This document shows, piece by piece, positions 1 to 64,000 of a stretch of DNA of 64,000 nt; positions within the stretch are counted from its first letter, which is position 1, and each line of letters starts with the position of its first letter. Origin of the DNA: Streptomyces sp. DT2A-34 (lineage in GTDB: Bacteria; Actinomycetota; Actinomycetes; Streptomycetales; Streptomycetaceae); contig NZ_JASTWJ010000001.1 of the NCBI RefSeq assembly GCF_030499515.1, forward strand, positions 1,054,001 through 1,118,000, in the 5' to 3' direction. Under the pieces are notes generated by a model. The model did no database searches. It had not been told where the DNA came from and saw only the letters and a list, made by a program, of their open reading frames with translations. A program made the position numbers and the translations under genes.

Positions 1-1690
1 TGGTGTAAGGCTTGCCCGGCGTCAGCGGTACGCCCTTCATGTCCGAGGCGTAGTTCCCCAGGTCGGCCCAGCCGCGGCTGACGACCGTGTAGTCGACGTC
101 GGCGGTCTTGGCCGCGGTCTCCTTGAAGCAGGCGCTGTCGCCGGTGGTGCTGACGCCCCAGCAGGTGCGGTCGGTGAGCGTGGTGATGCCCTCGCCGCTC
201 GTCGCGTAGTCGCGGACGGTGTCGGGGCCGAGGTCGACCAGGACGGCGGAGAGGTGGGCCGTCGAGGTGGTCGGGGTCGCGGTGACGGTGACCTCGGAGG
301 AGCCGGACAGGCGCAGGTCGCGGGTGAGCGGCTTGGTCACGAAGCCCGCCTTGTCGGGGGTGGACCGGTCGATGTGCGCGGCCCAGTCGGTCTCGCTGTG
401 CTGCGGGTCGTCGGTGAAGGTCTCGGTGCCGTTGCCCTTGCGCAGGCCGAGGGTGCCGACGCCGGCCTGGGTGCCCTTGGCGGGGCGCAGGGTGGTGGTG
501 TCGGTGCCGCGCGGCGGCCAGGCCTTGGAGGTGACCCACTGGTCGGGGTGGCGCTCGATGTCGGCCATCGGTTCACGGTCGATGCCGTTGTCGTAGCCGA
601 GGAGTTCGTGGTCGAACCAGCGGTGCAGGGTCTCCACCCATGCGGCACGGCGGAAGTCGAAGGGGTCGACGTGGCCGGTCTGGGAGAGCCAGATCTTGCG
701 CTCGACGCCGTTCTTCGCCAGGGCGTCCCACCACTGGCCGACGTGCTTCATGCGGACGTTGAGGTCCTGCATGCCGTGGATCAGGAAGACGCTCGCCCTG
801 ACCTTGCGCGCGTCCTTCACGTAGTCGCGCTCGGTCCACAGGGGCGTCCAGTCGCCGGTGCGCGGGGCCCCGTCGACGAGCATCTGCTGGACGGCGCCGC
901 ACTTGGCACGCGCGTCGGGGCTGTCGACGTCGTCGGAGAGCCAGTCGGGGCCGGAGTCGTACAGCGGGGCGCCCTGCTGGAAGTAGTAATCGTACCAGGA
1001 GGAGATGGCGCTGATCGGGACGATGGTCCTCAGGCCCTCGACGCCGGTGGCGGCGACGCCGTTGGCTATGGTGCCGTCCCAGCTCTTGCCGATCATTCCG
1101 GTGCGGCCGTTGGTCCACGTCGCTTTGGCCTTGGTGGTGCCGGTGCGGGTCGTGTACGCCTTCGCGCGGCCGTTCAGCCAGTCGACGACGGCCTTCGCGG
1201 AGAGGACGTCGGAGCGGCCGCCGACGTCCACGCAGCCGTCGGAGCGGTTGGTGCCGGCGAGGTCGACGCCGACGAAGGCGTAGCCGCGGGGCACGAAGTA
1301 GTTGTCGTAGAACAGCGGCATCTGGACGACGTCGCCGTTCGCGTCGTACGTCTTCTTCTGGCCCTCGTTGCCTCGCCCGCAGCACGAGTAGTACGGGCTG
1401 GCGTCCATGATGACGGGTATCTTGCGGCCCTGCTGGGCCGCCTCTTGGGGCCGGACGATGTCGACGGCGACCCGGTCGGTCTTTCCGTCGCGGTCGTGGT
1501 CGAGTCCGGTGTCCACCCATACGGCCTCGCGGATGGCGTTCTCGTACGAGTAGACGGGTCTGCTCTCCCGCGGGGCGGCGTGCGCCGTCGCGGGGGTCAG
1601 GAACGTGGCCATCAGGGCAGCGGTGGCCACCGTCGCGAGCGGTCTCCAGATCGTGAAGCGCGTGCGTATCGGCATGCGCGGACGGTACAT
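1..1690 (-). CDS. Secreted Xaa-Pro dipeptidyl-peptidase (S15/CocE type), 3' end missing
   Basis: Serine peptidase of the S15/CocE alpha/beta-hydrolase group, which removes X-Pro dipeptides from peptides outside the cell. The ATG at 1690 follows a GGGAG ribosome site and opens a signal peptide (basic start, hydrophobic stretch, AHA-A cleavage site near residue 37). The nucleophile sits in MIGKSWDG (Ser203). Later motifs HGMQDLNVRMKH and QTGHVDPFDF supply the likely Asp and His. The galactose-binding-like C-terminal domain has begun when the frame runs off base 1, so about 563 residues are visible. The family assignment is sound; the exact substrate is inferred. Confidence 0.85.
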   Translation of the reverse strand, partial: MYRPRMPIRTRFTIWRPLATVATAALMATFLTPATAHAAPRESRPVYSYENAIREAVWVDTGLDHDRDGKTDRVAVDIVRPQEAAQQGRKIPVIMDASPYYSCCGRGNEGQKKTYDANGDVVQMPLFYDNYFVPRGYAFVGVDLAGTNRSDGCVDVGGRSDVLSAKAVVDWLNGRAKAYTTRTGTTKAKATWTNGRTGMIGKSWDGTIANGVAATGVEGLRTIVPISAISSWYDYYFQQGAPLYDSGPDWLSDDVDSPDARAKCGAVQQMLVDGAPRTGDWTPLWTERDYVKDARKVRASVFLIHGMQDLNVRMKHVGQWWDALAKNGVERKIWLSQTGHVDPFDFRRAAWVETLHRWFDHELLGYDNGIDREPMADIERHPDQWVTSKAWPPRGTDTTTLRPAKGTQAGVGTLGLRKGNGTETFTDDPQHSETDWAAHIDRSTPDKAGFVTKPLTRDLRLSGSSEVTVTATPTTSTAHLSAVLVDLGPDTVRDYATSGEGITTLTDRTCWGVSTTGDSACFKETAAKTADVDYTVVSRGWADLGNYASDMKGVPLTPGKPYT

Positions 1691-1883
1691 CGGTCAACTC
1701 CCGTGCAGAAGAGGGGGACTGATGACCCATGAGGTCCCTTGTGGCCGATAAACGTCCCTGGGGCGGGTCGGCTCATGTCGGCCGAATGGCGATTGTGTGA
1801 CAGCAGTGGTCATGGACACACCGGGGACACAGGTGGTGAATAGGCTCCGGACAGACTTCGGGCCCCTACGACTTGGAGCTTTC

Positions 1884-3398
1884 GTGCACCGCAGAATCAT
1901 GGCGCCGGGCGCACTCGCAGCCGCCTCTTTGATGCTGGCGATCCCGGCGTCGGCCGCGAGCCACTCCCCCGGCGCTCCGGGCATCGGCGACCCCTACTAC
2001 CCGGCGTACGGCAATGGCGGATACGACGTCTCCCACTACGACCTCCGGCTGAAGTACCAGCCGGCCACGGACGAGTTGGCGGGTACGGCGACCCTGCTGG
2101 CGAAGACCACGCAGGATCTGTCCCGCTTCAATCTGGACTTTCTGCTGGACGTCAGCGAGGTCCGGGTCAACGGCGCGAAGGCGTCGTTCGCGACGTCGGG
2201 CGAGCACGAGTTGGAGATCACGCCGGCGAAACCGCTGGCCAAGGGCACGGCCGTCACCGTGGTCGTGCGCTACCGCGGGGTGCCGTCGTGGAAGGAGGCG
2301 TACGGCTTCAACGCGTGGCTGCGCACTGCGGACGGCGGGGTCGCCGCGGGCGAGCCCGAGGGCGCCTGGTGGTGGTTCCCCAGCAATGACCACCCGCGCG
2401 ACAAGGCGACCTTCGACGTGTCGGTGCAGGTGCCGGACAGCACCCAGTTCATCTCCAACGGCACGTTGCAGTCGACGAGTTCGCGGGCCGGCTGGACCCG
2501 CTACAACTGGCGCTCCAACAAGCCGCAGGCCACCTACCTCGCCACGTTCGCGGCCGGCAGGTTCGACGTCACGACCGGCACGTCCGAGAGTGGGATTCCG
2601 GTCATCAACGCCTACAGCAAGGACCTCGGCGACACCGCCGGTGCGGCGCGGGCGAGCATCGAGCGGACCGGGGAGATCGCCGACTGGCTGACCGAGTACT
2701 TCGGGCCCTATCCCTACAACGCGCTCGGCGGGTACGTACCCAACACCCCCTCCGTCGGGTACGCCCTGGAGACCCAGACCCGGCCCTTCTACAGTCCCCG
2801 CCAGTTCGCGAGCGGGTCGAACGTCTCCGTGGTCGTGCATGAGCTGGCCCACCAGTGGTACGGCGACGACGTGTCGGTCAAGGACTGGAAGGACATCTGG
2901 GTCAACGAGGGCTTCGCGCGGTACGCGCAGTGGCTGTGGTCGGAGCACGAGGGTGAGGGGACGGCGCAAGAGATCGCCGACTACGTGTACGCCTCGCATC
3001 CGGCCGACGATCCGTTCTGGGCGGTCAAGCCCGGTGACCCCGGGCCGGAGAACCAGTTCCACATCGCGGTCTACGACCGGGGCGCGCTGACCCTGCAGGC
3101 GCTGCGCAACGAGATCGGGGACGAGGCGTTCTTCGCCATTCTCAAGGGCTGGCCGCAGAAGTACGCCTACGGCAACGCCTCGGTGGCCGACTTCCAGCGG
3201 TACGCCGAGGAGGTGTCGGGGAAGCCGCTGGCGGCGCTCTTCGACACGTGGCTGTTCCAGCCGTCGAAGCCGGGCGCTCCGGCGGCGCACAGTGCGTCCA
3301 TCGCCCGGTCGGCCACGGACCCGGTGCAGCCGAAGTCCTGGAAGAAGATCGCGGCTACGAACGGCGTGCACGACCACGGGCATGAGGGCGAGCACTGA
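1884..3398 (+). CDS. Secreted M1 family zinc metallopeptidase
   Basis: A 504-residue aminopeptidase-N-like enzyme. I chose GTG 1884 because TTGGAG lies 5 bases upstream and it places a signal peptide (ending IPASA-A) at the N terminus; in-frame starts further upstream add only unlikely sequence. The zinc site is complete: HELAH at residues 319-323, 18 residues, then Glu342 in NEGFARY. An N-terminal beta domain precedes the catalytic domain. The protein ends soon after the thermolysin-like domain, so it lacks the long C-terminal domain of PepN and is probably a short secreted form. It probably hydrolyses peptides outside the cell, and lies divergent from another secreted peptidase. Confidence 0.9.
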   Translation: MHRRIMAPGALAAASLMLAIPASAASHSPGAPGIGDPYYPAYGNGGYDVSHYDLRLKYQPATDELAGTATLLAKTTQDLSRFNLDFLLDVSEVRVNGAKASFATSGEHELEITPAKPLAKGTAVTVVVRYRGVPSWKEAYGFNAWLRTADGGVAAGEPEGAWWWFPSNDHPRDKATFDVSVQVPDSTQFISNGTLQSTSSRAGWTRYNWRSNKPQATYLATFAAGRFDVTTGTSESGIPVINAYSKDLGDTAGAARASIERTGEIADWLTEYFGPYPYNALGGYVPNTPSVGYALETQTRPFYSPRQFASGSNVSVVVHELAHQWYGDDVSVKDWKDIWVNEGFARYAQWLWSEHEGEGTAQEIADYVYASHPADDPFWAVKPGDPGPENQFHIAVYDRGALTLQALRNEIGDEAFFAILKGWPQKYAYGNASVADFQRYAEEVSGKPLAALFDTWLFQPSKPGAPAAHSASIARSATDPVQPKSWKKIAATNGVHDHGHEGEH

Positions 3399-3454
3399 CG
3401 GACTAGGGGCCTGGGGGCCTACCTGGCGTGGGGGACCTACAGGGCCTGGAGGGT

Positions 3455-4375
3455 CTACGGGCCCTGGAGGGCCTCGAACGAGGCCGCACGCTCGAGGAGT
3501 TCGTCCCGGCCTATCGCGTCCGTGTGCGTCGACGGCACCGTGCAGGCGTGGGCGCCGGCCACCGCGCCGTACACAGCGCATCGGTGCGGTGGCTCGCCGG
3601 ACAGCATGCCGTAGAGGTAGGCGGCCGCGAAGGCGTCGCCGGCGCCGTTGGAGTCGACCACCGGCGCCGGCGGGGCCACCGTGGGAACGTGCGTGAGCAC
3701 GCCGTCGGTCAGGAGGTACGCGCCCTCCGCTCCGGCGGTGGCGACGACCACCTCGGCTCTTCCCCGCTCGGCGATGCGGCGCATGGTCCGCTCCGGGTCG
3801 GTCAGGGCGGTCGCGGAGAGGAACACCACGTCGGCCGTGTACGCGAACGGCTCGTGGTACGGGTTCTCCCCGTCCCAGTTGTGGAGGTCGGTGGAGAGTG
3901 TGACGCCGGCCTCGCGGAGGACGGGCAGGGCCTCGGCGCACGGGTGGGTGATCGACACATGCGCGTGACGGCCGGCGGCGGCGAGGGTCCGCAGCGTGTC
4001 TTCGGGGAACCGGTCGTCCGCGTGTGCCCTGCTGGTGTCGTACAGGGACAGCCGCCGTCCGTCCGGCCCGACCAGGTTGACGGCGCGCTTGGTGCCGGCC
4101 GGCTGCGGGATCGCGGTGAGGGCGATGCCGTGCTCGCGGTGCAGGGCTCGGACGAGGTCGCCCTCGGGGTCGTCGCCGAGGAAGTCGAGGTGGTGGGTGC
4201 GCAGGCCCAGGCCGCTCAGGGCGGCGGCCACGAAATCCCCGGTCTGACCGGCGCGGGTACGGATCCCGCTGTCGATCATGTAGCTGTCGGCGTACGGGAG
4301 GGGCAGCTCGGGGACGTACACGATGGTGTCCACGCCTGCACCGCCCAACACGAGCACGTCGATGTCGCGGCTCAA
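3455..4375 (-). CDS. PfkB-family carbohydrate kinase
   Basis: A 306-residue ribokinase-like sugar or nucleoside kinase. The N terminus carries the VLVLGGAGVDTIVYV strand and glycine motif. Near residue 245 is the PfkB signature DSNGAGDAFAAAYLYG with the catalytic Asp and anion hole. The start is TTG 4375: it overlaps the TGA of the upstream macro-domain gene (TTGA), and GGGGAGG lies at usual ribosome-site distance, so the two are translationally coupled. Pairing with an ADP-ribose-binding macro protein suggests a substrate linked to ribose or nucleoside turnover, but the residues seen do not fix the sugar. Confidence 0.85.
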   Translation of the reverse strand: MSRDIDVLVLGGAGVDTIVYVPELPLPYADSYMIDSGIRTRAGQTGDFVAAALSGLGLRTHHLDFLGDDPEGDLVRALHREHGIALTAIPQPAGTKRAVNLVGPDGRRLSLYDTSRAHADDRFPEDTLRTLAAAGRHAHVSITHPCAEALPVLREAGVTLSTDLHNWDGENPYHEPFAYTADVVFLSATALTDPERTMRRIAERGRAEVVVATAGAEGAYLLTDGVLTHVPTVAPPAPVVDSNGAGDAFAAAYLYGMLSGEPPHRCAVYGAVAGAHACTVPSTHTDAIGRDELLERAASFEALQGP

Positions 4376-4860
4376 CTCGCGCCCTCCCCATGGTCGTAGA
4401 CGGTGACGGCGATCCCCTGTCGCACCAGCCGCTCGATGATCAGCGGCTCGACGCGGGACCACTTGCCGCCGGCCAACCCGCACCCTGTCCGGGGCATGTG
4501 AACCGACGCGCCAAGCTCCGTGGCCTTCTCGGCCAGCCTTCCCAGCGCCGCGTCGATCGCCTCGTACCGGACCGGAACGCCCTTGCTGCCCGTGCGTATC
4601 CCCCGTTGCCCGACCAGGTTCGCCACCCATACATACGGCCCGACCTGCACGAACTGGGCGGCACCCAGCCCGAAGTCGTTCGACGCGCGGTCGCGGTGCC
4701 AAGCCCGGTAGGCCGCCTCCGGCTGTGGCCAGCGGCGTGACACGGCCAGGACGAAGCCCTTTCCCCATCCCCCGATGTCGTTGCAGACATGGGCGATCAC
4801 CTTGACGCCCTTCACCGACGGAACGGTGGCGTCACCCCGGACATACGTGATCTCCGACAT
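4372..4860 (-). CDS. Macro-domain protein (ADP-ribose binding or hydrolysing)
   Basis: A 162-residue stand-alone macro domain. Motifs seen are GDAT near the N terminus, IAHVCNDIGGWGKGF (adenine/ribose loop) and MPRTGCGLAGGKW (phosphate loop), closest in layout to the TARG1/Poa1 branch that removes ADP-ribose from acidic side chains or from ADP-ribose-1''-phosphate. No export signal, so cytoplasmic. The gene overlaps the kinase downstream by 4 bases and they probably form one transcript. Activity is inferred from family; binding only, without hydrolysis, is possible. Confidence 0.85.
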   Translation of the reverse strand: MSEITYVRGDATVPSVKGVKVIAHVCNDIGGWGKGFVLAVSRRWPQPEAAYRAWHRDRASNDFGLGAAQFVQVGPYVWVANLVGQRGIRTGSKGVPVRYEAIDAALGRLAEKATELGASVHMPRTGCGLAGGKWSRVEPLIIERLVRQGIAVTVYDHGEGAS

Positions 4861-4906
4861 GACTCCACCGTAGAGCCCGCCACTGACAACAGCCTCCGAT
4901 TACTTC

Positions 4907-6373
4907 CTACTTCGTGAGGTCGGCCAGCTCCCGGTCCCCCGCCTTCGCCACCCGGCGGCGGATCGCGAACCAGCCGCCGATCAGCATCAGCGCGATGACG
5001 GGGATGAGGAGGAGGGTCTTACGGCCGACCTCGGGGTCGTTCCACATCAGGGCGAGCACGGACAGCAGGAAGGTGATCGTGACGATCTCGGTGACCGGGC
5101 TGCCGGGGAGGCGGAAGCTCGGCCGGGTGACCAGGCCCGCCTTGGCGCGGCGGACGAAGACCAGGTGGCAGACCATGATGATCACCCAGGTCGAGATGAT
5201 GCCGAGGGAGGCGACGTTCAGCACGATCTCGAAGGCCTGGCTGGGCATGAGGTAGTTCAGGCCGACGCCGAGGACGCACACCGCGCAGGTGAGCAGGATG
5301 CCGCCGTAGGGGACCTGGCTGCGGTTCATGCGGGCCGTGAACCTGGGCGCCGAACCCGCCATCGCCATCGAGCGCAGGATGCGGCCGGTGGAGTACAGGC
5401 CGGAGTTGAGGGAGGACATCGCCGCCGTCAGGACCACCAGGTTCATCACGTCGCCCGCGCCCTCGACGCCGATCTTCGACAGGACCGTGACGAAGGGGCT
5501 CTCGTCGGCCGAGTAGACCGAGCCGGGGAGGAGCAGGGCGAGGAGGACGACCGAGCCGACGTAGAACAGGCCGACGCGCCACATGATCGAGTTCACCGCG
5601 CGCGGGACGACCTTCTCCGGCTCGGCGGTCTCGCCCGCGGCGACGCCGACCAGCTCCAGCGCGGCGTACGCGAAGATCACGCCCTGCATGACCAGGACGA
5701 CGGGCATCAGGCCGTGCGGGAAGACGCCGCCGTTGTCGGTGATCACGTCCAGGCCGGGGGTCTGGCCGCCGACCTTGTGCTGGGTGGCCAGCAGGAAGAT
5801 GCCGACAAACATGAAGGCGACCAGCGTGGCGACCTTGATGATCGCGAACCAGAACTCCATCTCGCCGAAGATCTTCACCGAGATCAGGTTCACGGCCAGG
5901 ACCACCGCGAGGGCGGCCAGGGCCAGCACCCACTGCGGGATGTCGGTGAACATGCTCCAGTAGTGCGTGTAGAGCGCGATCGCGGTGATGTCGGCGATGC
6001 CGGTCGTCGACCAGTTCAGGAAGTACATCCAGCCGGCGACATAGGCGCCCTTCTCGCCGAGGAACTCGCGCGCGTACGACACGAAGGAGCCGGACGAGGG
6101 GCGGTAGAGCACGAGCTCGCCGAGGGCGCGGACGACGAAGAAGGCGAAGATGCCACAGATCAGGTAGGCGATCGCCAGCGCCGGGCCCGCGTTGTGGAGG
6201 CGACCGCCGGCGCCGAGGAAGAGGCCGGTGCCGATGGCCCCGCCGATGGCGATCATGTTGACGTGGCGGGCCTTGAGGTCCTTGCTGTAACCGGCGTCGC
6301 CCGCGTCCGCGGGCATCGAGGCCGCGTCGGTACGGGGTGCGGCCACTGCCGTGTTCACGGCGTCCTTGCTCAC
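4907..6373 (-). CDS. ansP: L-asparagine permease (AAT family)
   Basis: A 488-residue, 12-helix amino acid permease. Conserved stretches such as IGGAIGTGLFLGAG, the LNWSTTGIADITAIALYTHYW segment and GLYSTGRILRSMA match AnsP of enteric bacteria almost phrase by phrase, so asparagine/proton symport is more specific than a general permease call. The start is GTG 6373, with GAGAG upstream; longer in-frame extensions add a tail not expected in the family. The leader contains a 7-bp inverted repeat (6437-6443 with 6453-6459) in the transcribed strand. Divergent from a MerR regulator, which may control it. Confidence 0.9.
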   Translation of the reverse strand: MSKDAVNTAVAAPRTDAASMPADAGDAGYSKDLKARHVNMIAIGGAIGTGLFLGAGGRLHNAGPALAIAYLICGIFAFFVVRALGELVLYRPSSGSFVSYAREFLGEKGAYVAGWMYFLNWSTTGIADITAIALYTHYWSMFTDIPQWVLALAALAVVLAVNLISVKIFGEMEFWFAIIKVATLVAFMFVGIFLLATQHKVGGQTPGLDVITDNGGVFPHGLMPVVLVMQGVIFAYAALELVGVAAGETAEPEKVVPRAVNSIMWRVGLFYVGSVVLLALLLPGSVYSADESPFVTVLSKIGVEGAGDVMNLVVLTAAMSSLNSGLYSTGRILRSMAMAGSAPRFTARMNRSQVPYGGILLTCAVCVLGVGLNYLMPSQAFEIVLNVASLGIISTWVIIMVCHLVFVRRAKAGLVTRPSFRLPGSPVTEIVTITFLLSVLALMWNDPEVGRKTLLLIPVIALMLIGGWFAIRRRVAKAGDRELADLTK

Positions 6374-6570
6374 GGGGGTACCACTCTCTGGTGCGCTCGA
6401 GCGGGTCACGCTCGGGTGTCCGGACGTACGTATGGCCTGCGCCCTCGCTAAAGGCGCAGACCAAGGGGTCACCTTCCCCCAGGGGGCGCGGCTCACGCGG
6501 TGGCGTATGTCACAGAGCGTTACTTCTCACACGGCGGTCCCGCGTCGTCGTGAGGTGGGTCGCGGGAGGT

Positions 6571-6605
6571 GTCACAGCGCTGGTGAGACAGCGATACTGC
6601 TGCAT
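6571..6605 (+). promoter_or_regulatory. MerR-type promoter with dyad in the spacer, leaderless start
   Basis: A GATACT -10 box (6593-6598) stands 17 bases after a weak -35 (TGTCAC, 6570-6575). The spacer holds an imperfect 19-bp dyad, GTCACAGCGCTGGTGAGAC (6571-6589; 12 of 18 symmetric positions match), which is where MerR proteins bind. The ATG at 6606 lies about 8 bases after the -10 with no ribosome site, so the message is probably leaderless. Confidence 0.45.
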
Positions 6606-7367
6606 ATGACGACCGACACCACCGAGGGACCGACCCTCACGATCGACGAACTGGCCGCGCGGGCGGGTGTGACGGTCCGCACGGTGCGGTTCTACGGCAC
6701 CAAGGGGCTGCTGCCGCCCCCGGTGATCGGTCCGCGCAGAGTGGGACGGTACGGGCACGAGCATCTGGCCCGGCTGGCGCTCATCGAGGAGTTGCAGCAG
6801 CAGGGCATGACGCTGGCGGCCATCGAACGGTATCTGCAGCAGCTGCCACCCGATCTGGACGCCCATGACCTCGCCGTTCACCGGGCCGTGGTGGCGTCCT
6901 GGGCGCCGGAGGCCGTGGAGACGGTGACACGGGCGGAGTTGGAGCGGCGGGCGGGGCGGGCGCTCGGCGACGACGACGTGGAGCGGCTGGTCGCGATGGG
7001 AGTGGTCGAGGCCGGGGGCGGGGGCGGGGAAGCGGACGGCTCCGACTCCGGCTCCGGCTCCGGCTCCTACCGCGTCGACCTCGGGCTGCTGCGGCTGGCG
7101 GTCGGGCTGCTGGACGTGCCCCTGTCGCAGGAAGCGATACTCGCCGCGCGCAAGGTCCTCATCGAGCACTCACGCGCCGCCGCGCACGAACTGTCGCGGC
7201 TCTTCCGCGGCGAGGTGTCCGAACGCGCGGCGCAGGACGTGAAGTCCCTCTCCGCGCACATGCAACCGCTGGTGGTGCAGGCTCTGTTGACGACCTTTCA
7301 GCGATCGCTCAGGGAGGAGCTGAGGGAGTGGCTGGCCGGCATGGCGGAGGAACGCGGATCCGCCTGA
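6606..7367 (+). CDS. MerR-family transcriptional regulator
   Basis: A 253-residue regulator. The N-terminal winged helix has the MerR pattern (TIDELAARAGVTVRTVRFYG, then the RRVGRYG wing and HLARLALIEELQQQGMTL), followed by a coiled linker and an all-helical C-terminal domain of about 150 residues containing a glycine/serine-rich insert (residues 138-155). No metal-binding cysteines are present, so it is not a metal sensor of the classic type. ATG 6606 is preferred over upstream in-frame starts because the homology begins there. It lies divergent from ansP. The 3' end runs directly into a fragment of an SDR gene on the other strand. Confidence 0.85.
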   Translation: MTTDTTEGPTLTIDELAARAGVTVRTVRFYGTKGLLPPPVIGPRRVGRYGHEHLARLALIEELQQQGMTLAAIERYLQQLPPDLDAHDLAVHRAVVASWAPEAVETVTRAELERRAGRALGDDDVERLVAMGVVEAGGGGGEADGSDSGSGSGSYRVDLGLLRLAVGLLDVPLSQEAILAARKVLIEHSRAAAHELSRLFRGEVSERAAQDVKSLSAHMQPLVVQALLTTFQRSLREELREWLAGMAEERGSA

Positions 7368-7436
7368 CACGTCGAGGGTCTGCCCGGTCAGGAAGGCCTG
7401 CCGGTCACGGACGTACTCGAAGCCGCCGTACGCGCC
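7359..7436 (-). pseudogene. C-terminal remnant of a short-chain dehydrogenase
   Basis: On the minus strand about 26 codons read GAYGGFEYVRDRQAFLTGQT and then LDVSGG, the usual C-terminal end of an SDR oxidoreductase (the ITGQ-x3-VSGG signature). No Rossmann motif, active site or start is found upstream, and no stop codon follows in frame until inside the MerR gene. It is best read as the tail of a deleted gene. Confidence 0.45.
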
Positions 7437-7526
7437 GACCGTGCGCTCGGCGGTGGCGGTGCGCCGACGGGTCCACTCCGCCTCCGGAGCGGACCCGCAC
7501 AGGTTCACACCGTCACACGTCCGCGA

Positions 7527-7955
7527 TCACGGGCTTCCATAGATCTTGCTGTAGTCGGCGCAGTCCCAGTCGCTGCCCCGTTCCGTGAGGCACTCCTTGG
7601 CCTCGAACCATGACACGGTGTCGTCGAAGTTCCATGTGTAGCTGTTCTCCGCGCCCGACCCCGAGGCGGAGAGGTACTCGGTCCTGTCGCCGCCCCACCC
7701 GTCCTGGTACGTGGCACGCAGGTACACGCGCGCACCGTGCGAGTCGGCCTTCGTGTCGCGGATGTTCACCTTGACGTAGTACCGACCGCCGGAGAGGCTG
7801 ACGGTGCCCCAAGCGTGAGCACCCACGAGGTCGCCCTGCGTGTACTGGAGGTTCCAGCTCGAAGCCGCGTTGGCGGTTCCCGCGGAAACTCCGACGGTCA
7901 GTGCGGCCCCGGCGGCGACCACTCCGAGTGATCGCATGATGAGCTTCGTACGCAT
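7527..7955 (-). CDS. Small secreted protein of unknown function
   Basis: A 142-residue protein with a clear signal peptide (MRTKLIMRSL, hydrophobic stretch, GTANA-A cleavage near residue 30). ATG 7955 follows GGGAGG and is preferred to an upstream in-frame start. The mature part is rich in aromatic and acidic residues, looks like an all-beta domain, and has one cysteine pair near the C terminus (KECLTERGSDWDCADY) likely to form a disulfide. I recognise no family. Both neighbouring intervals contain gene remnants, so this may be a lone survivor of a rearranged segment. Confidence 0.7.
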   Translation of the reverse strand: MRTKLIMRSLGVVAAGAALTVGVSAGTANAASSWNLQYTQGDLVGAHAWGTVSLSGGRYYVKVNIRDTKADSHGARVYLRATYQDGWGGDRTEYLSASGSGAENSYTWNFDDTVSWFEAKECLTERGSDWDCADYSKIYGSP

Positions 7956-8044
7956 ACGTCCCTGCCTCCCGGTCGAGCTTCTCGGATTCATCCACGAACC
8001 TTGCGTCCATGAAGCTAGGGACGCTGCTTTGCGCAGACCTTGGA

Positions 8045-8255
8045 CGATCCTTGAAACCCCTGGTCACGGCCGGGACGCCGACCTCGGCCTCCTCCAGGTT
8101 GACGCCGTAGCCGCGGGCCCGGATCAGGGCGAGGGCGAGGACAGGGTGTCGGTGCCGTCCGGGACGGCCAGGTGCACGTTCTCGTGCGCTCGACCAGGCC
8201 GAGCCGGACCAGTTCGCCGATCAGCCGGTGCGGGTCGCTGTGAGTCGGCGGCGTG
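8045..8255 (-). pseudogene. Eroded IclR-family regulator
   Basis: Three pieces of an IclR protein can be read in order on the minus strand but in shifting frames: DPHRLIGELVRLGLVERT (DNA-binding domain end), ENVHLAVPDGTDTL (start of the effector domain) and ALALIRARGYGVNLEEAEVG VPAV (middle of the effector domain; the space only splits the quotation). Most of both domains is missing and no start remains. It lies just downstream of the benzoylformate decarboxylase gene and was probably its local regulator or neighbour. Confidence 0.55.
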
Positions 8256-8291
8256 CGTGCGTCTCCGGCGCGGTTTGCGTGTGAGTCGCCG

Positions 8292-9920
8292 TCACGATCG
8301 CAGCGGCACGTCGACCAGGAGCGGCCGGGTCAACCTCCCCGCACCGGCGACCAGTTCGCGCAGATGGGTCGCGCTCTGCGCCCGTACCGCGTCGACGCCG
8401 AAGAAGCCCGCGGCCTGGGTGAAGTCGAGTTGCCCCAGCTCGGTGCCCGGGCAGACGCCCTGGCCGCCCATCGACTGGTAGGTGTCCTGGACGGTGCGGT
8501 AGGCGCCGTTGCTCATCACCACGAACAGGACGGGGGCGGACTGCCGGGCGGCGCTCCACAGGCCCTGCAGGCCGAACAGTGTGCAGCCGTCGCCCAGGAC
8601 GGCGACCACGGGCCGGCCGGGTTCGGCGAGCGCGCGGCCCACGGCGGCACCGATGCCCCAGCCGAGGCCGCCGCCGACGGTGTGGGTGTAGCTGCCGGGG
8701 CGGTCCAGGCGTACCAGGCGGCGTAACAACAGGCCGACGGTGATGGCCTCTTCGACGACCACGGCGTCGGGCGGCAGGCCCCGGGCCACGGCGTGGGCGG
8801 CGGCCCAGGGGGCGAGCGGGGCCCGGGAGTAGGCGGCGCGGGCCGCGGACTCGGCACGGTCGCGGTCGGCGGCGTGCCGTTCGCCCGCCCGCAGGATGCG
8901 GGACTTGGCGGTGTGGCCGGGGACGCGGTCACGGAGCAGTTCGGCGAGGCGGTGCAGGGAGGGGGCGAGGGCGCCGACGAGTCCGGTGTCGGCGGGGAAG
9001 TTGCGGCCGATCTCGTCCGGGTCGGAGTCGAGTTGTACGACGGTCAGGCCGGGCGGCAGGGCGGGGCCGGGGGTGTAGTGGTGCGGAGTGAAGGCGTGCG
9101 CGCCGGCGATCAGTACGGTGTCGTACGCGGCGAGCGCGGTGCGGATGGCGTCGTGGCGCGGGGGCAGCATCCCGGCGTGGAGGGGGTGCGTGGTCGGGAA
9201 GTTCAGGTAGTCGGCCATCGGCTGGTGGTGGACGGTGGCGCCGCAGGCCTCCGCGGTGCGTATGAGCGCGCCGAGGGCGTCCTCGCGGCCCACGCCGTCG
9301 CCCGCGACGATCGCCGGGCGGGTGGCGTCGCCGAGCAGGAGCGCGGCGCGTTCCAGGCCCGGGGCCGGTCCCGGTGCGGGTGTGGGGGTACGGGCCGGGA
9401 CCTCGATCTCGGTGTCCTCGGCGAGGAGGTCCATCGGGACGGAGAGGAACACCGGCCCTGCGGGCGGCCGTACGGCGAGCGCGAAGGCGCGGCGCAGGGC
9501 GAGTGGGAGGTCGCGGGCGTGCTGGACGTCGAAGGTCGCCTTCACCGCGGGGGCCGCGAGGCCCGTCAGGTCGCCCGAGAGCATCGGGTCCTGCTGGAGG
9601 TGGCGGCGGTCCTGCTGGCCGGCCGTCACCACGAGGGGGGTGCGGGAGCGGCGGGCGTTGAGCAGGCCGATCAGGCCGTTGGCCAGGCCGGCCGCTATGT
9701 GCAGGCTTACGAAGGCGGGGCGGCCGGTGCCGCGGGCGTAGCCGTCGGCCATGGAGACCACGGCGCCCTCGTGGACGCCGAGGACGTATTCGGGGGCATC
9801 GTCGGTCTCCGACAGGGCGGCGAGGAACGGCAGTTCGGTGGTGCCCGGGTTGCCGAAGACGCGGTCCACGCCCTCGCCGCGCAGGATGTCCAGGAGGGCG
9901 AGGGCGGGGCGGGTTCCCAT
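8292..9920 (-). CDS. mdlC: Benzoylformate decarboxylase-like ThDP enzyme
   Basis: A 542-residue thiamine-diphosphate enzyme. It has the N-terminal Pyr domain with FGNPGTTELPFL (the family normally has Ser where the first Thr is), the cofactor-activating Glu in GVHEGAVVSMADGYARGTG, and SLHIAAGLANG with a His matching catalytic His70. HAFTPHHYTPG lies where the second catalytic His is found. The PP domain has GDG-CTLFGLQGLW ending in SNG. This pattern points to benzoylformate or a related 2-keto acid rather than acetolactate synthase. ATG 9920 follows GAGGAG. It could feed benzaldehyde into aromatic catabolism together with the pca genes. Confidence 0.75.
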   Translation of the reverse strand: MGTRPALALLDILRGEGVDRVFGNPGTTELPFLAALSETDDAPEYVLGVHEGAVVSMADGYARGTGRPAFVSLHIAAGLANGLIGLLNARRSRTPLVVTAGQQDRRHLQQDPMLSGDLTGLAAPAVKATFDVQHARDLPLALRRAFALAVRPPAGPVFLSVPMDLLAEDTEIEVPARTPTPAPGPAPGLERAALLLGDATRPAIVAGDGVGREDALGALIRTAEACGATVHHQPMADYLNFPTTHPLHAGMLPPRHDAIRTALAAYDTVLIAGAHAFTPHHYTPGPALPPGLTVVQLDSDPDEIGRNFPADTGLVGALAPSLHRLAELLRDRVPGHTAKSRILRAGERHAADRDRAESAARAAYSRAPLAPWAAAHAVARGLPPDAVVVEEAITVGLLLRRLVRLDRPGSYTHTVGGGLGWGIGAAVGRALAEPGRPVVAVLGDGCTLFGLQGLWSAARQSAPVLFVVMSNGAYRTVQDTYQSMGGQGVCPGTELGQLDFTQAAGFFGVDAVRAQSATHLRELVAGAGRLTRPLLVDVPLRS

Positions 9921-10040
9921 GGGGCTCCTCGGGGGGGGCGGGGCCTGGAGGGGGTCGCCGGTCAGTGTCGGGGGGCGGTGGGGTGGGGGCAAGAGGGCGT
10001 GTCGCTCAGCGGTACGCGGGGGTGAGCGCCGGGCGGTTCC

Positions 10041-10259
10041 TCGCCCCCGCCGCCCCTACCCGTCCCGTCCCCAGGGGCTCCGCCCCTTCGACCCCGTTCC
10101 CAGGGGGCTCTGCCCCCTGGACCCCCGCTCCTCAAACGCCGGAGGGGCTGACGTACTCAGCCCGTCCGGCGTTTGAGGACGAGGCCCGTTCAGGGCCGAA
10201 GCGGGGGTCTGGGGGCCGCAGGCCCCCAGGGATGGGACGGGTAGGGGCGGCGGGGGCGA
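10041..10259. repeat. 219-bp composite inverted repeat with exact 26-bp outer arms
   Basis: The outer arms 10041-10066 and 10234-10259 are exact reverse complements over 26 bases. Inside are further hairpins: the GGGGCTCCGCCCC type, one of the CCAGGGGGC...GCCCCCTGG type, and the mirrored TGGGGGCC...GGCCCCCA. The left arm also occurs identically at 21757-21782, so this is a dispersed intergenic repeat family. It fills most of the interval between the fad operon end and the decarboxylase start. Confidence 0.8.
10131..10177 (-). terminator. Rho-independent-like stem-loop after the fad operon
   Basis: The centre of the composite repeat: CTCAAACGCCGGAGGGGCTGA pairs with TCAGCCCGTCCGGCGTTTGAG-type sequence across a 5-base loop, with one mismatch in a 21-bp stem. 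There is no U tract, which is common for Streptomyces terminators. It lies downstream of the leftward beta-oxidation operon. Confidence 0.6.
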
Positions 10260-10280
10260 AACCCACCCCCACCCCCGGCG

Positions 10281-12455
10281 TCACCCGTCCCCGAACCCCT
10301 CCCCCTTCCCCGCCTTCTCCACCAGCAACGCCGGCGGCGTGAACCGGTCCCCGTACCGCTCCGCCAGCTCACGCGCGCGTGCCACGAAGCCGGGTAGGCC
10401 GCCCTCGTAGCCGTTGATGTACTGCAGCACGCCACCCGTCCAGCCGGGGAAGCCGATGCCGAAGACGGAGCCGATGTTGGCGTCGGCGACCGACGTCAGG
10501 ACGCCCTCTTCCAGGAGCCTGACCGTGTCGAGCGCCTCGGAGAACAGCATGCGTTCCTGCATGTCCCGGAAGGGGATCTGCGCGCCCTCGCGCGTGAAGT
10601 GCTCGCGCAGGCCCGGCCACAGAGCCGTCCGCTTGCCGTCCGCGTCGTAGTCGTAGAAGCCGGCACCCCCGCTGCGCCCCGTGCGGCCGAACTCGTCGAC
10701 CATGCGGTCGATGACGGCCTCGGCGGGGTGGGACGTCCAGGTGCCGCCCGCCTCCTCCACGGCCCGCTTGGACTCGCCCCGGATCTTGCGCGGCAGCGTG
10801 AGCGTCAGTTCGTCCATCAGGGAGAGGACCTTGGCGGGGTAGCCCGCCTGGGCCGCCGCCTGTTCGACCGACGCGGGCTCGATGCCCTCGCCGACCATCG
10901 CGACGCCCTCGTTGATGAAGTGGCCGATGACGCGGGAGGTGAAGAAGCCGCGGGAGTCGTTGACGACGATGGGCGTCTTGTTGATCTGGCGGACCAGGTC
11001 GAAGGCGCGGGCCAGCGCCTCCTCCCCCGTGCGCTCGCCCTTGATGATCTCGACGAGCGGCATCTTGTCGACCGGGGAGAAGAAGTGGAGGCCGATGAAG
11101 TCCGTCTGGCGCTCGACGCCCTCGGCGAGCGCCGTGATGGGCAGGGTCGAGGTGTTGGAGCACAGCAGCGCGTCCGGCGCGACGATGTCCTGGATCTCCT
11201 GGAACACCTTGTGCTTGAGCTCCGGGTTCTCGAAGACCGCCTCGATGACCGCGTCACAGCCGGCCACGCCCTGGGGGTCGGCCGTCGGCGTGATGCGCGC
11301 CAGCAGCGCGTCGGCCTTCTCCTGCGTCGTACGGCCCCTGGAGACCGCCTTCGCGCACAACTTCTCCGAGTAGCCCTTGCCCTTGACCGCGGCTTCGAGC
11401 GACACGTCCTTGAGGACCACCTCGATGCCCGCGCGGGCGCACGAGTAGGCGATGCCCGCGCCCATCATCCCGGCGCCCAGGACGGCGACCTTGCGGACCT
11501 TGCGCGGCTCGATGCCCTGGGGACGGTTGGCGCCGGAGTTGACGGCCTGGAGGTCGAAGAAGAACGCCTGGATCATGTTCTTGGAGGTCTGGCCCGCCGC
11601 CAGCTCCACGAAGTAGCGCGCCTCGATGACCTGTGCCGTCTCGAAGTCGACCTGCGAGCCCTCGACAGCGGCCGCGAGGATGTTGCGCGGGGCCGGGTAG
11701 GGGGCGCCGTTCGTCTGCTTGCGCAGGCTGGCCGGGAAGGCGGGCAGGTTCGCCGCGAACTTGGGGTTGGCGGGTGTGCCGCCGGGGATCCGGTAGCCCG
11801 GCTTGTCCCAGGGCTGCTGCGATTCGGGGTGGGCCTCGATGAAGGCGCGGGCCTTGGCGAGCAGTTCCTCCTGGGTGGCGGCCACGTCGTCGATCAGGCC
11901 GTTCTGCAGGGCGCGCTGCGGGTTGTACTGGGTGCCCTGGAGGAGGACCTTCAGGAGCGCGTCGGCGATGCCGAGGAGACGGACGGTGCGTACGACGCCG
12001 CCTCCGCCCGGCAGCAGGCCGAGGGTGACCTCGGGGCAGCCGATCTTGGAGCCGGGCGCGTCGAGGGCGATGCGGTGGTGGCAGGCGAGGGCGATCTCGT
12101 AGCCGCCGCCCAGGGCCGCGCCGTTCATCGCGGCGACGACCGGCTTGCCCAGGGTCTCGATACGGCGCAGGTGGCGCTTGATCTCCATGCCGCCGTCGAA
12201 CAGTTCCCGCGCGGTCTCGGGGGTGACCCGGATCAGGTCGCGCAGGTCGCCGCCGGCGAAGAAGGTCTTCTTGGCGGAGGTGATGATGACACCGCGGATG
12301 GTGTCCTTCTCGGCCTCCAGGCGGTCGGTGATCACGGCGAGGGAGTCGCGGAACGCCTGGTTCATGGTGTTCGCGGACTGGTGGGGGTCGTCGAGGACGA
12401 GGGTGACGACGCCGGCGCGGTCCTGTTCCCAGCGGATGGTGGTGCTCTGTGTCAT
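10281..12455 (-). CDS. fadB: Fatty-acid oxidation multifunctional protein (enoyl-CoA hydratase / 3-hydroxyacyl-CoA dehydrogenase)
   Basis: A 724-residue FadB/FadJ-like enzyme. Residues about 1-200 form the crotonase domain (oxyanion-hole segments [10 protein letters not shown] and [16 protein letters not shown]). From about residue 325 is the NAD-binding domain with [19 protein letters not shown], then the dehydrogenase motif [16 protein letters not shown] with the catalytic His and the C-terminal helical domain. It performs steps two and three of beta-oxidation and should pair with the thiolase encoded 50 bases upstream. ATG 12455 is preceded by GGAGA. Last gene of a four-gene operon. Confidence 0.9.
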
Positions 12456-12505
12456 GACAGGGTCTCCGTTGAAGTCTGTTGGTGTACCGCTGATCGCGCC
12501 GGGGA

Positions 12506-13720
<1,215 letters not shown>

Positions 13721-13782
13721 TGGTAAGCCTTTCGAGGGTGAGAGTCAGCCAAGCGATGGAGCCTTGGTCGGGCAGTGCGGTC

Positions 13783-14925
13783 TCAGCCGAGCAGGGAACG
13801 GCCGATGATCTCCTTCATGATCTCGGTCGTCCCGCCGTAGATGGTCTGGATGCGGCCGTCGGTGAAGGCCCGGGCGACCGGGAATTCGCTCATATAGCCG
13901 TAGCCGCCATGCAGTTGGAGGCAGCGGTCCGCGACCCGCTTCTGCAGCTCGGTCGCCCACCACTTGGCCATGGAGGCGTGCACGGCGTCGAGCGTGCCGC
14001 TGTCGTGGTCCGCTATGCAGCGGTCGAGGAACGCGCGCGTGACGGCGCACTCGGTGGCCATCTCGGCTATCTCGAACCGGACGTGCTGCTTGGTGGCGAG
14101 CGGCCGGCCGAAGGCCTCGCGCTCCTTGACGTAGTCGGTGGTGATCTCCAGCAGGTGCTCGGCGGCGGCGATCGCGGAGACCGCGATGCTCAGGCGCTCC
14201 TGGGCGAGGTTCGTCATCAGATGGACGAAGGCGCCGTTGAGTTCGCCGAGGAGGTTCTCCTTGGCCACGCGTACGTCGTGGAAGAACAGCTCGGCCGTGT
14301 CCTGCGCCTTCTGGCCGATCTTGTCGAGGTTGCGGCCGCGTTCGAAGCCGGCCGTGCCGCGCTCGACGACGAGCAGCGACAGGCCGTGCGCGCCGCCCTC
14401 GGGGGTCGTCTTCGCGACGACGATGACCAGGTCGGCGAGGATGCCGTTGGAGATGAACGTCTTGGAGCCGTTCAGCACCCAGTGGTCGCCGCGGTCCTCG
14501 GCGTGGGTGCGGATGCCCTGGAGGTCGGAGCCGGCGCCGGGCTCGGTCATGGCGATGGCCGTGATCAGCGAGCCGTCGCAGAAGCCGGGCAGCCAGCGCC
14601 GCTTCTGCTCGTCGGTGGCGAGCGAGGTGAGGTACGGGCCGATGATGTCGTTGTGCAGGCCGAGGGCGAGGCCGGGCGCGCCCGCGCGCGTGAACTCCTC
14701 GGCGAGTACGGCGCTGTAGCGGAAGTCGGGCGTGCCGCCGCCCCCGAACTCCTCGGGCACGGCGAGCCCGAGCAGGCCCTGCTTGCCTGCGGCGCGCCAG
14801 GCGTCCCGGGAGACGATGCCGTCCTTCTCCCATTGCTCGTAGTACGGCAGCACCTCTTTGGCCAGGAACGCGCGCACGGTCTCGCGGAACGCGTCGTGCT
14901 CGGGAGCGAAGATCTGCCGCTTCAT
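13783..14925 (-). CDS. Acyl-CoA dehydrogenase
   Basis: A 380-residue FAD-dependent acyl-CoA dehydrogenase, the first oxidation step of beta-oxidation. Seen are AIAMTEPGAGSDLQGIRT (FAD and substrate signature), WVLNGSKTFISNG, and the C-terminal LQLHGGYGYMSEFPVAR and IQTIYGGTTEIMKEIIGR. The residue before the GT is Gly rather than Glu, as in long-chain and isovaleryl types, whose catalytic Glu lies elsewhere. ATG 14925 overlaps the stop of the racemase gene (ATGA), so the two are coupled. Chain length is not decided by sequence. Confidence 0.9.
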   Translation of the reverse strand: MKRQIFAPEHDAFRETVRAFLAKEVLPYYEQWEKDGIVSRDAWRAAGKQGLLGLAVPEEFGGGGTPDFRYSAVLAEEFTRAGAPGLALGLHNDIIGPYLTSLATDEQKRRWLPGFCDGSLITAIAMTEPGAGSDLQGIRTHAEDRGDHWVLNGSKTFISNGILADLVIVVAKTTPEGGAHGLSLLVVERGTAGFERGRNLDKIGQKAQDTAELFFHDVRVAKENLLGELNGAFVHLMTNLAQERLSIAVSAIAAAEHLLEITTDYVKEREAFGRPLATKQHVRFEIAEMATECAVTRAFLDRCIADHDSGTLDAVHASMAKWWATELQKRVADRCLQLHGGYGYMSEFPVARAFTDGRIQTIYGGTTEIMKEIIGRSLLG

Positions 14926-16082
14926 TCGAGGCCCTTCATGTCGGTGTCCTCCACTTCGAGGCCCTTCATCAGCTCGGGTACGCCCCATTCACGCGCGACC
15001 TCCGCCGTGTCGGCGCCCGGTTGCGCGGGGCCGGTCCGTACGGCGGTCGGGGTCGCCGAGAAGCGCGGTGCGGGCGCGGGCTGGGTGATGCCGCCGTGGT
15101 CGGTGAAGGTGCCGCGGGCGGCGAGGTGCGGGTGGTGCGGGGCCTCGCGCAGGGACAGGACGGGGGCCACGCAGGCGTCGGAGCCCTCGAAGACGGCCGT
15201 CCACTCGTCTCTCGTACGGGACTTGAAGCGAGCCGCGACCGCCTCGCGCAGCTCGCCCCAGCGGGCCCGGTCCTTGCGGGCGGAGGCGAAGTCCGTGACG
15301 CCGAGCAGCTCCAGGAACTCGTCGTAGAACTGGGGTTCCAGGGCCCCGACCGCCATGTAATTGCCGTCGGCCGTCTCATAGGTGCCGTAGTACGGGCAGC
15401 CGCCGTCCAGGAGGTTGGCGCCGCGCCGGTCCTGCCAGCCGCCGGCGGCGAGCATGCCGTGGATCATCGCGGCGAGGTGGGAGGTGCCGTCGACGATGGC
15501 GGCGTCGACGACCTGGCCGGTGCCGGTCGCGCGCGCGTGATGGAGGGCGGCGAGGACGCCGACGACGAGGTAGAGGGAGCCGCCCGCGTAGTCGCCGACC
15601 AGGTTGGCGGGGACGGCCGGCGGCTCGTCGGGGCTGCCGATCATGCCGAGGGTGCCGGTGAGCGCGATGTACGCGATGTCGTGGCCGGCGCGGTGGGCGA
15701 GCGGTCCCTCCTGGCCCCAGCCGGTCATACGGCCGTAGACGAGCGCCGGGTTGCGGGCGTGGCAGGCCTCGGGGCCGACGCCGAGGCGCTCGGCGACGCC
15801 GGGGCGGTAGCCCTCGATGAGGATGTCGGCGCGGGCGGCGAGGTCGAGGACGCGGGCGGGACCGTCGGGGGACTTCAGGTCGACGATCACCGAGCGCTTG
15901 TTGCGGTTGGTGATGTCGTACGCGGTTTCGATGGCGAGTCCCGTGCCGCCGGGCCGGTCCACGCGGACCACGTCGGCGCCCAGGTCGGCGAGGAGCATGG
16001 CGGCGAACGGGCCGGGCCCGATGCCGGCCAGCTCGACCACGCGCACGCCGGTGAGCGGGCCCTGTCCTGGCGTCGTTGCCAT
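14922..16082 (-). CDS. Alpha-methylacyl-CoA racemase (CoA-transferase family III)
   Basis: A 386-residue family III CoA-transferase fold protein. The N terminus (VRVVELAGIGPGPFAAMLLA, DLGADVVRVDRP) and GHDIAYIALTGTLGMIG with the His-Asp pair match AMACR/MCR enzymes, which invert the alpha-methyl centre of branched acyl-CoAs so they can enter beta-oxidation. That role suits its place at the head of this operon. ATG 16082 is the start, with GGGGG upstream. The coding end duplicates a short MKGLE segment just before the stop. A formyl- or succinyl-CoA transferase is the less likely alternative. Confidence 0.85.
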   Translation of the reverse strand: MATTPGQGPLTGVRVVELAGIGPGPFAAMLLADLGADVVRVDRPGGTGLAIETAYDITNRNKRSVIVDLKSPDGPARVLDLAARADILIEGYRPGVAERLGVGPEACHARNPALVYGRMTGWGQEGPLAHRAGHDIAYIALTGTLGMIGSPDEPPAVPANLVGDYAGGSLYLVVGVLAALHHARATGTGQVVDAAIVDGTSHLAAMIHGMLAAGGWQDRRGANLLDGGCPYYGTYETADGNYMAVGALEPQFYDEFLELLGVTDFASARKDRARWGELREAVAARFKSRTRDEWTAVFEGSDACVAPVLSLREAPHHPHLAARGTFTDHGGITQPAPAPRFSATPTAVRTGPAQPGADTAEVAREWGVPELMKGLEVEDTDMKGLE

Positions 16083-16123
16083 CCAGCCCCCAGATATGTG
16101 ACACAACTGCTGTAACACCAGCG

Positions 16124-16166
16124 ATGCTAAGAAGATGCATCCACGGACACAAGAGCAAGCGCTTAG
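16124..16166 (-). promoter_or_regulatory. Promoter and AAGCGCTT operator of the beta-oxidation operon
   Basis: Read leftward: TTGTGT (-35, 16147-16152), 17 bases, TAGCAT (-10, 16124-16129), giving a leader of about 35 bases before ATG 16082. Just upstream of the -35 is the palindrome AAGCGCTT (16157-16164) in the longer sequence AGCAAGCGCTTA. Such sites upstream of acyl-CoA genes are often bound by TetR-family lipid regulators. No regulator gene is adjacent. Confidence 0.5.
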
Positions 16167-16211
16167 GAAGTTACCCGCCGGAAGCCCGGCCGCGAACCCG
16201 CCCCGGCGCCA

Positions 16212-16586
16212 TCAGCGCCCGTCCAGCTCGGCTATCAGCCGCTTCGGCGCGATCGTGCGGTAGCTCTCCTCCACCCAGTCGCACAGCAGCTCCGCCGCCG
16301 GGGCGCCCTTCTGTTCCAGCGGGATGCTCACCCAGCCCGACTTGCCCAGGCCGTACCCGGCGGGCTCGGCGCCCGGGCACGTCAGGGCGTGGGCCGACTC
16401 GTCCTTGAGCTTCACCGTGATGCCCAGCGGATAGCTGCCGTCGTCGACGCCCAGGAAGACGAACACCTTCTTGTTGACCTTCGCGACCGTCTCGCCCCAG
16501 GGGTACTCCTCGGCGGCGCCCGGCATGCCGAGGGCGAACTCGCGCACTTTCTCCCACTTCTTCAGGGCATTCCTGGGCACGGCCAC
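16212..16586 (-). CDS. MmcQ/YjbR-family protein
   Basis: About 124 residues with the MmcQ/YjbR (CyaY-like fold) pattern: REFALGMPGAAEEYPWGE, then VNKKVFVFLG, SITVKLK-like strand and a C-terminal KSGWVSIPLE segment followed by SYRTIAPKRLI. The family is called DNA-binding from structure only; function unknown. GTG 16586 has GGGAGG at ideal spacing, and the homology starts just after it; a TTG at 16649 would add 21 residues without support. It is divergent from the enoyl-reductase-like gene. Confidence 0.75.
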   Translation of the reverse strand: MAVPRNALKKWEKVREFALGMPGAAEEYPWGETVAKVNKKVFVFLGVDDGSYPLGITVKLKDESAHALTCPGAEPAGYGLGKSGWVSIPLEQKGAPAAELLCDWVEESYRTIAPKRLIAELDGR

Positions 16587-16678
16587 CACATACCTCCCGG
16601 CCTCGTCGTCGGGCTCCGCACTCCTCACGCTAGCCTCGGCCACCGACAACGGCGCGTGCTGCGAGACCGAGGGGTGTC

Positions 16679-17857
16679 ATGACCAGGCTGAACAGGACGG
16701 ATCGTCCGTACGACATCGTGCTCTTCGGGGCCACGGGCTTCGTCGGGGCACTCACCGCGGAGTACCTCGCCGCGCACGCGCCCGAGGGGCTGCGCTGGGC
16801 GATCGCCGGCCGCAGCAAGGAGAAGCTGGAGAGGCTGCGCGAGCGGCTGCCCGGCGGCTCGGGGGTCGGGGTGCTGGAGGCGGACGTCGCCGATCCGGCC
16901 TCGATGCGCCGTCTCGCCGAGCACGCGCGCGTGGTGGCCACGACGGTGGGTCCCTATGTGACGTACGGCGAGGATCTCGTCGCCGCCTGCGCGGACGTCG
17001 GCGCCGACTACCTCGACCTGTCGGGTGAGCCGGAGTTCGTGGACCGGACCTACGTCCGGCACGACGCACGCGCGCGTGAGACGGGCGCGAGGCTGGTGCA
17101 CGCCTGTGGTTTCGACTCGATCCCGCACGACCTGGGCGCGTACTTCACCGTCCAGCAGCTGCCGGAGGGCGTGCCCCTGGCGGTGGACGGGTTCGTGACG
17201 GCCGACGCCACCTTCTCGGGCGGCACGTTCGCGTCGGCGCTCAACCAGTTCTCGCGCGGACGCCAGATGCTGACCGCCGCACGCGACCGCGCCCGCCACG
17301 AGCCGCGGCTGATGGGGCGCCGGGCACTGGCGCCGACGGGTGCGCCCCGGTTCGCCAAGGAGGTGGGTGCGTGGGCGGTGCCGCTGCCGACGATCGACCC
17401 GCAGATCGTCAAGCGATCCGCGCGGGCCCTCGAACGCTACGGCCCCGACTTCCGCTACCGCCACTACGCCGCCGTACGGCATCTGCCCATCGCCGTCGGC
17501 GGGGTCGCCGCGATGGGAGCGCTCGTCACGGCCGCCCAACTGCCGCCCGCCCGGCGCTGGTTGTCCGACCGGCTGAAGCCCGGCGAGGGTCCGAGCCCCG
17601 AGAAGCGCGCGAGGAGTTGGTTCTCGGTCCGCTTCGTCGGCGAGGGCGGTGGCCGACGGGTCTTCACCGAGGTGGCGGGCGGCGACCCCGGGTACGACGA
17701 GACGGCGAAGATGTTCGCCGAGTCGGCCCTGTCCCTCGCCTTCGATGACCTGCCGCCCACCGCCGGCCAGGTCACGACGGCGGTCGCGATGGGGGACACG
17801 CTGATCCAGCGGCTGCGCGGGGCGGGGATCACCTTCCGGGTGGCCGCGACCCGCTGA
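16679..17857 (+). CDS. Saccharopine dehydrogenase-like / trans-acting enoyl reductase family protein
   Basis: A 392-residue Rossmann-fold protein. The N terminus DIVLFGATGFVGALTAEYLA binds NAD(P), followed by LRWAIAGRSKEKLERL and DYLDLSGEPEFVDRTY. HACGFDSIPHDLGAYF is typical of the Rv2449c/Rv2953 group, where Rv2953 is a trans-acting enoyl reductase of phthiocerol lipid synthesis. No polyketide synthase is adjacent, so a role in lipid reduction is only inferred from family. ATG 16679 follows GAGGGG. Confidence 0.8.
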   Translation: MTRLNRTDRPYDIVLFGATGFVGALTAEYLAAHAPEGLRWAIAGRSKEKLERLRERLPGGSGVGVLEADVADPASMRRLAEHARVVATTVGPYVTYGEDLVAACADVGADYLDLSGEPEFVDRTYVRHDARARETGARLVHACGFDSIPHDLGAYFTVQQLPEGVPLAVDGFVTADATFSGGTFASALNQFSRGRQMLTAARDRARHEPRLMGRRALAPTGAPRFAKEVGAWAVPLPTIDPQIVKRSARALERYGPDFRYRHYAAVRHLPIAVGGVAAMGALVTAAQLPPARRWLSDRLKPGEGPSPEKRARSWFSVRFVGEGGGRRVFTEVAGGDPGYDETAKMFAESALSLAFDDLPPTAGQVTTAVAMGDTLIQRLRGAGITFRVAATR

Positions 17858-17911
17858 ACCGGCACTACGCCGAAGCGGCCCCGGGCCGAACCGGTCCTAC
17901 GCCGAACCGTC

Positions 17912-18058
17912 CTACTGGGTCCACCCCGCCACAGTGAAGATCATCCCGCCGATCCAGGCGAGCCCCGCCACCACGGCGAGAACCAGCGCGGCCGTCACGG
18001 CACGCTCGACGGGACGGTTCGGGTCGGCAAGGGGCTTCGTGGCGCGGTGCGTCGTCAT
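17912..18058 (-). CDS. 48-residue single-pass membrane protein
   Basis: A short frame: 20 polar, basic residues (MTTHRATKPLADPNRPVERA) followed by one hydrophobic helix of about 24 residues (AALVLAVVAGLAWIGGMIF) and a short tail ending GWTQ. Codon use is GC-rich at the third position throughout. It is probably an inner-membrane small protein with a cytoplasmic N terminus; function unknown. The clean helix and the lack of any overlapping gene support it. Confidence 0.55.
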   Translation of the reverse strand: MTTHRATKPLADPNRPVERAVTAALVLAVVAGLAWIGGMIFTVAGWTQ

Positions 18059-18119
18059 GCGTCACAGCCTGCCGATCACCGCCGGGGGCGACATCCGTAG
18101 AGGTACTCAGCCGAGGTAC

Positions 18120-18497
18120 TCAGTCGGCCTGATCGGGCGCCGGCCAGTCCCCCAACGCCGCCGCGATCCGGTCCCGCACGGCGGGATCGGGCGCCGCGTG
18201 GGCGAGCCGAACGGCGATGGGGCCGATCTGCCAGCCCGCGTGATGGTCGTAGAAGGGCGGTGGCACTGCCTCGTTGTGGGCGACTTCGCCGACCAGCTCC
18301 GCGAGGCGGACCAACAGCCGCTGCTGCTCCGTCGGGTGCTCCCCGGCCTCAATCCCCCGCCCGCGGACCAGCCCGAACACCTCGCTGCCCCGACTCCGAC
18401 GATCGCGGTCGCCCGCCAGTTCCACCGCGGCGTCGATCTCCGGGGTACGGCCCAGGCCCTCCTCCGCGGCCGCGAGCACGCGCCCTGCCCAGGCCAC
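18120..18497 (-). CDS. Conserved hypothetical protein
   Basis: A 125-residue acidic, mostly helical protein with no export signal. Recognisable pattern: EHPTEQQRLLVRLAELVGEV, then HHAGWQIGPIAVRLAHAAPD and a C-terminal AALGDWPAP. I do not recognise a named family. GTG 18497 is used because no better ribosome site exists; a start further in is possible. Ends close to the small membrane protein and follows the endonuclease V gene by 34 bases on the same strand, so they may share a transcript. Confidence 0.6.
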   Translation of the reverse strand: MAWAGRVLAAAEEGLGRTPEIDAAVELAGDRDRRSRGSEVFGLVRGRGIEAGEHPTEQQRLLVRLAELVGEVAHNEAVPPPFYDHHAGWQIGPIAVRLAHAAPDPAVRDRIAAALGDWPAPDQAD

Positions 18498-18531
18498 GGG
18501 GCAGGGGCCGACGCTAGAAGAGGGGCCGCCC

Positions 18532-19269
18532 TCACGTCCGGGTCGGGTCCGCAGCCGCTCGGGCGGCGAGTTCCGGTCCGGGACCGGTCGCCTCCTTCAG
18601 CGCCCGGCGGCACAACGAGTCCGCGCGGCGCGTCGTCTCCGGAAGTCGGTACTCGGGGGCCAGCGCGAGCGCGTGCGCGCAGGCGTTGTCGAGGCTCACC
18701 CGGTGGCCGACGGAGACGAAGACCGGCTTGACGGCGCCCCGGGTGCGCAGGGCGCGGCCAACCTCCTCGTCGCCCGCCATGAGCGGCGCGGACGATCCGC
18801 GTTCGGGGGCGGGGTCGTCGTAGGTGAAGGTGAAGGGGTTCTTGGCCACGCCGATCGTCGGCAGGCCGGTCAGGACGCCGAGGTGGCTGGCGAGGCCGAA
18901 GCGGCGGGGGTGGGCGCGACCGTAGCCGTCGCAGACGACGAGGCCGGGCGTGCAGGGCAGAGCCTCCAGGGCGGCCAGCACCGTGGGGATCTCGCGGAAG
19001 GCGAGCAGGCCGGGGACGTAGGGGAAGGAGATCCGGCCGACGGCCGTGGCCTCGGCGACGACGTCGAGGGTCGCCGCGTCCAGGACGACCGCGGCCGCGG
19101 CGACCACGTCCCGCTCGTCGTCGTAGGCCACGTCGACCCCGGTCACGTGCCCGGCTCCGGGCGGCGGCCCCGGCGCGTCGAGCACCACCCGCGCGCGCAG
19201 TTCGTCCTGGACGGCGCGGGCCTCTTCCTCGGTCGCGGGCCAGCCCGCTGGAATGCGTACGGTCGTCAT
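18532..19269 (-). CDS. nfi: Endonuclease V (deoxyinosine 3' endonuclease)
   Basis: A 245-residue endonuclease V, which nicks DNA (or RNA) one base 3' of inosine. Motifs in order: GVDVAYDDE with the catalytic Asp, ISFPYVPGLLAFREIP (wedge region), VVCDGYGRAHPRRFGLASHLG with the second Asp, and IGVAKNPF. ATG 19269 gives full length, slightly longer than E. coli Nfi (223 residues) at the C terminus. Cytoplasmic repair enzyme. Confidence 0.9.
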   Translation of the reverse strand: MTTVRIPAGWPATEEEARAVQDELRARVVLDAPGPPPGAGHVTGVDVAYDDERDVVAAAAVVLDAATLDVVAEATAVGRISFPYVPGLLAFREIPTVLAALEALPCTPGLVVCDGYGRAHPRRFGLASHLGVLTGLPTIGVAKNPFTFTYDDPAPERGSSAPLMAGDEEVGRALRTRGAVKPVFVSVGHRVSLDNACAHALALAPEYRLPETTRRADSLCRRALKEATGPGPELAARAAADPTRT

Positions 19270-19325
19270 GGTGGGGACGAGGGTACGGGGCCCGGGACGG
19301 CCGCGGCGGGCTCGGGGGTACGCTC

Positions 19326-19628
19326 GTGATCATGTTCGTACTCGAGCTGACCTACACCGCCCCGCTCGATGCCGTCGACGCCGTGCTGGAGGCCCATGTG
19401 GCGTGGCTCGACGAGCAGTACGAGAAGGGGACGTTCCTCGCGTCCGGGCGCAAGAACCCCCGCGACGGCGGGGTGATCCTCGCTGTCGCGGAGGACCGGG
19501 CGCGGATCGAGGCGATCGCCGCGACGGACCCGTTCGTCGGCGCGGGCGTCTGCGCGTATCGCATCACCGAGTTCGCCGCCACGAAGACGGCCCCGGAGCT
19601 CGCGCGCCACCGCGAGACGCCCGGCTGA
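19326..19628 (+). CDS. YciI family protein
   Basis: A 100-residue ferredoxin-like alpha/beta protein. The motif AHVAWLDEQYEKGTFLASG contains the conserved His (with Asp) that makes the putative active site of YCII-related proteins, followed by RKNPRDGGVILA. Function unknown in most members. GTG 19326 sits 7 bases after GGGGG; ATG 19332, where family homology begins, is the alternative. Divergent from endonuclease V. Confidence 0.8.
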   Translation: MIMFVLELTYTAPLDAVDAVLEAHVAWLDEQYEKGTFLASGRKNPRDGGVILAVAEDRARIEAIAATDPFVGAGVCAYRITEFAATKTAPELARHRETPG

Positions 19629-19631
19629 GCC

Positions 19632-19955
19632 TCATTTGCCCAGCGCCTGCTTGAGCTGGCCCTTGTTCATGTCCGAACGCCCGTGGATGTTGCGCTTCTT
19701 GGCCTCCTCATACAGCTGGTCGTAGGTGGGCCCCTGGGAGCCCTTGCCCGACCGCTGGCCGCCCCGCTTGCCCGAGGACATGTCCTGGGTGGACGTACGG
19801 CTGGCGGTCTTGGAGTCGCCGGACCGTGCGCGCTCCTTGTTCACCGTTCGCGCCGCGATCTCCTTGGCGCGCGAGGTGCTCTCGCCCCGGTCCTCGGCGC
19901 TCTTCTTGATGTGCTCGTACTGGCGTTCCCGCTTCGAGCTCGAACCGGCTGGCAT
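19632..19955 (-). CDS. Small basic protein with Rho-N/SAP-like C terminus
   Basis: A 107-residue, lysine- and arginine-rich protein. Residues 5-60 are predicted helical and charged (KRERQYEHIKKSAEDRGEST); the middle is Gly/Ser-rich; the last 35 residues, YDQLYEEAKKRNIHGRSDMN and KGQLKQAL, resemble the Rho N-terminal/SAP helix-extended-helix that binds nucleic acid. Such genes are often annotated as plasmid stabilization proteins in Streptomyces, without functional proof. ATG 19955 has AGGAG 10 bases upstream. Confidence 0.7.
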   Translation of the reverse strand: MPAGSSSKRERQYEHIKKSAEDRGESTSRAKEIAARTVNKERARSGDSKTASRTSTQDMSSGKRGGQRSGKGSQGPTYDQLYEEAKKRNIHGRSDMNKGQLKQALGK

Positions 19956-20003
19956 ATGAGTCACTCCTCTCGCAGTCGGCGACCGAGTACCCACATTCCG
20001 GCG

Positions 20004-21107
20004 TCAGCTCTCCCACCGCGCGACCCTGCCCTTCTCGCCCGCGGCCCAGCAGCCCCGGTCCGGTGTGCAGTCCACGGTGTCGTACGAGCCCGTGTCGACG
20101 GTCCGCCAGGTGCGCCCGCCGTCGGTCGTCAGGTCGGTGCCGGCGGGGCCGACCGCGAGGGCGGCGGTACGGCTGTGCGGGAGCCAGGTGACGCCGGAGC
20201 GGTAGGCGTTCACCGGCATCGCGGCGGGCTGCCAGGTGGCGCCCCCGTCGCCGGTACGGGCGGCAGCTTGCGGGGAGGCCTGGTCGGGGCGGTAGTCGCC
20301 GCCGACCGCGAGGCCGTGCGTACGGTCGCGGAAGGCGAGCGCGAAGACGCCGCGGGCCGGGTCGCCCGCCGGGACCGGTGTGTCGGCGGCCGTCCAGGTC
20401 AGCCCCCGGTCGGCGGAGTGCAGCACACGCGCGCGTGCGGCCCCGCCGGTGGCCAGCCAGACGTCCTTCCGCCCGGAGGTGACCAGGCACTGCCCGCTCG
20501 CCGCGAAGCCGGCCTCGCCCTCCAGCGCGGCGGGCATCCCGTCGCCGGGCAGCACCTTCCAGGAGCGGCCGCCGTCGCCGGTCGACAGGATGCGGAACCT
20601 TCCGTCCACCGGGTCGCTCATCGCCAGGCCGTGGCGGTGGTCGAAGAAGGTCATGCAGTCGTAGAAGGCCCGCGCGTCGGTGTTGCGGAAGGACTCGGTC
20701 CAGGTCGCGCCGCCGTCCTGCGTGCGGTACACGCGGGACGCCTCGCCCTCTCCGATGGCCAGCACCACGGCGCGCCGCGCGTCGAACGCCTCGACGTCCC
20801 GGAACTGCAGCTCGGCGGCGCCGGGTGGCGAGACGTTCCGCCAGGTCGCGCCGCCGTCGGTGGTGCGCAGGACGGTGCCCTGGGTTCCGGCCAGCCAGGC
20901 GGTGTTCCGGCTGGCCGCGGACAGCCCGCGGAAGCGCACCTCGGGCGTGCCACTGTCCTTGAGTTCCCAGTGCGGTGCCCGCCGCTCCGGCTGGTCCGCC
21001 TGCGCGGGTACGGCGGTCAGCGCGGCCAGCGCCGCCCCGCACGCCACCCCCGCGGCCACTGTCCGAAACGTACGCCCCGACCGTCGCGTGCTCCCCGAAC
21101 GCCTCAT
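20004..21107 (-). CDS. Secreted beta-propeller protein (sialidase/Ycf48-like repeats)
   Basis: A 367-residue exported protein with a signal peptide (three arginines, hydrophobic stretch, VPAQA-D near residue 36). The mature part has at least six blades marked by DGGATW or DRGLTW turns (for example TTDGGATWRNV, TQDGGATWTES, STGDGGRSWKV), as in BNR/Ycf48-type propellers. These act as binding scaffolds or glycosidases, but no sialidase catalytic set is visible, so only a structural role can be claimed. ATG 21107 is chosen for the signal peptide; a longer frame exists upstream. Confidence 0.75.
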   Translation of the reverse strand: MRRSGSTRRSGRTFRTVAAGVACGAALAALTAVPAQADQPERRAPHWELKDSGTPEVRFRGLSAASRNTAWLAGTQGTVLRTTDGGATWRNVSPPGAAELQFRDVEAFDARRAVVLAIGEGEASRVYRTQDGGATWTESFRNTDARAFYDCMTFFDHRHGLAMSDPVDGRFRILSTGDGGRSWKVLPGDGMPAALEGEAGFAASGQCLVTSGRKDVWLATGGAARARVLHSADRGLTWTAADTPVPAGDPARGVFALAFRDRTHGLAVGGDYRPDQASPQAAARTGDGGATWQPAAMPVNAYRSGVTWLPHSRTAALAVGPAGTDLTTDGGRTWRTVDTGSYDTVDCTPDRGCWAAGEKGRVARWES

Positions 21108-21323
21108 GGCGGGCGAAGCTAGCCGACCACCCCGGCATCGTCCAGATGACCCCGGGGACCACATGTGACTTTCCCGGCACGGAGGACGAACGAGCCACTC
21201 CCATGCATGACGGCGGTGACAGAGGTCACTCGAATCCGGGGTGCACGGATTGGCTGATTCCGTCGTCTCTACCAGTGCCCGGTCTCGTCCGCCCGGAAGT
21301 TCGTCCAGCTGTCACAAGGGAGC

Positions 21324-21746
21324 ATGGCGTTGTCCACCGTAATCGAGCAGCCCGTTGAGGCCCGTCTCGTCGCCGCCGCGCCGCGGATGCCGAGCATTCC
21401 CGCGACCCTGCACTACGACCGGCGCGACCCGTTCGCCGTCCGCATGACCTTCCCGGCCCCGGCCACCCTGGAGGGCGTGGAGGTCTGCTGGACCTTCAGC
21501 CGCGAGCTGCTCGTGGCCGGGCTGGAGCGGCCCGAGGGCCACGGCGACGTGCGGGTGCGGCCGTACGGGTTCGACCGTACGGTCCTGGAGTTCCACGCGC
21601 CCGAGGGCACGGCCGTCGTGCACATCCGCACGGGCGAGGTGCAGCGCTTTCTGCAGTCGACGAGCGAGCTGGTGCCGCTCGGGCTGGAGCACCTTCAGCT
21701 CGACCTGGACCGTGATCTGGCGGAACTCATGCGGGACGCCTGCTGA
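21324..21746 (+). CDS. ssgD: SsgA-like sporulation and cell-division protein, probably SsgD
   Basis: A 140-residue SALP. Typical elements are PATLHYDRRDPFAVRMTF, VCWTFSRELLVAGLERP, GHGDVRVRPYG and the C-terminal LDLDRDLAELM. SALPs occur only in sporulating actinomycetes and guide septum and cell-wall events; SsgB recruits FtsZ. Length and context fit SsgD (implicated in lateral wall integrity in S. coelicolor) better than SsgB. ATG 21324 follows AAGGGAG. A 5-bp dyad, GTGACAGAGGTCAC (21216-21229), lies upstream. Confidence 0.8.
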   Translation: MALSTVIEQPVEARLVAAAPRMPSIPATLHYDRRDPFAVRMTFPAPATLEGVEVCWTFSRELLVAGLERPEGHGDVRVRPYGFDRTVLEFHAPEGTAVVHIRTGEVQRFLQSTSELVPLGLEHLQLDLDRDLAELMRDAC

Positions 21747-21756
21747 GGCGGTTTCC

Positions 21757-21910
21757 TCGCCCCCGCCGCCCCTACCCGTCCCATCCCTGAAGGGGCGGAG
21801 CCCCTTCCACCCCGCCAGGGGGCGAAGCCGCCCCCTGGACCCCCGTCGGCCTGCACGGCCTCGTCTTCAAACGCCGGACGGGCTGAAGGACGCCGACCGG
21901 CGTTGAGAAG
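21757..21910 (+). repeat. Second copy of the intergenic repeat; stem-loops after ssgD
   Basis: Bases 21757-21782 are identical to 10041-10066. It is followed by hairpins of the same kinds (GGGGCGGAGCCCC; CCAGGGGGCGAAGCCGCCCC with its closing arm) and by an imperfect stem 21865-21910 built on AACGCCGG and CCGGCGTT. Unlike the first copy it has only one outer arm. It probably also terminates ssgD transcription. Confidence 0.65.
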
Positions 21911-21940
21911 TCGAGCATGCCCGGGCTCGCTTTAATTCCG

Positions 21941-21969
21941 TTGACAGGCCCTCGCCCCCCTCCTACCGT
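21941..21969 (+). promoter_or_regulatory. Vegetative promoter of the ABC-F gene
   Basis: TTGACA (21941-21946), 17 bases, TACCGT (21964-21969). The -35 is the full consensus and the spacing is ideal. Transcription would begin near 21976, leaving a leader of about 224 bases before the ABC-F start. Confidence 0.7.
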
Positions 21970-22006
21970 CTACAACGGTCCTGTTGCCGTCGATTGGAGA
22001 AGGACG

Positions 22007-22018
22007 TTGCTCGTCTGA
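22007..22018 (+). CDS. Three-codon leader peptide (M-L-V)
   Basis: GGAG (21996-21999) stands 7 bases before TTG CTC GTC TGA. This tiny frame sits about 30 bases after the predicted transcription start and just before a chain of hairpins, which is the arrangement used in ribosome-mediated attenuation of antibiotic-responsive ABC-F genes. Translation is inferred from the ribosome site only. Confidence 0.5.
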   Translation: MLV

Positions 22019-22032
22019 GGTCCTGAGACACC

Positions 22033-22058
22033 GCGCCACACCTGAGGTGTGTTTGCGC
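22033..22058 (+). promoter_or_regulatory. Leader hairpin, candidate pause/anti-terminator element
   Basis: GCGC plus CACACC (22033-22042) pairs with GGTGTG and GCGC (22046-22058) across TGA and a small bulge. An outer stem, GAGGTC (22017-22022) with GACCTC (22066-22071), starts inside the leader stop codon, so a ribosome on the leader peptide would block it. CGGC near 22072 can also pair with GCCG at 22081-22084, the foot of the terminator. Confidence 0.5.
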
Positions 22059-22080
22059 TGCGTGCGACCTCGGCGTTCGA

Positions 22081-22106
22081 GCCGTCCTCCGGAGCAGGGC
22101 TTTTCT
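22081..22106 (+). terminator. Intrinsic terminator in the ABC-F leader (attenuator)
   Basis: GCCGTCCTCC (22081-22090) pairs with GGAGCAGGGC (22091-22100) at 8 of 10 positions and is followed at once by TTTTCT. The U tract is unusual in this GC-rich genome and marks a real terminator about 95 bases before the ABC-F start. Confidence 0.65.
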
Positions 22107-22199
22107 CATGGCCCCGAACCCTCTGAGGCCTCCCCGTCGGTCGCCGGTGTCTCGATACGCGTTTGCCCTTGATCGCTTCGAGCATCCGCGGAGGCCCGT

Positions 22200-23825
22200 A
22201 TGTCTACTTCCCTCACCTGTACGTCCCTCTCCTTCACCTGGCCCGACGGCACCCCCGTCTTCGAGGGCCTCGACGTCGCGTTCGGCCCCGGCAGGACCGG
22301 ACTCGTCGGCGTCAACGGGTCAGGGAAATCAACCCTGTTGAAGCTCATCGCCGGTGAGCTCACCCCGGTCGACGGCGCCGTGCGCGTCGCCGGCGAGGTC
22401 GGCTACCTCCCGCAGAACGTCACCCTCGACACCGGCCTGAAGGTCGACGAGGCCCTCGGCATCGCGGACCGGCGAGCCGCGCTGCACGCCATCGAGGCCG
22501 GTGACGTGGCCGAGGAGCACTTCGAGACCGTCGGCGACGACTGGGACGTGGAGGAGCGCGCTCTTGCCACGCTCGGCGAACTCGGGCTCGGCCACGTCGA
22601 GTTGGACCGCACGATCGGCGAGGTGTCGGGCGGCGAGTCGGTGCTGCTGCGGCTGGCCGCGCTGCTGCTGCGCCGCCCGGACGTCCTGCTGCTCGACGAG
22701 CCCACCAACAACCTCGACCTGTACGCACGCAGGCGGCTGTACGCGGCCGTCGCCGCCTGGCCGGGGGTGATGGTGGTGGTCAGCCACGACCGCGAACTCC
22801 TGGACCTCGTCGACCAGATCGCCGATCTGCGCTCCGGGGAGGTCACCTGGTACGGCGGCAACTACTCGGCGTACGAGGAGGCCCTCGCCACCGAGCAGGA
22901 GGCGGCCGAGCGGATGGTGCGGGTCGCCGAGGCCGACCTGAAGAAGCAGAAGCGTGAACTGGTCGACGCCCAGGTCAAGTTGGCCCGGCGCAAGCGGTAC
23001 GGGCAGAAGATGTGGGACCAGAAGCGGGAGCCGAAGATCGTCATGGGGGCGCGCAAGCGGGCGGCACAGGAGTCCGCCGGCAAGCACCGCGTCATGCACG
23101 AGGAGAAGCTCGCCGAGGCCAAGGAGCGGCTCGACGAGGCGGTGGACGCCGTACGGGACGACGACGAGATCCGCGTCGACCTGCCGTACACGGCCGTACC
23201 GCCGGGGCGGACCGTCCTCACGCTCCTGGACCTGGAGTTGGCGTACGGCGCGCGCGTGAACGGCGGCTTCGATCTGCGTGGCCCTGAGCGGATCGCGCTG
23301 ATCGGGCGCAACGGCGCGGGCAAGACGACGCTGCTGCGGACGATCGCCGGGGAGCTGGAACCGGTGTCGGGTGCGGCGACGGCACATGTTCCGCTCCGCC
23401 TCCTGCCGCAGCGGCTCGACGTGCTCGACGGCGAGCTGTCGGTCGCCGAGAACGTGGCCCGGTTCGCGCCGGGCGCCACCAACAACCGGGTCCGGGCACG
23501 CCTTGCCCGCTTCCTGTTCCGGGGAGCCCGCGCCGACCAGAAGGCGGCGACGCTGTCCGGCGGTGAGCGCTTCCGGGCCGCGCTGGCCGCGCTGATGCTG
23601 GCCGAGCCCGCACCGCAGCTGCTGATGCTGGACGAGCCGACGAACAACCTGGACATGGCGAGCGTACGGCAGCTCACCACGGCCCTGGAGTCGTACGAGG
23701 GGGCGCTGATCGTGGCCAGTCACGACCTGCCGTTCCTGGAGTCGATCGGCATCACGCGCTGGCTGATGGTGGAGGACGGAGAGCTGAAAGAAATCACGCC
23801 AGAGGCTGTCGGGTATCTCGCCTAG
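22200..23825 (+). CDS. ABC-F family ATPase (ribosome protection / translation factor type)
   Basis: A 541-residue soluble protein with two ABC domains and no membrane segments. Domain 1 (about 1-230): Walker A GVNGSGKST (Lys43), signature VSGGE, Walker B LLLDEPTNNLD. A charged linker follows (about 235-330; KKQKRELVDAQVKLARRKRY). Domain 2: GRNGAGKTT, LSGGERFR and MLDEPTNNLD. ABC-F proteins act on the ribosomal E site and either resolve stalls or displace antibiotics. The attenuator leader argues for a drug- or stall-responsive resistance role. ATG 22200 has CGGAGG upstream. Confidence 0.9.
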   Translation: MSTSLTCTSLSFTWPDGTPVFEGLDVAFGPGRTGLVGVNGSGKSTLLKLIAGELTPVDGAVRVAGEVGYLPQNVTLDTGLKVDEALGIADRRAALHAIEAGDVAEEHFETVGDDWDVEERALATLGELGLGHVELDRTIGEVSGGESVLLRLAALLLRRPDVLLLDEPTNNLDLYARRRLYAAVAAWPGVMVVVSHDRELLDLVDQIADLRSGEVTWYGGNYSAYEEALATEQEAAERMVRVAEADLKKQKRELVDAQVKLARRKRYGQKMWDQKREPKIVMGARKRAAQESAGKHRVMHEEKLAEAKERLDEAVDAVRDDDEIRVDLPYTAVPPGRTVLTLLDLELAYGARVNGGFDLRGPERIALIGRNGAGKTTLLRTIAGELEPVSGAATAHVPLRLLPQRLDVLDGELSVAENVARFAPGATNNRVRARLARFLFRGARADQKAATLSGGERFRAALAALMLAEPAPQLLMLDEPTNNLDMASVRQLTTALESYEGALIVASHDLPFLESIGITRWLMVEDGELKEITPEAVGYLA

Positions 23826-23835
23826 CTTCGGCTTC

Positions 23836-24346
23836 GTGGCCGATTTCACGCACGGATTCGCGCACGGATTCGCGCACGGATTCATCACCATCACGGGAGC
23901 CCGGGAGAACAATCTCAAAGACGTCTCCCTCCGCATCCCGAAAGGCCGGCTGACCGTGTTCACCGGCCTTTCGGGATCAGGGAAGTCGTCGATCGTCTTC
24001 GACACGATCGCGGTCGAGTCGCAGCACCGGCTGAACGAGACCTTCACGTGGTTCGTGCGCAACGACCGTGGGGCGGGAGTGGCCCCGGCACGGCACGCCG
24101 AGCGCCGGACCGGCGACCGCCTACTCCTTCAACGACCCCTCCGGGATGTGCCCCGAGTGCGACGGCCTGGTGGCGGTGGTCGTCGAGCACAACCTGGACG
24201 TGGTGGCCCACGCCGACCGGATCATCGACCTGGGGCCGGACGGGGGCAGGGACGGGGGCAGGGTGATCTTCGAAGGAGCCCCACGACAGCTCCTCGACGC
24301 CCCCGGCTCCTTCACCGCGGAGCATCTCAGGAGGGCCACAGCCTGA
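23836..24346 (+). pseudogene. Truncated UvrA-like ATPase gene (drug-resistance UvrA paralogue)
   Basis: Pieces of a UvrA paralogue can be read in order. The first, in frame from GTG 23836, is GARENNLKDVSLRIPKGRLT with Walker A TGLSGSGKSS, ending at NETFTWFVRN. Then, in another frame, comes RHGTPSAGPATAYSFNDPSG with the zinc-finger CPECDGL, joined directly to VVVEHNLDVVAHADRIIDLG of the last domain. About three quarters of the protein is missing, including the signature and Walker B segments. A 12-bp sequence is repeated three times near the start (23849-23884, encoding HGFA). Not expected to work. Confidence 0.75.
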
Positions 24347-24445
24347 CCCGGAGGGTTTTGTACGGGCGGGTAGCACCTGCATGATGGCGGGTCGGTGCCC
24401 CATGCAGCATGGCGCCGACACCTGCCACCGACCCGGAGATCCCTC

Positions 24446-25222
24446 GTGCCCAGCAAGAAGGCCCTCGTCCGCCGCCCCAGCCCGCGCCTCGCCGAAGGGC
24501 TGGTGACACACATCGAGCGCGAGAAGGTCGACGTCGACCTCGCGGTCGAGCAGTGGGAGGCGTATACGGAGGCCCTGCGTACGCACGGCTGGGAGACGAT
24601 CGAGGTCGACCCGGCCGACGACTGCCCCGACGCGGTGTTCGTCGAAGACACGGTCGTCATGTACCGCAACGTCGCGCTGATCACCCGGCCCGGCGCCGAG
24701 TCCCGGCGCCCGGAGACCATCGGCGTCGAGGAGGCCGTGGCCTCGCTGGGCTGCTCCGTGAACTGGATCTGGGAGCCGGGCACGCTGGACGGCGGCGACG
24801 TGCTGAAGGTCGGCGACACGATCTACGTCGGCCGCGGCGGCCGTACCAACGCGGTCGGCGTCCAGCAGCTGCGGGCCGCCTTCGAACCGCTGGGGGCGCG
24901 GGTCGTAGCCGTACCGGTGAGCAAGGTGCTGCACCTGAAGTCGGCGATCACGGCGCTGCCCGACGGAACGATTCTCGGGCGCATCCCGCAGCTGGACGTG
25001 CCGTCGCTGTTCCCGCGCTTCCTTCCGGTGCCCGAGGAGTCCGGGGCGCATGTGGTGCTGCTCGGCGGCGGCAAGCTGCTCATGGCCGCGAGCGCGCCGA
25101 AGACGGCGGAGCTGCTCGCCGACCTCGGTCACGAGCCCGTTCCGGTGGACATCAGCGAGTTCGAGAAGCTCGAAGGATGTGTGACATGCCTCTCGGTGCG
25201 AATGCGGGAACTGTACGCCTGA
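24446..25222 (+). CDS. ddaH: Dimethylarginine dimethylaminohydrolase
   Basis: A 258-residue guanidino-group hydrolase of the pentein fold, converting N-methylated arginines to citrulline and methylamine. Visible active-site parts are CPDAVFVEDTVVM (substrate carboxylates), DGGDVLK, His163 in VLHLKSAITAL and the nucleophile Cys248 in EGCVTCLSVR. The size fits bacterial DDAH. GTG 24446 follows GGAGAT; upstream ATG codons lack a ribosome site. An imperfect inverted repeat (GGTCGGTGCC with GGCGCCGACACC) precedes the start and may be an operator. Confidence 0.85.
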   Translation: MPSKKALVRRPSPRLAEGLVTHIEREKVDVDLAVEQWEAYTEALRTHGWETIEVDPADDCPDAVFVEDTVVMYRNVALITRPGAESRRPETIGVEEAVASLGCSVNWIWEPGTLDGGDVLKVGDTIYVGRGGRTNAVGVQQLRAAFEPLGARVVAVPVSKVLHLKSAITALPDGTILGRIPQLDVPSLFPRFLPVPEESGAHVVLLGGGKLLMAASAPKTAELLADLGHEPVPVDISEFEKLEGCVTCLSVRMRELYA

Positions 25223-25244
25223 CCGACTGACTGATCGCGCTCTC

Positions 25245-25274
25245 AGCCCCGGGACCTGCGGGTCCTGGGGCTTT
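25245..25274 (+). terminator. Terminator after ddaH
   Basis: AGCCCCGGGACC (25245-25256), loop TGCG, GGTCCTGGGGCT (25261-25272), then TTT. The stem has 12 pairs including one G-T. It lies just downstream of the ddaH stop. Confidence 0.75.
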
Positions 25275-25333
25275 GCGCATCCCCGTGAAATCACGGCGAC
25301 ACAGTGGCTGATCAGCACTCTTTACATCACTCT

Positions 25334-25384
25334 TAACCTACGGCTTCGTAACCTACGGGTTCGTAGCCTACGATCCCGTAGGTT
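25334..25384 (+). promoter_or_regulatory. Stacked TetR-type operators before the desaturase gene
   Basis: Three direct repeats of exactly 15 bp begin at 25334, 25349 and 25364 (TAACCTACGGCTTCG, TAACCTACGGGTTCG, TAGCCTACGATCCCG), followed by TAGGTT. Each junction forms a palindrome of the type CTACG-N4-CGTAG, so three overlapping operators lie in 51 bases, about 56 bases before the start codon. Confidence 0.6.
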
Positions 25385-25439
25385 CCGGCAACCGCTCGCC
25401 GGTCCCATGCCCCATGTTGTGCGTCCCCCTGGAGTTCCC

Positions 25440-26414
25440 GTGACGATCGCTTCCCCTCACCTTGGCAGCCCCGCCGTCTGGACCGACGCCCGCCTGCTGT
25501 ACGCGTTGGAGGAAGTGGTCGAGAAGGAACTCAACCGCCATCTGCAGGTCGCCAAGGACTGGATGCCGCACGAGTACGTGCCGTGGACGGACGGCCGCAA
25601 CTTCCCCGGCCTCTTCGAGGACGGGGAGGCCTGGGACAAGGAGCAGTCCAAGGTCACCGAGATCGGCCGCATCGCCCTCGTCGTCAACCTCCTCACCGAG
25701 GACAACCTCCCCAGCTACCACCACGAGATCGCCTCGCTCTTCGGCCGTGACGGCGCCTGGGGCACGTGGGTGCACCGCTGGACGGCGGAGGAGGGGCGGC
25801 ACGGCATCGTGATGCGCGACTATCTGCTCACCTCGCGCGCGGTTGACCCGGACAAGCTGGAGCAGTTCCGCATGTCCCACATGAGCGAGGGCTTCGAGTC
25901 GGACAACCGGCACTCGATGCTGCACTCCATCGCCTACGTCGCCTTCCAGGAGCTCGCGACGCGCGTCTCGCACCGCAACACCGGCCACCAGTCCGGTGAC
26001 CCGATCTGTGACCGCATGCTGGCGCGCATCGCGACCGACGAGAACCTGCACATGGTCTTCTACCGGAACCTGCTGAAGGCCGCGTTCGAACTCGCCCCCG
26101 ACCTCACGATGCAGGCGGTGCGGGACGTGCTCGTCAACTTCCGCATGCCCGGCCACGGCATCCCCGGCTTCGAGCGCGCCGCCGCGCAGATGGCCATCGG
26201 CGAGGTCTACAACCTGCGCATCCACCACGACGACGTCCTCCAGCCCGTCCTCCGCTTCCTGAAGATCATGGAGATCGACGGCCTCGGCCCGGAGGGCCAG
26301 AAGGCCCAGGAGGAGCTGGGCCTGTTCATGGGCGGCCTGGACGCGGAGGCCCTGAAGTTCGACGAGAAGCTGGCAGCCCGAAAGGCCCGGATGGCGACTC
26401 GGGCTGCGGGCTGA
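25440..26414 (+). CDS. Acyl-ACP (stearoyl-ACP type) desaturase
   Basis: A 324-residue soluble di-iron desaturase that puts a double bond into acyl chains. Metal ligands: Glu in LLTEDNLPSYHHEI, ExxH in TAEEGRHGIVMRD, and DENLHMVFYRNL. No membrane helices, unlike DesA3-type enzymes. GTG 25440 follows GGAG at 5-base distance; the upstream ATG has no ribosome site. The stacked operators upstream suggest tight control by a lipid- or alkane-responsive TetR protein not encoded in this window. Confidence 0.9.
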   Translation: MTIASPHLGSPAVWTDARLLYALEEVVEKELNRHLQVAKDWMPHEYVPWTDGRNFPGLFEDGEAWDKEQSKVTEIGRIALVVNLLTEDNLPSYHHEIASLFGRDGAWGTWVHRWTAEEGRHGIVMRDYLLTSRAVDPDKLEQFRMSHMSEGFESDNRHSMLHSIAYVAFQELATRVSHRNTGHQSGDPICDRMLARIATDENLHMVFYRNLLKAAFELAPDLTMQAVRDVLVNFRMPGHGIPGFERAAAQMAIGEVYNLRIHHDDVLQPVLRFLKIMEIDGLGPEGQKAQEELGLFMGGLDAEALKFDEKLAARKARMATRAAG

Positions 26415-26419
26415 GGGGC

Positions 26420-27560
26420 AGAGCTGAGCGGCTGAGGGTCGGGAGCTCGGGCGGGGGCTGAGCGGCGGGAGCTCGGGGCGAGGCTGAGGTCAGGACCTCC
26501 GGGCGGAGGATCCGGGCCGCGGCCCCCCAGGGCTCCAGGGCCAGGCAGGGCCGGCCACCTGCAGGCCGCAGGCCCGGGCTACTCGCCGAGGGCCAGGCAG
26601 GGCCAGCCGCGCTGCCGGCCGCGAGGCAGGGGCTACGCGCCAGGGCCAGCAGGGCTACCCACACTCCAGGCCGAGGGACGGAAACACGGGCCGCGGGCCC
26701 AAGGCTCCAAGCCCAGGCAGGGCCGGCCAAGCTCCAGGCCGAAGGGCGGGGATACGGGCCGCAGGCCCCAAGGCTCCGGCCCAGGGCCAGGGCCAGGGCC
26801 AGGCAGGGCCAGCCACCCGCAGGCCGCAGGCCCGGGCTACTCGCCGAGGGCCAGGCAGGGGGCCAGCCGCGCTGCCGGCCGCGAGGCAGGGGCTACGCGC
26901 CAGGGCCAGCAGGGCTACCCACACTCCAGGCCGAGGGACGGAAACACGGGCCGCGGACCCAAGGCTCCAAGCCCAGGCAGGGCCGGCCAAGCTCCAGGCC
27001 GAAGGGCGGGGATACGGGCCGCAGGCCCCAAGGCTCCGGCCCAGGGCCAGGGCCAGGCAGGGCCAGCCACCCGCAGGACACGTAGGCCGGGGCTACACGC
27101 CGAGGGCCAGGCAGGGCCAGCAGACCGCGAGCCGGGGGCTACACGCTGAGGGCCAGAAGGGTCCGGCCACACTCCCGGCCGAGGGGCGGGACACAGGCCG
27201 CGGGCCCCAGGCAGGGCCGGCCACCTGCACGCCGCAGGCCCGGAGCTACACACCGAGGCCCAGGCAGGACCAGCCACACTCCAGGCCGTGAGCCGGGGCT
27301 ATACGCCCAGGGCCAGAAGGGCCGGCCACACTCCCGGCCATGGGGCGGGACCACGGGCCGCGGGCCCAAGGCTCCAGGCCCAGGCCAGGCAGGGACCGCC
27401 GCCTGCACGCCGCAGGCCCGGGGCTGCACGCCCAGGCACAGCAGGGCAAGCCACACTCCAGGCCGAGGGCCCAGGGCCCAGGGCCGAGGTCTGGGGGCGC
27501 AAGAATCCAGCGCACGCCCCCGGACTTGCGGGGCGAAGATCGGGGTCGACCGCCGGAGGC
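26420..27560. repeat. GC-rich modular tandem-repeat region
   Basis: About 1.1 kb built from some 16 imperfect modules of 46-70 bp, each opening with a GGGCCAGGCAGGGCCGGCC-like core and closing with GGGCTACNCGCCGA or GGGCCCAAGGCTCC. Four modules are duplicated as a block: 26564 onward recurs at 26822 (258 bp apart), almost base for base over 200 bp. Later modules are more divergent. Long frames are open on both strands with no ribosome site or recognisable domain, only A/G/P/W-rich repeats, so I read it as non-coding. Confidence 0.8.
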
Positions 27561-27741
27561 ACACGGCGCCGGTAAGGGGCGCGAGGCTTCCGGTCCGGGC
27601 CCCGTGCGTCAGGGGTCCTGGCCAGGGCCGCTCCGGCCGAGCGGGCGGTGACAGTGGGTATCACGCAGGCGCCTCAGGGCGTGCGGTTCGTGTACCCGTG
27701 CCGGTTCGGCGAGGTGCGGTCGCGGGCCAGGGCGTAGCGGT

Positions 27742-27996
27742 TCAGCGTGACGTGCGCCTGAGCTCCAGGCGTTCCTTCTCCGACAGGCCGCCCCAGACGC
27801 CGAAGCGTTCGTCGTTGTCGAGCGCGTACTCCAGGCACGCGGAGCGGATCGGGCACAGGCCGCAGATCCGCTTTGCCTCCCGTACGGAGCTGCCCGGCTC
27901 GGGGAAGAAGAAGTCCGCCCCGGTCTGCGCGCACAACGCCTCCTGCTGCCAGTCCAGGTCGGGCGAGGTGATCGTTGTGATCGTGTCGATGTGCAT
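27742..27996 (-). CDS. WhiB-like iron-sulfur transcription factor
   Basis: An 84-residue Wbl protein. The four [4Fe-4S] cysteines are Cys22 (EALCAQTGADFFFPE), Cys45 and Cys48 (RICGLCPIR) and Cys54 (SACLEYAL). The GVWGG turn (66-70) and a basic C terminus (SEKERLELRR) bind DNA or the sigma factor region 4. Wbl proteins control development, redox and drug responses in actinomycetes. ATG 27996 is chosen because homology starts there, although the frame extends upstream. No clear ribosome site, so the message may be leaderless. Confidence 0.85.
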   Translation of the reverse strand: MHIDTITTITSPDLDWQQEALCAQTGADFFFPEPGSSVREAKRICGLCPIRSACLEYALDNDERFGVWGGLSEKERLELRRTSR

Positions 27997-28302
27997 ACGC
28001 AGGATCGTGCCGGTCGGCGAAAAACGTTCGATCAACGCGGGATCAACGCCGCGCCGCAGGGCCGCCGGCCGACTCGATGCTCCCCCTGCGCGCGCTGCGG
28101 CGCACGGCGGCGCGCGCAAACAGGTGAAAGACATGGAGGTCCTCGCTGGTCACCCACGGTGACCGCGGCGGTTACCGCAGTCGGCTGTCGCGCTCCGGCA
28201 GCGATTGTCAGTGGCCGGTGCAAGACTCGGCAGAGCAGACAGCACAGCAGACAGCACAAGGGACACACAACGGACGACGGGACCCTTCCGAGGAGGGCGA
28301 TG
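27997..28302. other. Intergenic region between whiB-like and VOC genes
   Basis: Carries both divergent promoters presumably, though I find no convincing -35/-10 pair. The only structure seen is a perfect 12-bp tandem duplication (GCAGACAGCACA at 28235 and 28247) and the AGGAGGG ribosome site at 28291. Open frames here look like extensions of the flanking genes rather than coding sequence. Confidence 0.4.
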
Positions 28303-29094
28303 ATGCTCACCACCCGTTATGTCACCGGCGCGCCGAACTGGATCGACCTCGGCACACCCGACATCGAGGGCGCCGCTTCCTTCTACGGCGGCCTGTTCGG
28401 CTGGCGGTTCCAGCCGGGCGGGCCCGAGACCGGCGGTTACGGCCTCTTCCAGCTCGGCGGCAGGACCACGGCCGGCGGTATGCAGACCACCGAGGAGCAG
28501 GGGCCGCCCTCCTGGACGGTGTACTTCCAGGCACCGGACGTGGACGCCACGGCGAAGGCGGCCGAGCAGGCGCACGGCTCGGTGCTGATACAGCCGATGG
28601 ACGTGATGGACCTGGGCCGTATGGCCATCCTCGCCGACAAGGCGGGCGTGCACTTCGGCCTCTGGCAGCCCGGTACCAACAAGGGCCTCGACGTCGTCCG
28701 GGAGCCCGGCTCGCTGTGCTGGCTGGAGCTGTACACCACGGACGTACCGGCCGCGGCGGGCTTCTACAACGCGACGCTCGGCCTGGAGACCTTCGCCCTC
28801 GACTTCTACGGCGGCACCTACACGACGTTCAGCCCTGCCGGGGAGGGTGAGGACGCCATGTTCGGCGGGGTCGTCGACAAGGCCGACGATCCGGCGGAGG
28901 CGCAGGGCGCGGCGTACTGGCTGCCGTACTTCGAGGTCACGGACACGGACGCCACGGTCGCCAAGGCGCAGGAGCTGGGCGGCACGGTCCGTATGCCGGC
29001 CACGGACCTGCCGGACGTCGGCCGTATCGCCAAGCTCACCGACCCGTACGGGGCACGCTTCGCGGTGATCAAGAGCGCGCCGCCTCAGAGCTGA
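28303..29094 (+). CDS. Two-domain VOC (glyoxalase-fold) protein
   Basis: A 263-residue protein made of two vicinal-oxygen-chelate domains. Domain 1 (about 5-125) begins GAPNWIDLGTPDIEGAASFY; domain 2 (about 135-260) begins GSLCWLELYTTDVPAAAGFY. Each ends with a DPYGARFAVI- or DKAGVHFGLW-like strand. It resembles the mycobacterial CFP30B group; true glyoxalase I metal ligands are not all obvious, so the reaction is unknown. ATG 28303 has better spacing from AGGAGGG than the ATG three bases earlier. Confidence 0.8.
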   Translation: MLTTRYVTGAPNWIDLGTPDIEGAASFYGGLFGWRFQPGGPETGGYGLFQLGGRTTAGGMQTTEEQGPPSWTVYFQAPDVDATAKAAEQAHGSVLIQPMDVMDLGRMAILADKAGVHFGLWQPGTNKGLDVVREPGSLCWLELYTTDVPAAAGFYNATLGLETFALDFYGGTYTTFSPAGEGEDAMFGGVVDKADDPAEAQGAAYWLPYFEVTDTDATVAKAQELGGTVRMPATDLPDVGRIAKLTDPYGARFAVIKSAPPQS

Positions 29095-29176
29095 AGTCGC
29101 CGCAGGGCTGAAGTCGCCGCAGGGCTGAAAAGGAGCGGGACGCAAGCCGGAGGGACGCGAGCTCCCGTCGGACGAC

Positions 29177-30214
29177 CTACGCGGACGCGCGCCGCACCAG
29201 CGTGGTCGGCAGCACCACGCTGGAGGGCGCGGCACCGACGCCCTGCTCGGTGGCGCGCCGGTCGAGCCCGCGGAGCAACAGCCGGGCCATCAACCGGCCC
29301 ATCTCCTCTATGTCCTGACGGACCGTCGTGAGCGCGGGCTCGGTCTGTTCCGCGACCGGCAGCATGTCGTCGAACCCGACCACCGCGACGTCCTCCGGCA
29401 CCCGCCGCCCCGACTCGCGCAACACCCGCAGAGCCCCGGCGGCGGTGAGATCGTTGGCGGCGAACACGGCGTCCAGGTCCGGGCAGCGTTCGAGAAGCTC
29501 ACGCATCGCCCGCTCACCGCCGGCCGGCGTGAAGTCGCCCTCGACGATGAGCCGCGGATCGGCGTCGACCATGACGTCCCGGTAGCCGTCGAGCCGGTCC
29601 ACCGCCGACGTCTGGTCGAGGGCGCCGGTGATGTGCGCGATGCGCGTGCGGCCGAGGCCGGCGAGGTGGCGCACGGCGTCGCGGGCGCCGCCACGGTTGT
29701 CGCTGTCGACGTAGACCACGCCTCGCCGGTCGCCGCTCCAGTCGGGCCGTCCGCCGAACACGGTGGGGACTCCGGCGTGCTGGATCAGACCGGGCAGCGG
29801 GTCGTCGAGGTGCAGTGAGAAGACGAGCGCTCCGTCGACATGCCCGCCGGCGAGGTAGCGGCCGACACGGGCGTGGTCGTCGCGGCCCTCGGTGAGGAGC
29901 AGTACGAGCTGGTTGTCGTGGGCCGTCAACTCCTTGCTGATTCCGCGGAGTTGCAGGGCGAAGAAGGGGTCGGCGAAGACGCGGGTCTCCGGTTCGGCGA
30001 CGACGACGGCGACGGCGTCGTGCCGCCGGGTCACCAGGCTGCGGGCGGCCTGGTTGGGCACGTACCCGAGTTCCTCCACCGCCTCGCGGACCCGCCGCAC
30101 GAGGGGCTCGCGCACGCCGTCCCCGCCGTTGACCACCCGGGACACGGTGGCCCGCGAGACCCCGGCCCGTGCGGCCACGGCCTCCAGGGTGGGGCGTGGG
30201 GCGGTTTCGGTCAC
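29177..30214 (-). CDS. LacI-family transcriptional regulator
   Basis: A 345-residue repressor. N-terminal HTH: TLEAVAARAGVSRATVSRVV, hinge helix ending YVPNQAARSLVTRR, then a periplasmic-binding-like sugar domain (residues 65-335) with GVVYVDSDNRGGARDAV and the usual VPEDVAVVGFDD motif. It should sense a sugar or oligosaccharide. GTG 30214 follows GAGGAG. The operator 60 bases upstream suggests autoregulation. The divergent gene it might control is only a signal-peptide stub, so its main targets may lie elsewhere. Confidence 0.88.
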   Translation of the reverse strand: MTETAPRPTLEAVAARAGVSRATVSRVVNGGDGVREPLVRRVREAVEELGYVPNQAARSLVTRRHDAVAVVVAEPETRVFADPFFALQLRGISKELTAHDNQLVLLLTEGRDDHARVGRYLAGGHVDGALVFSLHLDDPLPGLIQHAGVPTVFGGRPDWSGDRRGVVYVDSDNRGGARDAVRHLAGLGRTRIAHITGALDQTSAVDRLDGYRDVMVDADPRLIVEGDFTPAGGERAMRELLERCPDLDAVFAANDLTAAGALRVLRESGRRVPEDVAVVGFDDMLPVAEQTEPALTTVRQDIEEMGRLMARLLLRGLDRRATEQGVGAAPSSVVLPTTLVRRASA

Positions 30215-30244
30215 TGCGCGGCTCCTCGGCTGGGGTTGCGGATC

Positions 30245-30283
30245 AGGATAGTCCTGGCGGGGGACGGGTGTGAGAGCGCTCTC
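30245..30283 (-). promoter_or_regulatory. LacI operator and promoter of the regulator gene
   Basis: A perfect 12-bp palindrome GAGAGCGCTCTC (30272-30283) matches the GAGCGCTC core of Streptomyces LacI operators such as that of CebR. A TATCCT -10 (30245-30250) is placed so that the operator overlaps or abuts the -35 region. Confidence 0.6.
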
Positions 30284-30453
30284 CGCTCCGTGGGAACCGC
30301 GTGCGTCGGCAATGCGGAGAGCGGTGCGGACCGCCGTACGACCGGGTGATCCATTTGGCCGATCTTGCCTGGCAGCTCCCTCGACGGCGACCGAGGCTGC
30401 TGCTGATGGCCGCCCGGGGTACAGGGCGGCACGGCCCCGGAACAGGAGATGCG

Positions 30454-30627
30454 ATGCGGACCACTCCCAGGAGAGAGCCAGTTGTACGAGGGCTGCGCCG
30501 GGCCGGCATGTCCCGCAGGTGGTGGCTGCTGTTCTCCGTCGGCGCGGCCCTGGGCCTCATCGGTTCCAGCAGCGCGGGAGCCGCCGAGGGTGCCGCGCCC
30601 GCGTCCCGTGCGGGTCGAGCGCGCTGA
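30454..30627 (+). CDS. Orphan signal-peptide ORF, probable stub of a secreted protein
   Basis: 57 residues: an arginine-rich N region, MSRRWWLLFSVGAALGLIGS, then SSSAGAAEGAAP and a stop. ATG 30454 has AGGAGA 3 bases upstream. It looks like a full signal peptide with a cleavage site at AGA-A and only about 18 mature residues. Its position divergent from a LacI repressor suggests the remains of a secreted sugar hydrolase gene, but a genuine short secreted peptide cannot be excluded. Confidence 0.45.
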   Translation: MRTTPRREPVVRGLRRAGMSRRWWLLFSVGAALGLIGSSSAGAAEGAAPASRAGRAR

Positions 30628-30634
30628 GCGCGAG

Positions 30635-31570
30635 TCAGCTCAGCAGATCGACCCGCTGCCCGACCCCCTGCCGCTCCGCCGCCCGATATGCCATCCACGT
30701 CAGCGCCAGGTCCTGCCAGGGCAGGCCGACGGGAGCGTAGACGGATCGGCCCGCGGTACTCGTACGGCCCGGGTGTTCGCCGCGCAGTACGGCGCCGAGG
30801 GTGGTGTCGGCGGCTTCCGCGGGCAGGCGGGCCGCCGCCAACGCGCCCATGACGGAGGCGAGTTCGCGGTCGTCGACGACGAGCAGCGCCGCCTGAAGCA
30901 GGTCGGCCGCCAGTTCCTGCTTTCCGGGCTCGTCGGCGCCCAGGCTCGTGAAGTGCTGCCCTTCCCTGGTCTCGGCCAGGGACAGCAGCGGTGACCGTGA
31001 CCAGGTGGCCAGCAGTACGGTGTCAGCCACCGCGGCGGCCTCCCGCGCCGAGCCCACCGGCCGGCCGCCGTGGCGTGCGGCGAAGTCGGCGCAACGGTCG
31101 CCGTCCGTGTCGTGGACGGCCAGATCGCCGTAACTCCGCAGCGCGCGGAGCCCCCGCACCATGAGCTCCGCCTGCGCCCCCGCGCCGATGACACCCAGCA
31201 CGTCGCCGGGACCGGCGAGAAGGTGGGTTCCCAGGGCCGCCGCCAGGCCCGTACGCCACGCGGTGATCGTCGCCGAGTCCAGTAGGGCGAGCAACTCGCC
31301 GTCTTCGCCGCTGTGCAGGCAGATCACCCCGCGCAGGGCGGGCCGGGCGTGCGTGAACTTGGCGTTCACCTTCACTGTGTACGCCTCGATGCCCGGCAGC
31401 ACTCCGGGGAGCAGCGCCGTCGCCGTACCGGGAAACGGCAGGTCGGCCCGTACCCGCCGCCCCGCGACGAGAGCGGCGTCCGCATCCCGGAAGCCCTCCC
31501 TCAGCGCGGCCAGGCAGGGCTCCGGCTCCAGTACGGCTTCCAGGTCACTGCGCGTCAGAAGAAGGGTCAC
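30635..31570 (-). CDS. Ornithine cyclodeaminase / mu-crystallin family protein
   Basis: A 311-residue NAD(P)-binding enzyme. The N-terminal dimerisation half contains YTVKVNAKFTHARPALRGVI and LLDSATITAWRTGLAAALG (substrate site). The Rossmann half begins VLGVIGAGAQAELMVRGL. Members convert ornithine to proline, reduce imino acids or act on alanine; the reaction here is not fixed by sequence. GTG 31570 start; a three-codon frame (ATG GGC CGG TGA) overlaps just upstream. No amino-acid metabolism neighbours. Confidence 0.82.
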   Translation of the reverse strand: MTLLLTRSDLEAVLEPEPCLAALREGFRDADAALVAGRRVRADLPFPGTATALLPGVLPGIEAYTVKVNAKFTHARPALRGVICLHSGEDGELLALLDSATITAWRTGLAAALGTHLLAGPGDVLGVIGAGAQAELMVRGLRALRSYGDLAVHDTDGDRCADFAARHGGRPVGSAREAAAVADTVLLATWSRSPLLSLAETREGQHFTSLGADEPGKQELAADLLQAALLVVDDRELASVMGALAAARLPAEAADTTLGAVLRGEHPGRTSTAGRSVYAPVGLPWQDLALTWMAYRAAERQGVGQRVDLLS

Positions 31571-31584
31571 CGGCCCATGATCGG

Positions 31585-32607
31585 TCAGTGCTCATGCTCG
31601 GCCGACTGATTTCCGTGCTCGTGCGGCTCGTACCCGGGAATCGTCCCGTCCGCCTTCTTCACCAGGAACAACCCCACCATCCCCATGTCGGAGTGGCTCT
31701 GCACATGGCAGTGGTACATCCACGCGCCCGCTCCGACCCCTTCCCCCGCGATCACCTGGAACCCGAACGAGTCCGCGGGGCCCACGATCTTGTTGTCGAT
31801 GACCTGGCTGGGGTCGTCCGGACCGGTGAGCATGCCCGTGCGGTTGTCGGCCCAGCGATGACCGTGCAGGTGGAAGGTGTGGTAGTACTCGCCGTGCGTG
31901 ATCACCGCGAACTCGACGCGATCGCCCACCGTCGCCTCGAAGTTCGGGCCGCTGTGCGCGGGCTTGTTGTTGATGAGCATGTCGTTGAAGACGATCGTGT
32001 GGGTCGCGTCGGGGAGGATGTCGCCTTTCCTGCGGACGATCACCGGACCGTACAGGCCCTTGCGGATGCCGCCCGTGCCGTGTTCCGTGCCGACGACGTG
32101 GTCGTGGTAGTGCCAGTAGCCGGCGCTGCCCGCGCGCCAGGTGCCGTCCCCCCGGCGGCCGGGGGCGTGGGTGCGCCAGGTGTAGGTGCGGGAGCCGCCG
32201 GGCTCGACGTCGCTCTTGTTCAACTTCGTGCCGTCGCTGGTGATTTCGTAGTCGAGGCCGTGGACGTGCAGGCTCACCGGCACGTCCATCGTGTTCTCGA
32301 ACTCGACGTGCAGGGTGTCGCCCTCGTTGAGCTCGATCAGCGGGCCGGGGATCGTCGGCTTGCCCTTCTCCAGGCCGTACCCCATCTGCCCGTCGGCGAG
32401 TTTCTCGGCGTACAGCTTGAAGTGCCTGACCTCGCCGCCGGCCGGGGCGGTCCGCGGCGGTGTGTCGGCACTCACGGCCTCGGGCACCGACGCCAGGGAC
32501 AACGATGTCGCGACGGTCGCGCCGCCCAGCAACACGCGTCTGTTGAAGGCGCGCCTGTCGAAGGCACGCCTGTCGAAGCCGCGTCTGTCGAAGCTGCCTT
32601 CGTTCAT
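31585..32607 (-). CDS. Two-domain multicopper oxidase (small laccase)
   Basis: A 340-residue laccase of the SLAC/EpoA type, exported by Tat and active outside the cell. All copper motifs are present: [31 protein letters not shown], and [14 protein letters not shown] with the T1 Cys and axial Met. Two cupredoxin domains mean it must trimerise to build the trinuclear site. The signal peptide is odd: [20 protein letters not shown] are four tandem copies of the twin-arginine block before [11 protein letters not shown] 32607 follows GGGAG. It may oxidise lignin phenols. Confidence 0.92.
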
Positions 32608-32785
32608 GCCGAACTCCCTACGGCGGTACGGAAATTGCCGGGATGAACCGGTGAGACGGTACCGGCCACTCCCTCGTTTATCCACACTCAGGACAAAGTT
32701 GGTCCCAGTACGGCCATAGGTATTGGCGAGTCGTTCAAAGGGGTCTAGCTTCCTTGTCGCTGTTGCTGTGACCGTGGAGGTGCCC

Positions 32786-35269
32786 ATGCACTTACGAGGG
32801 TTGAGCACGAGAAGACAGACCTGGGTGGCCACTGTGACCACCGGGATCGTCGCCGCCGGGCTGATGTCGGCTCCGGCGGCCGATGCGCGCCCGGTCCCGG
32901 AACCACCCCCGACAACGATGTCCGTCAAGTCGCCACCGGGCGGCGCGAACGTAAGGGTGCTCATCTTCCACGGCTCCGCGGCCGCGGGCGACGAGTCGCC
33001 GCTGGTGAACGCCGGTATCGAGGCGATCGAGAAGATCGGCCTGTCGGGCCCGGCCGACCGGCGCTTCAAGGTCGAGGCCACGAAGGACGCCTCGGTCTTC
33101 ACCGATGGGACCAGGCTGGGCCGTTTCAACGCGATCGTGTTCCTCACCGGCGGCGGCGATGTCCTCGACCCCGAGCAGGAGGCGGGGCTGGAGGCCTACA
33201 TGGAGGCGGGCGGCGGTTTCGTCGGCATCCATGACGCGGCCCGTGCCGAGCCGTACTCGGAGTGGTTCACCGGCCTCGTCGGCGCCCGCCCGGCGGCCGG
33301 CGGCCCGGCGAACGTTCAGCGGGCCGTCGTCGAGGTCGGTGACCGGCGGCATCCGGCCACCAAGGAGCTTCCGGTGCAGTGGAAACGGCCGGACAAGTGG
33401 CTGAACTGGGCGAAGAACCCGTCGGGCAATGTGCATACAGTCGCCCGTGTACGGGAGTCGACATACCAGCCGGGGTCGTCGACCGCCAACGGCTGGGATC
33501 ATCCGGTCAGTTGGTGCCGCGACTACGACGGCGGCCGCTCCTTCTACACCGGCATGGGCGGCACGGTGTCGTCGTACGACGAGAGCGACTTCCGTACGCA
33601 TCTGCGCGGCGCCCTGCTCTGGACCGCCCGGCTGGTGCAGGCCGACTGCACGGCGACGATCACCGGCAACTACAAGGCCGAGCGCCTCACCCAGCCCAAC
33701 CAGCCCGGCCAGAACGACCAGATCGGCGAGCCGCACGGCCTGGTCACCGCGCCCGACGGCCGCGTGCTCTACATCGGTCGGGGCGGTGCCGACTCCTCCC
33801 AGCCGGTGATCACCGACTGGAACAACCCGGACATCGGCAAGGGCAAGGGCGAGATCCATGTCTACGACCCGAGGACCAAGAAGGTCACCCTGGCAGGCGC
33901 GTTGACCGTCTTCGGCAACAAGGGCGGCGGTGATGAGCTGATCAAGGTCGAGGAGGGGCTCCTCGGCATCGAACTCGACCCGCGCTTCGAGGAGAACGGC
34001 TGGGTGTACCTGCACTACACCCCGCACGCGCGGATCAACCGCGACACGCGGATGGCAGAGCGGCGCGTCTCCCGCTTCACGCTGGACCTCGCCACCAGCA
34101 AGCTTGACCTGGGCAGCGAGAAGGTACTGCTCAAGTGGCCGGTGCAGATCCACAGTTGCTGTCACGCGGGCGGCGGGATGGCCTGGGACTCCAAGGGCAA
34201 CCTGTACATCGCGACCGGCGACAACAACTCCAGCCGCTTCAGCGACGGTTACTCGGGCAACAACCCCGAGCCGAACCACAAGGGCGTGTCCTTCGCCGAC
34301 GCGCGCCGCACCGCCGGCAACACCAACAACCTCAACGGCAAGATCCTGCGCATCCACCCGGAGCCGGACGGCACGTACACGCTGCCGGAGGGCAACCTCT
34401 TCACCGGCCGGGAGACCGACGAGGGCGGCGGCAAGACACGCGGCGAGATCTATGTGATGGGCGTCAGGAACCCCGCACGCATCTTCGTCGACAAGACGAC
34501 GGACATCCTGTACGCGGGCTGGGTCGGCCCGGACGCCTCGGCACCCTCCACCACGTGGGGCCCGGCGAAGTACGACACCTTCGCCGTCATCACCCAGGCG
34601 GGCAACCGGGGTTGGCCGTACTGCATGGGCAACAAGCAGCCCTACCGCGACCGCAATCTGCCCGACCCGACCAAGCCGCTGGGCTGGTACGACTGCGACC
34701 ACCCGAAGAACGAGTCACCGAACAACGACGGCCTCGTCAACCTCCCGCCGGTCACCGGCAACAACATCTGGTACTCGCCCCAGGGCGGCGCCCCGGACTT
34801 CCCGCGCGACGCGAACGGCGTGCCGTCGTACAAGCAGGAGGAGTCCACCTATCTGCTGCCGTGGCTCAAGGGTGGCGGGCAGGCCGCGATGAACGGGCCG
34901 GTCTACCGGTACGACGCCGTCTCGGCGACCAGTGACGTCAAGTGGCCGGCGTACTGGGACGGCAAGTGGTTCGTCGGCGACTTCTACGACGCCGACCAGC
35001 CGCGCAACGCGGTGATCACCGACCCGAAGACCCACGGTGACGGCGGTCTGCCGGTCCACTCGGAGTCGCTGAAGAAGATCGTGCCGATCGGCAACGACGG
35101 CATCAAGAACCTCATGGACTGGAAGTTCGGGCCGGACGGCGCGCTGTACGTCCTCGACTACGGCCGCGGCTTCTTCACCTCGGACGCCAAGTCCGCGCTG
35201 TGGCGGGTCACTTACACGGGCGGCGCACCGACTGCGGCCGCCGACCAGCTGGCGAGGGGGACGCAGTGA
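32786..35269 (+). CDS. Secreted ThuA domain fused to PQQ-type sugar dehydrogenase
   Basis: An 827-residue exported protein. A signal peptide (ending near APAADA-R) is followed by a ThuA-like flavodoxin/class I amidotransferase-like domain (about 54-277; [26 protein letters not shown]) and a six-bladed glucose/sorbosone dehydrogenase domain (about 292-811). The dehydrogenase has the vicinal pair Cys458-Cys459 and His460 in [12 protein letters not shown], where soluble glucose dehydrogenase has its catalytic His. ThuA proteins act in 3-keto-disaccharide metabolism. ATG 32786 follows GGAGG. The stop overlaps the next start (GTGA). Confidence 0.88.
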
Positions 35270-37479
35270 CACGACAACGAAGAATGTGGGCCGCCCTGTT
35301 GGCCGCACTGCTCGTGGTGCTCGGACTGCAGGCGTTGCCCGCGACCGGACAGCCACGGCCCCAGCCCCAGCCGCAAGCGGCCGCCGAACAGGTCCTCACC
35401 TGGACGGCCGGCGACGACATCACCAAGTACACGACGGCACCCGCGACGGCCGTCGCCGGCCGGACGACGATCGTCTTCGAGAACAGCACGGCGACCGGAA
35501 ACACCACCGGGATGCCGCACACGTTGACGTTCGACACCTCCGACCCGGAGTTCAACAACGACGTCCAGCTGAACATCCTCGCCAACCCGAACGACGCCCA
35601 GGGCGGCCGCCACACCGCCGAGGTCACGCTCACCCCGGGCCGCTACCGCTACTACTGCACGATCCCCGGCCACGGGCAGATGCAGGGCATCCTCGTGGTG
35701 ACCGAGGGCAGCGGCGGGGACACGACGGCGCCCGAGGCGTCGGCCCACGTCAGCGGGACGCAGAACGGGCAGGGGCAGTACGTCGGTTCGGCGAGCGTGG
35801 CGATCCACGCCACCGACGAGGCGGGCGGCTCCGGCGTCGACCGCGTCGAGTACGCGGTCGGTGACACGGGCGCCTGGCAGCCGTACACCACGCCGGTCGT
35901 CGTCGATCAGGTCGGCGACCACACGATCCGCTACCGCGCCTTCGACAAGGCGGGGAACGTCTCTGCGGAGAAGGACGTCGCGTTCACGGTGGTGCCACCG
36001 CCGAGCGACGACACGACCGCGCCGGAGACTTCGGCGACGGTCAGCGGTGAGCAGAACGCCGACGGCACGTACGTCGACATGGCGACCGTCACCGTCTCCG
36101 CCTCGGACACCGGTTCCGGCGTGAACACCATCGAGTACGCGATCGGCTCCGGCGCCTGGCAGCCGTACACCGCGCCCGTGATGGTGCACGAGGTCGGCAG
36201 CCACACGGTGCGCTACCGGGCCACCGACAAGGCGGGGAACGTCGCGGCCGAGAAGAACGTGCGGTTCACGGTCGTGGCGGCGCCCCAGCCGGACACGACC
36301 CCGCCGGTGACCGGCGTGAGCGTCGAGGGCACGAAGAACTCCGACGGGGCGTACATCGGCAACGCCGAGGTGACCGTCACGGCGACCGACGAGCACCACG
36401 GCTCGGGTGTCGACCGGATCGAGTACTCGATCGACGGCGGGCCGTACCTCGCGTACGCCGCCCCCGTGGTCGTCGACCGCGCCGGCACCCACACCCTCGC
36501 CTACCGGGCGACGGACAAGGCGGGCAACACCTCCGCGGCCCGCACGGTGACCTTCACCGTGGTGTCCAGTCAGGTGCCGGCGCCCAACTGCCCAGAGTTC
36601 GACGAGCGGTTGACGGTGATCGTCGGCACCGTCGACTCGGGTGTCCCGAACAGGCTCACCAACAACCGGTGCCGGATCAACGAGTTGATCGAGGACGAGA
36701 AGGAGTGGACGTCCCACGCGCTGTTCCTCAAGCATGTGACGACCGTCCTCGACAAGCTCCTGAAGGAAGGGGTCGTCGACCAGCGCGAGTACAACGCCAT
36801 CCGCGAGGCCGCCCGTCAGTCCGGGATCGGCGAGCCCGGACAGACCGAGGGCTACCGCACGATCCTCGACGGCAGCGCGGAGTCGTTCGCCAAGTGGCAG
36901 CAGGTGGGCGGCGGTTCGTTCGCGCCGAACGGTGACGGGACGATCACCAGTGGGACCACCAAGCCCGGCCTTGGCATGCTGTGGTTCCCGCAGCGCAAGT
37001 ACGGCGACTTCTCGCTCCGGCTCCAGTGGCGTGACGACGCCCCGGGCACCGGCAACGCCAACTCCGGCGTGTTCGTCCGCTTCCCGTGGGTCCACGACCA
37101 CCCCGAGGAGTCACGGCCCGAGTGGGTCGCCATCAAGTACGGGCACGAGGTGCAGGTGCTCGACCGGCCCGACGGCGACATGTACAAGACGGGCTCGGTC
37201 TACGGCTTCGACCGCGTGGGCCTCGCCGGTGCCGGCGTCACCCAGAAGGGAACCTGGAACGACTACGAGATCCGCGTCGTCGACCAGCACTACTCGGTCT
37301 ACCGCAACGGCGTGCTGATCAACGAGTTCGACAACACCGGCGGCCAGGACTTCGTCCCGCCCCGCTCGGACGACCCGGGCACGGACGGGCGACGGTTCAC
37401 CTCCGGGTACATCGGGCTCCAGGTGCACGGCACGACGGATGTGGTCTCGTACCGGGACATCAGGATCAAGGAACTGTAG
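35266..37479 (+). CDS. Secreted cupredoxin / Ig-like repeats / DUF1080 protein
   Basis: A 737-residue exported protein. After the signal peptide come: a plastocyanin-like domain (about 40-150) with complete type 1 copper ligands His85, Cys131, His136 and Met139 (YYCTIPGHGQMQG); three repeats of about 95 residues each with DTTAPE...VEYAVG...YRAFDKAGNVSAEK (OmpL47/Ig-like); a spacer with two cysteines; and a C-terminal DUF1080 (3-keto-disaccharide hydrolase, LamG-like) domain from about 545. GTG 35266 overlaps the upstream stop, so both proteins are made together. The copper site suggests electron transfer. Confidence 0.85.
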   Translation: MTRQRRMWAALLAALLVVLGLQALPATGQPRPQPQPQAAAEQVLTWTAGDDITKYTTAPATAVAGRTTIVFENSTATGNTTGMPHTLTFDTSDPEFNNDVQLNILANPNDAQGGRHTAEVTLTPGRYRYYCTIPGHGQMQGILVVTEGSGGDTTAPEASAHVSGTQNGQGQYVGSASVAIHATDEAGGSGVDRVEYAVGDTGAWQPYTTPVVVDQVGDHTIRYRAFDKAGNVSAEKDVAFTVVPPPSDDTTAPETSATVSGEQNADGTYVDMATVTVSASDTGSGVNTIEYAIGSGAWQPYTAPVMVHEVGSHTVRYRATDKAGNVAAEKNVRFTVVAAPQPDTTPPVTGVSVEGTKNSDGAYIGNAEVTVTATDEHHGSGVDRIEYSIDGGPYLAYAAPVVVDRAGTHTLAYRATDKAGNTSAARTVTFTVVSSQVPAPNCPEFDERLTVIVGTVDSGVPNRLTNNRCRINELIEDEKEWTSHALFLKHVTTVLDKLLKEGVVDQREYNAIREAARQSGIGEPGQTEGYRTILDGSAESFAKWQQVGGGSFAPNGDGTITSGTTKPGLGMLWFPQRKYGDFSLRLQWRDDAPGTGNANSGVFVRFPWVHDHPEESRPEWVAIKYGHEVQVLDRPDGDMYKTGSVYGFDRVGLAGAGVTQKGTWNDYEIRVVDQHYSVYRNGVLINEFDNTGGQDFVPPRSDDPGTDGRRFTSGYIGLQVHGTTDVVSYRDIRIKEL

Positions 37480-38515
37480 GTTCCGGCGGCGTCTCCTCGG
37501 CAGGCGCCGCCTTCTTGGCCCGGCTCGGCTGTACCCGCTTGGGCTCCCCCGGCATCTTCGGATACTCGGGTGGGTACGGCAGATCGCCGAGTCCGTGGTC
37601 GCGCTCGTCCTGGTTGGCCAGCTCCAGCAGCGCGTCCAGCGAGAAGCGGTGGTCGTCCATGTCCGCGTGCACGTCGCCGAGTTCGGCGAAGCGCGCGGGC
37701 ATGGTGGCGATGTCGAAGTCCTGGGGACGGGCCTCGCCGACCTCCTCCCAGCGCAGGGGGGCGGAGACCGGGGCGTGCGGGCGTGGCCGTACGGAATAGG
37801 CGGAGGCGATCGTGCGGTCGCGTGCCGTCTGGTTGTAGTCGATGAAGATGCGCTCGCCCCGTTCCTCCTTCCACCACTTGATGGTCACCTGCTCGGGCAT
37901 CCGGCGTTCCATCTCCCGGCCGACGGCGATGGCGGCGCGCCGGACCTGGGTGAAGGTCCAGCGCGGCTCGATGGGCACGAAGACGTGCAGGCCGCGGCCG
38001 CCGGAAGTCTTGGGCCAACCACGCAGGCCGCCGAACTCGTCCAGGACCGCGCGCAGTTCGTGGGCGGCGCGGACGGCGTCGTCGTAGTCGGTGCCGGGCT
38101 GGGGGTCCAGGTCGATGCGGAGTTCGTCGGGGCTGTCCACGTCGTCGCGGCGGACCGGCCAGGGGTGGAAGGTGAGCGTGCCGTACTGGGCGGCCCACAG
38201 GACGGCGGCCTCCTCGGTGGGGCACATCTCGTCGGCGCTGCGGCCGCTGGGGAAGGTGATGTGGGCGGTGGGGATCCAGTCCGGCATGTTCTTCGGTGCC
38301 CGCTTCTGGAAGAACCACTCGCCGGTGACGCCGTCCGGGTAGCGCTCCAGGGTGGTGGGGCGGTCGCGCAAGGCACGCAGGATGCCGGGGCCGACGGCGA
38401 TGTAGTAGCGGGCGAGGTCCAGCTTGGTGAAGCCGCGCTCGGGAAAGAAGACCTTGCCCGGGTTGGACAGGCGAACGGTCCGGCCGCCCGCTTCCAGTTC
38501 CACCGCTTCGCCCAT
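37466..38515 (-). CDS. LigD-type polymerase domain protein (NHEJ primase-polymerase)
   Basis: A 349-residue stand-alone PolDom of the archaeo-eukaryotic primase type, which fills in ends and adds ribonucleotides during non-homologous end joining. The catalytic acidic pair is Asp135/Asp137 in LRIDLDPQPG, followed by TSGGRGLHVFVPI (nucleotide binding) and RIFIDYNQTARDRT. No ligase or phosphoesterase domain is attached; a lysine/proline-rich C-terminal tail follows. The 3' end overlaps the convergent secreted gene by 14 bases. It is divergent from the ligase gene, with 74 bases between. Confidence 0.9.
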   Translation of the reverse strand: MGEAVELEAGGRTVRLSNPGKVFFPERGFTKLDLARYYIAVGPGILRALRDRPTTLERYPDGVTGEWFFQKRAPKNMPDWIPTAHITFPSGRSADEMCPTEEAAVLWAAQYGTLTFHPWPVRRDDVDSPDELRIDLDPQPGTDYDDAVRAAHELRAVLDEFGGLRGWPKTSGGRGLHVFVPIEPRWTFTQVRRAAIAVGREMERRMPEQVTIKWWKEERGERIFIDYNQTARDRTIASAYSVRPRPHAPVSAPLRWEEVGEARPQDFDIATMPARFAELGDVHADMDDHRFSLDALLELANQDERDHGLGDLPYPPEYPKMPGEPKRVQPSRAKKAAPAEETPPEPTVP

Positions 38516-38589
38516 GCGAGCCACGGTAGGCGGACCGGGCACACCTCGCACACCGGGCGTCAGCGGCTGTATGCGCGCAGAATCGGAGC

Positions 38590-39660
38590 ATGGACCTGCC
38601 GGTGATGCCGCCCGTGAAGCCGATGCTCGCCAAGTCGGTGGCGAAGATCCCGCCGGGCATGCAGTACGAGGCGAAGTGGGACGGGTTCCGGGCGATCGTG
38701 TTCCGCGACCGGGACGAGGTCGAGCTGGGCAGCCGTACGGGCAAGCCATTGACCAGGTACTTTCCCGAGCTGGTGGCGGGGCTGAAGGAGCGGCTGCCCG
38801 AGCGGTGCGTGCTGGACGGGGAGATCGTGATCGCGCGGGAGGGGCGGCTGGACTTCGACGCGCTCACCGAGCGCATCCACCCGGCCGACTCCCGGGTGCG
38901 GACGCTGGCCGAGCGCACCCCGTCGTCGTTCGTGGCCTTCGACCTGTTGGCGCTGGCGGACGAGTCGCTGCTGGAGGTACCGCTGGCGGACCGGCGGGCG
39001 ATGCTCACCATGGCGCTGTCCGGGGTGACGGCGCCGGTGCACGTGGCGCCGGCGACGACCGACATCGAGACGGCCCAGGGGTGGTTCGAGCAGTACGAGG
39101 GTGCCGGACTGGACGGTGTCATCGCCAAGCCGCTCACCCTGCGCTATCTCCAGGACGAGCGGGCCATGTTCAAGATCAAGCACGAGCGGACCGCGGACGT
39201 CGTCGTCGCGGGGTACCGCCTCCACAAGAGCGGGCCGGTCGTGGGCTCCTTGCTGCTCGGGCTCTACGACGACCGGGGCGCCCTCCAGCACGTGGGCGTG
39301 TCGGCGGCGTTCCCCATGAAGCGGCGCGCCGAACTGATCGAGGAGCTGGAGCCGCTGCGCATGGACGATGTCGCCGGCCACCCCTGGGGGGCCTGGGCCG
39401 ACGAGGCGGCCCACGAGTCGGCCCGGCTGCCGGGCGCGCCGAGCCGCTGGTCGGGCAAGAAGGACCTGTCCTGGGTGCCGCTCAGACCGGAGTGGGTGGC
39501 CGAGGTGGCGTACGACCACATGGAGAACGGGGCGCGCTTCCGGCACACGGCCCGCTTCCGCCGCTGGCGGCCGGACCGCACCCCCGAGAGCTGCACCTAC
39601 GCCCAGTTGGAGGAGCCGGTCCGCTACGACCTCGCGGAGATCTTCGCGCCACCGGCCTGA
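38590..39660 (+). CDS. ligC: ATP-dependent DNA ligase (LigC type)
   Basis: A 356-residue ligase. Motif I is YEAKWDGFRA with the adenylated Lys29; motif III SSFVAFDLLAL; motif IV LDGVIAK; motif V MFKIKHERTADVV; then an OB-fold (about 215-350) ending with RPEWVAEVAYDHMENGARFR. The opening MDLPVMPPVKPMLA is as in mycobacterial LigC. It probably seals breaks together with the divergent PolDom and a Ku protein, which is not in this window. ATG 38590 has GGAG only one base away, so a leaderless or re-spaced start is possible. Confidence 0.9.
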   Translation: MDLPVMPPVKPMLAKSVAKIPPGMQYEAKWDGFRAIVFRDRDEVELGSRTGKPLTRYFPELVAGLKERLPERCVLDGEIVIAREGRLDFDALTERIHPADSRVRTLAERTPSSFVAFDLLALADESLLEVPLADRRAMLTMALSGVTAPVHVAPATTDIETAQGWFEQYEGAGLDGVIAKPLTLRYLQDERAMFKIKHERTADVVVAGYRLHKSGPVVGSLLLGLYDDRGALQHVGVSAAFPMKRRAELIEELEPLRMDDVAGHPWGAWADEAAHESARLPGAPSRWSGKKDLSWVPLRPEWVAEVAYDHMENGARFRHTARFRRWRPDRTPESCTYAQLEEPVRYDLAEIFAPPA

Positions 39661-39685
39661 CGTGAAGCCGAACGGGAGTCAGGAG

Positions 39686-40876
39686 TCAGGGCTTCATCAG
39701 CACCTTGACCGCGCCTTCCTGCTTGCGCTGGAACATCTCGTACGCGTGCGGGGCGTCGCTCAGCGGCACGCGGTGGGTGGCGAAGTCGTCGACGCCGAGG
39801 GGGTCCTCGTCCGTCAGATACGGCAGGATGTCGTCGCTCCAGCGGCGCACATTGGCCTGCCCCATGCGGATCTGGATCTGCTTGTCGAACAGGGTGAGCA
39901 GCGGTATCGGGTCCGCCATGCCGCCGTACACGCCGGACAGGGAGATCGTGCCGCCGCGCCGCACCAGGTCGATGGCGGTGTAGAGGGCGGCGAGCCGGTC
40001 GACGCTGAAGCGTTCGGCGAACGGACCGCTCAGCTTGCGCGGCAGCATCGCCGAGGCCTGCTGGGCCAGCCGCGCGGCGGCGCTGCCGTGTGCCTCGGTG
40101 CCGACCGCGTCGATGACGGCGTCGGGGCCGCGGCCGTCGGTCTGGTCGCGGATGGCGGCGACGAGTTCCTTCTCGTCGTCGAAGCTCCTGAGGTCGTACG
40201 TCTCGACACCTCGCTCACGTGCCCGCCGCAGCCGCTCGGGGACCAGGTCCACGCCGAACACCCGCCCGGCGCCCTGCACCCGGGCGACCCGGCAGGCCAT
40301 GTCGCCGATGGGGCCGAGGCCGAGTACGGCGATGCTGCCGCCCTCGGGGATCTCGGCGTAGCGGACCGCCTGCCAGGCGGTGGGCAGGACGTCGGAGAGA
40401 TAGACGAACCGGTCGTCGGGCGGCCCTTCCGGGATCTTGATCGGGCCGAACTGCGCCTGGGGGACGCGCAGATACTCGGCCTGAGCACCCGGCACGGCGC
40501 CGTACAGGCGGGTGTAGCCGAACAGGGCGGCGCCCATGCCCTCGCCGGTGACCTGGGTGGTCTCGCACTGGGTCGGCAGCCCGGTCAGGCACATCCAGCA
40601 GTTGCCGCAGGCGATCTGGAAGGGCACCACGACCCGGTCGCCGGCCTGCAGGTCCGGCACCCCGGCGCCGACCTCCTCGACGATGCCCATCGGCTCGTGA
40701 CCGAGGATGTCCCCCGGTGTCATGAACGGCGTCAGCACCTCGTACAAGTGCAGGTCGGAGCCGCACAGCCCGGTGGACGTGATGCGGATGACCGCGTCCG
40801 TCGGCTCCTGGATCGTCGGATCGGGCACGTTCTCCACGCGCACGTCCCGCTTGCCCTGCCAGGTCACTGCCCTCAT
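39686..40876 (-). CDS. Zinc-dependent dehydrogenase, formaldehyde dehydrogenase-like
   Basis: A 396-residue medium-chain dehydrogenase. Catalytic zinc ligands: Cys38 (GLCGSDLHLY) and His60-Glu61 (GHEPMG). Structural zinc: Cys90, 93, 96 and 104 (ACGNCWMCLTGLPTQC). NAD site VLGLGPIGDMACRVARV. The long insert and the C-terminal pattern resemble glutathione-independent formaldehyde dehydrogenase more than simple alcohol dehydrogenases. The vanillate demethylase in this window releases formaldehyde, which offers a possible role, but the genes are 21 kb apart. ATG 40876 with GGAG upstream. Confidence 0.82.
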   Translation of the reverse strand: MRAVTWQGKRDVRVENVPDPTIQEPTDAVIRITSTGLCGSDLHLYEVLTPFMTPGDILGHEPMGIVEEVGAGVPDLQAGDRVVVPFQIACGNCWMCLTGLPTQCETTQVTGEGMGAALFGYTRLYGAVPGAQAEYLRVPQAQFGPIKIPEGPPDDRFVYLSDVLPTAWQAVRYAEIPEGGSIAVLGLGPIGDMACRVARVQGAGRVFGVDLVPERLRRARERGVETYDLRSFDDEKELVAAIRDQTDGRGPDAVIDAVGTEAHGSAAARLAQQASAMLPRKLSGPFAERFSVDRLAALYTAIDLVRRGGTISLSGVYGGMADPIPLLTLFDKQIQIRMGQANVRRWSDDILPYLTDEDPLGVDDFATHRVPLSDAPHAYEMFQRKQEGAVKVLMKP

Positions 40877-41120
40877 CGCCCCGCGCTCCCTCCGTCACGT
40901 GTGCGCGTCCGCTCGTGCGGTGGCCGCCCGGGTACCCCTGCGCTCCCGCGCCGAACCGCTCGGACGGACCGGCGACACTCCCAACTGGCCGACCGGGCTG
41001 CCGGAACCGGTCAGGTATGACCTCGTATGGACTGACAGGTATGGCCTCCTATGAACGGATAAGTGCACAATCTGACTACACGGACTGGACGTACTGGGCG
41101 GACAGGGCGGGTGGCTGCGG

Positions 41121-42119
41121 ATGACGACGGTGGGCAGGCGACGAGGGGCGCGCGCGAGACGCGCCACGACCATGGCGGGGCTGCTGGCCGCCGCGCTGAC
41201 CGCTTCCCTGGCGGTCGGCTGCACGACGCCCGACGGCCCGCGCGACGACGGCCGCGGCCGGGAGCGTCCGCCGTCGCCGGGGACGAGCGAGAGCCGCGTG
41301 AACGGCGCCTCGGTGCTCGCCGTGAAGATCGACAACGTCCGCGCCGCGCGGCCCCATACGGGCCTGAACGCCGCGGACATCGTGTACGTCGAACAGGTCG
41401 AGGCCGGATTGAGCCGCCTGCTGGCGGTGTACGCGCAGAAACTGCCGGAGGTCATCGGGCCGGTGCGCAGCGCACGCGAGAGCGATCTGGAGCTACTGGG
41501 CCAGTTCAACCGGCCGACGCTCGCCTTCTCCGGTGCGCAGAGCAAGCTTCTGCCGCTGATCGACAAGGCACCCCTGCGGGCGGAGCCGCCCGAAAAGGCG
41601 ACCCACGCGTACTTCCGCGGCACGGACAGGTCTTCGCCGCACAACCTCTATCTGCGGCCCGGCCGGCTGATGTCCTCCGCCCCGGGCACCTCCGTCCTGA
41701 CGACCGGCTTCCGCTTCGGCGCCGCCCCCGCGGGCGGCATCCCCGAGACCTCGCGGACGGTGCGCTTCCCGGCGGCCCGGTTCACCTTCACCTGGTCCAG
41801 CAGCCAGGACCGCTGGCTGGTCGCCATGGACGGCAAGGCCGCCAGGACGACGGACGGGGAGCGGGTGGCGGCCGGCACGGTCGTCGTGCAGTACGTGAAG
41901 GTACGCAGGTCCGACTTCCACGACTCGGCCGGCAACTACACGCCGTACACCGAGACCGTGGGCGCCGGGAGGGCGGCGGTGCTGCGCGACGGGCACGTCC
42001 ACCACGTCAACTGGAAGCGCCCGCAGGCCACGGACGGCACCACGTTCACGACCGACGACGGCAAGCCGATGAACTTCCAGCACGGCCAGGTGTGGGTGGT
42101 GTTCGCGAAGGCGTCCTGA
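41121..42119 (+). CDS. DUF3048 lipoprotein
   Basis: A 332-residue exported lipoprotein: an arginine-rich N region, hydrophobic stretch and lipobox LAVGC (Cys34), then a flexible Pro/Arg/Glu segment and the DUF3048 domain, as in Bacillus YerB. Typical motifs are VLAVKIDNVRAARPHTGLNA, ADIVYVEQVEAGLSRLLAVY, GPVRSARESDLEL and a C-terminal GKPMNFQHGQVWVVF. Function unknown; anchored outside the membrane. In the 244 bases upstream is a 19-base direct repeat (41012 and 41036) but no clear promoter. Confidence 0.82.
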   Translation: MTTVGRRRGARARRATTMAGLLAAALTASLAVGCTTPDGPRDDGRGRERPPSPGTSESRVNGASVLAVKIDNVRAARPHTGLNAADIVYVEQVEAGLSRLLAVYAQKLPEVIGPVRSARESDLELLGQFNRPTLAFSGAQSKLLPLIDKAPLRAEPPEKATHAYFRGTDRSSPHNLYLRPGRLMSSAPGTSVLTTGFRFGAAPAGGIPETSRTVRFPAARFTFTWSSSQDRWLVAMDGKAARTTDGERVAAGTVVVQYVKVRRSDFHDSAGNYTPYTETVGAGRAAVLRDGHVHHVNWKRPQATDGTTFTTDDGKPMNFQHGQVWVVFAKAS

Positions 42120-42127
42120 GCGTTCCG

Positions 42128-42592
42128 TCAGCGTTGCGCGACGAGGGGTTCCGCCGGGTTGCGGAGCCCCTCGGCCGCGTCCGCGACCCGGCGGATCAGG
42201 TCGAAGAACAGCGTCTGTTCCTCGGCGGAGAGCGGGGCCAGGAAGACCTGGTTCATCCGGGCCGTACGGACGGTCAGCTTCTTGTGCGTGCGCAGCCCGT
42301 CGTCCGTCAGGCGCAGCAGGGAGCGACGGCCGTCCTGGGGGTCGCGGACCTTGTCGAGCAGCCCGCGGCGACCGAGCCGGCTGATCACCTCGGCGATCGT
42401 GGACCGGTCGAGCCCCACCCGCTCCCCCACCGTGCGCTGGTCCAGGCCCGGCTCGGCGACGAGCGCGTTGAGGACGGCGAACTGCGGGGAGGTGATCTCC
42501 TCGGAGACCATCGTGTTCCACAGCAGGTAGTGCGCCTGCTGGAGCCGCCGGGCGAGGTGCCCGGGGTGGGTGGTGAGGTCCACCGCGGCCAT
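42128..42592 (-). CDS. pcaV: MarR-family repressor of protocatechuate genes (PcaV)
   Basis: A 154-residue MarR winged-helix protein: HPGHLARRLQQAHYLLWNTM, SPQFAVLNALVAEPGLDQRT (HTH start), VGLDRSTIAEVISRLGRRGL (recognition helix) and KVRDPQDGRRSLLRLTDDG (wing). Its place divergent from the pca operon is that of S. coelicolor PcaV, which represses pca genes and releases DNA on binding protocatechuate. ATG 42592 follows GGGAG; the frame extends upstream without support. The operator candidate is described separately. Confidence 0.88.
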   Translation of the reverse strand: MAAVDLTTHPGHLARRLQQAHYLLWNTMVSEEITSPQFAVLNALVAEPGLDQRTVGERVGLDRSTIAEVISRLGRRGLLDKVRDPQDGRRSLLRLTDDGLRTHKKLTVRTARMNQVFLAPLSAEEQTLFFDLIRRVADAAEGLRNPAEPLVAQR

Positions 42593-42697
42593 GTGCGCTC
42601 CCGAGGTCGAATTCGTTGGTGTACTGAACGATAACCGCACCCACCTACCCCTGTCTCCCTCCCCCACCTTCACGTGACCTGCGTCAATCCCAAGGTC

Positions 42698-42763
42698 TTG
42701 ACGCCCGGCCGCTCCAGTGGCAGCGTGAGGGAAACCTCGCTGAAATACTCAGTGCCCTGAGTA
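42698..42763 (+). promoter_or_regulatory. pca operon promoter and PcaV operator
   Basis: TTGACG (42698-42703), 17 bases, CAGCGT (42721-42726) form a plausible promoter. Just downstream is a perfect inverted repeat TACTCAG-TGCC-CTGAGTA (42746-42763), which would lie at about +13 to +30 and block elongation or initiation when bound by PcaV. Confidence 0.65.
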
Positions 42764-42785
42764 ATTGGAGAGATGGGGCTTACGG

Positions 42786-43565
42786 ATGGACAAGGTGGTC
42801 GCCACCGCCGCTGAGGCAGTGGCCGATGTGCCCGAGGGCGCTTCGCTCGCGGTGGGCGGTTTCGGGCTGAGTGGTGTGCCGAACGTGCTCATCCAGGCCC
42901 TGTACGAGAAGGGCACCGGCTCACTGTCGGTGGTCTCCAACAACTGCGGGGCGATGGACTCCGGCCTCGCGATCCTGCTCGCGGCCGGGCGGATCGCCCG
43001 CGTGACCGGCTCCTACATCGGCGCCAACAAGGAGTTCGCCCGCCAGTACCTGGCCGGTGAGCTGGAGGTGGAGATGATCCCGCAGGGCACGCTCGCCGAG
43101 CGGCTGCGGGCGGGCGGCGCCGGGATCCCCGCGTTCTTCACGCCGGCCGGGGTGGGTACCCAGGTCGCGGACGGCGGGCTCCCTTGGCGCTACGACGGCC
43201 AGGGCGGCGTCGCGCTCGCCTCGCCGCCGAAGGAGGTGCGGGAGTTCGACGGCGTCGAGTACGTGCTGGAGCGGGGCATCCGTACCGACTTCGCGCTCGT
43301 GCGGGCGGCGAAGGGCGACCGGCACGGGAACCTGGTGTTCAACAAGTCCACCCGGAACTTCAACCCCCTCGCCGCCATGGCGGGGCGGGTGACGATCGCC
43401 GAGGTGGAGGAACTCGTCGAGCCCGGCGAGCTCGACCCGGACGCGGTGCATCTGCCGGGCATCTTCGTGCAGCGGGTCATCGCGCTCACCCCGGAGCAGG
43501 CGGCCGACAAGCAGATCGAACGGCGCACGATTTCCGCGCCCGGGGCACAAGGGACGGTGGGCTAG
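42786..43565 (+). CDS. pcaI: 3-oxoadipate CoA-transferase subunit A
   Basis: A 259-residue alpha subunit of 3-oxoadipate:succinyl-CoA transferase, which activates beta-ketoadipate. The CoA-transferase I signature is [20 protein letters not shown], with [20 protein letters not shown] and the central [23 protein letters not shown] 42786 begins the homology. A second ATG at 42773, out of frame and close to a GGAG, opens a 13-codon frame overlapping the start; it may be incidental. First gene of the pca operon. Confidence 0.92.
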
Positions 43566-43567
43566 TC

Positions 43568-44212
43568 ATGGCGTGGACGCGGGAAGAGATGGCCACGCGG
43601 GCCGCACACGAGCTTCAGGACGGGCAGTACGTCAACCTCGGCATCGGGCTGCCCACGCTGATCCCGAACTATCTGCCCGAGGGCGTGGAGGTGATCCTGG
43701 AGTCCGAGAACGGCATCCTCGGCACCGGCCCCTACCCCACCGACGACCAGGTCGACCCCGATCTGATCAACGCGGGCAAGGAGACCGTCACGGTGCTGCC
43801 GGGGGCGTCCTTCTTCGACTCGGCGCTGTCGTTCTCGATGATCCGGGGCGGGCACATCGATGTCGCCGTGCTGGGCGCGATGCAGGTGTCTCAGACCGGT
43901 GATCTGGCGAACTGGGCCATCCCCGGCAAGATGATCACCGGGATCGGCGGGGCGATGGACCTGGTCCACGGGGCCCGCACGGTCATCGTGGTGATGACCC
44001 ATACCGCCAAGGACGGCAGCCCGAAGATCCTCACCGAGTGCGCGCTGCCGCTCACCGGCAAGGCCTGCGTGAACCGGATCATCACCGACCTCGGCGTGCT
44101 CGACGTGACGCAGGACGGGCTGCTGCTCGTCGAGACGGCGCCCGGCGTGGCCGTCGACGAGATCGTCGCCAAGACCGACGCCAAGCTGACGATCGCGGAG
44201 GGCCTGCTGTGA
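43568..44212 (+). CDS. pcaJ: 3-oxoadipate CoA-transferase subunit B
   Basis: A 214-residue beta subunit; the catalytic Glu that carries CoA is in the SENG motif ([15 protein letters not shown]), followed by [20 protein letters not shown]. It forms the heterotetramer with PcaI, whose stop lies two bases upstream. ATG 43568 is the start. The stop overlaps the GTG of pcaF (GTGA). Confidence 0.92.
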
Positions 44213-45411
44213 ACCCGGTGTACATCGTCGACGCGGTCCGCACCCCGATCGGCCGCTACAACGGCGCCCTCACCTCCGTCCGCCCGGACGACCTCGGCGC
44301 CCACGCCATCCGTGAACTCCTCGCCCGGAGCCCGGAGTTGGATCCGTCCCGGATCGAGGACGTCTACTTCGGCAACGCCAACGGCGCCGGCGAGGAGAAC
44401 CGCAACGTCGGCCGCATGGCCGCCCTCCTCGCCGGGCTCCCCACCTCCGTGCCCGGCGTGACCGTCAACCGCCTGTGCGCCTCCGGCCTCGAAGCGGTCG
44501 TCCAGGCGGCCCGCGCCATCGCGGTCGGGGACGCCTCCATCGCCGTGGCCGGCGGGGTCGAGTCGATGACGCGGGCGCCGTATGTGCTGCCCAAGTCGGA
44601 CCGGGCGTTCCCGGCCGGGCACGCCGAGCTGTACTCCACCACCCTGGGCTGGCGGATGGTCAACCCGAGGATGGAACCGCAGTGGACCGTCCCGCTCGGC
44701 GAGAGCGCGGAACTCATCGCGGAGAAGCACAAGATCAGCCGGGAGCAGCAGGACGAGTTCGCGCTCGCCTCGCACCAGAAGGCCGCCCGCGCCCAGCAGG
44801 CGGGCCTGTTCGACGCCGAACTCGCCGCCGTCCCGATCCCGCAGCGCAAGGGCGACCCGGTCCTCTTCGCCGCCGACGAGTCCGTCCGCGCGGATGTCTC
44901 CCTGGCGGCGATGGCCAAGCTCAAGCCCTCTTTCCGCACCTTGGAGGGGACCGTCACGGCGGGCAACGCCTCCCCCCTCAACGACGGCGCCGCCGCCCTG
45001 CTGCTGGTCGACGAGGAGGGCCTGAAGGCCACCGGCCGCGAACCCCTCGCCCGGATCAGTGCCACCGGCGTGCACGCCCTCGACCCGCACTACTTCGGCC
45101 TCGCCCCCGTCGAGGCCGTCAACCGCGCCCTCGCCAAGGCCGGCCGGACCTTCGCCGACCTGGACGTCCTCGAACTCAACGAGGCCTTCGCCGCCCAGGT
45201 CCTGGGCTGCGTCGCCGAATGGCCCGAGTTCGACCCGCGGATCCTCAACCCGCAGGGCGGCGCCATCGCCCTCGGCCACCCCCTGGGCGCCTCCGGTGCC
45301 CGCCTCGCCGGCACCGTCGCCCACCAACTCGCCCGCAAGGGCGGCGGAACCGGCGTCGCCACCCTCTGCATCGGCGTCGGCCAGGGCCTCGCCCTCGTCC
45401 TGGAGCGCTAA
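44209..45411 (+). CDS. pcaF: 3-oxoadipyl-CoA thiolase
   Basis: A 400-residue thiolase that splits beta-ketoadipyl-CoA into succinyl-CoA and acetyl-CoA, the last step of the pathway. The acyl-carrying Cys90 is in [11 protein letters not shown]; the His in [19 protein letters not shown]; the second Cys in LCIGVGQG. The [17 protein letters not shown] segment is typical of PcaF/PaaJ rather than FadA. GTG 44209 overlaps the pcaJ stop. Confidence 0.92.
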
Positions 45412-45430
45412 GAACCCCCGAGGAATCCCC

Positions 45431-46204
45431 ATGACTCTCACGCAGCACGACATCGACCAGGAGATCGCGGCCGAGCACGCCGCGTACGAGAAGCGGGTCG
45501 CCGACGGTGCCCCCGTCGAGCACCACCCGCGGCGCGACTACACGCCGTACCGCTCCTCGGTCCTGCGTCACCCCAAGCAGCCGCCCGTCGCGATCGACGT
45601 CACCAAGGACCCGGAGCTGGTGGAGCTGTCCTCCCCCGCCTTCGGTGAGCGGGACATCACCGAGATCGACAACGACCTCACCAAGCACCACAACGGCGAG
45701 CCGATCGGTGAGCGCATCACGGTCTCCGGCCGGCTGCTGGACCGTGCCGGGCGTCCGATCCGCGGCCAGCTGATCGAGATCTGGCAGGCGAACTCGGCCG
45801 GCCGCTACGCCCACCAGCGCGAGCAGCACGACGCCCCGCTGGACCCGAACTTCACGGGCGTCGGCCGCACGCTGACGGACGACAGCGGCTGCTACGAGTT
45901 CACCACCATCCAGCCGGGCCCGTACCCGTGGCGCCAGCACGTCAACGCCTGGCGGCCGGCGCACATCCACTTCTCGCTCTTCGGTACGGCGTTCACCCAG
46001 CGGCTCGTGACGCAGATGTACTTCCCGAGCGACCCGCTGTTCCCGTACGACCCGATCATCCAGTCGGTGACGGACGACGCGGCCCGCCAGCGGCTGGTCG
46101 CCACCTACGACCACAGCCTGTCGGTGCCGGAGTTCTCGATGGGCTACCACTGGGACATCGTGCTCGACGGGCCGAACGCCACCTGGCTCGAAGAAGGGCG
46201 CTGA
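45431..46204 (+). CDS. pcaH: Protocatechuate 3,4-dioxygenase beta subunit
   Basis: A 257-residue intradiol dioxygenase subunit carrying the non-haem Fe(III). Ligands seen by comparison with the Pseudomonas enzyme: Tyr in NSAGRYAHQ, Tyr in PGPYPWRQH, and the two His of RPAHIHFSLFG. It opens the ring of protocatechuate to 3-carboxy-cis,cis-muconate. The N-terminal 60 residues include the YTPYRSSVLRHPKQP arm that packs on the alpha subunit. ATG 45431, 19 bases after pcaF. Confidence 0.93.
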   Translation: MTLTQHDIDQEIAAEHAAYEKRVADGAPVEHHPRRDYTPYRSSVLRHPKQPPVAIDVTKDPELVELSSPAFGERDITEIDNDLTKHHNGEPIGERITVSGRLLDRAGRPIRGQLIEIWQANSAGRYAHQREQHDAPLDPNFTGVGRTLTDDSGCYEFTTIQPGPYPWRQHVNAWRPAHIHFSLFGTAFTQRLVTQMYFPSDPLFPYDPIIQSVTDDAARQRLVATYDHSLSVPEFSMGYHWDIVLDGPNATWLEEGR

Positions 46205-46210
46205 CCTGCC

Positions 46211-46816
46211 ATGACGAAGATCGACACGAGCCGTCCGGAGACGGTGCTCCCGACCCCGTCGCACACGGTCGGGCCCTTCTACGGCCATGCCCTGCCCTTC
46301 CCCGGCGGCGGCGACATCGCCCCGGTCGGCCACCCCGACACGATCGCGCTCCAGGGGTACGTCCACGACGGCGAGGGCAACCCGCTGCCGGACGCGTTCG
46401 TGGAGCTGTGGGGCCCCGACCCGGACGGCAACCTGTCGCGGGTCGACGGCTCGATGCGGCGCGACCCGGCGAGCGGTGGCTTCCTGGGCCGCAACGGCGT
46501 GGAGTTCACCGGCTGGGGCCGGATCCAGACGGACGCGGGCGGCCACTGGAGCGCGCGGACGCTGCGGCCCGGGGCGCGCGGGCAGAGCGCGCCGTACATC
46601 AGCGTGTGCGTCTTCGCGCGCGGGCTGCTGGTGCATCTGTTCACCCGGATCTACCTGCCGGGCGACGAGGCGGCGCTCGCCGCGGATCCACTGCTCTCCC
46701 GGGTGGATCCGGCGCGACGCGGCACGCTGATCGCCGAGGAGCAGGGCAACGGCACCTACCGTTTCGACATCCGCCTTCAGGGCGAGGGCGAGACGGTCTT
46801 CCTGGAGTTCCAGTGA
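46211..46816 (+). CDS. pcaG: Protocatechuate 3,4-dioxygenase alpha subunit
   Basis: A 201-residue partner of PcaH with the same fold but no iron ligands; it completes the active-site pocket. Typical opening PSHTVGPFYGHALPF, then LQGYVHDGEGNPLPDAFVEL and the C-terminal TYRFDIRLQGEGETVFLEF. ATG 46211; its stop overlaps the GTG of pcaB. Confidence 0.92.
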   Translation: MTKIDTSRPETVLPTPSHTVGPFYGHALPFPGGGDIAPVGHPDTIALQGYVHDGEGNPLPDAFVELWGPDPDGNLSRVDGSMRRDPASGGFLGRNGVEFTGWGRIQTDAGGHWSARTLRPGARGQSAPYISVCVFARGLLVHLFTRIYLPGDEAALAADPLLSRVDPARRGTLIAEEQGNGTYRFDIRLQGEGETVFLEFQ

Positions 46817-48144
46817 CTTCTGCCGATTCCGACGCCGGCCTGCTCGCCCCCGGGTGGGCCCGCTCCCCCGCCGCCTCCGCGACCACCGACGGCGCCTACC
46901 TCCAGGCGCTGCTGGACGCGGAGGCCGCACTGACCCGGGTTCAGGCCCGTCTGGGTCTCGCCCCGGACGGGGCGGCCGACGCGGTGACCGATGCGGCCCA
47001 CGCGGACCGCTTCGACGTACGGTCCCTCGCCGAGCGTGCGCGTGGCGGTGGCAACCCCGTCATCCCCCTGGTCGCCGACCTCACCGAAGCGGTGGGCGAG
47101 GAGCACGGCCCGTACGTGCACCGGGGCGCGACCAGCCAGGACATCCTGGACACGGCGACGATGCTGGTGGCGACCCGCACGCTCGACCTCATGCTGGCGG
47201 ACCTCCACCGCGTCCAGCTGGCACTGGCCCGGCTGGCCTCCGAGCACCGGGACACCGCGCTGCCGGGACGGACGCTGACCCAACATGCCGTGCCGACGAC
47301 GTTCGGGCTGAAGGCGGCCGGGTGGCGCTCGCTGGTGCTGGACGCGCGGGACCGGCTCATCGAGGTACGAGACGACCTCCCTGCCCAACTCGGCGGTGCC
47401 GCTGGGACGTTGGCGGCTTTCACGGCGTACGGCGCCCAGAACACCGTCGTCCTCACGACGGCCTTCGCCCGGGAGCTCGGCCTCGACGCGCCGCTCCTGC
47501 CCTGGCACACCCTGCGCACACCGATCGCCGATCTCGCCGGCTGCCTCGCCTTCACGGCCGGGGCACTCGGCAAGATCGCCACCGATGTCCTCACCCTCGC
47601 CCGTACCGAGATCGCCGAGCTGGCGGAGGGCAGCGGGGGCGGTTCGTCGGCCATGCCGCACAAGGCCAACCCGGTACGGTCCACGCTGGTCGCGGCCGCC
47701 GCCCGGCGAGCGCCGCAGCTCGCGGCCACGTTGTACGGCTCGATGGTCGCCGAGGACGAGCGGCCGGCCGGGGCCTGGCACGCCGAGTGGGAGCCGCTCA
47801 GGGACCTGCTCCGGCTGGTCGGCGGCGCGGCCCACGACGCCGCCGAACTGGTCGAAGGGCTGCGGGTGAACGCGGAGGCCATGCGGGAACACCTCGACCT
47901 CACCCACGGGTTGGTGGTCTCCGAGCGGTTGTCCGCCGAGCTGGCGCCGCTCCTGGGCCGGGCCCGCGCCAAGGCGCTGCTGACGGAGCTCGCGAAGCGC
48001 GCGTACTCCGAGGGGCGGTCCTTGGCCGAACTGCTCGCCGAGGAGCCGGAGTTGAAGGACGTGGACCTCGACGAGCTCACCGACCCCGCCCGTTACACCG
48101 GCTCCGCCGGAGCCCTCACCGACCGTGCTCTGGAGCGACGTTGA
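46813..48144 (+). CDS. pcaB: 3-carboxy-cis,cis-muconate cycloisomerase
   Basis: A 443-residue member of the fumarase/aspartase superfamily that lactonises carboxymuconate to gamma-carboxymuconolactone. Superfamily motifs: GATSQDILDTATMLV, TLTQHAVPTTFGLKAAGW and the signature loop SGGGSSAMPHKANPVRSTLV with the catalytic Ser. GTG 46813 overlaps the pcaG stop (GTGA), and the stop overlaps the TTG of pcaL (TTGA). Confidence 0.92.
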   Translation: MTSADSDAGLLAPGWARSPAASATTDGAYLQALLDAEAALTRVQARLGLAPDGAADAVTDAAHADRFDVRSLAERARGGGNPVIPLVADLTEAVGEEHGPYVHRGATSQDILDTATMLVATRTLDLMLADLHRVQLALARLASEHRDTALPGRTLTQHAVPTTFGLKAAGWRSLVLDARDRLIEVRDDLPAQLGGAAGTLAAFTAYGAQNTVVLTTAFARELGLDAPLLPWHTLRTPIADLAGCLAFTAGALGKIATDVLTLARTEIAELAEGSGGGSSAMPHKANPVRSTLVAAAARRAPQLAATLYGSMVAEDERPAGAWHAEWEPLRDLLRLVGGAAHDAAELVEGLRVNAEAMREHLDLTHGLVVSERLSAELAPLLGRARAKALLTELAKRAYSEGRSLAELLAEEPELKDVDLDELTDPARYTGSAGALTDRALERR

Positions 48145-49274
48145 CGAACCAAGTCCTCAACCACCGCGCCGAAGGGCCCACTTCCGCACCCCCGTTGCTG
48201 CTCGGCCCCTCGCTCGGCACCTCGTACGCCCTGTGGGACAAGGTCGCGCCCGAGCTGTCGATCACCCATCGGGTGGTCCGCTGGGATCTGCCGGGGCACG
48301 GCGGCTCGGCGGCCGATCTGATCGGGGCGGGCGCGACGGTGGGTGACCTCGCCGACCTGGTTCTCGCGCTCGCCGACTCGATCGGCGTCGAACGGTTCGC
48401 GTACGCGGGGGTGTCGCTGGGCGGTGCGGTGGGGCTGCACCTCGCCGTGCACCATCCGCAGCGGGTCTCCTCGCTGGCCGTGATCTGTTCGTCGGCGCAC
48501 TTCAACGGTTCGAAGCCGTGGGAGGAGCGGGCCGCGCTGGTACGGCGGGAAGGCCTGGCCGGGTTGGCGAAGAGCGCGAACGCGCGCTGGTTCACACCCG
48601 GGTTCACCGTGCCGGAGCTGGTCGCCGACCATCAAAACGCCGATCCGGACGCATACGCCGCCTGCTGTGACGCGCTGGCCGCGTTCGATCTGCGGGACGA
48701 GCTGCCGTCCATCACCGCGCCCTCGCTGCTGATCGCCGGGCGGGACGATCCGGCGACCCCGCCCGCGCACCTGCGGGAGATCGCCGACGCCGTGCCCGGT
48801 GCCGCGCTCGTCGAGATCCCGGGGGCCTCGCACCTGGCGCCGGCCCAGTGTCCGGAGGCTGTGCTGACGGCACTGCGGGCGCACTTCGACGGAGCGGCCG
48901 GGGGCGCCAAGCGGGGCATGGAGGTGCGGCGCGAGGTGCTCGGCGACGCCCATGTCGACCGGGCACAGGCCCGGCAGACCGCGTTCACCGCGCGCTTCCA
49001 GGACTTCATCTCGCGCTACGCCTGGGGCGAGATCTGGACCGACCCGACGCTCACCCGACGCGAGCGCAGCATGATCACCCTGACGGCGCTGGTCGCGCAC
49101 GGCCACTACGACGAGCTGGCCATGCATGTGCGGGCGGCCCGGCGCAACGGGCTGACGCCGGAGGAGATCGGGGCCGTACTGCTGCAGACGGCCGTGTACT
49201 GCGGGGTTCCGGCGGCGAACTCGGCGTTCGCGGCGGCCCAGCGGGTGCTGGCGGAGGAGGAGCCCGGCGGCTGA
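48141..49274 (+). CDS. pcaL: Fused enol-lactone hydrolase / carboxymuconolactone decarboxylase
   Basis: A 377-residue fusion of two pathway enzymes. Residues about 1-255 are PcaD, an alpha/beta hydrolase with nucleophile elbow AGVSLGGAVGL, Asp in IAGRDDPATPP and His in PGASHLAPAQ. Residues about 265-377 are PcaC, with GEIWTDPTLTRRERSMITL and the LLQTAVYCGVPAANSAF helix. The two reactions are consecutive, giving beta-ketoadipate. The start is TTG 48141 inside the pcaB stop, with GGAG upstream. Last gene of the operon. Confidence 0.92.
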   Translation: MTNQVLNHRAEGPTSAPPLLLGPSLGTSYALWDKVAPELSITHRVVRWDLPGHGGSAADLIGAGATVGDLADLVLALADSIGVERFAYAGVSLGGAVGLHLAVHHPQRVSSLAVICSSAHFNGSKPWEERAALVRREGLAGLAKSANARWFTPGFTVPELVADHQNADPDAYAACCDALAAFDLRDELPSITAPSLLIAGRDDPATPPAHLREIADAVPGAALVEIPGASHLAPAQCPEAVLTALRAHFDGAAGGAKRGMEVRREVLGDAHVDRAQARQTAFTARFQDFISRYAWGEIWTDPTLTRRERSMITLTALVAHGHYDELAMHVRAARRNGLTPEEIGAVLLQTAVYCGVPAANSAFAAAQRVLAEEEPGG

Positions 49275-49344
49275 GGGTGACCCTGGTGGTCGTAGCCTCA
49301 GCAGCACCTCGCACATGCCTCCACCGCGTGCCTACGGTGGAGGC

Positions 49345-50136
49345 ATGTCGACCGTTCTGATCACCGGCGCCACCTCCGGGCTCGGCCGCCACCTCGCCTT
49401 CGAGCTGGTCCGTGCCGGGCACGTCGTGCTGGCGCACGGGCGCGACGCCGGCCGTACGGAGAAGCTCGTCGAGGAGCTGCGGGCCGAGGGCGACGCCGAG
49501 GGATTCGTCGCGGACCTTGCCTCCCTGGACCAGGTGCGGCAGCTGGGCGCGCATGTCGCCGACGCGCGTCCCGAGCTCGACGTGCTCGTCAACAACGCGG
49601 GCGTGGGCAGCGGACCACGCGGCGCCGGGCGGGAACTGAGCGCCGACGGACACGAACTCCGCCTGGCCGTGAACTACTTGGCGCCGGTCGCCCTGACCCG
49701 CGCCCTGCTGCCCGTGCTGCGCGCGAACGCGCCCGCGCGGATCGTGAACGTCGGCTCGGCGGGCCAGGAGCCGCTCGACTTCGACGACCCCGAGCTGACC
49801 CGCGGCTACAGCGGTGTCTCGGCGTACTGCCGCAGCAAGTTCGCCCTCGCCGCCCATACGTTCACCCTCGCCGCGGAGCTGGCCGGCACCGGCATCTCGG
49901 TGAACGTCCTGCACCCGGCGACCTACATGGACACCGCCATGGTCCGCGAGGCGGGCGTCACCCCCTGGAACACGGTCGCCGACGGAGCGGCGGGCGTGCT
50001 GGCCCTGGCTACGCGGGACCTCGGTACGGGCGGCTACTTCGACGGGACGTCGCCTGCGCGGGCACACGAGGGCACGTACGACCCGGAGGTACGGGCACGG
50101 CTGGCAACAGTCACTGATCAGCTGCTCAAGCTCTGA
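49345..50136 (+). CDS. Short-chain dehydrogenase/reductase
   Basis: A 263-residue classical SDR. The NADP site is VLITGATSGLG; LVNNAGV follows; the active-site Ser lies in IVNVGSAGQ and the catalytic pair in YCRSK. It resembles retinol-dehydrogenase/WW-oxidoreductase-like SDRs. ATG 49345 has GGTGGAGG upstream; a 15-base hairpin-like GCCTACGGTGGAGGC sits at the start. It lies 70 bases after pcaL on the same strand but its promoter and role are unclear. Confidence 0.85.
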   Translation: MSTVLITGATSGLGRHLAFELVRAGHVVLAHGRDAGRTEKLVEELRAEGDAEGFVADLASLDQVRQLGAHVADARPELDVLVNNAGVGSGPRGAGRELSADGHELRLAVNYLAPVALTRALLPVLRANAPARIVNVGSAGQEPLDFDDPELTRGYSGVSAYCRSKFALAAHTFTLAAELAGTGISVNVLHPATYMDTAMVREAGVTPWNTVADGAAGVLALATRDLGTGGYFDGTSPARAHEGTYDPEVRARLATVTDQLLKL

Positions 50137-50160
50137 CGCGGCACTTCCATCACGGCTTCC

Positions 50161-52830
50161 CTAGCGGAGCGCCAGCGCCGCCTCCGCCTGCGCCACCAGC
50201 CCGTCCGCACCGCACGACTTCGCCAGCGTCAGCCCCCGCTGGAGCTCGGCCGAAGAGCGCGCCGCAATGCCGTACTCCACACGAGCGGCCGCATGTTCGT
50301 ACTGGCAGGGCGAGGCCTCCAGACAAGCAACCGCCTGCTCGGCGAGACGCACCGCACGCTGCCCGGTCTCCAACGCGGCGGCGCACCGCAGGGCCTCGCC
50401 GATCGCGGTGTCGGTGCCGAAGCGCTCGGCGTGCCGGCGGGCGTCGGTGGCGAGCCGGGCGGCGCGTGCCGGGTCCACGCTCGCGAGGGCACGGGCCAGG
50501 TCGACGGCCCAGGGGGCCAGCACCGGGTTGTGGTGGCCGCGGACGGCTGCCGCCTTCCCCGCCTCCTCCAGTTCGTTGATGCCCTCCTGGGTGCGGCCGA
50601 CCGCGAGGAGCAGGCGGCCGCGGACCGAGCGTGGGTCCGGCAGCACGATGGTGGACGGGTACGGCGGGGCGAAGCCGTACTGCTCGGCGATCTCCCAGGC
50701 CTCGTCGACATGGCCGCGGGCGAGCAGCGTGTCGACGAGGTTGCAGGTGGCGGACCAGTGCAGGGGCAGCCGTCGGCCGACGCGCTCGGCGAACTCCAGC
50801 GACTGACGCAGCGACGCCTCGGCCTCGCGCAGCCGGCCGCGCCTGCGGTGGCCGAGTCCGACATAGGCGTGGCCGAGGGCGAGGTGACCGCCGCGCCAGC
50901 CGGCCGACTGCCAGGTGTGCAGGGCGTCCATGTACAGGGCCTCGGCCCGGTCGAGCCGGTCCGTGTAGGCGTACGCGTTGGCCAGCATCATGATGATCTC
51001 GGGGCCCCACTCGGTGTCGGTCCAGCCGAGTCCCGGTGCGAGGCGGCCGTTGACGAGCGCGCGGTCGCACACCTCGACGACCTCCTCGGCGTTCTCGCCG
51101 CGGGCCATGGCGTCGAAGCCGCGCAGCATGAGCAGGGCGCGCTCGGAGTTGTCGCGGCCGGTGCAGGCACGGGCGAGTTCGGCGAGTCGCTCCCGGAGGT
51201 TGGGCGATGTCGCCTCACCCGCGTGGAGGCTCTCCCACATGTACTGCACGGCCTGCAGCCGCATTCTGGCGGGGCCGACCCGGTGCCGGGCGGCCTCCGC
51301 CTCGACGGTGCGGACCGCCTCCTCCAACTGGTCGTTGTGCAGCAGCGCTTGGGAGAGGCGGCAGACGGCGTCGACGCGCTCCCCGCCGTCCAGGCCGGGC
51401 AGGGCGAGCGCGGTCTGGAGGTGGTCGACGGTGGTGGCGGGGGCGGTGAGCAGGGTGGCGCAGCCGAGTTCGTACAACACGCGCGCGTGGACGTCGGGTA
51501 CGGGCGGTTCCAGCAGGGCGCGCTCCAGGCAGCGGCGGGCCGCGTCGGGGGCGCCGACGGCGAGGTGTTCACGGGCCGCCTCGCGCAGCTGCTCGACGAG
51601 TTCCTCGTCGTTGTCCGGGTGGACCTCCAGGAGGTGGCGGGCGGCGACCGCGGCTCCGCGTCCGTTGTCGGTGACGACGCGGGCGGCGATGCCGTGCATG
51701 GCGGTGCGCAGGGCGTCGGGGATGGAGTTGTAGACGGCGGTGGCGATCAGTGGGTGGACGAACTGCAGGTCGCCGTCGTCGGCCTGCGGGTTGGCGGGGT
51801 CGGGCACGGTGAGGATGCGGGCGGTGCGCAGCAGTTCGGCGCACCGCCCGGCGTCCTCGGTGCTCATCTGGGCCAGCTCCGCCACGAGGTCCACGGTGAT
51901 CTCGGTGCCGAGGATCACGGCCGCCCAGGCGAACCGGGTGGCCTCGACGCCGAGGCCCTCGAGCCTGGTGACGAGGCCGCCGCCGCGCGCCGCGCGGTTG
52001 AGGGCGCGCAGTTCGGCGGCCGCGGACTCGGTCGGCTCGAACTCGCTGTCCTGCACCTTGGCGAGGAGTTCGACGGTCTCGTACGGGTTGCCGCCGGTGA
52101 CGGCCCAGACCTCGCGGCAGAACGGGTCGTCGGCGTACGGGCCCAGGGTGGCGCGGGTGAGGCCGGCGGTCGCGTCCGGGGTGAGGGCGCTCAGGTTGGC
52201 GACGGAGCAGCCCGCGGCGGCGATCGCGTCGAGGTGGCGGGCGCTGTCGCCGCTGACCTCACCAGGGCGGCGGGCGACCACGACCATGACGTTCTGTTCG
52301 CCGAGGCGCTCGGCGAACGCGGCGAGCCAGCGCAGGGTCTCCTGGTCGGCCCAGTGGGCGTCGTCGATCAGCAGCACGAGCGGCCAGTCGCGCCGGGCCA
52401 GCCTGCGCACGGCGGCCACCAGACCGTCGCACACGCCCTGCGGGTCGGCCTGGCGCTCGCCGGGGTCCGTGATGCCGAGGGCGGGTCCGGCGATGTCGTA
52501 CCAGTCGCCGAGGTACTCGCGCGCCTCTTCCGGCATCAGCGACAGCAGGGCGGGCTGGAGCAACTGCCGTACGACGTTGAAGGGAACGGAGCTCAGGGTC
52601 TCGCTGCCGCGGGCGGACCACACCGTGCAGCCGCGGGCCTCGGCGCTGCGGCGCGTCCGCGCCAGCAGTGCGGTCTTGCCGAGTCCGGCCTCGCCCCGGA
52701 GTACCAGGAGGCTGCCCGAGGAGGACTGGTCGGCGCACAGGGTGTCGAGCGCCCGCTCGACGGCGGCGAGTTCCTCGTCGCGCTCCCACAGGGAAGCCGA
52801 GGCGGCCGGGGTGGGCCGTACCTCCGTCAT
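50161..52830 (-). CDS. LAL-like AAA+ ATPase without LuxR HTH domain
   Basis: An 889-residue STAND-type protein. The N-terminal ATPase has Walker A RGEAGLGKTALL (about residue 45) and Walker B LVLLIDDAHWAD, then a winged-helix/helical region and a long array of TPR-like helical repeats (about 400-885). Large LuxR regulators (LAL) end with a LuxR HTH of about 60 residues; here the frame stops right after a TPR (GLVAQAEAALALR), so no DNA-binding domain is present. It may act by protein interaction or have lost the domain. ATG 52830 follows GGAGG. Confidence 0.82.
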   Translation of the reverse strand: MTEVRPTPAASASLWERDEELAAVERALDTLCADQSSSGSLLVLRGEAGLGKTALLARTRRSAEARGCTVWSARGSETLSSVPFNVVRQLLQPALLSLMPEEAREYLGDWYDIAGPALGITDPGERQADPQGVCDGLVAAVRRLARRDWPLVLLIDDAHWADQETLRWLAAFAERLGEQNVMVVVARRPGEVSGDSARHLDAIAAAGCSVANLSALTPDATAGLTRATLGPYADDPFCREVWAVTGGNPYETVELLAKVQDSEFEPTESAAAELRALNRAARGGGLVTRLEGLGVEATRFAWAAVILGTEITVDLVAELAQMSTEDAGRCAELLRTARILTVPDPANPQADDGDLQFVHPLIATAVYNSIPDALRTAMHGIAARVVTDNGRGAAVAARHLLEVHPDNDEELVEQLREAAREHLAVGAPDAARRCLERALLEPPVPDVHARVLYELGCATLLTAPATTVDHLQTALALPGLDGGERVDAVCRLSQALLHNDQLEEAVRTVEAEAARHRVGPARMRLQAVQYMWESLHAGEATSPNLRERLAELARACTGRDNSERALLMLRGFDAMARGENAEEVVEVCDRALVNGRLAPGLGWTDTEWGPEIIMMLANAYAYTDRLDRAEALYMDALHTWQSAGWRGGHLALGHAYVGLGHRRRGRLREAEASLRQSLEFAERVGRRLPLHWSATCNLVDTLLARGHVDEAWEIAEQYGFAPPYPSTIVLPDPRSVRGRLLLAVGRTQEGINELEEAGKAAAVRGHHNPVLAPWAVDLARALASVDPARAARLATDARRHAERFGTDTAIGEALRCAAALETGQRAVRLAEQAVACLEASPCQYEHAAARVEYGIAARSSAELQRGLTLAKSCGADGLVAQAEAALALR

Positions 52831-53109
52831 CCCGCTACCTCCCCGAGTCGCCCGAACGACCTACCGACGTCGAGCGTAGCTTTCCGGCTGCCTGAGCGGA
52901 GGCCGCTCGGGGCACCTGTTGCCGCGACGGGTGACGGCGGGTGCGGGCGGGCGACGCACACGGCCCGCGACCTGCGTTCACGGACGCCGAAACCGTCAAC
53001 AGGCCACGGATGTCACCGAGCCCGCCGTAGGTGCCGCCCCTCAGGCAGGCCCTGCCACGACACCCCTGACGGGGCGTAGGCAACTTACCCCTGACTGCCG
53101 ACGGCCGGT

Positions 53110-53360
53110 GCTGCCGACGTACACCACGGTCGGGGCCCTCGCCCCGTGGCTGCTGACGTTTCTGGCGGAGCTTCAAGGGCTGTCGGCGGGTGGGGAGTTC
53201 GGTGGGGCGGTGTCGGTGACGACCGAGTTCGCCACCCGGGCGGCGCGGGCTGTACGGGTCGCGGCAGTCGTTCACCGTGGCGCTGGGGCTGCTCGGCGGA
53301 GCCGCCGGCGTTCCGGGAGGAGCGGGCGGCCGAGCGGCCGCCCCTGCGCACAGTGCCGGC
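53110..53360 (+). pseudogene. Remnant of an MHS-family MFS transporter
   Basis: Three short pieces in three frames recall one metabolite:proton symporter: LQGLSAGGEFGGAVSVTTEF (53110-53247), GLYGSRQSFTVALGLLGG (53247-53309) and EPPAFREERAAERPPLRTV (53299-53360). In intact transporters these follow each other, the last two being separated by membrane segments that are missing here. No start or remaining helices are found. The rest of the 52831-53466 interval shows nothing else. Confidence 0.55.
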
Positions 53361-53466
53361 CAACCTCGCGGGGACTCGCTCGGGAGCGGCCCGTTCGGCT
53401 CGTCCTGGAGTGACTCGGGGCGGATCCTCTCATCCGACTTTCACCGAGGCCTCATACGGTGGACCC

Positions 53467-54498
53467 ATGACGCAGGTGACTCCTCCCGGCTGGTATCCCG
53501 ACCCGGGCCAGAAAAGTGACGGTCCGCCCACCGAGCGCTGGTGGGACGGCAAGGCATGGACGGACCAGGTCCGGCCCGCGGGATCGGCCGACGTAGCCGA
53601 CGTATGGGCTCCTCCGAAGCAATTGTCGGCCGAAGGGGACCATCCGACCTATCCGGTACATCCGGGTTATCCCGGCCAACCGCAGTCGGGCGGGCGGCGC
53701 GGCCTGCGCACCGGCATAGCCGTGGGAGTGGCGGCGGTGGTCCTCGCGAGCATAGGCGTCGGCGTGTACGCGCTGACCGCGGACGACGGCTCGGGCAGCG
53801 GCACCGCCAACTCCCAGCAGCAGGGCCCCGGCGGGCAGGGCGGCCAGGGCGGGCCCGGTGGCGGTCAGGGCGGGCCCTTCGGGGACTCCGGCGGCGGCAA
53901 CGGCGGTTCCGGGGGCGGCAACGGCGGTTCCGACGGGCAGTCTCCCTCTCCCGACCAGTCCGAGGCGCCGAGGGTGGAGAGCGGTTCGGTGACCGACCCG
54001 GTCAACGGGATCAGCATCGCCATCCCGGACGGCTGGTACGGCCAGCAGATCAACTGGGGCGCGCAGGTGGCGTCGAACGAGACCTACAAGTGCCCCTCCG
54101 ACACCTCCCAGACCTGCATGAAGGGCGGCGCCTACTCGGCGCCCGCGCTCGCGCTCCGCACCAAGGGCGACACAGCCGAGGAGGTCGCCAAGGCGGACAT
54201 CGCGGCGAACGCCGAGGAGTCGTACGGCAAGGGATACGGGGAGATCACCTCGCACGAGGTGCTGGCCTCCAAGGCGGTGACCGTGGCCGGGCAGAAGGGC
54301 TATCTGGTCCGCTGGAAGGCGGTTACGAGCAAGGGCGCCGACGGCTATGTCCAGTCGCTCGCCTTCCCCTCGCCCGTCAGTGAGCAGCAGATCGTCGTGG
54401 TCCGCATCGGCGTCGACGCCGGGGAACAGGCGGTCGTCGACGAGATCACCAAGGGCATCAAGGTGTCCACCGGCGGCGGCAACGGCCAGGACATCTGA
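53467..54498 (+). CDS. DUF2510 membrane protein with extracellular domain
   Basis: 343 residues. The N terminus holds the DUF2510 motif PPGWYPDPGQ and RWWDGKAWTDQVRP; a transmembrane helix follows (about 80-102), then a low-complexity Gly/Gln linker (about 115-165) and a C-terminal extracytoplasmic domain of about 170 residues with one cysteine pair (YKCPSDTSQTCMKG). Function unknown; such proteins are common in actinomycetes and may sit at the cell envelope. ATG 53467 begins the homology. Confidence 0.82.
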   Translation: MTQVTPPGWYPDPGQKSDGPPTERWWDGKAWTDQVRPAGSADVADVWAPPKQLSAEGDHPTYPVHPGYPGQPQSGGRRGLRTGIAVGVAAVVLASIGVGVYALTADDGSGSGTANSQQQGPGGQGGQGGPGGGQGGPFGDSGGGNGGSGGGNGGSDGQSPSPDQSEAPRVESGSVTDPVNGISIAIPDGWYGQQINWGAQVASNETYKCPSDTSQTCMKGGAYSAPALALRTKGDTAEEVAKADIAANAEESYGKGYGEITSHEVLASKAVTVAGQKGYLVRWKAVTSKGADGYVQSLAFPSPVSEQQIVVVRIGVDAGEQAVVDEITKGIKVSTGGGNGQDI

Positions 54499-54523
54499 GC
54501 CGCTGCTGTTCTCGGACACGAAG

Positions 54524-54570
54524 CGGCCGGGTGGGGCGCCCCTCCGCTCAAGGGGAACCCCACCCGGCCG
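54524..54570. terminator. Bidirectional terminator
   Basis: A perfect 13-bp stem, CGGCCGGGTGGGG (54524-54536) with CCCCACCCGGCCG (54558-54570), around a 21-base loop that can form its own small hairpin. It lies between the convergent DUF2510 and TetR genes and can serve both. Confidence 0.8.
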
Positions 54571-54652
54571 GGGGGTGCGCGCCGCCCCCGTCCCCACGGT
54601 GCGGCGCGGAACAGGTCACCGTCCAGTCATCCCGTGGACGGCGGCCTGAGTC

Positions 54653-55267
54653 TCAGGTCAGACCGAGCGCCGGCAGTACGGCGGCCCGCACGAACCGGAC
54701 GATGTACTCGGGGTCGGCGTCCTCGCCCTCCAGGACGGGACGTGCCCGTAGCACGCCGAAGATCTGCGCCGGGATGTACTCCAGCGCCGGATGGTCGGCG
54801 GCGACCTCCCCCCGCTCGACCCCGCGCCGCAGGATCTCCCGCAGTGCGTCGAGCTCGGGGTCGATGAGCGCCTCGCGCAGGGCCCGCTGGAGTTCCGGGT
54901 CCTGCATGACGGCATGGCCGAGCGCCTGGAAGAGCCGGGTGTCCTTGCCCGACCACGCGCCGGCGGCCCGGGCGGCCTCGCACAGGTCGCCCGCGAGCGT
55001 GCCGGTGTCGATGCCGTCGAAGCGGGTCCGCCGGCTGGCGCGCAGGGCGGCCGCCACGAACTGCGGCTTCGTCTTCCACTGCCGGTAGAGCGTGGACTTG
55101 CTGCAGCGCGTGCTGGCGGCGACGCCCTCCATGGTGACGGAGTCGTAGCCGCACGCGCGGATCTGTTCGAGCACGGCGTCGAAGAACTCCTGCTCACGCT
55201 CGGGCGTGATCTTGGAGCGGCGCGAGGCGGCGACCGTCTCCGGTCCGTCCGCGGCCTGCGACGTCAT
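54653..55267 (-). CDS. TetR-family transcriptional regulator
   Basis: A 204-residue repressor. HTH at about residues 28-75: EFFDAVLEQIRACGYDSVTM, then EGVAASTRCSKSTLYRQWKT. The C-terminal ligand domain resembles TetR_C of the PF16859 kind (ALGHAVMQDPELQRALREAL and LEYIPAQIFGVLRARPVLEG). ATG 55267 follows AGGAG. It faces the PAP2/DMT gene pair across a repeat array that is its most likely binding site. Confidence 0.88.
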   Translation of the reverse strand: MTSQAADGPETVAASRRSKITPEREQEFFDAVLEQIRACGYDSVTMEGVAASTRCSKSTLYRQWKTKPQFVAAALRASRRTRFDGIDTGTLAGDLCEAARAAGAWSGKDTRLFQALGHAVMQDPELQRALREALIDPELDALREILRRGVERGEVAADHPALEYIPAQIFGVLRARPVLEGEDADPEYIVRFVRAAVLPALGLT

Positions 55268-55339
55268 CGGACTCTTCTCCTCACTCTGTGCGGCGGCCTC
55301 GCCGTGGGCGGGAGGCCGTGCTTCCAGTGTGTCGTACGT

Positions 55340-55435
55340 CTATCGAAACACCACTGTACCGGAACGCTCGCGTATCGGTACAGTGTCGTATCGGTACATG
55401 GGCGTTTCGGTACGTCGACGTATCGATGAGTTGCA
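55340..55435. promoter_or_regulatory. Six 16-bp iterons between tetR and the PAP2 gene
   Basis: Units start at 55340, 55356, 55372, 55388, 55404 and 55420 with consensus GTATCGGTACANNGNC; T2, C5 and G6 are invariant, and units three and four are identical over 11 bases. Unit two with unit three also gives the inverted repeat CACTGTACCG (55352-55361) and CGGTACAGTG (55376-55385). The exact period holds over 96 bp. Confidence 0.75.
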
Positions 55436-55475
55436 CCACCCAGCACCACCCACCGTCAGCGAAAGGGCCGGGGGA

Positions 55476-56282
55476 ATGAATGGCCACACCGAGCCCGCTC
55501 GGGCGAAGACCGACGCGACAGCCCGGCCTCCGCTCGTCCGGGAGCTCCTGCTCGTCGTAGGGCTCTTCCTCGTCTACAAGTTCGGCCGGCAGCTCGCCAC
55601 GGGCCACACCGCCGAGGCCTTGCGCAACGCGGACCGGGTGTGGGACCTGGAGCGAGCCGTCCGTCTGCCCGGCGAGGGCTCGGTGCAGCACCTGCTGCTG
55701 CACGGTGACACGCTCGTACACCTCGCGAACACCTACTACGCGACCGTCCACTTCCCGGCCACCGCGGCCTTCCTGATCTGGCTCTACCTGCGGCGCCCCG
55801 CGGACTACGTCTGGGCCCGCCGCGTCCTCGCCGCGGTCACCGCCGCCGCCCTGGTGGTGCATCTGACGTTCCCGCTCGCCCCGCCGCGCATGCTCGCCGC
55901 GACCGGTCTGATCGACACCGGGCAGGTCTACGGCCCCTCCGTGTACGGCTCGCCCGAGACCGACCACCTCTCCAACCAGTTCGCGGCGATGCCGTCGCTG
56001 CACTTCGGCTGGGCGCTGATGGTGGCGATCGGCCTGATCGTGGCGACCCGCTCGCGGTGGCGGTGGCTGTGGCTGCTGCACCCCCTGGCGACCCTGCTGG
56101 TCATCGTGGGCACGGCCAACCACTACTGGCTCGACGCGATCGTGGCGACGGCCATGCTCGGTGTCGCGCTCGCGGTGATCCCCCTGCCGCAGCGCACAAC
56201 GACTACGGCCGGACGCGGCGCCGACAAGCTCGTCCCGGCGGCCCGGGACGAGGAAGCCGCACTCGTGGGAGCGGGCCGATGA
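55476..56282 (+). CDS. PAP2-family membrane phosphatase / lipid enzyme
   Basis: A 268-residue integral membrane protein with five or six helices. The PAP2 active-site parts are FPLAPPRML (KXXXXXXRP-like region), MPSLHFGWAL (the PSGH-like motif with catalytic His) and NHYWLDAIVA (SRXXXXXHXXXD-like). This layout fits the inositol-phosphorylceramide-synthase-like PAP2 group of actinomycetes, possibly acting on lipid phosphates. ATG 55476 lies behind AAAGG. The stop overlaps the next start (ATGA). Confidence 0.85.
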   Translation: MNGHTEPARAKTDATARPPLVRELLLVVGLFLVYKFGRQLATGHTAEALRNADRVWDLERAVRLPGEGSVQHLLLHGDTLVHLANTYYATVHFPATAAFLIWLYLRRPADYVWARRVLAAVTAAALVVHLTFPLAPPRMLAATGLIDTGQVYGPSVYGSPETDHLSNQFAAMPSLHFGWALMVAIGLIVATRSRWRWLWLLHPLATLLVIVGTANHYWLDAIVATAMLGVALAVIPLPQRTTTTAGRGADKLVPAARDEEAALVGAGR

Positions 56283-57256
56283 ACGCCACCCTTCTCGCCG
56301 TCGTCCTGTCCCTGTTCTCCGCCGCCGCCTACGCCTCCGCGGCCGTCACCCAGGAGCGACTGGCCTCCCGTGCCCCCGGACCGGGAACGCTGCGGCTGCT
56401 GCGCTCCGGCGCCTGGTGGGGGTCGGTCCTGCTCAACGGCTCCGGCGCGCTGCTGCACGTGGTGGCCCTCAAGTACGGTCCGCTGACCGTCGTCCAGCCG
56501 CTCGGCGCGCTCACCCTGGTGGCCGCGGTGCCGCTGGGCGCGCGCATAGCGGGGCGGCGGGTCAGCGCGGTCGAGTGGCGGGGTACGGCGCTGACGCTCG
56601 TCGGCCTGGCCGCGATCCTCGTCACGGCGTCGGGGCACGCGCCCGACGAGGTGCTGAGCACCTCCGAGGCGCTGGCGGTGGCGGCGGTGACGGTGACGCT
56701 GATCGGCATGCTGTCGCGGCCGGACGCCCGGCCGGGGCTGCGGCACGCGGCCGCGTCCGGCTTCGCCTCCGGCGTGGCCTCGGCGCTGACGCAGACCGTG
56801 ACGGTGGCCTTGACCGACCACTCCGCGCCGCTGCTCAGCCTCCAGGTGGCCGGGGTGGCCCTGCTGGTCGCGGCCCTCGCGGCGAGCGGGCTGCTGCTGT
56901 CGCAGACCGCCTACCGGGGTGGCCTCGGCGCCCCGCTCGCGGTGGTGACGCTGGCGAACCCGCTGGCCGCCGCGGTGATCGGGCTCGTCCTGCTCGGCGA
57001 GCGGTTGCAGGGCGGCGCGGCCGGCATCCTGCTGGCGCTGGCCGGGGCGGGGCTGGCGTCCTGGGGCGTGGTGCTGCTCACCCGAGCGACACCCGAACCC
57101 GCCCTCCCCACCTCCGACCCGGATGTCGCGCACTCCCACGAGACCGACGACGAGCATCCCGTGGCAGCCGTACTGGCTCTGAAGCCCGAGTCGGCGGCGC
57201 AGGAACCGGCGTTGATGCCCCGGCAACCGCGGCCGGGGCACCTCACACCGCTCTGA
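56279..57256 (+). CDS. DMT-superfamily (EamA-like) membrane transporter
   Basis: A 325-residue membrane protein with about nine or ten helices, small-residue rich, in the style of drug/metabolite transporters (LLNGSGALLHVVALKYGPLTVVQPL; LAVVTLANPLAAAVIGLVLLGE). The hydrophilic C-terminal tail of about 60 residues carries SHETDDEHP. Coupled to the PAP2 gene by an ATGA overlap, so both likely answer to the TetR regulator and act together at the membrane. Substrate unknown. Confidence 0.82.
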   Translation: MNATLLAVVLSLFSAAAYASAAVTQERLASRAPGPGTLRLLRSGAWWGSVLLNGSGALLHVVALKYGPLTVVQPLGALTLVAAVPLGARIAGRRVSAVEWRGTALTLVGLAAILVTASGHAPDEVLSTSEALAVAAVTVTLIGMLSRPDARPGLRHAAASGFASGVASALTQTVTVALTDHSAPLLSLQVAGVALLVAALAASGLLLSQTAYRGGLGAPLAVVTLANPLAAAVIGLVLLGERLQGGAAGILLALAGAGLASWGVVLLTRATPEPALPTSDPDVAHSHETDDEHPVAAVLALKPESAAQEPALMPRQPRPGHLTPL

Positions 57257-57282
57257 TCCGAGCGATCCGTCCGTCGCGGCCG

Positions 57283-59334
57283 TTACTCGGTGATGATCGC
57301 CGGATCGCTCACACCCGGCCGCCCGTTCTCCACGTGCCCGGCGAACCGCCGCAGGAACGCCGGGTCGGCGTCGGAGGTGACGGTCAGGTCGTACCAGCGC
57401 CGGCTCACCGCCAGGTCGACGGTGCGCCGCACCGTGGCGCCGGGCCGCACCGTCACCGTCGTGGGGCGACCGCCGTACCCGTTGGCGACCTTCAGCCGCA
57501 CCGCGGCGGTGCCCTTGTTGGTGAAGGTCAGCTCGACATCGTCGCCGGTGTGCCGGGCGGTGACCTCGGGACCGGCGGCGTTGTTCGAGCCCTTGAAGTA
57601 GCGCACGAAGCCGGCCGGGCCGTGCACGGTCAGGTCGTACGAGCCGTTCGAGTACGCCGAGTTCCAGGTGTCGGCGATGGTCTTGCCGGCCTCGGTGGTG
57701 TACGTCCAGGGGCCGTCGGCGCGGTTGCCGGACGTCACGTGGAAGACGGCCCCGGCCTTGGCGCCCGAGGCGAAGGCCAGCGTGAACCTGCCGGCCGCCG
57801 CGTCGACGGAACCGTCCACGTACGGGGCGTACTTGAGCGGGCGGGAGGGGCGCAGGCCGCGTTCCTGTCCGGGCATGTCCGGGTCGGCGGGCGGTGTCGG
57901 CTTGTAGTCGGGGTGACGCTCGCGGTCCTGCGGCTCGTACTCGTCGGTCTCCGGCAGCGCGGCCGGGCGGCTGTCCTTGCGGGAGAAGTCGAAGGCCGAG
58001 GTCAGGTCGCCGCAGATGGCCCGGCGCCACGGGGAGATGTTCGTCTCCTTGACGCCGAACCGGCGCTCCATGAACTGGAGGATCGAGGTGTGGTCGAGAG
58101 TCTCGGAGCAGACGTAACCGCCCTTGCTCCACGGCGAGACGACCAGCATCGGCACCCGGGGGCCGAGGCCGTAGGGGCCCGCCGGACGCTTGCTGTCGCC
58201 CGGGTAGAGGTCGAGGGAGACGTCGACCGTGGACTTGCCCCGGGAGGCGTCCTTCGGCGGGAGCGGCGGGACCACGTGGTCGAAGAAGCCGTCGTTCTCG
58301 TCGTACGTGATGAACAGGGCCGTCTTCGACCAGACCTCCGGGTTGGCGGTGAGGGCGTCCAGGACCTGGGCGATGTACCAGGCGCCGTAGTTGGAGGGCC
58401 AGTTGGAGTGCTCGGAGAAGGCCTCGGGGGCGGCGATCCAGGAGATCTGCGGCAGCTTGCCGGCCTTGACGTCGGCCTTCAGCCGGTCGAAGTAGCCGTC
58501 GCCGTTCTTGGCGTCGGTGCCGGTGCGGGCCTTGTCGTACCAGGGGTCGCCGGGCTTGGCCTCGCGGTACTTGTTGAAGTACAGCAGCGAGTTGTCGCCG
58601 TAGTTGCCGCGGTAGGCGTCCTCGATCCAGCCCCAGGAGCCGGCCGCGTCCAGGCCGTCGCCGATGTCCTGGTAGATCTTCCAGGAGACGCCCGCCTGCT
58701 CCAGGCGCTCGGGGTAGGTGGTCCAGCCGTAGCCGAGCTCGTCGTTGCCGAGGACCGGGCCGCCGCCGGTGCCGTCGTTGCCCGTGTAGCCCGTCCACAT
58801 GTAGTAGCGGTTCGGGTCGGTGGAGCCGATGAACGAGCAGTGGTAGGCGTCGCAGACGGTGAAGGCGTCGGCGAGGGCGTAGTGGAAGGGGATGTCCTCA
58901 CGGGTCAGGTACGCCATGGTCGTGGTGCCCTTGGCGGGGATCCACTGGTCGTACTTGCCCCCGTTGTAGGCCTGCTGGCCGTCGGTCCAGCCGTGCGGCA
59001 GGCCCTCCAGGAACTGCATGCCGAGGTCGTCGGCGTCCGGGTGGAACGGCAGGATGTCCTTGCTGCCGTTCGACTGGTGCCAGATCGACTTGCCGTCGCC
59101 GTGCGCCACCGGGCGCGGGTCACCGAAGCCGCGGACGCCGCGCAGCTTGCCGAAGTAGTGGTCGAAGGAACGGTTCTCCTGCATCAGGACGACGATGTGC
59201 TCGACGTCCTCGATCGACCCCGTGCGGTGGTTCGCCGGGATTGCGGCGGCCCGCTGGATACTGCTCGACAGAGCCGTGAACGCCGTGGTCGCGCCCGCGA
59301 GTTGAAGGAATCTGCGGCGATTGACTTCGGGCAT
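57283..59334 (-). CDS. Tat-exported phospholipase C (phosphocholine-specific type)
   Basis: A 683-residue secreted enzyme. Tat signal NRRRFLQLAG at residues 5-14, then HIVVLMQENRSFDHYFGKLR, the metal/active-site segment of the phospholipase C/acid phosphatase-like family. Later come DAFTVCDAYHCSFIGSTDPN, FITYDENDGFFDHVVPP and RVPMLVVSPWSKGG. Two C-terminal domains (DUF756-like, about 505-680) complete the usual length. It cleaves phosphatidylcholine or sphingomyelin outside the cell. ATG 59334 is used because it starts the Tat peptide. Confidence 0.92.
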   Translation of the reverse strand: MPEVNRRRFLQLAGATTAFTALSSSIQRAAAIPANHRTGSIEDVEHIVVLMQENRSFDHYFGKLRGVRGFGDPRPVAHGDGKSIWHQSNGSKDILPFHPDADDLGMQFLEGLPHGWTDGQQAYNGGKYDQWIPAKGTTTMAYLTREDIPFHYALADAFTVCDAYHCSFIGSTDPNRYYMWTGYTGNDGTGGGPVLGNDELGYGWTTYPERLEQAGVSWKIYQDIGDGLDAAGSWGWIEDAYRGNYGDNSLLYFNKYREAKPGDPWYDKARTGTDAKNGDGYFDRLKADVKAGKLPQISWIAAPEAFSEHSNWPSNYGAWYIAQVLDALTANPEVWSKTALFITYDENDGFFDHVVPPLPPKDASRGKSTVDVSLDLYPGDSKRPAGPYGLGPRVPMLVVSPWSKGGYVCSETLDHTSILQFMERRFGVKETNISPWRRAICGDLTSAFDFSRKDSRPAALPETDEYEPQDRERHPDYKPTPPADPDMPGQERGLRPSRPLKYAPYVDGSVDAAAGRFTLAFASGAKAGAVFHVTSGNRADGPWTYTTEAGKTIADTWNSAYSNGSYDLTVHGPAGFVRYFKGSNNAAGPEVTARHTGDDVELTFTNKGTAAVRLKVANGYGGRPTTVTVRPGATVRRTVDLAVSRRWYDLTVTSDADPAFLRRFAGHVENGRPGVSDPAIITE

Positions 59335-59496
59335 GAGTGAGGGACCTCTTCCCATAGGGGGTGATTTGACCGGCCGGCTGGTGACGGAAGCCGCGCGGAA
59401 GGAGTGTTCCAGGAGCACCAAACGTCAGGGAAGGGTCCGGTGGCGCTCGTGTGAAAGTCGTCGGTACGCCAGGTGTGCCGGGACCGGAGTGCGGGG

Positions 59497-60795
59497 ATGG
59501 TCGCGATCATGACAGACACGACGCGCACGGATTCCCCGCCGACGAAACGGCCCGTACGCCAGCTCCTCGCCGCCTCGGTCGGCAACGCCGTGGAGTGGTA
59601 CGACTGGTACGCCTACACCTTCCTCGCCACCTACATCGCGGCCGAGGTCTTCCCGAGGAGCGCGGACAACTCCCTGGTGCCGCTGCTGTCGACGTTCGCG
59701 GTCTTCGCGGTGGGCTTCTTCATGCGCCCGGTGGGCGGACTGCTCATGGGCGCGATAGCGGACCGGCGAGGGCGGCGCTCCGCGCTCACGGTCACCATCC
59801 TCCTCATGGGCGGCAGCAGCCTGCTGGTCGGTCTCACCCCGACCTACGAGGCGACCGGCGTCCTCGCTCCGGTGATCCTGGTCCTGGCCCGCCTGCTCCA
59901 AGGCCTGTCGGTGGGCGGCGAGTTCGCGGCGTCGACGACGTTCCTGGTCGAGTCGGCGGGGCCGGGCCGGCGCGGGCTGTTCTCCAGCTTCCAGTACGTG
60001 TCGACGACCGCCGGGCAGCTCGTGGCGTCCGGTATCGCGACGCTGCTGGTGGACACGTTGAGCGACGGGCAGATGAACGGCTGGGGCTGGCGGGTGCCGT
60101 TCGTGCTCGGCGCCGTACTCAGCCTGGTCGGCTTCTGGATCCGCCAGGGCGCGCAGGAGACGAGGAGCGCCGAGCAGCAACAGGCGCCGCGCCCCGGCCT
60201 GTTGGAGGCGCTGCGCCGCCATCCCCGCCAGTCCCTGCTGATCTGCGGCATCACGGCGGGCGGCACGATCGCGTACTACACGTGGACGTCGTATCTGCCG
60301 ACGTACGCCGAACTCAACGCGGGCATCGAGAAGTCGGACGCGCTGCTCGCGGGCACGATCTCGCTGGCCTTCTTCGGTCTGCTCCAGCCTCTGGGCGGCC
60401 TCCTCTCCGACCGCTTCGGCCGCCGCCCCCTCCTGCTCTTCTTCGGCCTGGGCTTCACCCTCCTCACCGTGCCCCTGCTGCACGCCCTGCACGACTCCTT
60501 CGCGGTGCTGCTGCTCGTGCAGTGCGCGGGCATGGTGCTGCTGACCGGGTTCACGTCGATCAGCGCGGCCGTGAACGCCGAGGTGTTCCCGCCCCGGGTG
60601 CGGGCGGCGGGCATCGGGTTCCCGTACTCGCTGACGGTCGCCATGTTCGGCGGGACGGCGCCGTACATCGGCACGCTGTTCAAGGAACTCGGCCACGCGG
60701 ACCTCTTCCCCTGGTACGTCGCCGCCCTCTGCCTCGGCTCGTCCCTCGTGTATCTACGGCTCCCCGAGACCGCCCACAAGCCGCTGGAACGCTGA
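59497..60795 (+). CDS. MHS-family MFS transporter
   Basis: A 432-residue, 12-helix metabolite:proton symporter. Signature pieces: ASVGNAVEWYDWYAYTFLAT, PVGGLLMGAIADRRGRRSAL (loop 2-3) and RLLQGLSVGGEFAASTTFLV. The closest characterised relatives carry alpha-ketoglutarate, shikimate or aromatic acids. It lies upstream of the vanillate demethylase genes on the same strand, with a decayed LacI gene between, so vanillate or protocatechuate uptake is a reasonable guess. ATG 59497 follows GGAG at 7 bases; ATG 59509 lacks a ribosome site. Confidence 0.85.
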   Translation: MVAIMTDTTRTDSPPTKRPVRQLLAASVGNAVEWYDWYAYTFLATYIAAEVFPRSADNSLVPLLSTFAVFAVGFFMRPVGGLLMGAIADRRGRRSALTVTILLMGGSSLLVGLTPTYEATGVLAPVILVLARLLQGLSVGGEFAASTTFLVESAGPGRRGLFSSFQYVSTTAGQLVASGIATLLVDTLSDGQMNGWGWRVPFVLGAVLSLVGFWIRQGAQETRSAEQQQAPRPGLLEALRRHPRQSLLICGITAGGTIAYYTWTSYLPTYAELNAGIEKSDALLAGTISLAFFGLLQPLGGLLSDRFGRRPLLLFFGLGFTLLTVPLLHALHDSFAVLLLVQCAGMVLLTGFTSISAAVNAEVFPPRVRAAGIGFPYSLTVAMFGGTAPYIGTLFKELGHADLFPWYVAALCLGSSLVYLRLPETAHKPLER

Positions 60796-60839
60796 GCCAC
60801 TGGCGCATCGGCAGCACCGGAGCACCCGTCAAGTCTGCA

Positions 60840-61595
60840 GACACTGCCAACATCTGCCGACATCTCCAGAGTCGGCCAGCAGCTCAGGCGGGAGAGCGTG
60901 TCGTCGTCGTGGCCGGCCACGGACACCTCGTCGGGGACGACGACTCCGGCGCGCGCGAGGGCGGTGAGGACGCCGATGGCGCACTGGTCGCTGTAGGCGA
61001 CGACGGCCGTGGGGAGGTCGCCGGAGCCGAGGAGCCGGCGGGCGGCGCGTTCGCCGGCCTCTTCCGCGCAGGACCCTGATGTGCGCGTCCAGGCCGTGCC
61101 GGCGCATGGCGGTGCGGTACCCGCGGCGCCGGTCCGTGGCGATCGCACCCTTGCCGCCGTCGACGTACGCGATCGCGCGGTGGCCGAGGCCCACCATGTG
61201 GTCGACGATCTGGCCGACCCCTTCGTCGTCGGCGGTACGGACGACATCCAGCTCGCCGTCGGCGATCCGGCGGCCGACGACGATGACGGGGGCCTTGCGG
61301 TCGAGGGCGGCGAGTGTGTCGGCGGGGGCGGTCGGGCCCAGCAGGATCAGGGCCTCGCTGCGGAAGACCAGCGGCGTCTCGACGGCGGTGTGCTCGTCTC
61401 GGGTGGGGTCTGGGTGCTCAGAACGCGGTCGTAGCCGACCTCTTCGGCGGCCGTGTGCAGATGCTCGACCAGTTCGGCGTGGAACGGGCCAAGGGACACG
61501 GACGCGGTGGACACTCCGACCCGCGCGGCCACGTCCTCCAGCCGGGGGCGCTTGTTCGTGCCGTCGCGCCGGCGTACGGAATCGGCATCACGCAT
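60840..61595 (-). pseudogene. Decayed LacI-family regulator
   Basis: Parts of one LacI protein follow in order: HTH RPRLEDVAARVGVSTASVSL, joined straight to GPFHAELVEHLHTAAEEVGY with about 40 residues missing. After a one-base loss near 61410 comes LVFRSEALILLGPTAPADTL up to RRGYRTAMRRHGLDAHIRVL; after another shift near 61075, AGERAARRLLGSGDLPTAVV and VVPDEVSVAGHDDDTLSRLS. The C-terminal fifth is absent. At least two frameshifts and two deletions make it non-functional. Upstream (61630-61651) an 11-bp sequence GCGCTTCAAGA is tandemly repeated, possibly its former operator. Confidence 0.8.
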
Positions 61596-61848
61596 CCGTG
61601 AAACCGAACTGATGGCACCAGGACTTAAGGCGCTTCAAGAGCGCTTCAAGAGTGCCTTGCCGCCCGACATCCACGGCGTGCTGGACACGTCGTTCACCCG
61701 TGCCCGTCGACGCGCCCGGCAAGGCCCCTGCCGCACCCTCCTGAACAGGAAGTTCTCCAGGATCCTTCCGCGAGACGGAAGCCGTATTGCGCGCCTGTGA
61801 AGCCCTTCCCGACGATGTCGCCACGACACCAAGACGGGAGCCGCAACG

Positions 61849-62919
61849 ATGCCGCACATGACCGCCTTCGCCAAGAATCAGTGGTACGTCGCCGCCTACA
61901 GCCATGAGGTCGGGCGCGAGCTGCTCGGTCGGACGATCCTCGGTGAGACCCTCGTCCTCTACCGCACGGAGGAGGACGGGACGCCGGTCGTCCTGCACGA
62001 CCGCTGTGTGCACCGCCGCTACCCGCTGTCCGAGGCGCCGACCCGCCTCGACGGCGACCGGATCGTGTGCGGGTACCACGGGTTCACGTACGACACGACC
62101 GGTGCGTGCGTGTACGTGCCGGGGCAGAAACGCATCCCGCGGACGGCGCGCGTGGCCTCGTACCCCGTCGTCGAGCAGGACTCCCTGATCTGGGTGTGGA
62201 TCGGTGACCCCGCGCTCGCCGACCCGCAGAGCATTCCGCGGGCCAGGCACCTCGACTCCCCCGGCTGGGTCACCGTGCGCGGCATGGAGCCCATCGACTG
62301 CGACTACGGCCTCCTCGTCGACAACCTCCTCGACCTCTCCCACGAGACGTACCTCCACGGCGGCTACATCGGCACCCCCGAGGTCGCCGAGACGCCGATC
62401 ACCACCGAGGTCGACGAGGGCGCCGGCATCGTCCGGGTCAGCCGGCACATGGACGACGCCGAGTGTCCGCCGTTCTACGCCAAGTCCACCGGCATCGAGG
62501 GCCGCATCACCCGCTGGCAGGACATCGAGTACCACGCCCCCTGCCTGTACCTGCTGCACAGCCGTATCGCCCCGGTGGGCGTGCTGCCCGAGGCGGACGG
62601 CAGCGACCCGAACGGCTTCCACACCGAGATCACGTACGCCATCACGCCGTCCGGCGACGGCAAGGTGTACGACTTCTGGGCGGTCTCCCGGGACTGGGCG
62701 ACGGACGACGCCGAGGTCACCGAGTTCCTGCGCGGCAACAACCACACCGTCGTCATGCAGGACGTCACCGCCCTCAACCTGCTGCAGCGGACCCTCGGCA
62801 CCGAGCGCACCGGCTACCAGGAGCTGAGCATCAACATCGACACCGGCGGCCTGGCCGCCCGCCGCATCCTCGCCCGGCTGGTCGAGGAGGGCGACAAGCC
62901 CGTGGAGAAGGTCCTGTGA
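61849..62919 (+). CDS. vanA: Vanillate O-demethylase oxygenase subunit
   Basis: A 356-residue Rieske oxygenase that demethylates vanillate to protocatechuate with release of formaldehyde. Rieske cluster ligands are Cys53, His55, Cys74 and His77 (DRCVHRRYPLS, VCGYHGFTYD). The mononuclear iron motif DNLLDLSHETYLHGG (His165, His170) is the VanA version. ATG 61849 follows GGGAG. Its product feeds the pca operon of this window. The stop overlaps the next small gene (GTGA). Confidence 0.92.
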   Translation: MPHMTAFAKNQWYVAAYSHEVGRELLGRTILGETLVLYRTEEDGTPVVLHDRCVHRRYPLSEAPTRLDGDRIVCGYHGFTYDTTGACVYVPGQKRIPRTARVASYPVVEQDSLIWVWIGDPALADPQSIPRARHLDSPGWVTVRGMEPIDCDYGLLVDNLLDLSHETYLHGGYIGTPEVAETPITTEVDEGAGIVRVSRHMDDAECPPFYAKSTGIEGRITRWQDIEYHAPCLYLLHSRIAPVGVLPEADGSDPNGFHTEITYAITPSGDGKVYDFWAVSRDWATDDAEVTEFLRGNNHTVVMQDVTALNLLQRTLGTERTGYQELSINIDTGGLAARRILARLVEEGDKPVEKVL

Positions 62920-63119
62920 GCGGCAGCCCCACCGGGGAGATCTACCGCATCGACTGGCTGCCGGGCACCGACGTCCTGCACGGCACCTGTCACTGCGGGC
63001 GCGAGCACACCTCGCAGGACCCGATCGAGATGTGGGAGTGGATGCTCGCCCACCCCCAGGGACACCAGCCGCAGGGCGAGCAGTCGCCGGTCCGCGAGCC
63101 GCAAGGAAACAGCTCATGA
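62916..63119 (+). CDS. Small Cys/His protein inside the van operon
   Basis: 67 residues, starting at GTG 62916 inside the vanA stop and ending with a TGA that overlaps the vanB ATG, so it is embedded by 4-base overlaps on both sides. The centre reads HGTCHCGREHTSQDPIEMWE, then WMLAHPQGH: two cysteines and several histidines that could bind a metal. The last 15 residues are Gln/Glu/Pro-rich. I know no characterised family. It may help the oxygenase, or be a remnant of a linker between subunits. Confidence 0.65.
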   Translation: MSGSPTGEIYRIDWLPGTDVLHGTCHCGREHTSQDPIEMWEWMLAHPQGHQPQGEQSPVREPQGNSS

Positions 63120-64000
63120 CCGTGTGGGAAGCCGAACTGGTCGTCGACCGCAAGGAGTTCGCCGCCGACGGCGTGCTCGCCCTCACCCTGCGCCACCCAC
63201 TGGGCGAGGAACTCCCGGCGTGGGAGCCGGGCGCCCACATCGATGTCGTGCTCGGTCCGGAGCTGGAGCGGCAGTACTCGCTGTGCGGCGATCCGGCGGA
63301 CCGGGACGCCTGGCGGATCGCCGTGCTCCGGGAGCCGGACGGGCGGGGCGGATCGGCCCATGTGCACGAGCAGTTGGGGCAGGGCGACAAGGTCCGGGTG
63401 CGCGGACCGCGCAACCACTTCGCCCTGCGGACCGCGCCCCGCTACCGCTTCATCGCCGGCGGCATCGGCATCACGCCGATCCTGCCGATGCTGGCGGCGG
63501 CGGAGGCCGAGGGGGCGGAGTGGACCCTGCTGTACGGCGGACGGACCCGCCGGTCCATGGCGTTCACCGAGGAGTTGAGTCGTTACGGCGACCGCGTCAC
63601 CGTCGCCCCCCAGGACGAGACCGGCCTTCTGGACCTCGCCCCGGTGCTCGACGACGTCCCCGCGGACGCCCTCGTCTACTGCTGCGGGCCCGGTCCCCTG
63701 CTCGACGCGGTGGAGGCGCGGTGCCCGGCCGGGCTGCTGCACGTGGAGCGGTTCGCACCGAAGGAACAGGAGGACGGCGAGAACACGGAGTTCGAGGTCG
63801 AGCTGGCGCAGAGCGGCAGGACGGTCACCGTGTCCCCGGACGTCTCGGTGCTCGACGCCGTGCGCGCCGCCGGTGTCGAGGTGCTGTTCTCCTGCACCGA
63901 GGGCACCTGTGGGACCTGCGAGACCGACGTCCTCGACGGCACCCCGGAGCACCGGGACTCCGTGCTCACGCAGGAGGAGCAGGAGAGCGGCGAGACGATG
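63116..64000 (+). CDS. vanB: Vanillate O-demethylase reductase subunit, 3' end missing
   Basis: A class IA oxygenase reductase, 295 residues seen. An FMN/NAD reductase part comes first (ERQYSLCGDPADRD for flavin; FIAGGIGITPILPML and YCCGPGPLLDAVE for NADH), then a plant-type [2Fe-2S] ferredoxin domain with FSCTEGTCGTCETDV and the HRDSVL segment. The fourth cluster Cys lies beyond base 64000. It passes electrons from NADH to VanA. ATG 63116 overlaps the small upstream gene. Confidence 0.92.
   Translation, partial: MTVWEAELVVDRKEFAADGVLALTLRHPLGEELPAWEPGAHIDVVLGPELERQYSLCGDPADRDAWRIAVLREPDGRGGSAHVHEQLGQGDKVRVRGPRNHFALRTAPRYRFIAGGIGITPILPMLAAAEAEGAEWTLLYGGRTRRSMAFTEELSRYGDRVTVAPQDETGLLDLAPVLDDVPADALVYCCGPGPLLDAVEARCPAGLLHVERFAPKEQEDGENTEFEVELAQSGRTVTVSPDVSVLDAVRAAGVEVLFSCTEGTCGTCETDVLDGTPEHRDSVLTQEEQESGETM

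Follow-up and report, generated by a model that had tools for sequence, protein, structure and literature searches.

The three-codon leader frame of a Streptomyces ABC-F gene, a probable ribosome-mediated attenuator of the are5sc type

How might a reading frame of three codons, placed between a promoter and an ABC-F gene, control that gene? The question is raised by a locus of Streptomyces sp. DT2A-34 contained in a stretch of 64,000 nucleotides (the window), for which an earlier note had proposed a complete transcription-attenuation leader. Our answer is that the leader is very probably a ribosome-mediated attenuator of the are5sc type. The analysis supports the note's main proposal, attenuation through an MLV frame, a mechanism shown experimentally for are5sc of S. 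coelicolor (PMC12421871).

The ABC-F gene (22200..23825; all features of the locus are on the + strand) encodes 541 amino acids, and appears to be of the are5sc type by its leader and neighbourhood. The letters and an alignment of relatives place its promoter at 21941..21969 (TTGACA, 17 nt, TACCGT; the -35 is preceded by TTTAATT). The 'consensus promoter' of the earlier note holds for the -35, a perfect TTGACA, but not for the -10, since TACCGT matches TATAAT at 3 of 6 positions. A promoter scan gave no hit above its threshold, and TTGACA and TA...T are conserved in an alignment of 78 leaders. Promoters of the WblC regulon have an AT-rich stretch next to a -35 of the TTG type, on its upstream side, and TTTAATT-CCG-TTGACA ahead of the ABC-F gene is a candidate for this motif. 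A terminator-like hairpin (21912-21929), which may terminate the upstream SsgA-family gene, ends immediately ahead of this stretch and its -35.

A ribosome site with a three-codon frame had been described, and both are readily read and conserved: a Shine-Dalgarno site, GGAGAAGG (21996..22003), is followed by TTG CTC GTC TGA (MLV, 22007..22018). This frame is the counterpart of are5scL1, and an overlapping frame CTG AGG TCC TGA (LRS, 22015..22026) that of the predicted are5scL2 (PMC12421871). Folding pairs segment A (21977..21989), at the predicted 5' end, with A' (22090..22101); together, A:A' and B:B' complete a long hairpin, and are mostly kept among close leaders. Inside it, arm C, CUGAGGUC (22015..22022), overlaps the leader stop codon, and its pairing with C', GACCUCGG (22066..22073), starts one base before that codon. 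The proposal of nested hairpins with an outer stem at the leader stop codon thus stands for this stem, but had left out a crossing and covarying helix, D:D'. Arm D, UGAGACACCG (22024..22033), lies just past the leader stop, and D', CGGUGUCUCG (22145..22154), some 45 bases ahead of where the ABC-F gene starts; both come from a helix search and covariation. A small inner hairpin, CACACC-UGA-GGUGUG (22037..22051), is predicted between D and C'. The GC hairpin with its U tract is listed by the terminator scan, as had been claimed: GUCCU/AGGGC (22084-22100) is followed by TTTTCT, the whole covering 22084..22106 with UUUUCU as U tract. A' shares bases with the 3' arm of this terminator, and the local terminator stem also shares bases with B'. 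Hairpin E, CGCGUUUGC ... GCAUCCGCG (22158..22190), read from letters and folding, has as its last base the first one of the ABC-F Shine-Dalgarno site (22190..22194), and the gene starts after the leader as expected, with the ATG at 22200.

To what extent is the leader frame conserved? The gene has homologues in much of the genus, with matches at E 1e-150 or better in 145 of the 150 genomes sampled, weaker matches including paralogues and tiaA-type genes. A protein search gave 577 related loci, of which the best 80, all titled Streptomyces, were kept as a close set, making 81 close leaders with the window; a diverged set holds 60 leaders of homologues with 62-80% identity, hand-picked from the matches listed and not random. 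Among these best 80 of 577, the MLV frame is found in 77, at 152-237 bases before the aligned start, and the three others carry MLI (L053), MFV (L059) and MLL (L063). With a search pattern that required TTG, a TTG-started frame is present in 60/60 diverged leaders, with three codons in 56 and four in 4, and a UUG-started frame stands at the same place in 140/140 homologous loci. All 141 leaders, window included, read TTG, then two (137) or three (4) sense codons, then TGA. The peptide itself varies in the diverged set: MLV in 28 of the 60, MRI in 17, MLF in 4, MLHI in 4, MLI in 2, and MRY, MLL, MQI, MFI and MRR in one each. A homologue from another genus of the same family (L161, 69% identity) has MLV together with D and D'. 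In the genome of the strain itself, the 25-nt string of Shine-Dalgarno site and frame occurs once, its reversed control 0 times (at most 3 mismatches allowed).

Start codon and frame length are therefore kept while residues drift, a pattern that would fit stalling at the start codon. We do not favour peptide-specific stalling, since residues 2 and 3 drift among homologues. The proposal of an MLV frame with an attenuating role is supported, but the residues matter little (MRI, MLF, MLI and MRR are all found).

By all indirect evidence, namely the leader, the SsgA-family neighbour and the leaders of outgroups, the window gene would be the orthologue of are5sc (SCO6720). The protein has two ABC domains and no membrane part (two Pfam ABC_tran stretches), and its closest solved chains are ABC-F proteins. 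Curated models for ribosomal protection score below their cut-offs (341.1 bits against 380 for NF000355, and 225.9 against 800 for the TlrC/CarA/OleB model), which weakens automatic naming, not the leader-based assignment. An SsgA-family gene lies directly upstream. In the next family out, at 52-55% identity, 15 of 16 loci have tiaA-type leaders (L164 is the miss), with frames such as MLGDDDISG and MVVDDDISG, which places the window gene with are5sc and not with tiaA. The strain's own genome contains no match at the tiaA level (52-55%), the next best ones being at 40% and 36%.

Some other features of the neighbourhood were recorded. Some 28 kb upstream, and just outside the window, is another ABC-F-like gene with 40% identity to this one (G000:C1:1046776-1048362). 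Directly downstream of the ABC-F gene (23836-24384) is the start of a broken gene with GARENNL and GLSGSGKSS stretches, by which we take it to be a UvrA-like ATPase. At that place, an open frame of at least 700 aa with these stretches is found in 27 of the 80 relatives, and the stretches were unseen in the other 53 within the flank examined. At gathering cut-offs, the only Rfam family in the window is ASdes (25791-25858, - strand, 52.4 bits against a cut-off of 40), which lies in a fatty acid desaturase gene in antisense orientation. For the leader, no known RNA family was found at E 1 or better.

Two helices of the leader, C:C' and D:D', both covary and cross each other. As D lies between C and C' while D' is outside, they are either mutually exclusive or form a pseudoknot. 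C:C' is present in 81/81 close leaders, and in the diverged ones at 7 bp in 45/60 and at 6 bp in 6 more, some of both by chance. In the alignment of 141 leaders it is 97% paired, with double changes at 2 of 8 pairs (4 cells; 0/500 shuffles as high). The longest helix between the D and D' regions reaches at least 9 bp in 77/81 close and 35/60 diverged leaders, compared with 9% and 12%, respectively, of dinucleotide shuffles. D:D' pairs in 92% of cells of the same alignment, falling to 29-50% when the partner is slid, and has double changes at 8 of 10 pairs in 79 cells (0/500 shuffles as high), counts which overstate independent events, as the shuffles keep no account of relatedness. When 11 short and 15 MRI-type leaders are removed, 5 of 10 pairs and 11 cells remain, again with 0/500 shuffles as high. 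Within the 81 close leaders there are 0 double-change cells for D:D', which is nearly invariant there (96%) and too conserved to inform. Counted from the first T of TTG, D begins after 16-22 bases in 104 leaders out of the 129 in which the longest helix has at least 8 bp. The leader frame might also pair with hairpin E (GUUGCUCG/CGAGCAAC), but this pairing was dropped, MRI paralogues lacking it; these have at E's place a hairpin of other sequence.

Folding the leader gives a modest signal (21976-22106: -58.1 kcal/mol, z -2.1, 7/200 shuffles as good), and it is conservation that constitutes the strong evidence. Ribosome footprints were assumed at 21992-22022 for the start codon and 21998-22028 for the stop codon. 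In the full-length RNA, D:D' has a predicted probability of 0.75 in the free state, 0.86 when a ribosome occupies the start and 0.01 when it occupies the stop; for hairpin E the three values are 0.90, 0.97 and 0.39. In these folds D:D' hence distinguishes a drug-stalled ribosome from one that has finished translation normally. In RNA of terminator length, A:A' has probability 1.0 and the terminator 0.0 in the free, start-masked and stop-masked states alike, the terminator hairpin reaching 0.85 only when the 5' end and the Shine-Dalgarno site are masked. Terminator and anti-terminator hairpins can both be drawn, and masking start or stop does not flip the terminator: of the two alternative RNAs expected, the D:D' form switches between start and stop but the terminator does not.

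The terminator is also less widespread than the frame. A scan of 21850-22230 lists 2 sites against a shuffle mean of 0.3, and the hairpin can be placed in 70 of 81 close leaders, with a T fraction past the 3' arm of 0.51 compared with a background of 0.20. Under a rule of at least 5 T in 8 bases, terminator-like sites occur in 31/81 close leaders (10.3 in mononucleotide shuffles, 10 rounds), so that many close leaders have none, in 3/49 other diverged leaders (4.3), and in 0/11 short ones (0); under a 4 T rule the figures are 50/81 (36.7), 14/49 (17.3) and 0/11 (0.6). Since sites exceed shuffles among close leaders only, the U tract is a feature of the close group, and even in the alignment it is weak or missing in several relatives. 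The expected conserved terminator is thus seen as an enrichment in close relatives, but not above shuffles in diverged leaders. The 11 short leaders (L106, L107, L111-L115, L120, L123, L126 and L131), in which no terminator-like site was found, still have hairpin E and arm D as well as the TTG frame. As a separate observation, L118, L128 and L129 keep A:A' and B:B' with other letters and no clear U tract; the changed-letter pairings of L128 are GUGCCCUGCAG/CUGCAGGGCAC and AAGGUG/CACCUU.

The attenuator that we favour would operate as follows. The promoter would give a short leader RNA, on which, in the drug-free cell, a ribosome would start at UUG, read three codons and leave, most transcripts then ending at the GC hairpin ahead of the ABC-F gene. 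Lincosamides, streptogramin A and pleuromutilin stall the ribosome at the start codon of the are5sc leader and induce transcription (PMC12421871). By analogy, any of them would halt the ribosome at UUG here; covering the Shine-Dalgarno site and arm C, it would let the leader refold and polymerase read into the gene. Drug halt and read-through are thus shown for are5sc, and we infer them for the window locus. The frame would be a ruler, not a peptide sensor: with three codons, a start-stalled ribosome would not quite reach arm D, whereas a ribosome at the stop codon would cover it, and geometry, covariation and folding suggest that D:D' can signal which of these two positions is occupied. Counting for the are5sc type are the MLV and LRS frames, as in are5sc, and the SsgA-family gene upstream, as ssgD (SCO6722; PMC10771440) is near SCO6720. 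Counting against it are the terminator-length folding, where start and stop are not separated, the weak or missing U tract and the poor -10 box. A simple stalled-ribosome model is also at odds with lmrC, in which loss of the leader frame start makes expression constitutive instead of abolishing induction (PMC8546547).

A more tentative reading, about which we have more doubt than confidence, is that the conserved core is a ribosome-position switch and not the terminator, and that some lineages do without an intrinsic terminator. A start-stalled ribosome would mask C and free D, a stop-codon ribosome would mask D, and the ruler frame would read ribosome position almost independently of the peptide.

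What could such a switch act upon? A second, translational layer, in which D:D' and hairpin E gate the ABC-F ribosome site after read-through, is conceivable though somewhat unlikely. D' lies past the terminator, so D:D' can act on read-through RNA only; the last base of E falls in the ABC-F Shine-Dalgarno site, and the probability of E drops from the start-stalled to the stop-codon state as given above; the short leaders keep frame and D with no terminator-like site; and a differential response was seen with are5sc translational fusions (PMC12421871). However, predicted access to the ABC-F Shine-Dalgarno site stays flat over the 81 close leaders (means 0.135 in free RNA, 0.150 when start-stalled and 0.134 with the ribosome at the stop; more than 0.1 higher in 7, lower in 15), and does not rise in the 11 short leaders. 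In 5 of these 11 (L106, L112, L115, L126 and L131) access to the AUG is clearly up, but equally so with the ribosome at the stop codon. A translational switch through the main Shine-Dalgarno site has no support from folding. Two of the short leaders, L112 and L123, are folded with arm C paired to a GGCCUC that stands after the ABC-F Shine-Dalgarno site and ahead of the AUG.

It is unlikely that the long A/B/C:A'/B'/C' hairpin itself serves as terminator, so that an empty leader would terminate and a leader with a ribosome on its frame would not. In favour of this reading, the hairpin is the fold of minimum energy, the U tract directly follows its closing stem, and in L128, where a local hairpin is not evident, A:A' and B:B' persist in other letters. 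An intrinsic terminator stem with so large a loop would however be unusual. Furthermore, PMC12421871 puts the leader-frame ribosome sites in anti-terminator hairpins.

Finally, induction by WblC at the promoter alone, the leader being a passive untranslated region, is extremely improbable: are5sc is stated to belong to the WblC regulon, and an AT-rich stretch precedes the -35 here, but an are5sc transcriptional fusion with the leader is antibiotic-induced whereas a promoter-only fusion is constitutive (PMC12421871), and conservation of the leader goes far beyond what a passive region would show.

With this assignment, a Streptomyces locus that carried no label is linked to an antibiotic-sensing switch known from the literature, and the combination of a kept frame length, drifting residues and D:D' offers a cheap test of ribosome position against nascent peptide.

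Three known systems can be compared with this locus. The lmrC gene of Streptomyces lincolnensis would share ribosome-mediated attenuation, an ARE5 ABC-F product and the same drug classes, but belongs to the lincomycin cluster, and its active frame overlaps the terminator (PMC8546547). tiaA (SCO0636) likewise has a leader frame and alternative folds before an ARE5 ABC-F gene, but the frame has nine residues, MVGDDDISG (PMC12421871). The closest is are5sc, which is not tied to a biosynthetic cluster. Its leader has a TTG-started MLV frame with an overlapping MRS/LRS frame (are5scL2, predicted and reported not to be translated), and terminator and anti-terminator folds (PMC12421871). Both loci have these frames, an ABC-F product and an SsgA-family gene nearby, the two alternative folds can be drawn here too, and the 5' UTR of 232 bp in are5sc compares with about 220-230 here by the predicted promoter; the species differ. 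Our literature search found no other paper on the are5sc leader (the contents of PMC6637917, on SCO6720, were outside it). D:D', found here, goes unmentioned in the main text of PMC12421871, from which the words pseudoknot, long-range and covariation are absent, and its Fig. S4 might show it. The switch is thus of an already known, published kind, in a new species; what is added here is structural, namely the constancy of frame length, the crossing of C:C' and D:D', and a U tract confined to the close group.
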